From Urechis unicinctus (taxonomy: Eukaryota; Annelida; Polychaeta; Xenopneusta; Urechidae), in the NCBI GenBank assembly GCA_034190875.2, contig CM067346.1, forward strand, positions 46,127,432 through 46,191,431: a stretch of DNA of 64,000 bases, given 5' to 3'. Positions within the stretch are counted from its first letter, which is position 1; each line of letters opens with the position of its first letter. The notes beneath the pieces are model-generated. The model was given only the letters and a program-made list of their open reading frames with translations, had not been told where the DNA came from and ran no database searches. The position numbers and the translations under genes are program-made. Shown piece after piece: positions 1-64,000 of the stretch.

Positions 1-1838
1 GTTAACGTAGCGCAAACTGTCACAATCGCGATAAGGGTGATGTGAAAGGAAAGCGCTGCGGTGTAAACTCTGGTCCCGTGAAGAGGGGCGTCGGGTGGGG
101 GTAAGAGGGGGCGGGGAGAGGTAGGGTCGATGGCTGTGTGAAGGTGTTGTGTTGACTGTACCGAAGGGGCTGGGGTGGGGGGAGGGGCGCGACAACGACG
201 CTGGCCGGGGAAGGAGGTGGGATGGGTTGGGGTGGGCGCAGGGGGCGGACAGACAGGTTGGAAATCTCTGGCTAAAACCCTGCTGCCTTCCTCCTTCCAG
301 ACAAGGAGGCCAAGATATAATGCAAACCTATTGAAGTAGCTCTTTCGAACTAAGTACAGGTAGTGCTGCATGCATTACCTCTTAGTTCTGGCGTCCAACA
401 GTATCTAGCCTGCGTAATTCAACGGAATGATTCACAGTTCCCGTGTTTTATCTAGTTTTATCTAATAATGTCAACTCACCAAACATTTATCAGAACAGAG
501 GTAGAATTTCAGCAACAGAAGTATCCTGTGAATTAGTTTTTAGGCCTAAAATCACACCAAGCATTAATATCTGGGCTTGACTTGGCAACATGGCGACGGA
601 AACTGACCAGCAGAAGCTTTCACCAATTGTAACATAGGCGAGACAGCTCACAAAACGCAGGTTCACAGGGACTAATTGTGGCACAAAGCTAAAAGCTAAA
701 ATGACCTTATCTAACATGTAGAATAGGCCACTAACATTCACTGTCGCACAAATATCACACCGAATCACGAAGAAAGCAACGAAAACTTGGGGAAAAGGCA
801 ACAGTAACTATCAGCTATAGTTTTTGCTGATGTTCTCACCGCCTTATTTACATCTGAAGTTTCTGGGGCTGTCTGGGATATCGTCCTCCACGCTTGTATA
901 TCGGAAGAAAATATCACCGGTAAACTTGGAAAGTTATCGAAAATATATTTTTCCGCAGACGATAGGAATGTGAAACATTATCTTGAACCAAACTAAATAA
1001 TAACTTTCGACACTGATCGCCTGAAACTCGTCAGAAAATGCATATTTCGTGGAAAAGTGGTGAGTTCTGTATGCATCGACCACAAAATTTTGGTTTTACT
1101 GTTGGACCGACAAGGTGACAAATATAGCCTGACGTTGGTCTATTGGGCTGTATCGAAGCTGAGCGATAATCGGTGGAAGTATCGATTCATTCAATTTCTG
1201 ACCACAATTTATCAGTTGAACAAGCGCTTATATATAAATCAGCGCGAAGGGGTACTTAATTTATTATCAACCAAGTAACAATTAGTTAAATATGCACCCC
1301 CAACAACCAAACATGGAATAGATATTCTCACACATCCGTCAAACTATCCCGATAAACTGATTAACCTGCGCCTGGGACTGAACAGCTGAAAGAGAGAGGG
1401 GTTACTCCATACATTGTTAATGTCGTTAATGAATGTTTTTACTTCTTAATGTGACGGATCGTGGCTGCAAGGACGACATTCGTAAGTCTCACTGGACTAT
1501 TTTGAACCTTAAAACATATTGTATACACATCCAATTAAAAATCCAAACGTGAAGACTACAAATGTCAATTATCGCTCTATCACTTATCTCCGGCTTGGCA
1601 AGGCCAAGAAACTTTGAGTCTTACGTCGTACTAGCCCGGTACCTGACCTAACCGCTGTTGTTGTCTAGCGGCCGATGCTCGGTATTACGTCGTACGTTTT
1701 TTTATTTTTGCTTATATGGTGTCATCCGATTTTCAAAAATCTACAACGGCATGTAAACCATATATCATAACGTTAGGACTCACAAGTCAGCTCACATGCA
1801 GCTCACATGCAGCTTAGTTTATATGATATTCTGTGGTT
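1..1838. other. no recognisable gene
   Basis: The first 300 bases are G-rich. An open frame of 103 codons on the minus strand (490-801) is hydrophobic but resembles no family I know. A short plus-strand frame starts at 590 in a strong start context (CAACATGGCG) and could be a first exon ending before GTAACA, but no downstream exon was found. Confidence 0.5.
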
Positions 1839-1928
1839 TTAGCGAGTCACTACCGGTGTGCCATATCTAGATAAGTCATTTGTTTTAAAGCCTGAACGTG
1901 GTTCATGGCCGGAAGTAGCGAGTATAAG

Positions 1929-1930
<2 letters not shown>

Positions 1931-2016
<86 letters not shown>

Positions 2017-2035
2017 TGCATATTTTATATAATTA

Positions 2036-2067
<32 letters not shown>

Positions 2068-2222
2068 ATGTATATATATATATATATGTATGTAAGTATG
2101 TATATATATATATATATACATATATATTTATAAATATATATGATATATATATACATGTATATATGTGTATATATATATCTCTCTATATCTCTATTCTATA
2201 TACTTATATATATCTCTATATA

Positions 2223-2287
<65 letters not shown>

Positions 2288-2290
2288 CTC
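1931..2290. repeat. (TA)n microsatellite block
   Basis: Long runs of TA with scattered CATG, TGTA and CTCTA variants. Open frames of alternating Tyr-Ile codons on both strands here are repeat artefacts. Confidence 0.97.
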
Positions 2291-2593
2291 ATATGTGTTA
2301 GCATCATATCGTGAAGGTTCTACTGTTTATTGCTCCCTATCTTTATTTAATGTCCAAGATCTTGATCTTCAAAAGCCCTAGCCTAGCATCTCATGGAGCA
2401 TCTCTTACTCATCCCGATTCCCCGTCCACTTCAGCCAGTTAAAATAAAATGAAATCATACTTTATGGATATTCCTGCTAGCCATGAATGCGCATTTGATT
2501 TTCATTATGTGTTTGTTTCCCTCTTTTTTCTAAAATCGAAAGTTACTTGTGTTTACATATTTGCAATAGGATAACGGATATTGCTCTGGCACG

Positions 2594-4457
2594 ATGTCTG
2601 GAACTGTTGCCAATAATTTGACAAGCACAAGAACACTTAACGATGGCGTCACCATGCCCCTCTTTGGATTCGGAACTTCTAAGTCTCTCAACCCAGACAT
2701 TTTCCAACACACTATCGAACAAGGTTACCGATTAGTGGACACTGCTCAGTGGTATCAGTATGTTATTTCAATGTTTCTATCTGAGCTACTATATCGTATC
2801 CATTTGGTTTCCATACAGGGACTATACATTTTATTAACTTGAAGCTATGGAAAATAAATCTTCACCTTTTATTATCGTCATATTAAAACCAAGATTCACC
2901 AATTCCTTATCTGTTTACTTCATAAAATGGCTGTGTTCTAAAATAAATAAAAATTATTATATTTGTTTCAGAACTGAAAAACATGTGGGAATTGCAGTGC
3001 GTAAATCTGGTGTCCCCCGGGAAAAACTGTTCGTGGTTAGCAAAGTCTACTGGGGTGCTCATGGTTTCAATGAGTGCACAAAAGCTGTCAAGGATAGCCT
3101 CAAGAGGTGATAATCTAGGCAACAGTTGCACGATTTATTGAAAGAATAATTATTAAAAAATCAATGTTGATCCATTTGGGGAATTTTAATTGTAATATTA
3201 TCCAGTAAAATTCGTCAAATTCATTCCTTTTTACAAGGTAATGAATGCTATGTGGTATTGCATGCAGATTAAACATGAAATACGTTGACCTGTTTCTGAT
3301 CCACACACCAGCCGGAGGTCGCATACTGGAAACGTATGATGCTTTGTTAAAACTTAAAGAGGAGGGCCTTATCAGGTGAGAATATTCAGATGCTTGAACA
3401 GAGAGATGCATAAATATATCTTCACGTGTCATAATGTCCTATACTGATACATTAATAATTGATATCCACCATATTTGTTTCATATTAATTCCGTGATATT
3501 TTATGTCAAATGTGATTGGTTTAATTTAGGTCGGTGGGAGTGTCTAATTTCGGAGTCCACCACTTGGAAGGACTGAGACTGAGTGGACGGCCCCTGCCCT
3601 CTGTCAATCAAATTGAGCTCCACGTCCATTTGCACCAACAGGAGATCGTAGATTATTGCCAGAAAAATAACATCACTGTCATGGGCTACAGTCCACTTGC
3701 TAAATGGCAAGCAGCAAATGACACCTATCTCTTAGAGATGGCACAGAGGTAAGCAATTATTTCTTTCAATTTGTCATCTTCAATTACTCAGCATTATGCA
3801 TAAGCGATGTCAGTGCCAGAAACAGGATCACGCAATTGACGGGGACTAAATTTATAACTTTATATCAATTGCTTCATTTATATGAATGCCAAAATGATGT
3901 CAAAGCAAAGTGCCATTATTTATCTTAATGACTATGAATTGGTGATTCTTTTTGATGATTGCCTGTCGCCAGATACGGCAAAACTCTGGCCCAACTGATG
4001 ATCCGATGGAGTGTCCAGAAAGGCTATATCACTATTCCAAAAGCATCCTCTCCTGATAGAGTTGCTGAGAATATAGATGTTTTTAATTGGTCTATCGATG
4101 ATGAAGACATGGCCTCCATAGTAAGTACTAATTTGATTCATCGTATCATTGTTGTGTCCACAATTAACAATTACTAGAGAGGGCTCATCTTTTCTTAGCC
4201 TTACTTCTGTTTGTAAATTATTGCATTGACTGACCACTTGCAGTTGTGTCATCACAAATTCCTTGCTACCAACAACACCACATTATTTTAATCTATCCCC
4301 ATCAAATGATGATTTACTTTTTTAGTGGAATGCAACGTTGTTCGCCAAAGTGATGATGAGCAATATTTAATTATACTATCATGCTGTTGTGTACCAGGCT
4401 GGACTAGAACAAATGATCGTTGCATGGCATCCTGTGACTTGTAAATGGAAACCATGA
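2594..4457 (+). CDS. aldo-keto reductase, six exons, intact
   Basis: NAD(P)H-dependent reductase of carbonyl compounds, cytosolic by family. Exons: 2594-2757, 2972-3106, 3268-3375, 3530-3748, 3973-4120, 4398-4457; all introns GT-AG and all phases agree, giving 277 residues. The catalytic tetrad is present: Asp49 and Tyr54 (DTAQWY), Lys79 (VVSK), His112 (LFLIHTP). Also present are VSNFG, NQIELH and the cofactor loop IPKASSPDRVAEN. The length is nearer the short AKR5/bacterial-like type (about 275-280) than the 315-325 of vertebrate AKR1 enzymes, and the C-terminal tail is short (ending CKWKP). The start ATG precedes the first beta strands at the usual distance. A decayed copy lies 4.3 kb downstream on the same strand. 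Substrate cannot be told from sequence. An untranslated 5' exon is possible. Confidence 0.9.
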
Positions 4458-5979
4458 TATGGAAACAAATGTGTTATGAAATAGCATAGAAAGAGCGAAC
4501 ACCTCCTCCTCATAAGACATTGCATCTTAAAAGGAATTCATCAAATTGAGCAGTTACCGGTGTTAATTCTAAATATAAGAGTTTTGATGGTGTTATTTTG
4601 TATATATGTCAAATGCAACAAATAGAGACCATTAAATGGGTTGTCACAATGATTGTACGACATGATCGACGATTCAGAGTTTGTGACGATTTTTTGAGCA
4701 AATAGGCCAACTCATTCTTTCGATATTCATTGCCCCATTACTTGTTAGGCATCTGAATCTTTCATTTCTTTTTCTCTTTATTCTGACTCTAAGAACTTCA
4801 TTAAGATATTTCAAAAGCCTTTATTTCTCAAACAATTTACTCGATAAAACTTTGCCTTATGGACAGAATACAAACTGTCAATCAAACGATTGGTGTTTGG
4901 GAATAACAGCAGCGTAAAATTACCACCATGGCAAATTACCATCATTGTAATACACGCACACATTCACGAAACTTGATCATTATAATATTTTATACTTTCA
5001 GTTTCAGTATCTTGTGCTAGTGCATTTTGAACAAATAAAGTATTGATTTCTGAAAACGATAAATATTTACAGCTATCATGAAATATAACCATCCTGGATT
5101 TTTTTTTTTCATTTACAGATCCAATTGCACGTACGATGTGTGCATCGGGGCAGTTGTTTCGTTCAGAGACACAGAGTAGCGGTCACAGCTGATTTCCTTT
5201 CATTTGACGTTTTATCTTCTCTCAATTACGTTCGCTGATTCTCATAAACGAAGTAAACCATCCCACCAATAGACCCAAGACTCTAGACCAGAGATATAGA
5301 CAAGAGATATTGGTGATCATTCACACTAGCTGTTAACGCTGGAAATGCAAATAACTTTCGGAATACTCCGTATTGTAAAATTCCTGATATTTAACGGCTG
5401 GGTATTTCCATTACATGCGATTAATAAAGGGTTGGACTAAATTTCAGCCGTACATAAAAGCAACAGTCCTTAGGCTAAGCCCAGCCTTACATGGTGAACG
5501 TACTATATGCATGAGTAGACCTGCCATCTGCCGTTATGTCTGCAGTAGCGTCCTACCCCATGATGGCCCGCTCGGACGGTAGTGTACATATATACTGTCC
5601 TGCGCTAATCGCAACCGTCGTGCAGTGAGATTTATATTTCCAGTGTCTACACCTTTTCATCATTGTTGTGTACTTGCGTATCTATATTTGTCGAGAATCG
5701 AGATGAATATCTCTTGATCCGAACTATTTTGGTTATCCACTGTCTCTGCTCGCAGCAGCCGATCTTGTCATTCAAAATAAACATGGGATTGCCGGATTGA
5801 ATCGCCTTAGACAAAATCTCACACGTAAACTAGCTCAACTTGGTCACAAACATTCATTGATGTGAAAAATTATTCTTCATATGTACATTTGTGTAATTGT
5901 CGTGTATAATTGAAACTCGTGTATTTGATTACTACGCGTTGGTTACCATCAATAAGACGTCGTGTACGGCTTACCCATA
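4458..5979. other. AKR 3' flank; no gene seen
   Basis: Partly homologous to sequence after the decayed AKR copy (the block containing CGATATTCATTGCCCCATTAC near 4720 matches about 10685), so the duplicated unit extends past the coding exons. The remainder shows nothing recognisable. Confidence 0.5.
5034..5039 (+). terminator. candidate poly(A) signal of the AKR gene
   Basis: AATAAA about 580 bases after the AKR stop codon, the first clear canonical signal downstream. Confidence 0.4.
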
Positions 5980-6400
5980 GCCCTACAGGACGACTGAGTA
6001 GACGTCCTACGAGGTTCAATCCCAACGCAATGGCTAAATCTTCAACGGAAATCAGATTCATTGAATGTCTAAAACCTAGCGAGTTATTTGGATTCATTGC
6101 ATGTTTTGATGGTAAAGAACAATTTACACATGTAATCACGAGTGATATATTCAGCTGACATGAATTACCATTACGATGGAGTTCGTTGTGGCATCATCAC
6201 ATCTAGCCATGTTCATCTTTACAACGAGGCGGTAGTGCCCTCATGCACAGTCCGGGCTATTTCAAACATATGGCAGTTCAAAAAGCATGATGGGTGCTCA
6301 ATACGGCATCTTGGGGCACAGCCTTGCCACATATATACCTTTGTTAAAATCGTGATGGAGTGAAGACCAAACATGTCTGACCAATCAGATGACTCCACAT
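5980..6400 (+). repeat. SINE-like dispersed repeat, copy A
   Basis: The head CCTACAGGAC..TGAGTAGACGTCCT is followed by a pol III B-box-like GGTTCAATCCC at about 6014, then a body (GAGTTATTTGG, GCATGTTTTGATGGTAA) shared with copies at 26100-26440 and 30214-30420. The stretch CACAGCCTTGCC.ACATAT near 6320 is shared with 26380. Probably a tRNA-derived SINE or another short non-autonomous element; the A box is poor. Confidence 0.6.
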
Positions 6401-7254
6401 CTTTAACAGACGCCGAGCCCCGAGACGTTGAATAAACAGTCCCATGTGCTGTAGATGATTTCATGGTATCGTCGCTTGATGAGTGGGGTGTATTTCGTGT
6501 CAATTCATAATCACCACACAGCTTAGTGCAGCTATAAACTCTTTGCTCGAGACCTTCACATGTCCCTGACAAGCCAACAAATGTCAATGTCTACCCCAGG
6601 CCAGTTCCCTTGCTCCAGAAAACAATCGAAAACCACTATCTACAGTGCGTGCATGAAAGATGGAGAATCGTTAACTGTGCGGACACGGTGAGAGGCGAAC
6701 TGTTCTCGATACGTATACCCCAGACCGGACAATTTATCAAGTTGACATTAATTAAGTATGTACTTGATATTTTCGCTATTTATTAGCCCATTGTGCGAAG
6801 TGTTTTGGCAGCGGAGAGTCTCCGCAAGACGACATTTTTACCGCTCTCACCGAAATTATACAACTGATGTTAATCCACCGAAATAGATATATTCTCGTGT
6901 GCGATTGAGGTTCATTAAATCCGGTGCAGTTGATACTCTGCAATTAAAGACCGGCATCCAGGTTCGTCAGTGTTGCTCAAGGGCAGGATTTAGAACCCAA
7001 TGGGATTAGGTTTAAGGCGGACTATTTGTCAAACTGCACAAACAGCCTTCTCGGGATACATTTGGGTTATCTCGGTAACCAAAGTACAGCACGAAAAGCT
7101 CGTTCAGTTTTTTTATTGGCACTTCACGTAGCCGTTAAGGCATTTTTCAGAGAGAGATAATCGATTTATCTGACAATGGTTATTGTTTTCAGTATTGATT
7201 GAGGTTAGCCCTATTACCCATTGGGGTAGGATCACTTGCCCATTATTTGAGCAT
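6401..7254. other. no gene seen
   Basis: Mixed-composition sequence without long open frames, tandem repeats or family similarity that I can recognise. Confidence 0.4.
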
Positions 7255-8440
7255 TTCCCAGTATGGTGGGCCATCGGCGGAGGTCGGCCCGCCAGTGGCA
7301 GCCAGCCGGTGGCGTGACCAGCTGATAGCCGTCGGCCAGCCGTCGGCAAGCCGCTCATAGTGGCAAGCCGTCGGGCCGACAGTGGCCAACCGATAACTCA
7401 TCAAGTATTTAAAAATGCCTCAAACTAATATACAAAGAAGAACAGCAACACCATATTTTAATTAGTTTATTAAGAAAACTAAATTTCTTCCTCAGAAGAC
7501 AAATCGTTATAATCAATAAGTGCAGCGAGCCTTGTCATCTGTAGCTCTTCATTCAGTTCTTTTTCTGAAATCATGTAGACATGAAGCTACCCTACCCTAC
7601 CCTGCCCTACCCGACCCGACGCTGCCCACCGCTACCCGACGCTACCCTACCCTACCCGACCCTTCGCTGCCCTACCCGACCCGGCCCGATGCTACCCAAC
7701 GCTGCCCACCGCTACTCTTCCCTACCCGACGCTACCCTACCCAAGCGCAACCACCGTATGCCACGCTTGGGACGTCGCGCTCTGTGACAGGCGAGCTAGG
7801 GGGCTAGGCATGGTGCGTCGGCAATGAGAGTAGTTAAGCTATTCAGGGCGTCAACATTTCTTGTTAAAATGGAAATTTATATTGATGATGGGTAAACTCA
7901 ACGTTATTGTACATAAGTGAATAACGATATTAATCTTAAAACTTGGGTACGAGTTGGTCTGGGTACGAGTTGGTATGGGTAAGAGTTGACCCTAACTCCT
8001 TAAATCCAACTCATGAAAAAAACATTCAAATACAAAGAAATGCGATGAATACTAGATGTTTTCATATCCCATGTATTATCTTAATACGTATTTAAAATGG
8101 ATTAAAGTACCTGCAACTCACCTAACACAGTAGAAGTGATGAAAACTGAGCGTTTTTTAAGAATTTCAAAATAACCGCCAACATTCAGCGACTGAACTAA
8201 GGTTAAGGTCGTTACTAATTTGTAAAGATGCAGCTAGATGGCGCGATGGCAGACATCCATCCGAAGACGAGCCACCGTTGGGCCGCCGGTGGACCGTCAA
8301 CTGGGAACTGCCGGCGGCCCAACGGTGGCTGGTCATCGGCTAAAGCTAAAGCCACCGTTGGGCCGTTGATGGACCGTCAGCTGGGAACTGCCGACGGTAG
8401 CCACCAGCGGGCCGCTGGCGTTGTGTTATCTGGGTTACTA
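7255..8440. mobile_element. GC-rich arm pair, candidate non-autonomous transposon
   Basis: Two GC-rich blocks (7255-7400 and 8255-8430) made of repeated GCCGTCGGC/GGGCCGCCGGTGG motifs in mirrored orientation flank AT-richer DNA. Between them are a CTACC minisatellite and a tandem GGGTACGAGTTGG motif (7948-7990). Such GC-rich, self-complementary ends are common in animal MITEs, but I could not fix exact termini or a target duplication. Confidence 0.4.
7581..7755 (+). repeat. CTACC/CGACC minisatellite
   Basis: About 170 bases of pentanucleotide units CTACC, CTGCC and CGACC, pyrimidine-rich on this strand. Open frames through it (Pro-Tyr-rich) are artefacts. Confidence 0.9.
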
Positions 8441-8717
8441 TTCACAAACCCTTACCTAATAGGTTCAAAGCTGTTTCCAAAAATGTAATTCGCAGATAGT
8501 CAGCCTGGTATCGAAGAGTAAAGTAAATATCTCAATGAAATCATAATTTCATATCATGAATGAAACTAAGTGCAATTTTACAGCTCGCAAACTTTCATGG
8601 TTAATCTTTCTCTCTAAGAATACACATTTAATATGTATGAAGTCGTTGATTTCCTCGTTTTCTTAAATTGTCAGTTACCTGTATATATAGGATATTGGAT
8701 ACTGGTGAGGCACACAA
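8441..8717. other. 5' flank of the decayed AKR copy
   Basis: AT-rich. The last 40 bases (GGATATTGGATACTGGTGAGGC) resemble the sequence just before the intact AKR start, so the duplication began upstream of the start codon. Confidence 0.5.
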
Positions 8718-10439
8718 TGTCTGAAACTGTGACCAAGAGCTTGACAAGCATAGTTACACTTAACCATTCCCCTCTTTGGATTCGGAACTTCCAATTCCCC
8801 ATACCCAGACATTTTCCAACACACAATAGAACAAGGCTACCGATTGGTGGACACTTCTCAGTGAGCCCAGTATGTTATTTCAATAATGTTGTCTGAGTTT
8901 GGCAAGCATTCTGACATTTTCATTTTATTTCGATATTTTAAGCTGTGACAATCGCTGGATATATTCATATGTAAATCACTTTACATATTTTTATCGCTTT
9001 ATGCGTTCTAATGGCATATCTTATTCATCTTGCGATTATACATGTCCAGTGGTAATCCTCGAACATAATAGAAATACATTTCTGATATCTACTCACGTCA
9101 CATGACCACAGAATAGCATGCATATCAACGCCACAAAAATTTGTGGTACATATTTCAGATGTGAAAAACGTGTTGGAATAGCAGCGCGAAAATCTGGTGT
9201 CCCACGAGAAGAGCTGTTTGTGGTCAGTAAAGTGTCCTCGGGTGCTCATGGGTTCAATGAGTGCATTACAACTCTCAAGGATAGCCTCACGAGGTGGTAC
9301 ATTAGGTACAAATTGCAGGACTCATGAGAGATTCTTATTTGAATTATTCAGAGTAAAAAATTCACTGTGGTGTTATTTTCAGATTAAATATGAAATACGT
9401 TGACCTTTATCTCATACACACACCAGCAGCGGGTCGCTTACTGGAAACGTATGATGCTTTGTTAAAACTCAAAGAGGAAGGTCTTATCCGGTGAGAATAT
9501 TCAGTTTCTTAAACAAAATGATGCATAAATATGTGATGATGACCTATACCGAAGCACGAACCTAAGGTATACATCATTTTGCTATTTCATTTATCCTTTG
9601 TGGTTTCATTACTGTTACCTAATGTGACTGGTGAATCTAGGTCAATGGGAGTGTCTAATTTCGGAGTCCGCCATTTGGAAGGACTGACATTAAGTGGACG
9701 GCCCCTGCCCTCTGTCAAAAAATTGCACCAACAAGAGATTGTAGATTATTGCCAGAAAAATAACATCACTGTCATGGGCTACAGTCCACTTGCTAAATGG
9801 CAAGCAGCAAATGACAACTTTCTCTTAGAGATGGCACAAAGATAAGCGATGATTTCTTTCAATTTGTCTCCAGGCGATACCAGTTCCAAGTTTGCAAACG
9901 GCGACAACATTTATAACATGTTGTTTTTATATCAATTGCTACATTTATATGAATTCCAAAATGATGTGAAAGATACGGTAAAACTGATGATCCGATGGAG
10001 TGTCCAGAAAGGCTATATCACACTTCCACTCCTGAAAGAGTTGCTGAGAAAACTGATCCATCCATGATAAAGACATGGCTTCCATCGTAAGTACATCGTT
10101 TAATTGTAGCGTCCTCAAACGATTAGGACTAAAGAAGTCTTATATTTTCTTGGACTCAAATCGATTTGTAAATTATTGCATCGAATTTGCAACGTGGCGT
10201 TTTCTCACAAATGCCTTGCTTCAAACAACAGTACCTGACCTCGAGGTAGCATTTTTTCCGCATCAAATGACAAATTACTTCAATGTAACTCTTATTCGAA
10301 ATCGTTCTTGGAATGCGACTTTTGTTAAAAAAAATTATGATAACCTACGTTGAGATTATCATTATATCATTGTGTACCAGGCTGGGCTAGAGCAAATGGC
10401 TGTTTCACGTTACACTGTGACCTGTGAATGGAGACCTTA
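8718..10439 (+). pseudogene. aldo-keto reductase pseudogene (tandem copy, introns retained)
   Basis: Exon-by-exon copy of the AKR at 2594-4457, introns included, so it arose by DNA duplication and not retrotransposition. Exon 1 (from 8718) has lost about 11 bases around the GDGVTMP region and has TGA right after DTSQ. Exon 2 (9159-9293) and exon 3 (9383-9490) are still open and very similar to the parent. Exon 4 (from 9641) has an in-frame loss of six codons in the NQIELH segment, and its donor has mutated from GT to AT (9842-9843). Exon 5 (from 9973) lost 11 bases and then more. The last exon (about 10380-10439) is open to TAA. No full-length enzyme can be made. Confidence 0.92.
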
Positions 10440-11639
10440 ATAAACAAACAAATGCATTATCATTATTGGACGGGAAGGGCCAACAACTTTTTGGGGAATG
10501 TTATAAGCTTGAATGATACTGGATTTGCGATGTTCTTTTGTTTATATTTGTCTGAGGCAACACGGGGAAACCAATGAATAGGTTGACAAGCAAAATGGCT
10601 CTTGGTTGCGCAATGATATTATGTCATGGTCAGCAATGTAGAGAAAATGATGGTTCAGGAATCAAATATAAAACTCTTTTGTCGATATCAATCGCCCCAT
10701 AACTTGTAAGGTATCAGATTCTTCTTTGTCTTCTGTTATATTAAGTAGTGATGTTAATGTCAAAGATTCTGCTTATATCATCACTTGTCAGTCGATATAT
10801 CTGTCCACTGTGCCCTGCGTTGATCAATCAGAATAAAATGCATTCCCTACGCATCACACCACCAGTTTATCAACACCTGACCAAACCTCACAAACAGATT
10901 ATCAACTTCCTCTCATCACTTCATAAACACATCAAGCCAAAATCTATCAGCCTGCTGCAATTACTGATAAACAGAATACAACTGAGCAAAGTTTTGACCA
11001 GAGATGGTGCAAACAGAGTCAACTCGCGCAGTTTCGCTTCCGTCAGGCGTGTTGTGCTCAGCAGTGGCGCCCCTTGGGGCCATTATGCCAAACCAAATTG
11101 TCACTCTGCGACTGCTCGGCTGTGGCGGGGGAGATCGAGACTAGACCATTATGACGATGACAATGCTTGTGAATATATCCCCAAATATGATAATTCATAT
11201 GAAAAATAAAACGATACTCAGAGTGAAAAAAACAAAGCATTAAGCTTCCGGAATTAATACATGATGTGTTTCATGGAAAAAGATGTCAGACTCGAACAGT
11301 TAGTCGGTCATCCTCGGGTACACGCCTCATTTATTTGACTTTTGTTTGTAGCTTTCACTGATCGATGTAGCCGTGCAGGACGTTTATTTAGTTGCTAGCA
11401 CTCTGGTGACATGGCTGATGAGAATTCCCTGAGGGAAGGACATGCATTTTCCTTTGGGAACATTTCCATTATGCCCAGAAGAAACATGCAAAAAGAACAA
11501 TGTGCTTTTCACTGACGCGATAGCAAACGGTTGGAATGAGCTAACGCTTGCTTCAAGAAAGTTCCTTTGTACTTAGATGAACTAGTTTTCTCTAATTGCT
11601 GCCTGAAGTGCATACAGGGAAGCACGAGTGGAACCTCAT
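10440..11639. other. no gene seen
   Basis: Includes the remaining 3' part of the AKR duplication (to about 10740). A 153-codon open frame at 10748-11209 has no recognisable domain, and its Lys/His/Leu-rich composition looks like translated noncoding DNA. Confidence 0.4.
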
Positions 11640-11784
11640 CCAGAAGTAATTTGCGCCCCATGCAAATACCACAGAAATTCTCCTGGGCTTCTTTGTGTGC
11701 CCGAAATACATCAGGGCTAATTAACTTGGCGAATTTGCATTCGGCGATTTATGGCGATCAGCCGTTTTGTATGTATATTTGGAT
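11640..11784 (+). repeat. degenerate satellite monomers, left edge
   Basis: Phrases such as CCAGAAATTCTCCTGGGCTTC and CCCGAAATACATCAGGGCTAATT follow the pattern of the 31-bp satellite found intact at 13650-14640. This suggests the satellite once extended to the left of the microsatellite. Confidence 0.5.
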
Positions 11785-12465
11785 GTATGTATGTATGTAT
11801 GTATGTATGTATGTATGTATGTATGTATGTATGTATGTATGTATGTATGTATGTATGTATGTATGTATGTATGTATGTATGTATGTATGTATGTATGTAT
11901 GTATGTATGTATGTATGTATGTATGTATGTATGTATGTATGTGTCTGTATGTATGTATGTATGTATGTGTATGTATGTCTGTATGTATGTATGTATGTAT
12001 GTATGTATGTATGTATGTATGTATGTATGTATGTATGTATGTATGTATGTATGTATGTATGTATGTATGTATGTATGTATGTATGTATGTATGTATGTAT
12101 GTATGTCTGTATGTATGTATGTCTGTCTGTATGTATGTATGTATGTATGTATGTATGTATGTATGTATGTGTATGTATGTATGTATGTCTGTATGTATGT
12201 CTGTATGTATGTCTGTATGTATGTATGTATGTATGTATGTATGTATGTCTGTATGTATGTATGTCTGTATGTATGTATGTATGTATGTATGTATGTATGT
12301 ATGTATGTATGTATGTATGTATGTATGTATGTATGTATGTATGTATGTATGTATGTATGTATGTATGTATGTATGTATGTATGTATGTATGTATGTATGT
12401 ATGTCTGTCTGTATGTATGTATGTATGTATGTCTGTATGTATGTATGTATGTATGTATGTGTATG

Positions 12466-12497
<32 letters not shown>

Positions 12498-13358
12498 TGT
12501 ATGTATGTATGTATGTATGTATGTATGTATGTATGTATGTATGTATGTATGTATGTATGTCTGTCTGTATGTATGTATGTATGTATGTATGTATGTATGT
12601 ATGTATGTATGTCTGTATGTATGTCTGTATGTCTGTATGTATGTATGTCTGTATGTATGTATGTATGTATGTATGTATGTAGTATGTATGTATGTATGTA
12701 TGTATGTATGTATGTATGTATGTATGTATGTATGTATGTATGTATGTATGTATGTATGTATGTATGTATGTGTATGTATGTCGTATGTATGTATGTATGT
12801 ATGTATGTATGTATGTATGTATGTATGTATGTATGTATGTATGTATGTATGTATGTATTTGTATGTATGTATGTACGTAGATGTGGGGTTGTATGTATGT
12901 ATGTATGTATGTATGTCGTGTCTGTATGTATGAATGTCTGTATGTATGTATGTATGTTTATATGTATGTATGCCAGAAATATATGAGTATGTATGTATGT
13001 ATGTCTGTATGTATGTTATGTCGTATGTATGTATGAATGTATGTCTGTATGTATGTATGTATGTATGTGTGTATGATCGTATGGGTGTATGTATGTCGTA
13101 CGCCAGTATGTATGTATGTATGTATGTAGTATGGGGTTTGTATGTATGTATGTATGTCTGCCAGAAATGTATGTATGTATAGTATGTATGTATGTATGTA
13201 TGTATGTATGTCTGGTGTATGTATGTATGTATGTATGTCTGTATGTCGTACGCCATGTATGTATGTATGTATGTATGTCTGTATGTGTATGTGTCTGTAT
13301 GTATGTATGTATGTATGTATGTATGTATGGTATGTATGTGTATGTTGTATTCGTGTGC

Positions 13359-13401
<43 letters not shown>

Positions 13402-13632
13402 CGTGGTGCGTGCGTGCGTGCGTGCGTGCATATATGCATGCATGCATGCATGCATGCATGCATGCAGAAATGCATGTATGTATGTATGTATGTATGTATG
13501 TACGCCAGAAATATATGATGTATGTGTATGTATGTATGTATGTATGTATGTATGTATGTATGTATGTATGTATGTATGTATGTATGTATGTATGTATGTA
13601 TGTATGTATGTATGTATGTATGTATGTATGTT
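11785..13632 (+). repeat. (ATGT)n tetranucleotide array, about 1.85 kb
   Basis: Near-continuous ATGT with point variants (CTGT, GTGT), a (GT)n run at 13361-13398, then GCGT and GCAT units to about 13466. From 12970 onward it is broken by pieces of the 31-bp satellite (GCCAGAAATATATGA at 12972, CGTACGCCAG at 13097, CTGCCAGAAATG at 13158, GTACGCCAGAAATATATGA at 13501). Large open frames of Met-Tyr-Val-Cys or Ile-His-Thr-Tyr periodicity are artefacts on both strands. Confidence 0.98.
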
Positions 13633-13639
13633 GGTTTGT

Positions 13640-14640
13640 TATTCGTGAGGCGGAAATATCGAACAAGGTTTATTCGTGTGGCAGAAATATGGAGCAGACT
13701 TTAATCGTACGGCAGCTATATACAGCTGGGTTTATTCGTGCGCCAGAAATATAGAGCGGGGTTTATTCGTACGCCAGAAATATAGAGCGGGGTTTATTCG
13801 TACGCCAGAAATATAGAGCGGGGTTTATTCGTACGCCAGAAATATAGAGCGGGGTTTATTCGTAAGCCAGAAATTTAGAGCGGGGTTAATTCGTACGCCA
13901 GAAATATAGAGCAGGATTTTTTCGTACGCCAGAAATATAGATCGTGGTTTATTCGTACGCCAGAAAAATAGAGCGGGGTTTATTCGTACGCCAGAAATAT
14001 AGAGCGGGGTTAATTCGTAGGCCAGAAATATAGAGCAGGGTTTATTCGTACGCCAGAAATAAAGATCGGGATTTATTCGTACGCCAGAAATATAGATCGG
14101 GGTTTATTCGTACGCCAGAAATATAGAGTGGGGTTTATTCGTACGCCAGAAATATAGAGCAGGGTTTATTCGTACGCCAGAAATATAGATCGGGATTTAT
14201 TCGTACGCCAGAAATATAGATCGGGATTTATTCGTACGCCAGAAATATAGAGTGGGGTTTATTCGTACGCCAGAAATATAGAGCGGGGTTTAATCGTAGG
14301 CCAGAAATATAGAGCGGGGTTTAATCGTACGCCAGAAATATAGAGCGGGGTTTAATCGTACGCCAGAAATATAGAGCGGGGTTTATTCGTACGCCAGAAA
14401 TATAGAGCGGGATTAATTCGTGCGCCAGAAATATAGATCGGGATTTATTCGTACGGCAGAAATATAGATCGGGGTTTATTCGTACGCCAGAAATATAGAG
14501 CGGGGTTTATTCGTACGGCAGAAATATAGATCGGGGTTTATTCGTACGCCAGAGATATAGCGCGGGGTTTATTCGTGCGCCAGAAATATAGAGCAGGGTT
14601 TAATCGTACACCAGAAATATTGAGCGGGGCATATTCGTCG
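13640..14640 (+). repeat. 31-bp satellite array, about 32 copies
   Basis: The consensus unit runs TTTATTCGTACGCC then AGAAATATAGAGCGGGG, 31 bases. Copies vary at few sites (GAGCGG/GATCGG/GAGCAG; TACG/TAGG/TGCG), and some variants recur at intervals, which suggests higher-order duplication of blocks. Confidence 0.96.
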
Positions 14641-14960
14641 GGCATATTCGTTCATCAGTTATATACCTGGGCTTTGAACAACAGAAATTCATCAGGGATG
14701 TTATTTATAAGTGGGAATACTCCTGGGCTTAGCTGTGCAGCAGTAATGCAATAGGACTTTCTACGACAGAAAAATTAACAGGGGCAAAATGTCTCACTGA
14801 GAGCTCAGCGGTACAAATAGAACATCACCAGCCTTATTCATGCGGCAGCCGTACGTATAACCCATATCTGTCTAAGTCTGCCGTACAAATAGTCAAAATT
14901 GTTCCTGATTCGTACGGCTGCCGTAAAATATCCTCTGCCCAAGTTTTAATGATGCAGACA
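14641..14960 (+). repeat. decayed satellite monomers, right edge
   Basis: Spaced echoes of the 31-bp unit (ATTCGTTCATCAGTTATATACC, TTATTCATGCGGCAGCCGTAC, GATTCGTACGGCTGCCGT) show increasing divergence away from the array core. Confidence 0.65.
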
Positions 14961-16338
14961 GCTTGAATCGTATATACCAACTGAATTTTTGATATCTAAT
15001 GCCTCAGAATCCGTAATGACTCTTATTAATGGTCACACATGATTGTAATATCAATGATTTTGTTCAAACTCCTATTCTGCTATCAATTGTGGACACAGAA
15101 AACCATACAAACACTTCACCATAATGTGTTGGACATTAATTTGTATTGATTCAGTCGCCTCAATGTAGTGAAAATGTAAAAGCAACTAAAAAAAAATATT
15201 TTTTATTGTTAAAATACAATTAACAATCGACCATGATATTAAATGCTCTGTGTGTTATGTACAATAACAACATCGAAACTTGACGGAAAACACAATGTGG
15301 CAGATTACGAGTCAGTCCCATGATAATTTAAAGTTTCCCCTAAGTCTGGATTACCTTAACCATATTAGTAGATCAAATAAATGTTGCATAGTATAATCAT
15401 TTGAAATCAACATCCATACACATACAGTAACTGAGACATTAGCATATAAAAATGGAAATTGAGGAGATACCTGCAAATGGATGTCATGATTCTCAATCAG
15501 TGATTTAGCATTTATAGACAAGAAACATATATTAAAACTAAGTACTAAGAAAACAAGCATTATTGGTATAATTTGTACTTAGGTATTGTATACAAATTGG
15601 CCACAAACAAATTCAAATAAAACATTCAATCCAGAAAAAAAATCAATGATGCTTATCAAACAAGCATGGTGTCATTAGAAAAAGAAATACTTGGTTTGCA
15701 ATCACTTAGCACCATTACAAGAACCACATTAGAAGAACAGGTTATAGCATCAGAAACAGGAAAACAGCTGAAAAACACCTGTCTTCCCCCCCCCCCCCTC
15801 CAACACAGGTTACATAAACGTCAACATGTAAAATGGTACAGGGTCAACTAACACCATATTAATTACAGCAGCAAGGATATATATTGACATAGATCAACAA
15901 TTACTACATGAACCTCATCAAAATCAAATGGAATATCCCGCAAACAATCCTGGCTGAAAACAGAAGGGTGATACCTGATCTAAACATATAAACTTCATTA
16001 AGCTGAATAAAATATGAACATTATATGCACCCAGTACTGATGACCTATGCCCCCAAACCTAATGTCAAAATGAAATTTGCACTCAAATTTTCAAATGCAT
16101 GTCAAAGACCAACCAGAAGCAGAATTGTTAAAAGGCCAAAAACAGTATTGCTTCAGTCAAAAAGGAATAATGGGTAACAAAACTATTTTGGATTAATGTG
16201 CATACATACACAATTTAATTACCAGGTAATGCATGCACCAATGGAATCCAGAGGAACAAACTTCTTTGCAGTAATTTCTATACATACATAATTAAATTGC
16301 CAGGTTAAACATACACCAAGGTTTTATTGCATCAATCA
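14961..16338. other. no gene seen; PRDX5 3' flank
   Basis: AT-rich. Contains a C10 run at 15786. It lies downstream of the peroxiredoxin-5 stop codon and may include its 3' untranslated region. The nearest AATAAA on the minus strand (TTTATT at 16323-16328) is only about 11 bases past the stop, so the true poly(A) site is uncertain. Confidence 0.4.
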
Positions 16339-17623
16339 CTAGGATTTCAATGAGCCACCCGTTCTATGAGCTTCTTTGTGGATTTTAGCACTCATGCGCT
16401 TGATGCAAAGAAGACAAGCCAGTCCATAAGCATCTGGGTCCATGTTTATATCTGTGACTTTGTTGTCGTCGATCAACATAGAGTACCTGGAAAGACAATA
16501 ACACGACTCATATTTGGATATTGATCTGAGATTTGGCTGTGAAGCACGAGAGACGAATTGCTATGTAAACAACCAACGTGGAACTTCCTGCGTCTCTGAG
16601 AACGTGCTCACTTTGCTGACGTCACACGACTGGGTCTGACCTGGATCATGGCTGCCGCAGCGATTGTCGATCACCTTAATTTGAACTGGCATTTTATAAA
16701 ATTCTGCCCTTAACTGCTCAGATGCGACGGTTATTGGACCGGTTTGAGTTTATTGATCACGTTATGAATTGATTCTATCGAAGTACCTATAACCGTACGG
16801 TAGACATTGTAATAGTTGGCATGGAAGAAATACAATACGGACGTCGGAGCAAAGGTATATGATAAGCTCTGTTGAATACGCAATTTATGAAATGATACAT
16901 TCATGTTTATAGCTGCTTTTAACATCAAAGGCAAAGGTTATATTCAGACGGGGATGTGGATGATGGGGATGTATGGCAGTGAAACGAAACAGAATGGTTT
17001 GGGTTGGGACTTTACAACAACACAGGTCATATTGTGGCAATGATTTCTGTTTAGACAGCATCCTCACCGAGCAAACTGCGCACTAAACACATGGAGCCAC
17101 AGTGTAAAGGTTTCAAGCACACTGAGGAAGCTATAAGACTTGATGAGTTGGTACCTTCGTGAGCGCATTCCTCCCAATAACGGCGTACAATCGACGTCCA
17201 TATGGAGGGCCTTGGTCAGTTCGCCTTTCATGTCAGATAACATCCGTATCTGTTAGCCACATAAATGCAAATTCTATTATGTCACAAATGATTGCATAAA
17301 TCACTGGCCGATTTGGAATATTTTCTGCTATTGACTTTGCTGTTTCACTTTCTAATGCATTGTGTTGGTACATTTGTACTATTCAACAGTATGGACCTTT
17401 TTTCTAAACGCAACAGAGTCATAGATTATTGGGGCCTGTTAACCTGTCAGATGGAAACAAAGTCATACTTTGTCGGTGGCTCCAGTATGTTTGCACCAGG
17501 CAGACATGACAAACGGGTCGTTAACAGAAACACATACGATCTGTTCATAGCCAGCAGCCTGATACACACATGTTCATAATGTGTTCATTGAAAAATCTAA
17601 CGTAAGCCAATGTGAGAAAATAC

Positions 17624-17710
<87 letters not shown>

Positions 17711-17725
17711 TATACATATATATAC

Positions 17726-17766
<41 letters not shown>

Positions 17767-17978
17767 CATATATAAATATATGAACATATACATATATATT
17801 TATGAATATATACATATATATATGTATATATATATATATTTATATGCTTATAAATATATATTTATGTGTATATATATATATATATGCATATATATATACA
17901 TATATGTATGTGTATATATATGTATATATGAATATATACATATATATATATGTATATATATATATATGCAGATATATA

Positions 17979-18046
<68 letters not shown>

Positions 18047-18187
18047 AAGAAAGAGAGAGAGAGATAGTTTAAGATTCTAGGACAGCAAATAGTCACAGAG
18101 TTTTAAGTACTCTCTAACAGTCTAAGTCATTTATATATGTACATTTACATATCAATATATATTTTCCTTTATATATTGGTACGTGTA

Positions 18188-18274
<87 letters not shown>

Positions 18275-21200
18275 ATGTATGTATGTATGTATGTATGTAT
18301 GTATGTATGTATGTATGTATGTATGTATGTATGTATGTATGTATGTATGTGTTTGTATGTATGTATGTGTTTGTATGTGTGTGTTTGTTTGTGCATGCAT
18401 GCGTGCGTGCATGCGTGTGTGTGCTGCCTAGAATATTTTTATCAAAAGGCATTCCTATCAAAATTATGATGGCCAAGCCAAATCTTATACGTTTCACTCG
18501 GTAGCTGGTCATCGGGAACCAAGCGCCAGTGCCCTTTACTCACCTTGAAATTATCATGATTTGCCAAGAATTCAGGAATGTGTGCCTGGAACATGAATGA
18601 CATTATTAGGATCTTAATTAATTGACAGCAAGCTAAGTTTCAATTTCGGAGAAAGACCATCACTTCTGCGGTATAGCATGCACATGATATTCCTGTCACT
18701 GATCTAAATGTAACATTCTAACATTGAAAATTCAAAAGCAGCGTGAGAGAAAAGAAGACACGATTGCTGGATCCAAGGTGTGCACTACTCAGAGAAATAT
18801 CAATCTTCCGCTTACCCACTTAGTACACTCATAACTTAGGACTGAAATAGGCAGAAAGAGGACGAGGAAGACTGAGAAGGAACCCTCAACACCACTAACC
18901 TACTCGGCCAACATATGTTCCCACCAAGGGAAATAATCCTGTGCTTCAAGAATTATTGACATGCAAACATGCCATTAACGATTGCCGTAGATGTTGACCA
19001 CACTGAGACTCATCAATACGCACAAAACAAACATGAGGCATCCACATCGTAACAACTTCCTCCAACCATTCACAAGGTGAATGCCCGATCATCCACCAAT
19101 CTTGCTGATGGAGTAAAACCATGACGTATTTACAGCAGTCATAGATTTCATAGATGACAGATAAATTGCCTCCACTTGTTGAAACCATTTCCACCAAGTG
19201 CGGTCAACTGACTCAATAATCTGGATCCTATGTAATGCGACGTCTGAATCAAGAACGCTGTGATTCCGATGCTCAACAGAACATTATCACCTGCTATGGC
19301 AGTTTCAATATAACTCCAACACTGCCATTTTTACTACCTGTTACATACAAAAGATGGATACAAAAATTATTTTTATATAAATTATCACAATCATATGTAT
19401 GACAAAAATGTTGACAAATCATTATAATATCCTGTCTCACAGGGCAATTACTCAAGGGTCAATTACTAAGGTAAGGTAAGTATAGGGTTTAAATGTACAC
19501 AAAGATGTGTTGTGTTATATTGTGCCTACAAAAGTGAATAGATAAGATTGGCCGGATTAAGCCGCCGCCTTATGAGATAAATGGAAAAAAAGAGGGAAAA
19601 CACTTGGATTATCCTAGGGCAAGTCATCAGCTGATTGACTGGACCATGCCATTCCAGCCTCTCGTCTGGGTGACATCCGGGCCTAAGTGGCATATTGCTC
19701 AACCATCAGGATCCCACTGCCCACCAATACAACCCCCGGCCAACAGGTTGCCACTAATAGTCGCCTCTTACGACATGCAGGAGGATACAGCGGACCTATT
19801 CTACCCCCCGAACCCACAGGGAGCTCAATTTCTAAGATTTGACTTGAAAAGAAAGGACAAGAGGCACGAAGGTAGCCATAAGAAACGGCCAACTATTATA
19901 TATAATGAATTTGTAAGAGTAGGACGCCAGTCTTCTGATACTGTACTAGCACATAAGTCAGAGCTGATGTTCACTAGAATGTGTCTCACCCTCAACATTC
20001 ATTCATAACTCTCATGCTCAGCTGACCTAGGACTGCGCGAAGCACTGACTCATCCTCCACCTAATGACGATATATCAATATGTCCATCATTTTGAACCGG
20101 ATCAGGGCAGATTCTAGCCGAGAATGTACATAAACAAGACACGTTGAACACGCACTATATTTCGTGACTGTGGAGATACTGGTCAACAACTACAGTGACT
20201 ATGTGGAAGCTGTCATTGCTAGTGGTCTGTGTCTGCATCTTCAACCGCTACCGAGTGAGAAGTTCATAGATAAACCTGATAATTTAACTCTCAGTACATT
20301 GTGAAACCTGTCATTAACAAGCGATTAATCATTGATAGTTATATTGAAGGTGTCGTCTAAGGGCTTTGGAACCTCCATGGCTAACGTGGGACAAACCAGA
20401 GATAATATGTAGATGCGCTTGTTAAACACTATTGTGTGCAGTTACAAAAGAAATTTGATCTGTTGAGAATTTAATCGCTTTGATTGATCGGGTATAATCA
20501 TCAAGTCTATGTGCGTCAGTCGACAGCAGCGAATGGAATATGTGCTATCTTCAGGAGCGATCGATGGGAAACCACACTCGAAAAAGACGGCAACTACATC
20601 AATATTGGTAGGTCGATTAATTTGTCTTTTGACCAAATATGCCACACTAAAGCAAATAAGAGAGATAAAAAGTTAGTTAAACCCAGCCCTTGTACTTTAA
20701 GATCTACTAGATTCTGTGATGAACGTCTATGATCGCCAGTCAAATAATTTCTAGGGTCGTAAATATACGGAGAGTAACTGTGCGCGTTCCTTTGATATTT
20801 GGACACGCTCACAGGTAGAATAGATGTGGATCTCAATTTCCATATTGAGATGAAAATACACCCCGCTGCCCGCGACCACGACGGAACGCTGTTCGCCATC
20901 AGCAATAATCCAACATTCAATTACTATGAGTGGAAGACGGCAGCAGTCAACATCCAGTATCTTGTCGTCGAAATCATCTATTCGGCCGTGAGTATACAAT
21001 CTCACCTCTTATCTTGACTGGTAAATTATCAAATGAAATACACTACTGTAACGCCAACGTAAAGGATTAATTGACATCACCCATTTAAACCTCTATTATC
21101 AGGCGCCTGTATGTAATGAGCAAATTTTCATTTAAATATTTATGTCCATTCTTGAAGTGGTTTCGTTGTACCCATGACTTATCCAGACATGTCTCAAACG

Positions 21201-24200
21201 GTAACTTCTATCCAGTCTTTTAAATGTCAAGACAAGTTTCAAGGTGGGCGTAAAAGAGAGCATTACGGTAAGATAATTGTAAAATACCTCAAAATGGTTG
21301 TCTCAAATTACAAGACCCTCATGCGTTACAGGTGAGTCTGACCATCAAAGACCTTGGAGCTCCCCATCTTACAACGCACTACCTCTTTAACATAGGGACA
21401 GAAGGCTATGAATTGGGGGACCTCCATTGGCACACTGTGAAAGGTATAACAAAATTAGCACTGTAATTTCACATCTCCTTGGCAATTCTATTATCCATGG
21501 CAATTCAGACATAACTAAGTGAATACTATCCGAATGGTTCTATCCATGAAAGTAAGTCTTGAACAATACATATATTAAAGTTTTTGTGTCCATGCAACTG
21601 AACCGAAGCACACCGCGGCTTGTATTTGTTGCAGCTTGGAGAACACGAGATTACTGGTTCCTGAGTATTGATGACAAAGAAAAACGCTTTGAAGTGAGTC
21701 GGAGTGCCAATATGAGTACAGACATCCATGTAGCCAACGGCTACGCCTCTATTGGGGGCCGGCAAGGTGAGACAAATTCAAACAATGATCAATTTCAAAA
21801 TCTCCAATCAAAATGGATCAAAGAGGTCCTGTGGAATGAAATATCAAAACTAAGCCGAGCTACTCTTGAGGCTATACTTAACAATAACATGAAGATCAAT
21901 TTCAATATCTGCATATTCCCAAAACATCTAATCAATCACTCTTAGTAACCATTCAAATACATTCATTAAAGAGCGGTTCCAGTCCCATGTAAGGCAATCA
22001 TTTTGTTTCCATGTCGGTTTTTTTTTTGTGGGATGGGGGGTGGGTCGAAAAATATGCCGATCAATTTTCGAAAGTATTGTCGGTTCATCGATAAACGGCG
22101 CCTCCCTGAAACCATGAACTGCATGAGTGGTGGTTGCAAATCATTCCGCGCGCCAAATAACTAACTATGCTGTGTATACTTTCACCAAGGTTATATTTCA
22201 TTAAATCTTCACTTATAAAAGTCATGGGCTTCACTCACAAACTAACTAGTAGCTTGCCTCCCACCATGTAGTACCCTATATTATCAAATGTAAGTTGGTG
22301 CGCAGTAGTCGTCCTCACTTGACAGAGAATGTGTTGCTCGCGAGAGATCCAAACAGAAATCTCGCTGTCCCCGCTCCGCAGCCACAACTCTGATGAAAGG
22401 ATGGGCCGGTCACCGTCAGCCAGGTCAGTCAGGATGGGTTAAAGGAAACCGTCAGCCAGGTCAGTCAGGATGGGTCAATGGTCAGCCAGGTCAGTCAGGA
22501 TGGGTCAATGGTCACCGTCAGCCAGGTCAGTCAGGATGGGTCAATGGTCACCGTCAGCCAGGTCGGTCAGGATGGGTCAAATATGACATCATCATAACTA
22601 TGTTTTAAACTTAGTATCCATGACCACATTTCACCGAAATGAGACTAGCACGCAGGGGTTATTTCCGGCAACAACAATGGCGATGGATCTATTTACAGAG
22701 ACCGCAGCGCCTAAAAGTTTGACGTTTCCAATGTGCGGTTGCTTAACAGCTTGCTAGGCAACCTCGTTCAAAATATGTGGCAGGAACCCTACTTAAATTA
22801 CAGCAAAACTGACAGGCAAAGAAAAAAATAATTGAAAACGTCTATGTGTAATGTTTAATTAGTTAAGATTATCTCGCCCAATAATCAGCTGATAATAAGG
22901 GGTATGAGACAGGCATAGGACTCACTTAGTAGCTATCGAATAACAATAAATGAAGCGTTTGTGCATTATAACTACGCCACAACGTATGTCTTTCAATTAG
23001 GTAGTATACTAAATGGTGGTTCCAGCACACATGGCACAATCCGCCTAACGAGGGGCTCATGAGCAATGCAATACTCACATACTTAGCACAACCGTCCCCA
23101 CAACAACTACACATAACCAACATTCCACAACCATCCAACAAATGTATGCAATCAAAGTAAACTTTGCGTAGCCAACTTTGTAAGACCAACTCAAACCAAG
23201 TAAAGTAATTGAATAACAAAACTAAAGCCAACCCGCCATCGGCGACGCACACCTCAAACACAACACACTAGTTTACGTCCCCCTGCCGGGCATTCTTGCG
23301 GTTTTCATTGATCACAGGTTGGACAAGCCGATGACAAATTGTGATTGCATTGGGATTTGCATTGTAAGGTTGGTACCTGATACGGCCTTTAGTAAATGCA
23401 ACAAAACAGGGGTTTTGAATGCTTGCCATCCTTCTGATAGGATCATCTGTCTGTTGGTGAGGTTACTCGCTGTAGAACCAGACAGGCATCATTGTTGGGC
23501 AAGCAAGAAAGCAACGTCTGGAAATCTCCTATTTAGTACTGTGCATTAAAATAGTCAAACAACTCCAAAAGACCAGAGACTATGCTGTAGAAACAATTAT
23601 TCTGATGCTTTCTATTACCTTATTTCTGGCCTCCTTGGTTTTTTGGGGTTTTTGTTTAGCTCAACTAAATATTGTTTGGGAGGCAGTTAATGTCCCCTTT
23701 TCTTGGCTTTCCTAAATTATATCACAGAATCTGACTAACGCTTCTTCAACACAGCTGGCATGTTGTTACCCAGTGTTGTGCCTGTATAGTCCTTGATGCA
23801 ATCATCAATAACCTTCTTAGAAGTACCCTGAGGAACCATTTAGGCTTTTAATCACGCCTTCAATGAAGGAATGTGGGTCTTTGTTGTAAGCACGGCCCTC
23901 AACAATGGCCATAACCACTCTCAAAGGAACTGACCAATGGTCCAACGTTTATGGAAATGGAATTTTTCCTTTTGGCCGTGTCGTAGAGTGTTCTGTACTG
24001 GGATGGGCTGCTTGAGAATTGACAGTGGTGCAACGCCAAGGTAGGTCAAACATTGCTAGAAGCTCAAGATGGGACAGAGTTCTTACAGTACAGCGTGTCA
24101 AACTCAGCAACCCTTATAGCCTACTTATTTCTCATTAGTGGAGTAGGCAATACCCTCTACAGCTTCATAGTCTATGGGATCTTTTCAGCAATGTAAGCCT

Positions 24201-27200
24201 TGATTGGCTTATTCAATATAACTCATTGATAATTAAGTTCAAAATCTTTTGCAGATTGAATATACTCAGACAAGGAAATCTCTAAAACTACTTCTTCACA
24301 CTTTTTTTCCTAGTTTTTATTGATGGCTTTATCATAACCAAATTACCATATCACTATTTAAAGCCATTTGTAATTTACTGGGAATTTTACGACAGACTCC
24401 ATGATCTGGACAGAACTCATTACGCTTAACAAGCTTAGTTAATAAAATCCTGGAACACCAGTGTGTCTAACATAAAGTAGCTTTCAGTGTGTTTGGGATG
24501 CAGTGAGCATTGGCTCTGCAAGATTGGTTTTGTTTGAGGTTCAATGGTGTACTTGAGCCCCCTTTAAGACTGATGCCGGCCACCAGGCCTGGTGTGCATG
24601 AAGTATCCTTTAGTACACTACTAATCTATCTCAATTTCCTTGCAGGATACTTCCTCTTACAATACCGAGGGATGATCAAAGACGTTCGGATCAACCATCG
24701 GCAGGTAACATTGGTTAACAAGGAGATCCACAGAGAGCCCCCCACACCAAACTCTCTCCAGATCACTGCTTGCAATTCACAACTGGCTCGTCAATTCCGT
24801 CGTGAGATGAGGCAGGAAATGCACCAAATGCAGGAATCAATAGATTCATACCCCTCATGGGAAGAAGGTGTGGAAGAGAATGATAGAAGACCCAGCTCTG
24901 GACTACCGGAGTCATCTCTGCCAGCAGGACAACCGAACCCATACCAAAACCCTATATATACGTAAAACGATAATGCATCATTGCAGACCGAGATGTAATT
25001 TAGCCAAATTTTAAGTAACACTAAATACAATACGTGATTTTTGAATACAAAAATACCAAGTGGTTGTCTACGACAGTTTCATGACGCGACAGAATTCTCA
25101 TGCTAAAACAACGAGATGGAGTAGGTTATGGTTCTTAAGCAGCTTAGTCTTATAAGCTATTTCATTTACCACATTTATTCTTTAGCAAAAAAACAACAGT
25201 TCTTGTCAAGTTAGCATTGTACAGTGAATTGATACTAAATAGAGTGGGAAAAGAATGAAGAGGTAGAAGACTGGTGATGATGGGAGGTAAGGGTTAGCCC
25301 TTCACTGACTAATCATTTCATCTACATAGATGTCCTGTAAGGCTAGGTTAGAATGAAACCATGCTCTTAGGGACAACTGATTCAGATTTACAAGATATAC
25401 CAGAGATGATCAAATGATTATTGTCAATAAAAAGCTGAATACAGTGCTGAAGAAGAGAGATTTCCACCACATGCAGCTAATAAAAACAAATGAAATGTCC
25501 AATTCATCCTCATATACATTAATTTACTGAATTAATGAGTTCAAACAGTTTCATGTTATATGAAACTCACCTGTTCACATCCAGGTGTAAATGCCCCAGG
25601 TACTGAGAAGAGAATACCACGGGTGTCCTTGAACAAGTCATGCACCTTGACTGTGTTGCTGGGTGTATTTTCATAGAGGACGGTGTTGGGCAGCTGGTCT
25701 CCAACCTGCAACCAAATTGACATCAAAATGAAAATCTAGGAATCTACAAAAATGGGCTTCAATTTACAAAGTAAAGCCGATCAGATGGCTAGTTACCATT
25801 TTATCACAGTTACTCTAAACATTTCTTCACCTGTTACTAGTCGCCTGATTTATTGTTAGGGTACAGTTTCTTGATAAAAAATATGAATATTCAGATATTC
25901 TTCAAGTTTGCTGGACACCATAACAAGTTAGTAACATTGGTCAACTTCAATTATAACATTTTGGCCTGGCTAGTTTTGAACATTAAGTAGCACATTTTGC
26001 TTCCTAGACGATGAAAACAGTGAGTTCTCTGTGTGGGAAATGCATAGTGTAAAGGCTTCTTTGTAGAGTTACTGATGGAGTTATGACTACTGAATCTGAT
26101 GCAATACAAAAATCAACAATTCAAATCAGATACCTTGAATGTGTAAAACATGGCAAGCTATTAGGTATAATCACGTTTTATTGATAATGAACTTGCACCT
26201 TCACCCACGAGTGATATAATCAGTAGACTATTACGATTGCAGTCGTGGTGCATCATCAATGAGCACATGGCGCCATGTTTGCTTTTACGACAAGGTGGTA
26301 GCTGTGCCCAGTCCAAACTACTCCAATCAGGTGACCCTTGGAATAGCATGGTGGGCGTTCAACTCGGAGTCTGGTGGCACAGCCTTGCCGCACATATGCT
26401 GTTGTAACCATGGTGATGGAGTAAAGACTAAACACATTAGCTGGGACCGAACTGTATCAAAAGCTTACATACTTTTTTAATGTAAAAAGGACGTTGTTGA
26501 TAGCTTTTTTGATAGAATTGAAAGTAAGTTGGTGGTCACCATAGTACGGTTACGCTGAAATCGATATTTAGTTAGCAATTATTAAAGAATGGCATTGTCA
26601 GGGAGTATGATTTTGGTACAGTACGCAGTATATATTTGTAGGCATTTGACATATGCTCCTTTCCATCTGGTTATATGCATTACCCAGTGAACCATTCTGA
26701 AAAAAATTACATGGATAGGAATGATCAACAACGTTATAAAGAAATGATCCATCTATGCAGCGCGATCCATGATCACACCAACAATAATGGCAGCATACAG
26801 CTTGCAAATAGCTTATGCAACAGTTATATCAATCAAATTGTGGTTTGGTTAGCCTGGTAACCAGACCTTAGTATCATTCTGTTAGGCCAGGAGATAACCC
26901 ACGTACAAATGTGGTTGACAACCAAAGATTAACCTCACTGACTTTTATAGTGAAACAAATCCAAAGATGAACCATATCTGGTTATTCTTAAACATCTTAC
27001 TGTGGTAACTGAAAAATACAGATTGTCATCAAGCACAAATCAACCAAAACATATCATAAATATTTACGCTGCACATTTTATCATTTTTCTGGTAACAAAG
27101 GGCATTATGATGATATTGCTTCGTTTCACATAGACTTGAGCAAAAACATAAGTGGACAATGTTCCGCTTCAATTTTTTTTTCCATGGATATTTACAAGTG

Positions 27201-27472
27201 CTCTGAATTACAGCTTTCCTACAACTGCAGCAAAAAGGGTGAGCAGCAATCGAGTCGAACAAAATGACAACAGTATGGCTATTTTAAATGGATAAAGACT
27301 AGGTGAAGACATATTTATCGATTGACCAGTCCACTACATTTGGCTTGCCATGGCAGGGCTAGAAATTAGCCAGATTCTTCACCGGCCAGGGGGGCCGATA
27401 ACCTTGGAATTCTACCAGCCCAACAAATTTTCTACCGGCCCTACATTTTAAGTTATAAAATATATATATGTG

Positions 27473-27570
<98 letters not shown>

Positions 27571-27622
27571 GATATATATGTATATATATATATATCTATA
27601 TATCTATATCTCTATATATATA

Positions 27623-27690
<68 letters not shown>

Positions 27691-30600
27691 TATATACGTA
27701 TATAAACACACACACTTATAAATATACACATATATATGCTATTTATAGATAGCTGCTCGGCGCTCCGAAGCTTGGCATCGGAAACAGTGTGTATACATAT
27801 ATATATATATGTGTGCGTGTATGCGTGTTTGTGTATATATACCCCCTTTGATTGCACCGGGACATCCAGTGCATACTGTCGCTGAGACATAAAGACAGTA
27901 TTTACACGGACCGAGAAGAGCTGGTAACGCGCACTATTATAAGATCACGGTCGATTACGTAAGGTTTGGCCTACTTAGACACGAACTGCAGATAGCCTGC
28001 TGCTAAGCTGCTGCAGTAGAAAACATTCAAACTAAACGTCCTTTTTACTGTTTTCTTTTACTGTGAATGCTTAAAATACTGTTACAATCATTATCAAGTT
28101 CTAATTACTGACAAAATTTCATGTCCGTAAATACAGCCGTTTCAGAGATATCAGCGAGGAGAGAACTCGTACCAAAAATCGCAATAGGTACTCTAAAATA
28201 CATGTCATTATACAAAGTACAAAAGGTGAAAATAAGTATTTTTTTCGCCTATTCCATGCTACAATAATTGCTTGTTACAACCATATAATTCATATGTTCG
28301 TAACTGCAGTAGTTATGGAGGAGATAGTTACAGAAAATGAGGGAAAAAATCGACAAAAAATCGATCCCATAAGCCTCCAACACTGCGCATGCGCATCAAA
28401 CTGGATCGCCAGTTGTGTCCCAACTTGATCTATCATTCCCCAAAATTTCATGTCGATATGTTTAACCGCTCCGGAGAAAAGCCCGAAAAACCTTGACTGG
28501 AGAAGAAAAGAAAAAAAAGAAAAAAAAAAAAATTCTGGCTAAACCAATACTATCGTTGGAAGACATAATAATAATGGTAAAAAATTAAAATGTACGAGTT
28601 TTTATAGTTTTTTTATTGTTTTTTTATATTTTATTTTTATATTTAATGCAACTTTTAAATCAATATTTACAAACTTGTCAAAACATACAAATTTTCATGA
28701 TCATTGACACTCTCCAACTTTCTATTATTCTATTTCTATACATATGGTCCGTTACGTTGACCTAGCAGGGGCTGGGACACGAGGAGAGTGACAGAGAGAC
28801 ACGAGTCAATTATAGACTGTAAAGCAAATTCCCGAATCGGGTTCATAAATTATCTTATCTTATCTTACCTTCTTTGACGGTCTTCATGCAGAACAGAACA
28901 TCACTTCCTTCTCGTTGTCATGCGAAAGCCATTCGCGTTTTTCTCCTCCATTAATTAGCCAGGCAGGATTCCAGCGTCTGCAGCGCTTCTCTTTTTCATA
29001 CAGTGCTCTCTGAGCTTTTTCATTCTCTTCAAATTTGCGTTTTAGAACCGTGAACATAACGCCACATCGACATCTTCAGAAATTGTGTACTGTTGAAAAA
29101 TCGCATGCCCTTATATAGGCTTGCTTGCCGACGACTTGGAAGTCAACTCGCAGGAAACGCCTAAAGAAAACATGCCACGCGTGTTACGTAAGTCGTACAA
29201 TTGTTGGTAGGCCTATCGTTAAATGCGCACTGCAATCACAAAGCAGAAGCGAAAGAAAAGTCACGAGGAGCGCATGAAGAAAACATCGCGCGTGTACAGG
29301 TGATGTTACGTCTTTCCGTCGCGTCACTTACGAATGTTACTAGCGCGAGAATAGTTGACTTACCTAATTTCACAGTCATATTAATTTTGTTTTGTAGTGG
29401 TTATTACGATTATAGATAATCATTGCAAATGTTCTTGTATGCATGATTTCAGCTTTCCTGCATAACCTGGCTTTTATCTCAATTTTTATGAATACCATTC
29501 ATAGATGATACATGGTAAATCAAATTAATGAATTCAAATAAAAATGCCTTTATGCGATGGAAAAGCGGTTACATAAAATTTGTCAACAGACAGGAAATGG
29601 GGAGATTCGTTGATTCGTTGTTGCCAAGTAACCGTTCGACTTACTCAGGTCAGTAGGTGCATGTTGTATTTAAACATGAGAGGCTGCCATTAGATAGCTT
29701 GGGAGGGAGTGGAGTGGGCTATTGTTCATGTTCTTGTCTTCACACCAGATATCGTGATGGGTCCAAAATTTAACACCGACTGCAGCCAGCTGATCCCTGA
29801 TCTATGGATTATAAAGTCCTTACAAACAATCGAGGCACGTTAGTTGTATAACTTTTTGTGTGAGCCCATCTATGCCATCGGTTTATTCAACAGTGTACAT
29901 ACTATGGGTCATTAAATTACGTAAGACATGATAGTATACAGACGAGAAGCTTTCTTATTTCATGCGTTTGTCGGGTTTATGATTCAAGCGGCACTTAATC
30001 ACGCGAGCCCCGCTGCTGTTGTATTGAACTGGACGCGTCGTGTTAGCGCGGAAAAAATCTACCCGCCAGCCGGGCGGCTAGTTGTGATTATTTACCCGCC
30101 CGACTCAAATTTCACCCGCCATTGGCGGGCGGGCGGGTGGTAATTTCGAGCCCTGCATGGGGTAGGCCTCTACTGCAGACATAGAGGCCAATTGTAGGTC
30201 TATGCTTTAACTAGTTCTACAGGACATCTGAGTAGACGTCCTCATTGTTCGATCCCAACGCAATCCACAAATCCACCATTCAAATCAGATAACTTGAACG
30301 TATAGAACCTGGCGAGTTATTTGGTTTCATCGCATGTTTTGATGGTAATGAACAATTTGCACCTATGATCACAATGCATTCACCGGACATAGATTACCAT
30401 TACGATTGCAGTCTAGCGAACGGATAGCAAACAAATACCTAGCTCCAGTCGAACAGTAATATGAATATATACCGTTCTGCTACAACATTTTCCGCGCGTC
30501 CAAGAAAACGCGTTTTGGCTAATGTGCTACATAACGCATCTACAAAATAACATAAATCAGGAGCCTGTACAAAAAAAAGTCCTAACGCACAAAAAAAAAA

Positions 30601-32254
30601 CCAATCGACGCTAATCTTCAAGAAACAGAGTTCAGGAAAGACCGTCGGACCACAGACATGTCCGGTATTTTTCTCTTTGGTCCAGTAAAAAAAGCCATTT
30701 CCATCGGTCATTGTGTCCGACAGTTTATTTCGTCAATTAGAGAAATAGCGACTGTACAGCCATCTTTCTAAACCAGCGTTGCTGGTTTCTTTTTGCCGAA
30801 CATATCTGAAGAATAATAATTACACGAAATTTATAGCAAGGACCCACTTTTACAAATCAAACAATTGACCGGAACAGTGAGCACTGGTGAGCGGATTTGG
30901 GAGAGCGAAAGTTGTGTTTTCGTTTTCTAAATTTAGGATATTATCAGTAGCGAGGTTTTCGCGGGTTTTGTGCTTCGCTGGAGAACTGGGATTTTCGTGG
31001 TTTGTGACATGTTTGCGCCAAGAATGAGATAGCAGCTCAAGCAGTGGTTGAGGTGAGAGAAGAAACAGAGGTCACTACTGATGAAGAGGAGGTTGCAGAA
31101 GATATAGCTCGGTTGGTCAAAGCAGATGAGTCGGACAGTGATGGGTCTGATTTAGACTACTTCTCCGGCTGCAAGGAGGATAAAATATTTATGTACGCAC
31201 AGGACATCACGATCTAATTTGGGTGATATGTCCTTTGCATACAAAGATATTTTTTTAGATTGTAATGTTGACAATAAACTAATTTTACCCTAACAAAAAA
31301 TGTTTTCTTCTTATGCTAACGATTAATTTTGAGATTTCGCAAAATGATAAATTTTAATTTGGTCCGGTAAAAAAAAAAGTCCTGGTCCGGTAAAAATTGA
31401 GGACTTTACAGGACACCGGTCCTGTAAAGTCTGAAATTCTTTCCTGAACTCTGAAGAAATGCCATCTATATATCATTTCCGCCATTTTGGAAAATATTGA
31501 GTCGCGTGATTTCCCGCGATATCCCACCGCCTCATCCGCATTGCCTTAGCATTAGTCGTCGATGGGTCACGTCATTTTGAGCATGCGCGATACACGTGGT
31601 CTTGAACTTGAAAACAAACATGTTGCTGTTTTTCGGACTTTTTACCGCTTCCCAAATTTATCGAACTATAAATAATTACCATGGATGAAATCCCCCACCG
31701 AAAGGGATAAGATTGTCCGTGAACATCATTGCATTCTAAAACTACATCACTTAAGTATGTTTGGTATTTGGTAGTTATCTGAATCGATCTCAAAATTATT
31801 ACATTGCGTCGGTTTAAGAGAAAGTAAGACGTCTACTCAGACGTCTTGTACTTGTTGTAGGGCTAACATTAACAAATACCATGTGATGTTTTGTTTATCA
31901 AAATGGTGGTCATCGCACCTGGATTACCTGGAAATCTATATTAAATGGCATCTATTAAAGAACCGCATGAATACTGAGTAACTTTTGGCCTGTTACTACA
32001 TATTTTTTCACAGGCTCTTGATATATGTTGCACCGTACAAAATTGTAATCTGACAACATCGTCAGATCATGTGACTCCTCAATTATCGTCCACGATGCCT
32101 TTGATTTGTAAATGCCAACTATACAGTAACATTAACAAACGTAACAACATAGCAATACCTTCATGTATTGAATTTTCTTATTCCCCATTGCAAATTGACG
32201 AACATGGCGGGTATTCTTGGTACAGGAATGTTTGATGCACAAAGCGAGAGCCAT
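16339..32254 (-). CDS. PRDX5: peroxiredoxin-5 (atypical 2-Cys), six exons
   Basis: Thiol peroxidase that reduces hydroperoxides and peroxynitrite. Exons, 5' to 3': 32159-32254, 25571-25705, 18544-18585, 17469-17558, 17155-17249, 16339-16486; all GT-AG, phases agree, 201 residues. Residues 1-22 are basic, Ser/Thr/Arg-rich and without acids, like a mitochondrial leader. Met23 could start a cytosolic form, as in the mammalian gene. The peroxidatic Cys75 lies in PGAFTPGC with Thr72, and the conserved Arg is in SRRYSM. The resolving Cys of GLTC in mammals corresponds to Cys177 in GLACLLC. Oddities: a second Cys180 three residues on, a tail of about 15 residues past the family end, and no SQL-type peroxisomal C-terminus. 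Intron 2 contains the LamG gene on the other strand. Intron 1 is 6.5 kb and full of transposons. Confidence 0.9.
16617..16624. promoter_or_regulatory. perfect CRE motif in PRDX5 intron 5
   Basis: TGACGTCA, a full palindromic CREB/ATF site, sits 24 bases before a plus-strand ATG in good context (GATCATGGCTGCC at 16648) that opens only 21 codons. It could be a promoter fragment or chance. Confidence 0.3.
17627..18065. repeat. (TA)n then (GA)n microsatellite in PRDX5 intron 3
   Basis: TA run with CATA and AAATA variants, ending in about 40 bases of GA. It lies between exon 4 (17469-17558) and exon 3 (18544-18585). Confidence 0.97.
18183..18422. repeat. (GT)n-(ATGT)n compound microsatellite
   Basis: GT run (18189-18258) followed by ATGT units and GTTT/GCAT/GCGT variants, in the same intron. 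It shows the same succession of unit types seen in the large array at 11785-13632. Confidence 0.97.
18586..19599. other. PRDX5 intron 2, no feature seen
   Basis: Unique-looking AT-rich intronic sequence between PRDX5 exon 3 and a SINE-like element. Confidence 0.4.
19600..19850 (+). repeat. SINE-like element with widely shared core
   Basis: Contains the phrases TAGTCGCCTCTTACGACATG, GGATACAGCGGACCTATTCT and CCCCGAACCCACAGGG. From memory these belong to a short interspersed-element core that recurs in many invertebrate genomes; I could not run a search. The 134-codon open frame across it is a by-product. Confidence 0.55.
20201..24965 (+). CDS. secreted protein with one laminin-G-like domain, six exons
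   Basis: Exons 20201-20254, 20520-20607, 20815-20987, 21332-21443, 21581-21766, 24646-24965; phases agree, 310 residues. Exon 1 encodes a hydrophobic signal peptide ([14 protein letters not shown]). The next exons give a single LamG/ConA-like beta sandwich with the family landmarks [35 protein letters not shown] and [10 protein letters not shown]. Two usual features differ: the first Cys of the closing G-C-I motif is Met here, although the late Cys (ITAC) is kept. After the domain comes a charged, likely helical stretch ([14 protein letters not shown]), then an acidic, Pro-rich tail ending NPIYT. The gene lies wholly inside PRDX5 intron 2, antiparallel. Nearest known types are single-LamG secreted proteins; ligand unknown. 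Choice of the exon 2 acceptor is the least certain step. Confidence 0.75.
22393..22582 (+). repeat. 36-bp minisatellite in LamG intron 5
   Basis: Five units of CAGCCAGGTCAGTCAGGATG plus a spacer; two full 36-base units and shorter ones lacking the CACCGT part. The frame stays open ([12 protein letters not shown] repeated) because 36 is a multiple of three. Between LamG exons 5 and 6 with no splice-site support for being coding. Confidence 0.9.
22600..23734. other. LamG intron 5, nothing recognised
   Basis: A 111-codon minus-strand frame at 22926-23261 is Cys/Leu-rich without recognisable domains and is not supported. Confidence 0.4.
23735..24240 (-). pseudogene. decayed coding sequence, family not recognised
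   Basis: Reading the minus strand, open pieces follow each other in shifting frames: [11 protein letters not shown], then [17 protein letters not shown], then [20 protein letters not shown], then [18 protein letters not shown], then [19 protein letters not shown] and [10 protein letters not shown] before TAG at 23735. Natural-looking protein sequence broken by stops and about four frameshifts, without introns, points to an old processed copy. I do not recognise the parent. It sits in the LamG gene's last intron and so also in PRDX5 intron 2. Confidence 0.5.
25426..25431 (+). terminator. candidate poly(A) signal of the LamG gene
   Basis: AATAAA about 460 bases past the LamG stop and 140 bases before PRDX5 exon 2 on the other strand. 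Confidence 0.45.
26100..26440 (+). repeat. SINE-like dispersed repeat, copy B
   Basis: Body and tail of the family seen at 5980-6400: AATTCAAATCAGATACCTTGAA, TATTACGATTGCAGTCGTGG, GTGGCACAGCCTTGCC, GGTGATGGAGTAAAGAC. The head with the pol III box is missing. Confidence 0.6.
26441..27353. other. PRDX5 intron 1, no feature seen
   Basis: AT-rich intronic sequence without recognisable coding or repeat structure. Confidence 0.4.
27354..30155. mobile_element. hAT-like DNA transposon, non-autonomous, 2.8 kb
   Basis: Left end CAGGGCTAGAAATTA and right end TAATTTCGAGCCCTG are inverted repeats with one mismatch. The flanks are CATGG at 27349-27353 and CATGG at 30156-30160, a 5-base target duplication. 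Subterminal regions are rich in CCGGCC/CCCGCC on both sides. Ends starting CAGGG and 5-8 base duplications are typical of hAT elements. No transposase frame was found inside; it contains a TA microsatellite (27458-27700) and a perfect TGCGCATGCGCA palindrome at about 28383. Confidence 0.7.
27458..27700. repeat. (TA)n microsatellite inside the hAT-like element
   Basis: TA runs with GATA and CTATA variants; (AC)/(GT)-like variants continue to about 27840. Confidence 0.95.
30214..30420 (+). repeat. SINE-like dispersed repeat, copy C
   Basis: Complete head and body: TCTACAGGACATCTGAGTAG, a canonical B-box-like GTTCGATCCC at about 30249, GCGAGTTATTTGG, GCATGTTTTGATGGTAATGA, ATTACCATTACGATTGCAGT. 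Confidence 0.65.
30626..31453. mobile_element. TIR element with 16-bp perfect ends
   Basis: CAGAGTTCAGGAAAGA at the left end is matched exactly in inverse by the right end. It is flanked by AAGAAA at 30620-30625 and 31454-31459, a 6-base target duplication. Longer subterminal similarity (GGTCCGGTAAAAA, AGTCCT, ACCGGTCCTGTAAAG) continues inward. About 830 bases, so non-autonomous. The CAGAG ends suggest hAT. It carries a coding-like acidic segment at 31023-31217. Confidence 0.75.
31023..31217 (+). pseudogene. acidic C-terminal coding remnant inside the TIR element
   Basis: About 64 open codons ending in [20 protein letters not shown], then a Glu/Asp-rich run ([20 protein letters not shown]), then [20 protein letters not shown]. 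The composition is protein-like, with an AG just before it (CGCCAAG). Probably the last exon of the parent element's transposase or accessory protein; family not recognised. Confidence 0.4.
31829..31866 (-). repeat. SINE-like repeat, head fragment (inverted)
   Basis: Reverse complement reads AGCCCTACAACAAG..AGACGTCTGAGTAGACGTC, the head of the family at 5980 and 30214. Confidence 0.5.
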
Positions 32255-32376
32255 GGTTCTGTGCACGGCTTGACAGATAGGAAGAATAGTAGAAGATAAA
32301 CGCTAACTGCCAACAACATTTTCGCTGTTTTTCTCGTCATAACGTTTGACATCGCTCAGATTCTGCCATACGGACC

Positions 32377-32421
32377 CTCGCCCCTAAGGTGTCATCAGAT
32401 CATCTAAACACCAGGGGCGAG
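32377..32421. promoter_or_regulatory. hairpin 125-170 bp upstream of the PRDX5 start
   Basis: CTCGCCCCT-AA-GGTGT pairs with ACACC-A-GGGGCGAG across a 15-base loop. Could be a 5' untranslated-region structure or promoter palindrome of PRDX5 (minus strand). Confidence 0.35.
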
Positions 32422-34533
32422 TTGCCTTGCCTACGCGAAACTATAACAATGAAATATTCACAATCCCAAATTGTGGTATATCTTGATGATTTCACTACCA
32501 CAGGTTCAGATTTTATCATAATATCGCTTAACAGATATTATGTGACTTTGAGTTAACATTAAATTGGACTAAAATTAGTTGAACCCAGTTTCATTATCTT
32601 GTTGACTCCAATAACACTTGTTGAAAGCCTCGTCTGACCCCAAAGCAATCAATTTCTACAGGATTGGCCGTGTCCTCAGACACCCAGTCACCCCAAATAA
32701 ATCCACCATGTGCTCTTATTGCTACCCTGTGGGTACCACACATCAACATACACAACGGAAATTGTATCACTTATTCCTCCATAACTTACAAGACCGAAAT
32801 GTCACGATACTGTTCGGTACAACCTGCGTAAACTCAGTTAAGCTCCTCATTCGGAACAAATTGTCCGTTTGAACCAAGGACTTTGAATACTTCTATGACC
32901 TTGTTTGCTTTTAATCATGCGTTTTTTGTGCATAAGTAGCTAGTGAACTAGAAAACAAACTCAAGGACAAAATATTTCGAAGCTCGGCCCGAAGGCATGT
33001 GAACCGTTTTCCGCAGGAGGAATGAAGTAGGTCGGTAAATAAGACAGAAGCTGTCGGAGCTGACCAAATGCTCCCCACTCCACTAAACAAGATACTTCTC
33101 TACCTGTGCTCTCGAGGGTGTACGACATGGACCAATCCATTTTGTCCCCAATCAAAGGGATCAGGGTATCAACCGGCAGTTCGTTTTAATGTCTGATATT
33201 TACAAACAGAAAAACGGAAACCGACCCACCCTATTCCCCGCCATTATTCCATCCGAAACCTCACCAAAGACACCATCTAAATCCTCTTTGTGCTAACCCC
33301 ATTCGACCCCTATAATCTTTCCCATGCTAACCCCGTGTAATCCCCATCGTTTCCGCCCTAACCCCCGCCATAACCCCATCCTTATCCCCGCTGTGTACAT
33401 TATGATTACCATGGCATCCACAGTTTAGAGCATGAACGTTGTAATTGCCGTAGAGCCAAATTTGACACACTTGTGTCCTCTTGAGGCCTCGGGTGACCTA
33501 TGAGGTCACATCCAGTATGCCCATGACATTCAGCACAAAAAAAATAACCCTTCGGCAACCTCCTTGGACTTAAACTGATTTGCACTGAGAGCAGACAGAC
33601 AGACCAAGAGACATTCACAAATATGTATTAGATAAGCAAATGCTATATAGAGTATAGGGCAGTTCGTTCTGAATAGCTCTTTTGAACCAAGTGGAGCTTG
33701 TGATCGACTGTTGGTCTGTTGGGTTAGTTCTGAACAGTTTCAATTGGCAGATAAGTCACCTCGACTGCAAAATCTTTCTAACCTTGTATGACCTATTTGA
33801 TAACCTATTTAAAGCATTATGCACATTGGTTGTCCAAAAGCAGGTCGAAATCAGAGCAATGAAAAACTTGTTTGACCTCCATGTTAAACTTAGCCAGCCA
33901 AATGTTGATATCTCACGGCTCGCGCTATCTCCAGACGATACTCACCATTATCATGCAACAATACATTCAAAATAGAACACTTATATATCAACTTATATGT
34001 TACTTACTTGGAAACATTTTGTCGAAAATTATTTTCCGTCTCCGTTAAATGTTCTTAGAGCAATACATGTCAATAGATATATATGTATGACCTCTTCAAA
34101 GTACTTGATATGGAGTGAGATAATTACATGTTTTTGGTCTCATTTCTATTCAATTGCGCTCCAATTTGACTGAGCCGAATAGCCGAAGTCATTCATCAAC
34201 ATCACAACCTTTACCATTTGTAGGTATAATGTTAATGTTTGTGTAAATTCTTTTAGTTTTGTTGTTTTTGGCAATGGGTTTTTGTCCATGAAGCTCTAAC
34301 AAGCGACAGATCTGGGACACCAAAAATACGGATGAAAACCTTGGCTGGTCGCCGCATTGTCAGGCTGTTGAACTGAGCCACAAATAGAACTGCACAACTT
34401 TTTTTATCATGTGGGCTGTCAACCCATATCAAGTTATCACGATTATATTGCTCGTCTGCGACCTTCAAAGATGAGCATATAAACCACATATCGTTGTAAG
34501 AAAACCATCTGCTGACTGTCTTACGTGGTCGAA
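32422..34533. other. intergenic between divergent PRDX5 and phospholipase B genes
   Basis: No coding exon recognised. 33230-33400 is C-rich on the plus strand with recurring AACCCC at irregular 10-20 base spacing. Confidence 0.45.
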
Positions 34534-38642
<4,109 letters not shown>

Positions 38643-38774
38643 TTAGGTAGTTATTGGACAATACTACACTGCGTTGTCAAACATGTGTTTAACGGTGATT
38701 TTTCGGAAGTGTCTGGTTGTCGTTTTGCAGCAATGTATCTTGGTGATTCCTAACATATCTTGACTTGTTGGAAT

Positions 38775-38835
38775 CTGAAAAGGTGTCCTTTATACGCAGG
38801 TGTCCGTTATATATGGATGTCCGCGGAAAACGGCT
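38775..38835 (+). repeat. pogo/Tigger-type MITE fragment
   Basis: AGGTGTCCTTTATACGCAGG then TGTCCGTTATATATGG: tandem-like 'GTGTCCGTTATA' phrase typical of these elements; the same phrase is at 56985. In the phospholipase 3' region. Confidence 0.5.
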
Positions 38836-38872
38836 CAAGTTTCACTGCACTGCATGTCATGAGGTTAAAGAG

Positions 38873-38878
38873 AATAAA
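38873..38878 (+). terminator. candidate poly(A) signal of the phospholipase gene
   Basis: AATAAA 230 bases after the stop codon. Confidence 0.5.
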
Positions 38879-39494
38879 ACACATGTTCCTTATATGTTTT
38901 GACTCAGGTTACCATACTGTTCACCGATGAAGATGACCCGTTGGTTTTCGAATCCATCCCCGAATCCTTACAAATTTAATAAAGGGAACATTCAATATTG
39001 TTATATTTTGTGTCAGTTCACTGGCGCTTACAGTAACAAACGGATATCGGTCTGTCGATCTTTTCAACAATTGTCCATCATCGTTGTGATCTCACCTCTC
39101 TGTTTACGTTAAACCGCAGTATTCCATTCCTTCTTACCGTGATATAAGTCTAGAATTCGTCAATTAACTGAGTGTTTACTCAAATCCGTATTCGCCATCC
39201 ATAGTTACAGTCTTGAGAAAAATATCGATATCTTAATCCTGTAGGGCGAAGAATAAAGGAAGGAAGAAAACAAGAAAGCTAAATATGAAACCGAGAGATG
39301 AAGACTGAGAGTCGCATTGAGAGAGTGAAGGACAATGTGAAGGAATTGACGAAATCCGAACCATTGAATAAAAGCCAAAACAGGCAGGGAATAATTCATC
39401 TTGAATGAAAAACAGTAATCCCAATTTCAAGATATCATTTTATTATAACAACCTCTGACATGATGGAACATTGTATTGAATAATTAATAGGTTT

Positions 39495-39500
39495 TTTATT
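39495..39500 (-). terminator. candidate poly(A) signal of the PRD-class gene
   Basis: TTTATT on the plus strand is AATAAA on the minus strand, about 55 bases past the stop codon. Confidence 0.5.
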
Positions 39501-39552
39501 TAAAATGATACAAATACATATCTGGTACAAATTCTCCTTTGAAGCGTCTCTA

Positions 39553-41295
39553 TTAAGTAAACTGAGTTATTCCATCCTGTACATAAGATGTCTGGTGGAA
39601 CAAGTGTCGCGGGTGCGTTTCGTAGGAGCATGCGGAGATCATATTTCCAGGAGTGTGCGCATGCGTAGTGTGTCCATCACCTTCCGGAGTGAAATGCACA
39701 GAATTCTGCACCAGTGTGTTATTCAGACAAACGTTGGCATCATCGCCCGGTGATGTGCTTGTCGGCACATTGACTGCTGTAACATTGTCACAATTGACAT
39801 CTGTACCAAATCCGTATTGTGTCCACGACTGACAAATCCTTGCTGCTGCACTGAGATCAAATTGACCAAAGTCAGTTACTGTTGTTGATTCAGATCCAAC
39901 CCAATCATGCTGGGGATAGTGATCTGTGGATCCTTGGTACGTCTCGTAGTAATACGATCCAGGGCTTGTAGACACATTCTCTGAGGCTGTGTGATAGCTG
40001 TTGGAGCCATTTTGTGAGGTCGCGAGATTTGATTGGTACCCCTCCCAGTAGGCGGCTTCCGGTGGGTATGAACTATCGCCGTTTGGTAGTTGGTCTTGGG
40101 CTGGTTGCCCTGTTTGAGTACCATAATGATCGACCCTGTTAAACACACACAGTCAATTTCTCTCTTACACATAAGGGAGTGGTAATTGTAAAATGCTCTA
40201 AATTTGGATATTTGACCAATTGAGAGGGAACTAAATAGTTTTTACGATCTCTGCTAAACTGAACATTCATTTTCTCCCTTGCACTATCCTTGCTTCGGCT
40301 GTCACTTTTTCAAAAAAAAATTTAAAGTTATCGGAACTTTAAAAATTATAGTTTTCCTGACATCGCTGCAATTCTACGAATAAGTCGTCAGTAGAGGAAC
40401 GGCTCCTTCAATAAAACGTGCAGCAATATGATCAGCACAGCAACAATGACGTCACGGATACTGACCCGATTTCATTGGTGACGAATTGAAGCGGGTCTTT
40501 ACAGATTTGTACCAAGTCTAACTGTAACGTTTTGAAAATGTGCCTCCGGTATAATAAACTGGAACTTTACCTTGCAGATGGTGTGATGTCATCAGCGCAC
40601 ATTTTCGTTGTGGATGGTTTTAAACCGGTCCACTTCCTATTACCGGTCGTACCAGCTTTCAGAGTGATGGTCTCGTTCGCTCTCGTCGTGCCAGGGGGCG
40701 CGCCTTCGTGTTAAACAGTTTCTCGCGCATCCAATTAACGTGACCAGATTTCGAACTCTTCCTGTATTTAGAACGTCGGTTCTGGAACCACGTCTAAAAG
40801 CAAACATAAAAAATCTACATTTTGATTTAATTTATCATCATTTTAATGGGATTGGGTGGTTGGTTTTTTTAAGTAGCACGCGTGGTGGGGAACTTACACA
40901 TATCTTCTCGACGGGGATAGTGAGTCGGTGAGCGAGAGTTGTGAGAACGCTAACATCCGGGTAGTGAAACTGTTGGAAAACTAACTCCATAGCTTGGAGC
41001 TGAAGTCACAAGACAGCACAGTTCAGTAGTTATATCATATAGGTTGATGGTGTATGTGACTATGCTCTATAAAGCATTCGATAATACTTCTGTCATTATT
41101 ATATTATTATTATTACTATTTATTGTGTTATCATCATATATTCCAGTATGATTCACGTATAAAATCAAAGATTAAAGAGCCAAGAAATAGGTGGACTTGA
41201 AACTCAATTTGTTCATGTTAAGAATGAAGTCCTACCTGTGCTCCGGTGAAGTTGGTCCTGCCTGCCTTGCGTTCAGGTCTTCTCACAGCCGGCAT
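39553..41295 (-). CDS. divergent PRD-class homeobox gene, four exons, apparent frameshift
   Basis: Transcription factor. Exons: 41236-41295, 40898-40999, 40571-40793, 39553-40135. The ATG follows an in-frame TAG. A complete 60-residue homeodomain starts at residue 9: arm and helix 1 from RKAGRTNFTGAQ and LQAMELVFQQF, then HYPDVSVLTTLAHRL, then TIPVEKIC joined to TWFQNRRSKYRK. Trp48, Phe49, Gln50, Asn51 and Arg53 are all present. One intron falls between homeodomain residues 46 and 47, typical of PRD-class genes, as is HYPDV. No paired domain. Exon 3 is 223 bases; its homeodomain frame meets TGA at 40656, while the frame that joins exon 4 in phase is open from about 40700. One extra C in the C5 run at 40694-40698 (plus-strand G5) would unite them, giving about 320 residues with a Ser/Thr/Tyr/Gln-rich C-terminus. 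As it stands, a 99-residue product keeps the homeodomain. Orthology not assigned. Confidence 0.85.
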
Positions 41296-43149
41296 GGTTG
41301 ATGAGTAAAACGGATTCTAATTAGTACTTCGTGATGGTTCGAGGTTCGTCGATGTGCGGCTTTGGCTATCCGTGCAACAATATATCAACTTTGATGAATT
41401 AATTATACAGGTGAGCTGTTGTACTGAAGTGATAAGTGATGCTGGTTTATATACATATCATTGTCTATCCCGTCCTCCAGGACAGTGGAGATGTTCTGTC
41501 AGTGACAAGATGCGAGTGGAATCGTTCGTGACGCGCACTTGATGGGCTCAAACGCATCGCATCTGATGCGCACCGCGACGACGCATTGAGTTACTCGACT
41601 GGCTGTCTGACGCGCGTCATATTGTCCGAGAAGGACGTTGACGAGTGAATCGCGAATTGATTGAGTTTTCGATTGTGTCAAACGGCCTGTTTTGAGGAAC
41701 TGAGTTGATTGAGGAGAAAGAATGAACGATTTCAAATAATTGTCTGCTGGTATTCTGTGGAATGTTGACTCATTCAATGGACGTATGATACGAGAAGGAG
41801 AACAAATTCACCTGGAAATTTAATTTTTCAAATTTATTATTCCGTGTCCGATCGAGCCAAACGTTAGTGTTTATTTGAGTCAATTGATTCCAATATGAAT
41901 AATTCAACGGACATTAACCTGTCATTCAATGCAGTGCATTCAATTTATGGCAAACTTGTGTAGGTGAATCCGAGCAGTTAAACCAGGCTGGATCTTATTT
42001 TTTTGTTAATTATAATCTTCCGTCTTCGACCAAGCGTCGCCATATTGTTTATTTTAGGCAATAAAGTCAACTATTGAATCATCCCGATGTCATTATCTTG
42101 TGGGTCATAAAATGCAATGTACGCAATTTCATACCATGCTCGCAAATATTATGTTTCGCACGGCGGTATGGATTTTTACTTGGATCGATAAGTTTCAGAA
42201 ACATGTCATTTAATTCGCCCAGCATTGCTATTACAAATCGCTTTTTCGCGGCGCATTGTTCCGTTATGATGAAAATTAGCTTTTAAATTGTTCTGATATC
42301 ATGACGTTTATACAGACAATCTTTCTATGCCATTGAGCGTCGCGTCCCCACGAATTGATCAGAGGAGCATCATCAGCTGCCTTTGGATCATTACATAACA
42401 GAGAAGATTGTGACACCGAAGGCGCTTGTATTAATTAAATCGTATTTATATAACCGACAGTCGGTCATCCATTGAAAAGCATCCGACACAGATAACACTA
42501 CATTAACACAACTGGCGTTTTTGCGCATACGCAAATGTTCATGATAAACCCTGAGGGGTTTTTTATCTCTCAAACTCATATGTATCCATACTCATCAATT
42601 ATCATTTACTATACACGGCGTCTCACGTAAAGCACTTGATCCAGAACGCCACATACATAATCGATATGATCAAAGGGACTCCCGTGACGTCAACAGGCAC
42701 TCAATCGCCAAACTGTCACCTTTAAAAAACGACAAGCGCGGATTTTTTAGAATGTCTATATCAGTAATAATCAACGTGGTTTACAGATATGAATACTTGA
42801 TCACTAAGTGATCATTCCGCAATTATGGGACTTTCAGTGGAGATGATAATGCGTGGGAGGGGGGGGGGGGGTAGCGGGCTGCATTAGATGACATGCGTCG
42901 GGTTCCATGAATGTTGCACATTGCCAAATTGATAAAGTATGAACTCAGTTTAGGATTATTTTGTCAGTCAGTTTACTTGTGGTGTTTTCATTGTATAAAT
43001 AACTAGTATATACCTCTTTCAATTACTCACGTATATAGCACCTGAATGTCAAGCGACACATTCATACCCACAAAAACACACAGAATCACACATTAAAATG
43101 GAACACACACACACACACACATGAACACACAGATTATACGAAAGCATAC
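41296..43149. other. upstream of the PRD-class gene; no gene seen
   Basis: Candidate promoter and enhancer space. Holds a G13 run at about 42855. No supported coding exon. Confidence 0.4.
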
Positions 43150-43164
43150 GTATGCACACACAGA

Positions 43165-43475
43165 ATCGCACAGATTTCCAACACACTAACTCGCTCACTA
43201 AGTCACTCGCGGACACTCATGAGCGCACGCTCGCACATACTCACTCACACGCCCACTCACTCACACGCCCACGCCCCCACTCCCTCCCTCCCTCCCTCCC
43301 TCCCTCCCTCCCTCCCCCTCCCTCCCTCCCCCTCTCCCCTCCCTCCCTCCCTAAATCCCTCCCTCACTCACTAACTCACTTACTCACTCACTCGCTCACT
43401 AACTCACTTACTCACTCACTCACTAAATCACTCACTCACTCATTCACTCACTCACTTACTCACATCCGTCAATAC
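43165..43475 (+). repeat. CACT/CCCT tetranucleotide microsatellite
   Basis: Pyrimidine/A-rich units CTCA, CCCT and ACTC, preceded by a short (AC)n run at 43102. The Ser/Leu/Pro frame through it is an artefact. Confidence 0.95.
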
Positions 43476-46400
43476 TCCCTTGCATTCATTACTTTTTAAC
43501 CTGCAGGCAAATCACGGGTAGTCGCGTTGGAATATTAACTTTCTCATTCTAACAAATGACCTCCTTCTCTTCTCAAGAACCTCCCTCCCTACATCTCTAC
43601 CTCATTACCTCTGCTGTTTCGTCCCTTTGGTCGCACTCTCTCCTCAGAGAAGTTCCTCTGGTTTGTTCAAGAGGCTGTCGATGATTGTCGCTCCTCCGGC
43701 CCTCAGGCATTCTGCGAGCTTACATTATGAGATTACCTAGACTTTGGTTTCATCAACTTAGGTTCCGTCACTGAGATGTCAAGGTCGAAGCAATACACGT
43801 TGTACGTGGGTATCAATGAATATCATGGTTTACGTCTGTTTTGTTTCAAATTGTTCGTAAAATCACTAAAGAACTATGCATAATTTTCATATATATTCGA
43901 CTATGTAAGGTTATTGATCATGTGGATCCAAGCCAACTTGTCATCGTGCAGACAAACGTCTGAGCCCCCACGCGCTGATTCTTGTGTTCATTGCAAAATG
44001 GATGTTGAAGAAGACTTCGTTGTATACGATGTCATATATATTACACAATTACGCCGACCAGACGTCCCCCAGCCCTGAAGAGACTAAGCTATTCTTAAAA
44101 GATGAAAGAAAAAGCTCAATAATCGACGAGCATCGAGGTAATAAAAGTTTGAAACCCAACAACGCTTATGAACGCGGTGATCTGGAGAGACAGAGGGTTT
44201 GGTGTCGTATCCTCTTCAACGACTTTAATCACGTCAGTAGCCAGCAACCACTTGAAAGTGGGGGCAGCCACCCGGTCACTGTCTCCAATATAAATTCCTT
44301 TATCTCCCGCTCAGGCGAAGCGTATATAAGGTCGTAGCCCCCGGTCTAAAACTTTATCATATGTGACGTACGATTAAGTTTGGAGTCCACGAGCACGCAT
44401 AAACGTTCATCCGAAAGGCGTTTTACTACCACTTATGTATGTAGTGCACACTGACATGAGATGACAATATGAGTTGTACAATCCGAGATTAATCCTCGCC
44501 AAATACTTACAATCCGTTATTTAAATTGATATGATATTTTGAATGTTGTTGGTAATAATGCATGGTTATTCGCAGAGTATATGTCAATCTGATAATTTCT
44601 TTCTGATGGCTTATTTGACTTCACCTAGCACGACTCGTTCCTCTTCAAGAGTACAGTTATCATTGTGATATTTTCTAAATGTTAAAATCAATGTCAGATA
44701 TGAGCTGGGGATAAGGCGACTTTATTCTGTGCCTTGAGTATGATAATGTTAAAATTCTAGCTAAAAACAAGATGTCGCCGTCATTCAATTTACTTTATTA
44801 TCACTTATTATGCAAATTAAGACAATTATGATAAACGATTGCATGCATTCACTGACATATCCACACGTTAACATCTATACCTACATCCACCGACTTTTAT
44901 AATTTATATACTTGAAACAACACAGGAAAACATTACCATGACACCACATATAACAATCGTGAAACGATTAGTATATAACCATACAAATAGCAACAAACGC
45001 ACGGTTGTTCACCATCAATTGAGGTTTGATTGGAGAATGCTAGGCTTTATTATAGCTCTTATGTCCGCAGAGCAACTCGGACATCGAAACTGCAGACAGC
45101 TGACAAATGTACTTCCTTGCCGACTATCCAAACCAAACGATGTTGTACAGAGTATGTGATGGAAATGCTTCTATAAGCTGCACGCTTTAATTATATACAC
45201 ATGGACCTTTAGAATTTCAAATAATTATATTTTCCTCTTTGTTAAGTTGTGGATAGAGCGGCTACACTAAGTCAATGTCAAAACCGGTGGTCAAAATTAA
45301 TTTTCCATATTCATATAGTGTGTCAGTGAATTATTTTGAGAGGCAAATATCTACATGTCTAAACACAGTAAATAACATAGCAAAAATAAATTATACAATC
45401 TTTTACGTGAATGGAATGTGGCTTATTTAAGGAATGTACATAATCAGGCTCATAGCATGTCACCACTCGTTAACAGTACATTTGGACCTTCCTGCAATTA
45501 AGTTCTCACCGATTTTCAATACAAGCCCAACCGCAAATGTCCTCAAATCCAAACGCAAGCAGAGACGCTAAACCTGGCGGGAGAAATCCACAAATTGTGA
45601 CCCAGGAAACAGACGACGTCTTTTTGGCGCGTAACACGCCGACTATGACATAGTTCTGAATTGGCAGTAGAAGTCGATAAAGAGACGCGTCTCTTGCAGC
45701 TGTATAAAATGATGCGGATCTTGCTTTTTTCACGACTGTGTGAACATCTTGTAGATTCGCCCAAATAAAACACCGAAGCCATTTATAGTTTCTGTGGGAA
45801 ATTATTAGAGTCACTATCTCGTATATTTGCACCACCTGAAACAAACAAGACATAAAACGTAAAATCCACGTATTTGTATTTCACACGGAGAGGCAGGTAT
45901 ATTTTGTTTGAAATATCAAACTATTCTTAATGAAATATTGCATGAACATTGACAGAATTTTTGTCAAGCATTTGTGAATGTGTGTATGATATTTTCGATG
46001 CGGACGCACGTGTGAAGCTCTGCTTGAATGGGATTAACTTACGTCGACTTTTTACGCCGACTTTTTGAAATCGTAAACTCTTTACTGTTATTTGATGCAA
46101 CGGCCACTGAACTGGCGTGAAAATATACCCGTTTATCTGTGACCAAACAGCGTTTTCGTTTCGATAAATAATCGTGTGTGTTAGGAACAATGGATCATTA
46201 TAAGCCAAAATTACAGCCATTCAAGTTACCACGTGGACAATGTGACAACAAGGCGAAACGAAATACTAACACACCCCCTATACCCTATCCTTCAACCCCA
46301 CATCCAGGCAAAATGCACCTCGATCCAAGCTGATCGAATTTAATGAAAACAGCGAACCGATCGATTTGAAATTAACACCCATCGCCGACAGCGAGGCGTA

Positions 46401-47475
46401 CAAATCCACAGCAAATATAGCTGGCAAGTTGAAGCTTTCCTGCGCTCTCTGAATGGAGGTTAAATTGATCCCCAATCCACAACTTATACTTTTTCCTTCG
46501 AGCAGGGAGGGTTAGGGTACGAACGCGCCCAACGATTGATCGCAAAAAGTGGTGAGAGCTAGTGAGAAAAAAAACAAATGAATTTGATAGAGGAAGCTGA
46601 CTGGCTTTTAATGAGAGGTGTGTGTTTTTTTTTTTTTGCGGGAACGCTTGGCGGGAATAGGACGATTTCTGTATTCTACCGCCAGGGTATTCAATTATTA
46701 ATCGACGAGTATTCCTGGGATGAATTTCTCGCGCATATCAAATTGCGTATAGTAGAACTGGTCATTGTTTAGACATCGATACGGCGCGAATCTGATAATG
46801 ACATGATGTTACAGGGAATCGATAACCGTAAATCGATTATGCCTGGATGAACAAACGTGCACTTGCAGGTTTGTGGTGGTGGGTGGATGGGGTGGTATTT
46901 AACTCTACGGCGTTTTTCTTGCATATTTACGCAAACATCAAGTTTCAAATCAAGTTTGAAAAACCCCTGCGCATACAGCCATTAGTCCTCCTGATACATA
47001 CATTCCGCTTTGGGACTTCTTTCGCCTATACATATTTCACACATTGCTAAGTATTCTACAATGGCGGCTGTATGCCAAGTGTGTGCTGTCCACTTGTCGG
47101 GGGTGTGACATTTCCCATTACTTGAAACCTTCTGAATACCCTAATTGATTTCGCGACGAGTCACGCGAAAGGCAATGTTTGTTACCTAAGCGTAGTGATT
47201 GAGGCGAGGAATTTGCATAGACAAGCAAGCCTGCCGCATGAGACAATGGTCGATTGAAAACGAATATGAAAATGTTTGCCTACTTTTGAGAATGGATGCA
47301 TTGTATGTTATATAGTTAGGTATGGTTAAGCATTGGGGTGCTCAAGTTGCCCTGTAAAGAAGGGCTTTTATTTGACTTGTAATAATTATATTTTCATGGT
47401 GGTGTTATATTTCTTGAGTAAATATATGCTTGCACATGTTAAATATTTAATGTATGTCTGAATATATTAGGAAAT
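43476..47475. other. 4 kb between the homeobox genes; no gene supported
   Basis: A 117-codon frame at 43984-44337 and a 115-codon minus frame at 45506-45853 have no recognisable domain, repeat or splice support. Otherwise AT-rich unique-looking sequence, possibly regulatory. Confidence 0.4.
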
Positions 47476-47481
47476 TTTATT
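47476..47481 (-). terminator. candidate poly(A) signal of Nkx2-1
   Basis: AATAAA on the minus strand about 130 bases past the stop; a second at 47367-47372. Confidence 0.5.
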
Positions 47482-47524
47482 TTACCTGTTTTGATAGTGG
47501 CCTTTTCCGCTGACTGGAAATGTT

Positions 47525-47610
47525 GGTAGCCACTCGCGGCCTAAGACCTACACCGCCGTCCCCGGTGTGGGAGAAGGGGGTGTAGGTCTGTAGGCCGGCG
47601 GGAGGCCGCG

Positions 47611-47615
<5 letters not shown>
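47525..47615 (-). promoter_or_regulatory. long hairpin spanning the Nkx2-1 stop codon and early 3' UTR
   Basis: Three stacked stems on the same axis: 47525-47530 with 47610-47615 (GGTAGC/GCTACC), 47536-47542 with 47603-47609 (GCGGCCT/AGGCCGC), and 47544-47554 with 47579-47589 (AGACCTACACC/GGTGTAGGTCT), 24 perfect pairs in all. The stop codon (47611-47613) is in the outer stem. Confidence 0.6.
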
Positions 47616-52063
<4,448 letters not shown>

Positions 52064-53100
52064 AGCCCTCTTTGGTAGGCTAGCCAGAAATGTCTCCGTT
52101 TTTTTTATTTTTGGTCACCGTGATGATCAGATCACACCTGCTCCAATGACGATGCTAAGTCTCTATCTAGCTTTCTCGCGCTCGGTCAAAAGCTCGCGTC
52201 TCAAAGATGAGTGTTCGCAGAGATAAAATCACGTCCCAGTAGAAGTGATTTTCAAGTTGGAGTGCACGTTGCAGGGGTGGAGCACTCTCTTGTGAGGAAA
52301 AGTCCCTCTTCTGATGACTCCAGTCCCTGAGCAGAGAGCACTTTAAGCGGGACTCGGGAGGGGCTTGGAGTGTTCTTGGCAAATCACAAATTAGCTGGCG
52401 TTCAGCTCTTCGCGCCTGCGCAGAGAGGCGGCGCGGGATGTCAACAAGGGATTGAGTGCGCAGAAGGGGCGGGGCTTGAGTGGGCAATCGTCCGTACTTG
52501 GCTGTTTTTGGAAGGCTCTGCAGGCGTTGCGGAGCTGAGGGGCGGCGTGGTCAAGAATGCCGGGTCTATCCCTCCGTAATCCCCTCGAACAAGTACTCTC
52601 ACAAGCTTTCGTCAGTATTCTCAAGACTGCTCGTGAGATCTCACGATCTAACGCGGCGCAGATGCTGATTTCAGCTTCAGTAGCACCAAGCACCCCTCAC
52701 TTCGCTCGTCCAAGTTATATCACGATTTGTTTCCCAAACGAAGTCTCTCTTCATAAAACAAATACATTCATGACATTTTAAGCTTATCAAGGAAATGTAT
52801 ACGATGATATCTTGATAAGAATCCTCTATAGTTTTCCTCATCAATATATACTTCCCCAGATGACGCTCAAAGCCTAACAGTTTTATTAAGGGATGCACCA
52901 GGTTGAATTTACACTGCGTAAACATCTGAGTACACTTAGAACTCAAAATTGTACTTAACATATATTGAAATTACTTATTAATTGAAATTTTATTCCCTAC
53001 ACTTTGGGAAAAATATTGGATATCCGCTAATGTTTAGCGGTCAACTTCGCCATGGAAACTGAAGCAGGCAATCATAGAATCGAACCATTCTGCTATCAGC
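52064..53100 (-). promoter_or_regulatory. Nkx2-1 5' UTR and proximal promoter region
   Basis: GC- and CpG-richer to about 52700, then AT-rich. Small open frames on both strands here (52167-52693) are unsupported and best seen as 5' untranslated sequence. No clear TATA box placed. Confidence 0.5.
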
Positions 53101-53108
53101 CCCTTGAA

Positions 53109-53180
53109 TTATGCAAAGAACTAATCAGCGCAATATATCTGAATTTCATTTGCATAATATGCAAATTTTAATCTGATCAA
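53109..53180. promoter_or_regulatory. POU octamer cluster upstream of Nkx2-1
   Basis: ATTTGCAT at 53148-53155 and ATGCAAAT at 53159-53166 form an inverted octamer pair with a 3-base spacer; a third near-octamer TATGCAAA is at 53111. Two TAATC motifs (Otx/Gsc-type sites) lie at about 53122 and 53171. Located about 1.1 kb upstream of the start codon. Confidence 0.45.
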
Positions 53181-53199
53181 GTCTCATGCTATTTATTGA

Positions 53200-54948
53200 T
53201 AGCGAAAAATACACCTTTGTCCGAAAGGGGATAAACGCGGGGCTCCATAGCGACATATTGTGTTGATTTCGTAAGTAGTCTTGATCCAGTCGGGGGATAT
53301 GAGTGAAAGAGACGCGGCTGTAGTATCTATTCTAGTTCGCTAATGATCTCCCCCGGGAGTACTCGCCTTTTGTGGACGGTTAAGTACACTTCAGTATATA
53401 TGATGAAGAAAATTTCAATCGACAGCTTGCTCGAATCCGCATTTGAGAAATGAATATATGATTCAGAAATTCAATTTGGTATGCAGAAATCCGCGCGTCG
53501 ATGACGTCAACGCATAATCAGTGATATGATTATTCATAGGAGCCAATGGGGAGGAATTGTTAACATTTTGACACAATTGGGATAGTCGCCTCAATGACGA
53601 CCCGAAAGCGCGTTTGGCGTGGATAAAGTATCAAGAATAATGGCTAAAATCTCGATTATATACGCTGGGTGTCATGTGTTTCTGCCGCTAACCCCTACCA
53701 ACGTCACCATCTGAATACATACAACTTGAAAGCGACGTTACAATCACGTGTTCCTATTTCTGGCGGGATATTAGAATTGTTCCGTGTTTTTGGGGGATCA
53801 TAATTCATACATATGTATAACATTCGTATACGCGCTTCCCGACACTATAGTTGACCAATGGTCAACCCCTCCCGAACCCCCAACCCCCACATCCCTCGCC
53901 CTCAAGTAAACACACCCAATTCCACAACACCCTCTTTTTGCACTGCATGGATTGTCCGCGGTAACGACCCATTCATTGAAGGTGTTACATACATAGCATG
54001 CACTCCTCTTGCAATCATTCTTCTTCTCTCCCCGCAATTCAATTAATAAATACCTCCGATAACTTGGTCAAACTGAGCTACTGTTGAACCAGTGAGAGTC
54101 TTAGCCCAAACGTGAATGGCAGTTAGTAGGTATTTAACTCCAATTGAAAGCACACCTGTGTTTAAGACAATGGCTATATTGGGTCTGGCCACCTTTACAG
54201 CGCGTCATGGCGGGCTTTTCTTTAGCCAGGTGTGAAGCGGACAATTACCTCGCGGGGGATCACGCGAGATCTCGCGGTTTTTCCTCTCGCGTTGGGCGTT
54301 TGATATCATTCAATTCGCTTCATGGTGGGTGGCGAAGTTTTTAATAAACTACAATTTGTGAGGTGGTTTGTTTATAAGGAAAATACGGGTTATGTAAGTG
54401 GGTAAGGGTGGGCGGTGATGGGTGGAGAGATAGGTCGTTCGTTCGGTTTACTGGTATATAATTGAGGCTGTATTTACACAATCAATTATTCTAGGTATTT
54501 AACTATTGATTGGCGTCTATGAATCAACATATGCTTTGGACATATGCGTGAGTAACATGCCAACTGCCCGAATATAAATCTGACTCAACAAGGGTAGACG
54601 CTGAAATCGACCTTTGTAGATCTCAGCCCACAAATATACAGCCTCTTCCATGATCGTTCCATTTAGCCCAGTTTTCTAACGGATCCGTCTTTTTTTCTAT
54701 CCCTCCCCGGCCGTGAGCACCCAAAGTAAGCCTACCCCTACAACGCATTCGAATAAGCAGATTCCAGCCAAGTATATGAACCTATCCGGTATAAGTAGCC
54801 TGCATTTGTCTACTGTTTTGTCTTTATAGAAACGATCATCTTCCATCACTTACAATAAGCCCAAAGGTCAATAAAGCCCTAGATTACAGGAATAAACACT
54901 GACGAGGCTGCTATATACTCATTGGGCTGCCTACTAGATGACTGTACA
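53200..54948. other. Nkx2-1 upstream region; no gene seen
   Basis: Unique-looking sequence with short C-rich tracts (53860-53930). No supported exon. Confidence 0.4.
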
Positions 54949-55082
<134 letters not shown>

Positions 55083-58074
55083 ACTGTTGTGGTTAATAAA
55101 AAGATATATACCTGTATATATGCCGGTACACGCTATCGCTATAGACGTCTCCCTCCTTAGCTGTCAAACCATCTTGTCGCTGGTATAATCCGTGCATTGG
55201 TTGACGCGTCACCAGAGAACCATTTGACATCTTCGCCGCTTCCTCAGCCTGATATCCCATACAAGTCTCTCTCTTTGCGGTTATTGACGCTTTTCGGTCG
55301 ATCACACGGTCCCTCTTTGCCAAATAGGTTACAAATTGGTTCCCAAGCCGTTAGCTTCAATCTTAAAACCCTATACAGGTGAGGACCCTAAATGAAGTGA
55401 GCCTCACAGAAGGCGAGAGGCGTGTATCAATATATATAAGTATATATAAATATCTTCCACTCGGCGGGGCGGTTTATTCCTCTCAGTTTATTCATTATGC
55501 TGAACACTTTTCTCGTGTGTGTGTTTATATAATATCTAACTGACTGGGGTGAGAATTACCCCCAAGGTCCTTAGCGCTGCCCAGGTGTGTTCACGGTGGA
55601 TTAGTTCTAATCTTTCTCACCTGCGACAGAATAGGACTGGCTCTCCTGTGGGGACGAACTTATATACAATACCGAGCAATAGAACTTTCTCTGTATGGTG
55701 TAAAATCATTGCTGGCTAAGTCGAAACGTTAAGGCCAGGATATAAAGGTGCTCTGGAGGCTAATTAAGTGGGGTTTATATATAAGCTATATATATTATTA
55801 AGTAGTCGTTGAAAAGCATATTTTGTAAACGGTATGAATGTGAGATATTGTGGGTGGGGTTTGCCCTGGAGATAAACGTATAAGCATTGGATCTAATCAA
55901 ATAGTATCGTTAAACCCACCACTTATGGTATCTACAGGTATACGCACGCCCAAACTATAAGATCCATTGCTTAATATAATGTATGCTTACTTACAGATGT
56001 ATATTTCACTGTGTTTCATTGCGTCTTAATGAGAAATCCATACATACTGGTACATGGCAATACTTATGCGTGTGCGTCTATATGGAATAGCAATTATAAA
56101 ATCACTTAATTTATTAATATTTTAAGAAAACTGCGTCATATTTATAAGTTCCTCCGAATTTTATTTTGGATACTCTTAATATTTGGGTCAGATCGTGCAC
56201 TCTGATAATAGTGTGATCGTATTAGCAAGCCCCCACCCCCCTGGACCATCCTACCCCTTCCATCCACTGTCTAACCTAACATGTATATGTAAGACGTAAA
56301 AAAATCAGTTGTCCAGAGCCACTCCAACTCGTAACGGCAACTTTAGCCGAACCAACAGATTCACGAGGGGCGGATCCTGAAAATACATCCCCCCTGTCAA
56401 TACACATAGACTGGTCAACTGTAAGCCTCCGCGGAGATTTTTCGATATTATTCCACGTGTAAACATTCTCTGGAGCCGCAGGTATTCCAACGAATCAAGA
56501 GCCTTTTAAACACTTTACAAAGCATATTTGCATCAGCTACACTATGGAGTCCTGTTGGCATAAGTGGGGGCTCAGTGCTCGATCCAGAGGAGAATGATAC
56601 GCGGCCAGTTTTGTGAGTTGGGTCATCGAGTAGGGAGAGAAGATTGACCAAGCGAGGTTTTTGTTGACGGTGGGTGGGTAAGTGGGTGGGGGGTGGGGAT
56701 GTGGGGTTAGGCACATCACATATCAGGGGTTCTTGAAACACCGTTTATAAGTTGAAATATTATGTTGGAATTCTGTTACGTGAGTTATTGATCCTTCTGG
56801 TGATCGAGTACGTGTTTCCTGATACAGTGATATAACCGGAAAACCTTGGCTTTAACGAACATTGAAGCGACTGCGCTGTATATATCCGTTTTATATAGTC
56901 GGGTGATCGGCAATGGCGGTGACATACCTCACGGCCTTCTCTTGAATAAACAGTTGGGATTTGGAATTGTGACCGTTATACAGAGGTGTCCGTTATATAC
57001 AGGTGTTATCTTAGCCAGGTTCTATTGTATTTAAGAATGTCACAAATCAGTAGATAGGAGGTCCGATGCCAAGTGTATTTTCACCCTAATCCCCTCCTCA
57101 TATACAACTTTTTCTGAAGAGTGCCTTAGTAACAGGTAACTACTCCCTCAAGTAGCAAAATCTAACGATTTCTCTTCAACCGCATCTGCCGTCAAAACAG
57201 TCGATTTTCCAATTAGTTATGTTATCATTAATTGCTCGGTTGCACAATATATGGACCATTGGAAAAATTGTTCAGATCCAAGCAACATGCAATTTTTCAA
57301 TCAAAATAAACTTATTTTTTAAAAAGCATGAGACAAGTTAAGGGAATGAAGACTCGATTTTAATTGGCGTGAGGATGAAATTGGTAGATGTTTGCTCGCT
57401 TCCGGTCCGTGGATTTCCGGCGTCTCATTAAAAGGAAATTATCAGTAGCCGAACATCTACTAATGCTTAATGGTAAAAAGCCTAAAATGGTTCCGTGTTT
57501 GTTCACCAAACACGCTGACCGCGCGAATTTACACTTTATACGACTCAAATGAACACGAGGAGCTGGTGACAAATCTATCATGGCGTTGGGAGGGGCGATA
57601 GATGAATGGATGCTTATAAACCGGAAATAATTCTCGTTAGCGCCGACAGTAAGTAAACAGGGTCAGTATTTCTTTCCATGACACTCTGTGACGTCATCGG
57701 TTTGAGAGCAGCCCCGCCGTGGAAGCGATTAGTGTAAAGAGTTGGACAATGGTTAAAGTGAATATGATATGTGACAAGAGTTGAGCAAATTGACATCAAG
57801 AGAATGTCCATCCTCAGTTGAATCTGCTGGCGAGTGGGAGTGCCCCGCTACTGGTGAGGAATTGACAAGGAGGGGTTCGGTTTCTTAGGAAGGCCGTTAT
57901 CGACGGAAATATATGCCATGTCACATTCTGGTGAATCTCGTTTAGAGCGCACCACAGCAACGAGAGGTGTGTGTATGAATTCATGTTTTGTGACATATAG
58001 TGCGTCCATGAACAGAAAAGACCTATAATGGAGTAATGTGTATGATATGATGGATATATAACGTATAAGTCTGT
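55083..58074. other. no gene supported
   Basis: Minus-strand frames at 56305-56741 have mixed composition without domains. A pogo/Tigger-type fragment is listed separately. Confidence 0.4.
56965..57033 (+). repeat. pogo/Tigger-type MITE fragment
   Basis: GTTATACAGAGGTGTCCGTT then ATACAGGTGT and AGCCAGGTTCTATTGTA, the phrase and terminus typical of these elements; related to 38775-38835. Confidence 0.55.
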
Positions 58075-58500
58075 TGCCCTTATAAGGTAATGATTGTCCG
58101 ATGTACTAATAAGGTAATGTTAGCCAGATGGAAATTTAAGTTTATGATTGCCCGAGTGACTTACTAGGTAATGATTGTTCTGATGGACATATAAGCTTAT
58201 AATTGTCAAGTGTACATAAAAGGTAATGATTGATCTGATGAACATATAAGGCAATGATTGATCTGATGAACATATAAGGCAATGATTGTTCTGATGAACA
58301 TATAAGGCAATGATTGTTCTGATGAACATATAAGGCAATGATTGGTCTGATGAACATATAAGGCAATGATTGATCTGATGAACATATAAGGCAATGATTG
58401 GTCTGATGAACATATAAGGCAATGATTGTTCTGATGAACATATAAGGCGATGATTATTGTGATGGACATATAAGGAAAAGATTGTTCTGTTGGACGTAAA
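58075..58500 (+). repeat. 28-bp minisatellite
   Basis: Unit GATGAACATATAAGGCAATG plus ATTGTTCT, 28 bases, about 9 near-identical central copies (58220-58445) with decayed units on both sides. As 28 is not a multiple of three, all three minus-strand frames read the same peptide phrase in turn (MFIRPIIALYV); artefact. Confidence 0.95.
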
Positions 58501-58568
58501 AGACGATGCTCGTCGACTGGAAATCTATTGGTGAGTTCAGATTGAGTAATGTTTTCTAATGAGCAGCT

Positions 58569-58632
58569 ATTGATTGTCTGATGACGCAATCACCGAACAA
58601 ATTGATTGTCTGATGACGCAATCACTGAATGA
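58569..58632 (+). repeat. 33-bp direct duplication
   Basis: TTGATTGTCTGATGACGCAA followed by TCACYGAA occurs twice in a row, adjoining the 28-bp minisatellite. Confidence 0.8.
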
Positions 58633-59093
58633 AATGATTCTCTGGTGCTTGGTGAGTTGTGTGGATGACTAGTTGCTGATGCTGCGCAGATGATGAAGAG
58701 GATATCTTCTAGCGACACGTGTCGAAGTCGGCGTACCACACCCGTCAATCTATTGATAGACAAATGACTTCCCTCTTGTTGAGTCCTGCATCCTCACACC
58801 TCTCACCGGTAGGGGGTCGATCCGACATGTGCAAGACGCCCTGGGCTTCGTGACTGCACAAAAGAGTGGAGGAAGTGAGATGGAGGGTCAGAGGTCATCA
58901 AGTGCTTCATTGCATCTATCATTCCTTGTGCGAGGACAAGACAGGGTGTCGCCAGGCGTCTATACAGGCACCTGGCGATCGGGAAGACTCGGTAGAACAA
59001 AGGGAGTGTTATTTCTGGTGCTAGGTAGATTAATGAGGGCGTGGAGGCTGTGAGGTTGACGCTTCGTATGTTATGTGCCTCGCCGTGTTGATT

Positions 59094-59282
59094 TATATAG
59101 TGGAACCTCACCCAACGACCACCTCACTAATGCGACCGCCCCGCTATAACGACAACTTTTACCCAGTCTCGTTTTGGGATTTTCCTATACTTAAGATGGA
59201 TTCCGCTTAGACGACCACCCTTCTGTAACAACCACTTTGACTCAGTCCCATAGGTGGTCGCCCAAGCGAGGTTTCCCTGTAA
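59094..59282 (+). mobile_element. pogo/Tigger-like MITE, about 185 bp
   Basis: Left end TAGTGGAACCTCACCCAACG and right end (reverse complement TACAGGGAAACCTCGCTTGG) are imperfect terminal inverted repeats beginning at TA, as expected for TA target sites. The inside shows the characteristic CGACCACC/CGACAAC strings. Confidence 0.7.
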
Positions 59283-60434
59283 TATATGAAAAGGACAATA
59301 GACGACTTTGTTTTAAAAATGGATCGAAGGTGGTTCGAGATGAGCCACTATCGTCAATGATTAATTGATTTGATTGAATGTTGGTTGATCTATCAGTGAA
59401 CTGTGGTCCAAAGCGCCCCCAGAAAAACACGTTATAATCATGGCTGACTTTAGCCGCATCTTCGTTGTAGTTTTTGGTATATATGACGTTCTGTTCTGGG
59501 CCGGTATTGTACATGTTGTATGTTAATAAACCGTACACTGGAAAACCGTACACCGGAAGCTATCATGTTGATGAAGCCACCGGTGAGCACGCCTTCCTCG
59601 TTGCCTTAGTGAGCATGCGCCAGATTTGTTATAAGCGCTCCATAGTGACCGATCATTTCCCCATTAGCAACACATTGGCCGTAAATTGGAAGGGCGTCGA
59701 GCCAAGCGAAAGCCGGCCCTCTGCCATTAGTGAACACAGCTGGGTACAAGTCTAGTTTGTCATCCTCGCGCCCAAGTCGAGCGACCAGCCGACTCTACCC
59801 AAACCGCAAATCCCTAACGCAACTCCACCTGGTGGAGTGGAAAACAGTTGTGGTTATGGTTTTTTTTAATCTGTCTCCAGAACGATTTTTTGGGTAAAGG
59901 ATTGGGTTAATTAACGTTAAGTCGACAGTATTTTCTACAAACTGAATCGCGTCCGACTCGTGTCAATCCAAAGTTGAGCTATCCCTCCCCCGCGGAGTGT
60001 CAAATGCTTTCTACATCAACTTCACCTTCACCACAGAACGTCATAATTTTACAGGCAATAAAATTCGTCACCGCAACCTCCATGAGGTCCTCATTACACC
60101 TTCCATTTTACCTGGCTTGATTAACTTCCCACGGAGAAGTTATGTCCACAAACCCGTGTCGATCTCGGCCGCATAAATGTTAAAGTACTTCATTTTAACT
60201 GCTTGGACATGGCTACTGCTTGATGCGAAATTATTAAGAAACCACATTGACATTTGATTATAATGGTGGTTTCTGACGTGAGCAGATGCCTTCACTACTT
60301 AGACCACCTGTTCAGGTAGATAGGGAAAGTATGAAGAGGTTAGTGCAATGAGTAGGGTCTCGCCAATAACGGTATTGACAAAAATAGTCATCATCGTCAT
60401 CATCATAATCTTAGTCATGGTCATCATCGTCATC
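59283..60434. other. no gene seen
   Basis: A 93-codon frame at 59474-59755 has no recognisable domain. Confidence 0.4.
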
Positions 60435-60510
60435 ATCATCACCATAACAATGGTAAACACCAGCTTCAGCATCCTCATCCTACTCCTCTTTCTCCTCCAC
60501 TCATCACCAA

Positions 60511-60559
<49 letters not shown>

Positions 60560-60815
60560 TTCATTATCTTTCCCTTTAATATCAGCATCACCACCACCAC
60601 CACCACCACCACCATCATAATCATCATCATCAACATCATCATCATCTTCATTATCATCTTCTCATTATCTTTCCCTTTAAATCCAACACCACCACCACCA
60701 CCCACCACCATAATCATCATCATCAACATCATCATCATCTTCATTATCATCTTCTCATTATCTTTCCCTTTAACATCAACATCGCCATCACCATCTTCAT
60801 TATATTTCTCTTTAA

Positions 60816-60886
<71 letters not shown>

Positions 60887-60890
60887 CCGA
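60435..60890 (+). repeat. (CAT)n/(CAC)n trinucleotide microsatellite
   Basis: ATC/CAT runs at 60506-60560 and 60808-60886 plus a larger repeated block (CATCTTCATTATC..TCTTTCCCTTTAA) in about four copies. Asp- and Ser-rich frames are artefacts. Confidence 0.95.
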
Positions 60891-63800
60891 CCATCATCGT
60901 TACCCGTACCACATCAGAACCGTGATATACAGTAATGAGGGCAGGATGTTGTACGATATAGCACCGCATCACACCTCAGTCGTCCGGGGACATTGGGAGT
61001 CTGCGGACGGATACAGCCTGCAATACGGACCATCCTCAATATTTATCTATGTTGATTGGACCTCTCAATCAGGTATCCCAGCTGGTCCGGTCTCCCACTC
61101 CAAGCTTACATTCCAGACTCCCAAATGAGGTTCGTGCCTCTCATCTGAGTGTACAAGCCTTTGAAAACTCGGCATAGGGAAGAGGTCCACTTTGATGGGA
61201 AGCAGTGAGGCCCTCAATGCCGTGAACGAGATGGATGGATGGACGGCCCAAATAACCGCCTCAGTTGCTTCACCCTGCTCTTGTCCGCATCGGCTTAATG
61301 ACAGGGACAAGCTTGTGGGCTCACGAGGACTTCAGAGGGATGGAGTGCTCGATCTGGAGGGCTACTGAGAGGGAGAGGAAGGATCTGAGACTCGGTTGAG
61401 GGTGAACACACACATAGGGACTTTAATGAGGCGAGCTCTGCATGGAGGGCCGCGGTTGTTTAGTTAGCCAGTGAACCTCGCTTGGGAGGCTCTATCTCAT
61501 CCTATTCTCCCCCCCCCCAGTACATCCCTATCCCTACCACGTCACTCATTACTGGCAAACGCCCTACACACCGCCCTCACATATAAGCACCTCATTTGGC
61601 ACCGACTCTTAGCGCTCTGTTTACCAAGCACTCGGTCGGATTTACCCTCACCGGAGACCTCTGCCTGTTCATCCACAGTTACATCGTGTTCCACACCCTT
61701 GTCGTCTGTTTGATCTGGTTTCGTCTGCCGCCTCGCATCGCCGATGCTTCGGTGTCTAAACTAACACACCTGCACGCTTGTCGGTTGCCTTATGCATCCA
61801 TTAAATCACAATCACCACGAACAGGTGTCATCGGAGTCAGCGGCGGTTACTGCCAGTCTAACTCCCTGGTTCATTCCGCTAGAGAAATCAGTTCGCGCGG
61901 TACTCGGCCCGGGTTCATTTCGCTAGACAATTCATTTGGATTCTACTACTTCTAACCTCACCCCCGCCACTGATAGCAACGACCCCCCCCCCCCCAACAC
62001 ACCTAAAACAACAGCTCCGCCACGGAAGCTGCTCAGACTCATTTACACTCCCATATCCTGAAGTCGCATGCCATAACAAAACGTTGATTACCTATTTTAT
62101 CAATGTATTTACCGCCTCGCCCATTCAACCAAATATAATGGTTCAATTACAACACTGTCATATATCGCCCACCCCCATTTGTGATGATATCCCTCGAGAT
62201 ACTGAGGGAAGACTCGAAAACATTCGTGTCGCAGACAAGCAATTGTAAACTAAACAACTTCACGTCATCGCCTCATATATATTATTTTCCCCTCATCATT
62301 AAGCACTAAAATCTTGCCACCGATTTCCCGACATTGTTGCCTCGGAGGATCGGGTGAAAAAAAAACCGGCATCGTTCAGGGAGTTGGTGGCTGACTGAAT
62401 CCTTTATGGAACCATCTTCGTGTCCTTGGTGGATCAGAAATGGTGGTCGCGTAACTGCGTGGGTTATAGGGCGGCCCCGCTTAATTACAGTATATACACA
62501 CACAGTAATCATGCTCATTATCCTCACACCATCACCGTAATGAAGAAACGCTACACTGGATATGACGTCACGAAGAATGGCCTACCGATACACGCAATTG
62601 ATCACCCAATAATTGGCATTCGGCCATATGGGACGGCGTGAATTCTCTCCTGATCGGATTGCAATGCACGGACAATTGTTACTAACACCAACACCCCAGA
62701 AACAAATGGCGATTGATTTGAAACTGGATTCAGGCCGGACGAACCTATCCCACCTCCCTAACGCCCCGTCGCGGTGCCCGGGGGGTTTACGGGGGAGATT
62801 GCAGTCGTGGACCTTCAGTGTGTTCCGCTGTCGGCGACCGTAGCGCCCCCTTGATGGCTTCCAATCGACTCACCGCGGCGCTTCCTTCCTGTGTATTCGT
62901 GATCTAATGAACTGACCAAGTCTCTCCCACAATGCACCCTGAAACATTGATGAATTCACAAACAATGTGTAATTAATTGATAAAGCTCCCGGCTGAGACC
63001 ATTCATGAAGGGGCCTATTGTGAAGACTATGATCTATAACCCGCAACAAAGGTGCACCGGAAGACGCCATGGAATCGCAACAATGGCGGTAATTGTCAAG
63101 GTAACTTCTCTTCTATGAAGCTGTCAAGTTCATCATTCACTCATACGTCGATAGGTTGGGCAATTAAAACATTTCTCACTAAAGACCTTTTGAAAAATTT
63201 CCTTTTATGAAACCGATCATCTCTAACGAAGGTATTTGTGACACATTAGTTTCCGCTGAGTGATTGGGATGTCGGTATCATGTAATGGCAGATTCTCGTA
63301 AAACAGAGACCCGTAAATTGATGTGATCTGCGCACATTGCTTCATAATTATAATTACTCACTCCAGCGTCCAATGGCATCCGTCTCCGACAACCCACAAC
63401 TTCCATTGAATGACTTAAGTATTGTACATATATAACCGCTTAATTTTCCACCGTCGGACACATAGATTATTGACAGAAAATGTATGAAATAACGCCGGAA
63501 TATTCAAGTCAAAGTAAATGATCTGAGACCTAATGGCACAAGTTTCAGTGTGTACAGAAGAAAATATGTTCCTAGCGCTTGAGCAACTATACATGTTCAC
63601 GGTTGAGTTACTCCGAATCAAGGTATCACAATGGATCCATATACAGGGTTGATATATTGATCGAAGTCGGTGAAGCTGTCGCCAAGGACGCATCAGACCA
63701 CAGTCACCCAGCAGCTCTGATAAACTCATCTGATTGGTCCCCGAATCTCAGCTGGTTCCAGTCTCCAGATCATTTAAAGATGACTGGGATATTTATTTCT

Positions 63801-64000
63801 TGGTTCAATCTCAAGTTTTATGCGACGAGTTGAAACACTGTTCTTCCTCGTCGAGCTGCATTACCGCGTATTAGTGCAATCCGGTCTATCAGCGTGCTAA
63901 TAACATATGCATGAAGAATCACAGAGATGATGAGGTCAGAGTTCACACGAACATGTACGAAGGCAGAGAACCAATCGAAGAGCATGGCAAGTAGTGAAAG
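60891..64000. other. no gene supported
   Basis: Poly-C runs at about 61510 and 61985. 63050-63090 combines an ETS-like ACCGGAAG and a YY1-like ACAATGGCGG and could mark a promoter running off the window, but no exon was found. Confidence 0.35.

Follow-up and report, generated by a model that had tools for sequence, protein, structure and literature searches.

A divergent PRD-class homeobox gene lies 6.3 kb from Nkx2-1 in the genome of the annelid Urechis unicinctus and carries a break in the reading frame of its third exon. Both genes are found in a stretch of 64,000 nucleotides of contig CM067346.1 (assembly GCA_034190875.2, positions 46,127,432 to 46,191,431), which is called the window below. 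Taken as a whole, the evidence makes it likely that this is a real protein-coding gene of the PRD class, with four coding exons downstream of Nkx2-1, whose family is not readable, whose product would be a sequence-specific transcription factor and whose frame break is probably an error of the assembly. Family novelty is not established, because orphan PRD genes are already on record.

Gene Structure and Homeodomain

The homeobox gene is compact, and its coding part on the minus strand begins with an ATG at 41295 and ends with a TAA at 39555-39553 (Table 1). Three small exons join in frame to form a complete 60-residue homeodomain without any insertion or deletion, as the hand splicing in the preliminary description had proposed. 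The spliced peptide matches the Pfam Homeodomain model with 62.7 bits and an E of 2.9e-17 (cut-off 22.9). The invariant helix-3 residues are kept, and the residues retained across the domain include F8, F20, L34, W48, F49, Q50, N51 and R53. The DNA-contact residues R5, Q50, N51 and R53 are all in place. Met16, Gln50, the TIPVEKIC segment (residues 39–46) and the eight residues before the domain, which had been read from the letters earlier, are all present in the spliced translation. The homeodomain begins at residue 9 and is preceded by MPAVRRPE only.

Both introns within the homeodomain have GT/AG ends and are in phase 0. One of them follows residue 46, at the end of exon 2, which bears out the earlier placement. 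The other, at 12/13, is absent from the earlier account. The splice sites were scored with generic matrices. The donor of exon 1 (CAG/GTAGGA) is in the top 0.58% of all GT dinucleotides on the minus strand, and the acceptor and donor of exon 2 are within the top 6% and 5.1%, respectively. Exon 3 has an acceptor in the top 1.3% and a donor (AAG/GTAAAG at 40570) in the top 0.74% of GT sites. The last exon has its acceptor at 40135, in the top 4.9%. The donor and acceptor sums of the three introns are 6.46, 6.02 and 6.18. The putative TATA-like, initiator-like and AATAAA signals flank the gene at the expected places and lend this layout weak support.

Table 1. Positions of the features of the homeobox gene and of the neighbouring Nkx2-1 in the window.
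Feature	Position	Strand	Remarks
Promoter candidate, TATA-like box TATATAA	41447..41453	-	consensus match only
Initiator-like TCAGT	41427-41423	-	28 bases beyond TATATAA; consensus match only
Coding exon 1	41236..41295	-	ATG at 41295, 8 residues, homeodomain residues 1-12
Coding exon 2	40898..40999	-	homeodomain residues 13-46, with HYPDV and TIPVEKIC
Exon 3	40571..40793	-	homeodomain residues 47-60 (40793-40752), then basic stretch and frame break
Interval of the frame change needed to link exon 3 with the last exon	40662..40710	-	
Last (fourth) coding exon	39553..40135	-	193 codons, then TAA at 39555-39553
Candidate poly(A) signal AATAAA	39495..39500	-	begins 53 bases past the stop codon; consensus match only
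Nkx2-1 first coding exon	51443..52063	-	name from homeodomain exon and known Nkx2-1 features
Nkx2-1 homeodomain exon, open frame	47611..48489	-	Pfam Homeodomain, E 1.7e-21

The homeodomain exons were also recovered by a six-frame scan, in which 2780 stop-to-stop peptides of at least 15 amino acids were compared with a profile of reference homeodomains. Nkx2-1 ranked first, followed by exon 2 (iE 5e-6, 24.0 bits alone) and exon 3 (iE 7e-4, 16.9 bits alone). An unrelated peptide at 26480-26578 was fourth with 8.6 bits. Exon 1, which is short, was fifth with 6.1 bits, a score that is weak by itself. The three exons lie on one strand and in collinear order, and this collinear ranking is far beyond chance.

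The domain is strongly divergent. Twenty of its 60 residues are shared with one or none of 40 reference PRD homeodomains; when each of these 40 was left out and counted in the same way, NOBOX (16) and Xenopus Mix1 (14) were the most divergent. The gene has L31, V42, T47 and S54. In the reference PRD domains, R31 is present in 40/40 and E42 in 39/40, position 47 is Val in 37 and Ile in three, and Ala54 is found in all 40, so that neither Thr47 nor Ser54 occurs in any of them. C46 and Y56 are further residues that are unusual for these domains. So many rare residues would suit a gene that evolves fast or one that is losing constraint. Exon 2, with 34 codons, has a negative codon score of −15 bits, with training only on the two Nkx2-1 exons.

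Four peptide strings from the homeodomain occur in none of the papers searched, an outcome that says no more than that the sequence is not printed there. Protein-pattern scans returned nine fitting stretches in viral contigs and 148 in prokaryote genome contigs, and none was confirmed as a relative. These misses say little, because the collections are viral and prokaryote.

Assignment to the PRD Class

The homeodomain of the gene scores 70.4 bits against a PRD-type profile built from 40 reference rows and 48.3 bits against an ANTP-type profile built from 11 reference rows, with HHEX left out. Two DUX4 domains, which are controls outside both profiles, resemble the gene, with 70.3 and 76.4 bits for PRD versus 51.5 and 53.6 bits for ANTP. 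The LIM domain of LMX1B also favours the PRD profile (55.2 versus 48.4 bits), and a small gap between the profiles is therefore not specific to the PRD class; the gap for LMX1B is 7 bits, whereas that for the gene is 22. The top matches by sequence in the PDB, among the best 60 of 157, are DUX4, ALX4, PRRX2, PHOX2B and PAX6. An intron between homeodomain codons 46 and 47 is at the usual PRD position (PMC2938728, PMC5180219).

In a tree of 47 rows, the gene and the 38 other PRD rows stand apart from the eight ANTP rows with a support of 99/93. In a tree of 50 rows, the LIM row LMX1B falls with HESX and thereby breaks up the PRD clade; holding the PRD rows together gives a p-AU of 0.39. Overall, the profile scores, the HYPD signature and the 46/47 intron support the PRD class that had been proposed before, though a forced grouping of the gene with ANTP was not rejected in the 47-row tree (p-AU 0.441). 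The gene does not fit the Pax subclass: only eight residues precede the homeodomain, and position 50 is Gln and not Ser. The best match of a reference Pax1/9 paired domain in the window has an E of 4.7.

Family Placement and Known Relatives

The 48 yardstick homeodomains used for family placement were reference sequences, with the exception of the window's own Nkx2-1. The best identity was that to UNCX (29/60, 48%), which has RTNFTG in common with the gene and was still the best among the 49 other rows of the first tree. In this tree (50 rows), the gene sits on an end branch of 1.76 changes per site and has no supported neighbour. NOBOX joined it there, and this pairing was set aside as unsupported (73/79) and subject to a long-branch warning. 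For the second tree (47 rows), NOBOX, LMX1B, both DUX4 domains and PAX4 were dropped, and LBX1 and TLX1 were added; HHEX is in neither tree. The end branch of the gene then measures 2.54, again with no supported placement. The bootstraps were unsettled in both trees, and 60 columns are too few for placing the gene. The homeodomain appears so diverged that its family cannot be read from it.

It is quite unlikely that the gene belongs to a canonical family from which it has strongly diverged; the most plausible candidate would be Uncx. The best match and the common RTNFTG point that way, and the likelihood is no lower in either tree when the gene is grouped with UNCX and fly unc-4 (p-AU 0.576 and 0.567). 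However, six rival groupings were likewise not rejected in the second tree, namely those with PRRX, GSC, RAX, PITX and OTX (p-AU 0.358 to 0.542) and that with HESX, and therefore the test of the Uncx grouping has little power. HESX has an identity of 22/60 to the gene, and its grouping was rejected in the first tree (p 0.029) and not in the second (p 0.488). As a rule of thumb, 48% is low for a PRD family, and the eight residues before the homeodomain also speak against Uncx. The claim that the gene fits no PRD family holds for the canonical families that were compared, with a best identity of 29/60 and two trees without a supported placement; within this scope, the proposed lineage-specific novelty is neither established nor contradicted.

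Members of such non-canonical groups have been described in other animals. According to Paps 2015 (PMC5322547), the oyster has nine PRD genes outside the canonical families, two of them unassigned; the paper also defines clades I–VI, with clade III given as protostome-wide. Barton-Owen 2018 (PMC6118893) keeps clades I–VI and introduces clades VII and VIII together with Lopx, with the caution that long-branch artefacts may lie behind some of the groupings. There is about an even chance that the Urechis gene belongs to a non-canonical PRD group that already has a name, such as one of the spiralian clades I–VIII, the kin of amphioxus Aprd or an orphan like oyster Cgi_PRD2 or Cgi_PRD9, and does not form a new family. 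Such oyster genes and spiralian clades are on record (PMC5322547, PMC6118893), and the canonical families that were tried do not capture the domain of the gene. The clades I–VIII and the oyster orphans have in common with it a divergent PRD homeodomain outside the canonical families, a likeness that was drawn from their descriptions. Against this reading, the translated exons lack SPQQVRS, which PMC5322547 gives as a conserved or semiconserved motif of clade VI, and the clades were compared by description only. Oyster Cgi_PRD1 of clade IV has a paired domain (PMC5322547), whereas the Urechis gene is without one. It is somewhat improbable that the gene represents a new PRD family outside both the canonical families and the published spiralian clades (as known by description), fixed beside Nkx2-1, with a rewired L31–V42 core and, through Thr47 and Ser54, a DNA preference of its own.

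The canonical PRD genes (Uncx, Drgx, Arx, Alx, Prrx) share with the Urechis gene a 60-residue homeodomain, HYPD at 24–27, Q50/N51/R53 and the 46/47 intron. In contrast to them, the gene has no more than 48% identity to any of the reference domains, the residues L31, V42, C46, T47, S54 and Y56, an extra intron at 12/13, and a homeodomain at the extreme N-terminus. In human HESX1, the second intra-homeobox intron lies at 12/13 as well. Vertebrate Hesx1/Anf genes have two intra-homeobox introns as well, one of them after residue 46, but their homeodomain lies near the C-terminus and is combined with an N-terminal repressor motif (PMC5180219), whereas the homeodomain of the Urechis gene starts at residue 9. 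The echinoid hbox12/pmar1/micro1 genes are also fast-evolving paired-like homeobox genes. They are multicopy and consist of two exons and one intron in thirty P. lividus genes (exon 1 was not found in one of them), according to PMC5370098, whereas the Urechis gene has four coding exons and three introns and occurs only once in the window.

The Frame Break in Exon 3

The homeodomain frame continues through exon 3 as far as RTRPSL and meets a stop at 40661-40659, which gives 98 amino acids. The donor at 40570, the acceptor at 40135 and the last exon all agree in phase, and they are out of the homeodomain frame. As assembled, the homeodomain and the tail cannot be one chain via any well-scoring splice. 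The interval that the preliminary description had assigned to the gene was right for the homeodomain exons; the fourth exon at its end does not join them in frame. The limits within which the frame must change (Table 1) are set by the homeodomain-frame stop at 40661 and by the last stop of the downstream frame, which starts at 40713. A run of five C at 40698-40694 is the only run of at least four equal bases within 40710-40662.

Splicing round the break was considered and dropped, as no route scores well. The enumeration of frame-keeping alternative splice routes gave 41 direct and 10 internal ones, the best of which score −1.75 and −5.54, respectively, compared with 6.0 to 6.5 for the accepted introns. 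Programmed −1 slippage was also dropped, as no slippery heptamer was seen in frame by eye. The codon score, trained on two Nkx2-1 exons, is too weak for choosing the frame of exon 3. Most likely, the break is a one-base error of length in the assembly, in or near the C5 run, rather than a sign of decay; a damaged allele, with no working product, is the less probable alternative.

Decay would mean that the break is real, that the whole protein is no longer made and that the gene is a lineage-specific pseudogene. This is unlikely, although the frame break itself and a number of rare residues that exceeds those of all 40 reference PRD domains would fit it, and a precedent is given by ARGFX, which has frameshifts or stops in many mammals (PMC2894831). 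Against decay stand the intact splice sites, the preserved key residues of the homeodomain and the unbroken 193 codons in the last exon, and a lone break in an interval that bears a C5 run is, from general knowledge, typical of an assembly error. It is less likely still that the true product ends at 40659 within exon 3, as a short DNA-binding competitor of 98 amino acids, and that the last exon is used in another splice form. The assembled homeodomain frame does stop there, and the 41 frame-keeping direct routes would lead to the last exon, with scores of at most −1.75. Nevertheless, the donor at 40570 is out of phase with the 98-residue frame, and the last exon, with its acidic open frame, has to be joined to other coding sequence. 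An assembly error remains the preferred reading. The splice sites and the biased last exon, together with the TATA-like box and the poly(A) signal, uphold the earlier view of a working gene, and the frame break, which had been overlooked, weakens it.

The Acidic Last Exon

The last exon encodes 20 D/E and two K/R, with a net charge of −18, and is rich in T, S, G, Q, N and Y. Among 3000 simulated stop-free peptides, K/R averaged 24.4 with a minimum of 9, and none had two or fewer. The exon has 28 L/I/F/V/M, compared with a simulated mean of 57. The hydrophobic share over its full open frame is 0.16. The two Nkx2-1 exons have 0.16 and 0.18, and five other long open frames of the window range from 0.25 to 0.37. 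With training on Nkx2-1, the codon score favours the frame of the exon (+7.7) over the other two (−28.8 and −30.8). An open frame of 199 codons is not rare per se, as 4 of 200 simulated stretches of 11 kb contained one of at least this length; it is the composition of the last exon, not its length, that is the telling sign. A Pfam scan of this exon returned no domain, a pattern search found no eh1-like motif and no OAR motif was seen by eye.

Nkx2-1 and the Rest of the Window

The Nkx2-1 homeodomain of the window is 87% identical to that of human NKX2-1. As the preliminary description had stated, the two genes are close to each other. The homeodomain exon of Nkx2-1 lies on the same strand, 6.3 kb upstream, so that the genes are arranged head to tail. 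The profile scan found no other convincing homeodomain in the 64 kb, although a domain split into small exons could escape such a scan. Reference Pax1/9, FoxA and Nkx2-2 domains were also compared with the window, and the only match below an E of 1 was the Nkx2-1 homeodomain. Consequently, the 64 kb show no sign of a wider pharyngeal-type cluster. Control shared between Nkx2-1 and the homeobox gene is possible, as an idea only.

The remainder of the window was surveyed with Pfam in 142 open frames (84 + 58), 136 of which came from a filtered list of 197 frames of at least 64 amino acids. At an E of up to 0.01, aldo/keto reductase was found in two frames, GIY-YIG in one, and one further match at 0.0065 was taken as chance. 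Part of an aldo/keto reductase gene lies at 9543-9842 on the plus strand (PF00248, E 3.1e-6; the best of the two frames reaches 1.7e-11). The GIY-YIG endonuclease match (PF19835, E 1.1e-5) is one of the 84 open frames within 1-42000 and is perhaps the remnant of a transposable element, such as a Penelope-like element. Ten window frames scanned singly with Pfam gave nothing up to an E of 0.01, and the Rfam and tRNA scans of the window were empty. A long repeat array of the TGTA/TATG type occupies 11700-13700, where several frames are open for hundreds of codons. The GC skew is strong at 12001-14000 (0.63), and TA-rich microsatellites are found elsewhere in the window. A short open frame at 32350-32553 on the plus strand has a reverse-transcriptase-like YLDDF and no Pfam match.

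Predicted Function of the Protein

The protein is predicted to be a transcription factor that acts at specific DNA sequences. As in other Q50 PRD domains, R5, Q50, N51 and R53 of the homeodomain would favour binding to TAAT-type sites. Within the recognition helix, Thr47 and Ser54 would alter which base is preferred after the core. The reference rows of LBX1 and TLX1 have Thr47 too, and a similar effect of Thr47 is known from TLX1/HOX11, in which the choice of the base after TAA is altered. The usual pair of R31 and E42 forms a salt bridge in homeodomains. L31 and V42, which take their place, look matched as a hydrophobic pair and may preserve the stability of the fold. The tail, which is acidic, rich in Tyr, Gln, Ser and Thr, and poor in hydrophobic residues, would serve as an activation domain.

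Significance

The gene also carries a warning for annotation. When a frame break lies near a divergent domain, the gene model is easily lost or truncated. Duplication followed by fast divergence, which yields new transcription factors, is one route to new development in animal lineages. A compact gene beside the deeply conserved Nkx2-1 would allow a test of whether control elements of Nkx2-1 have been borrowed.
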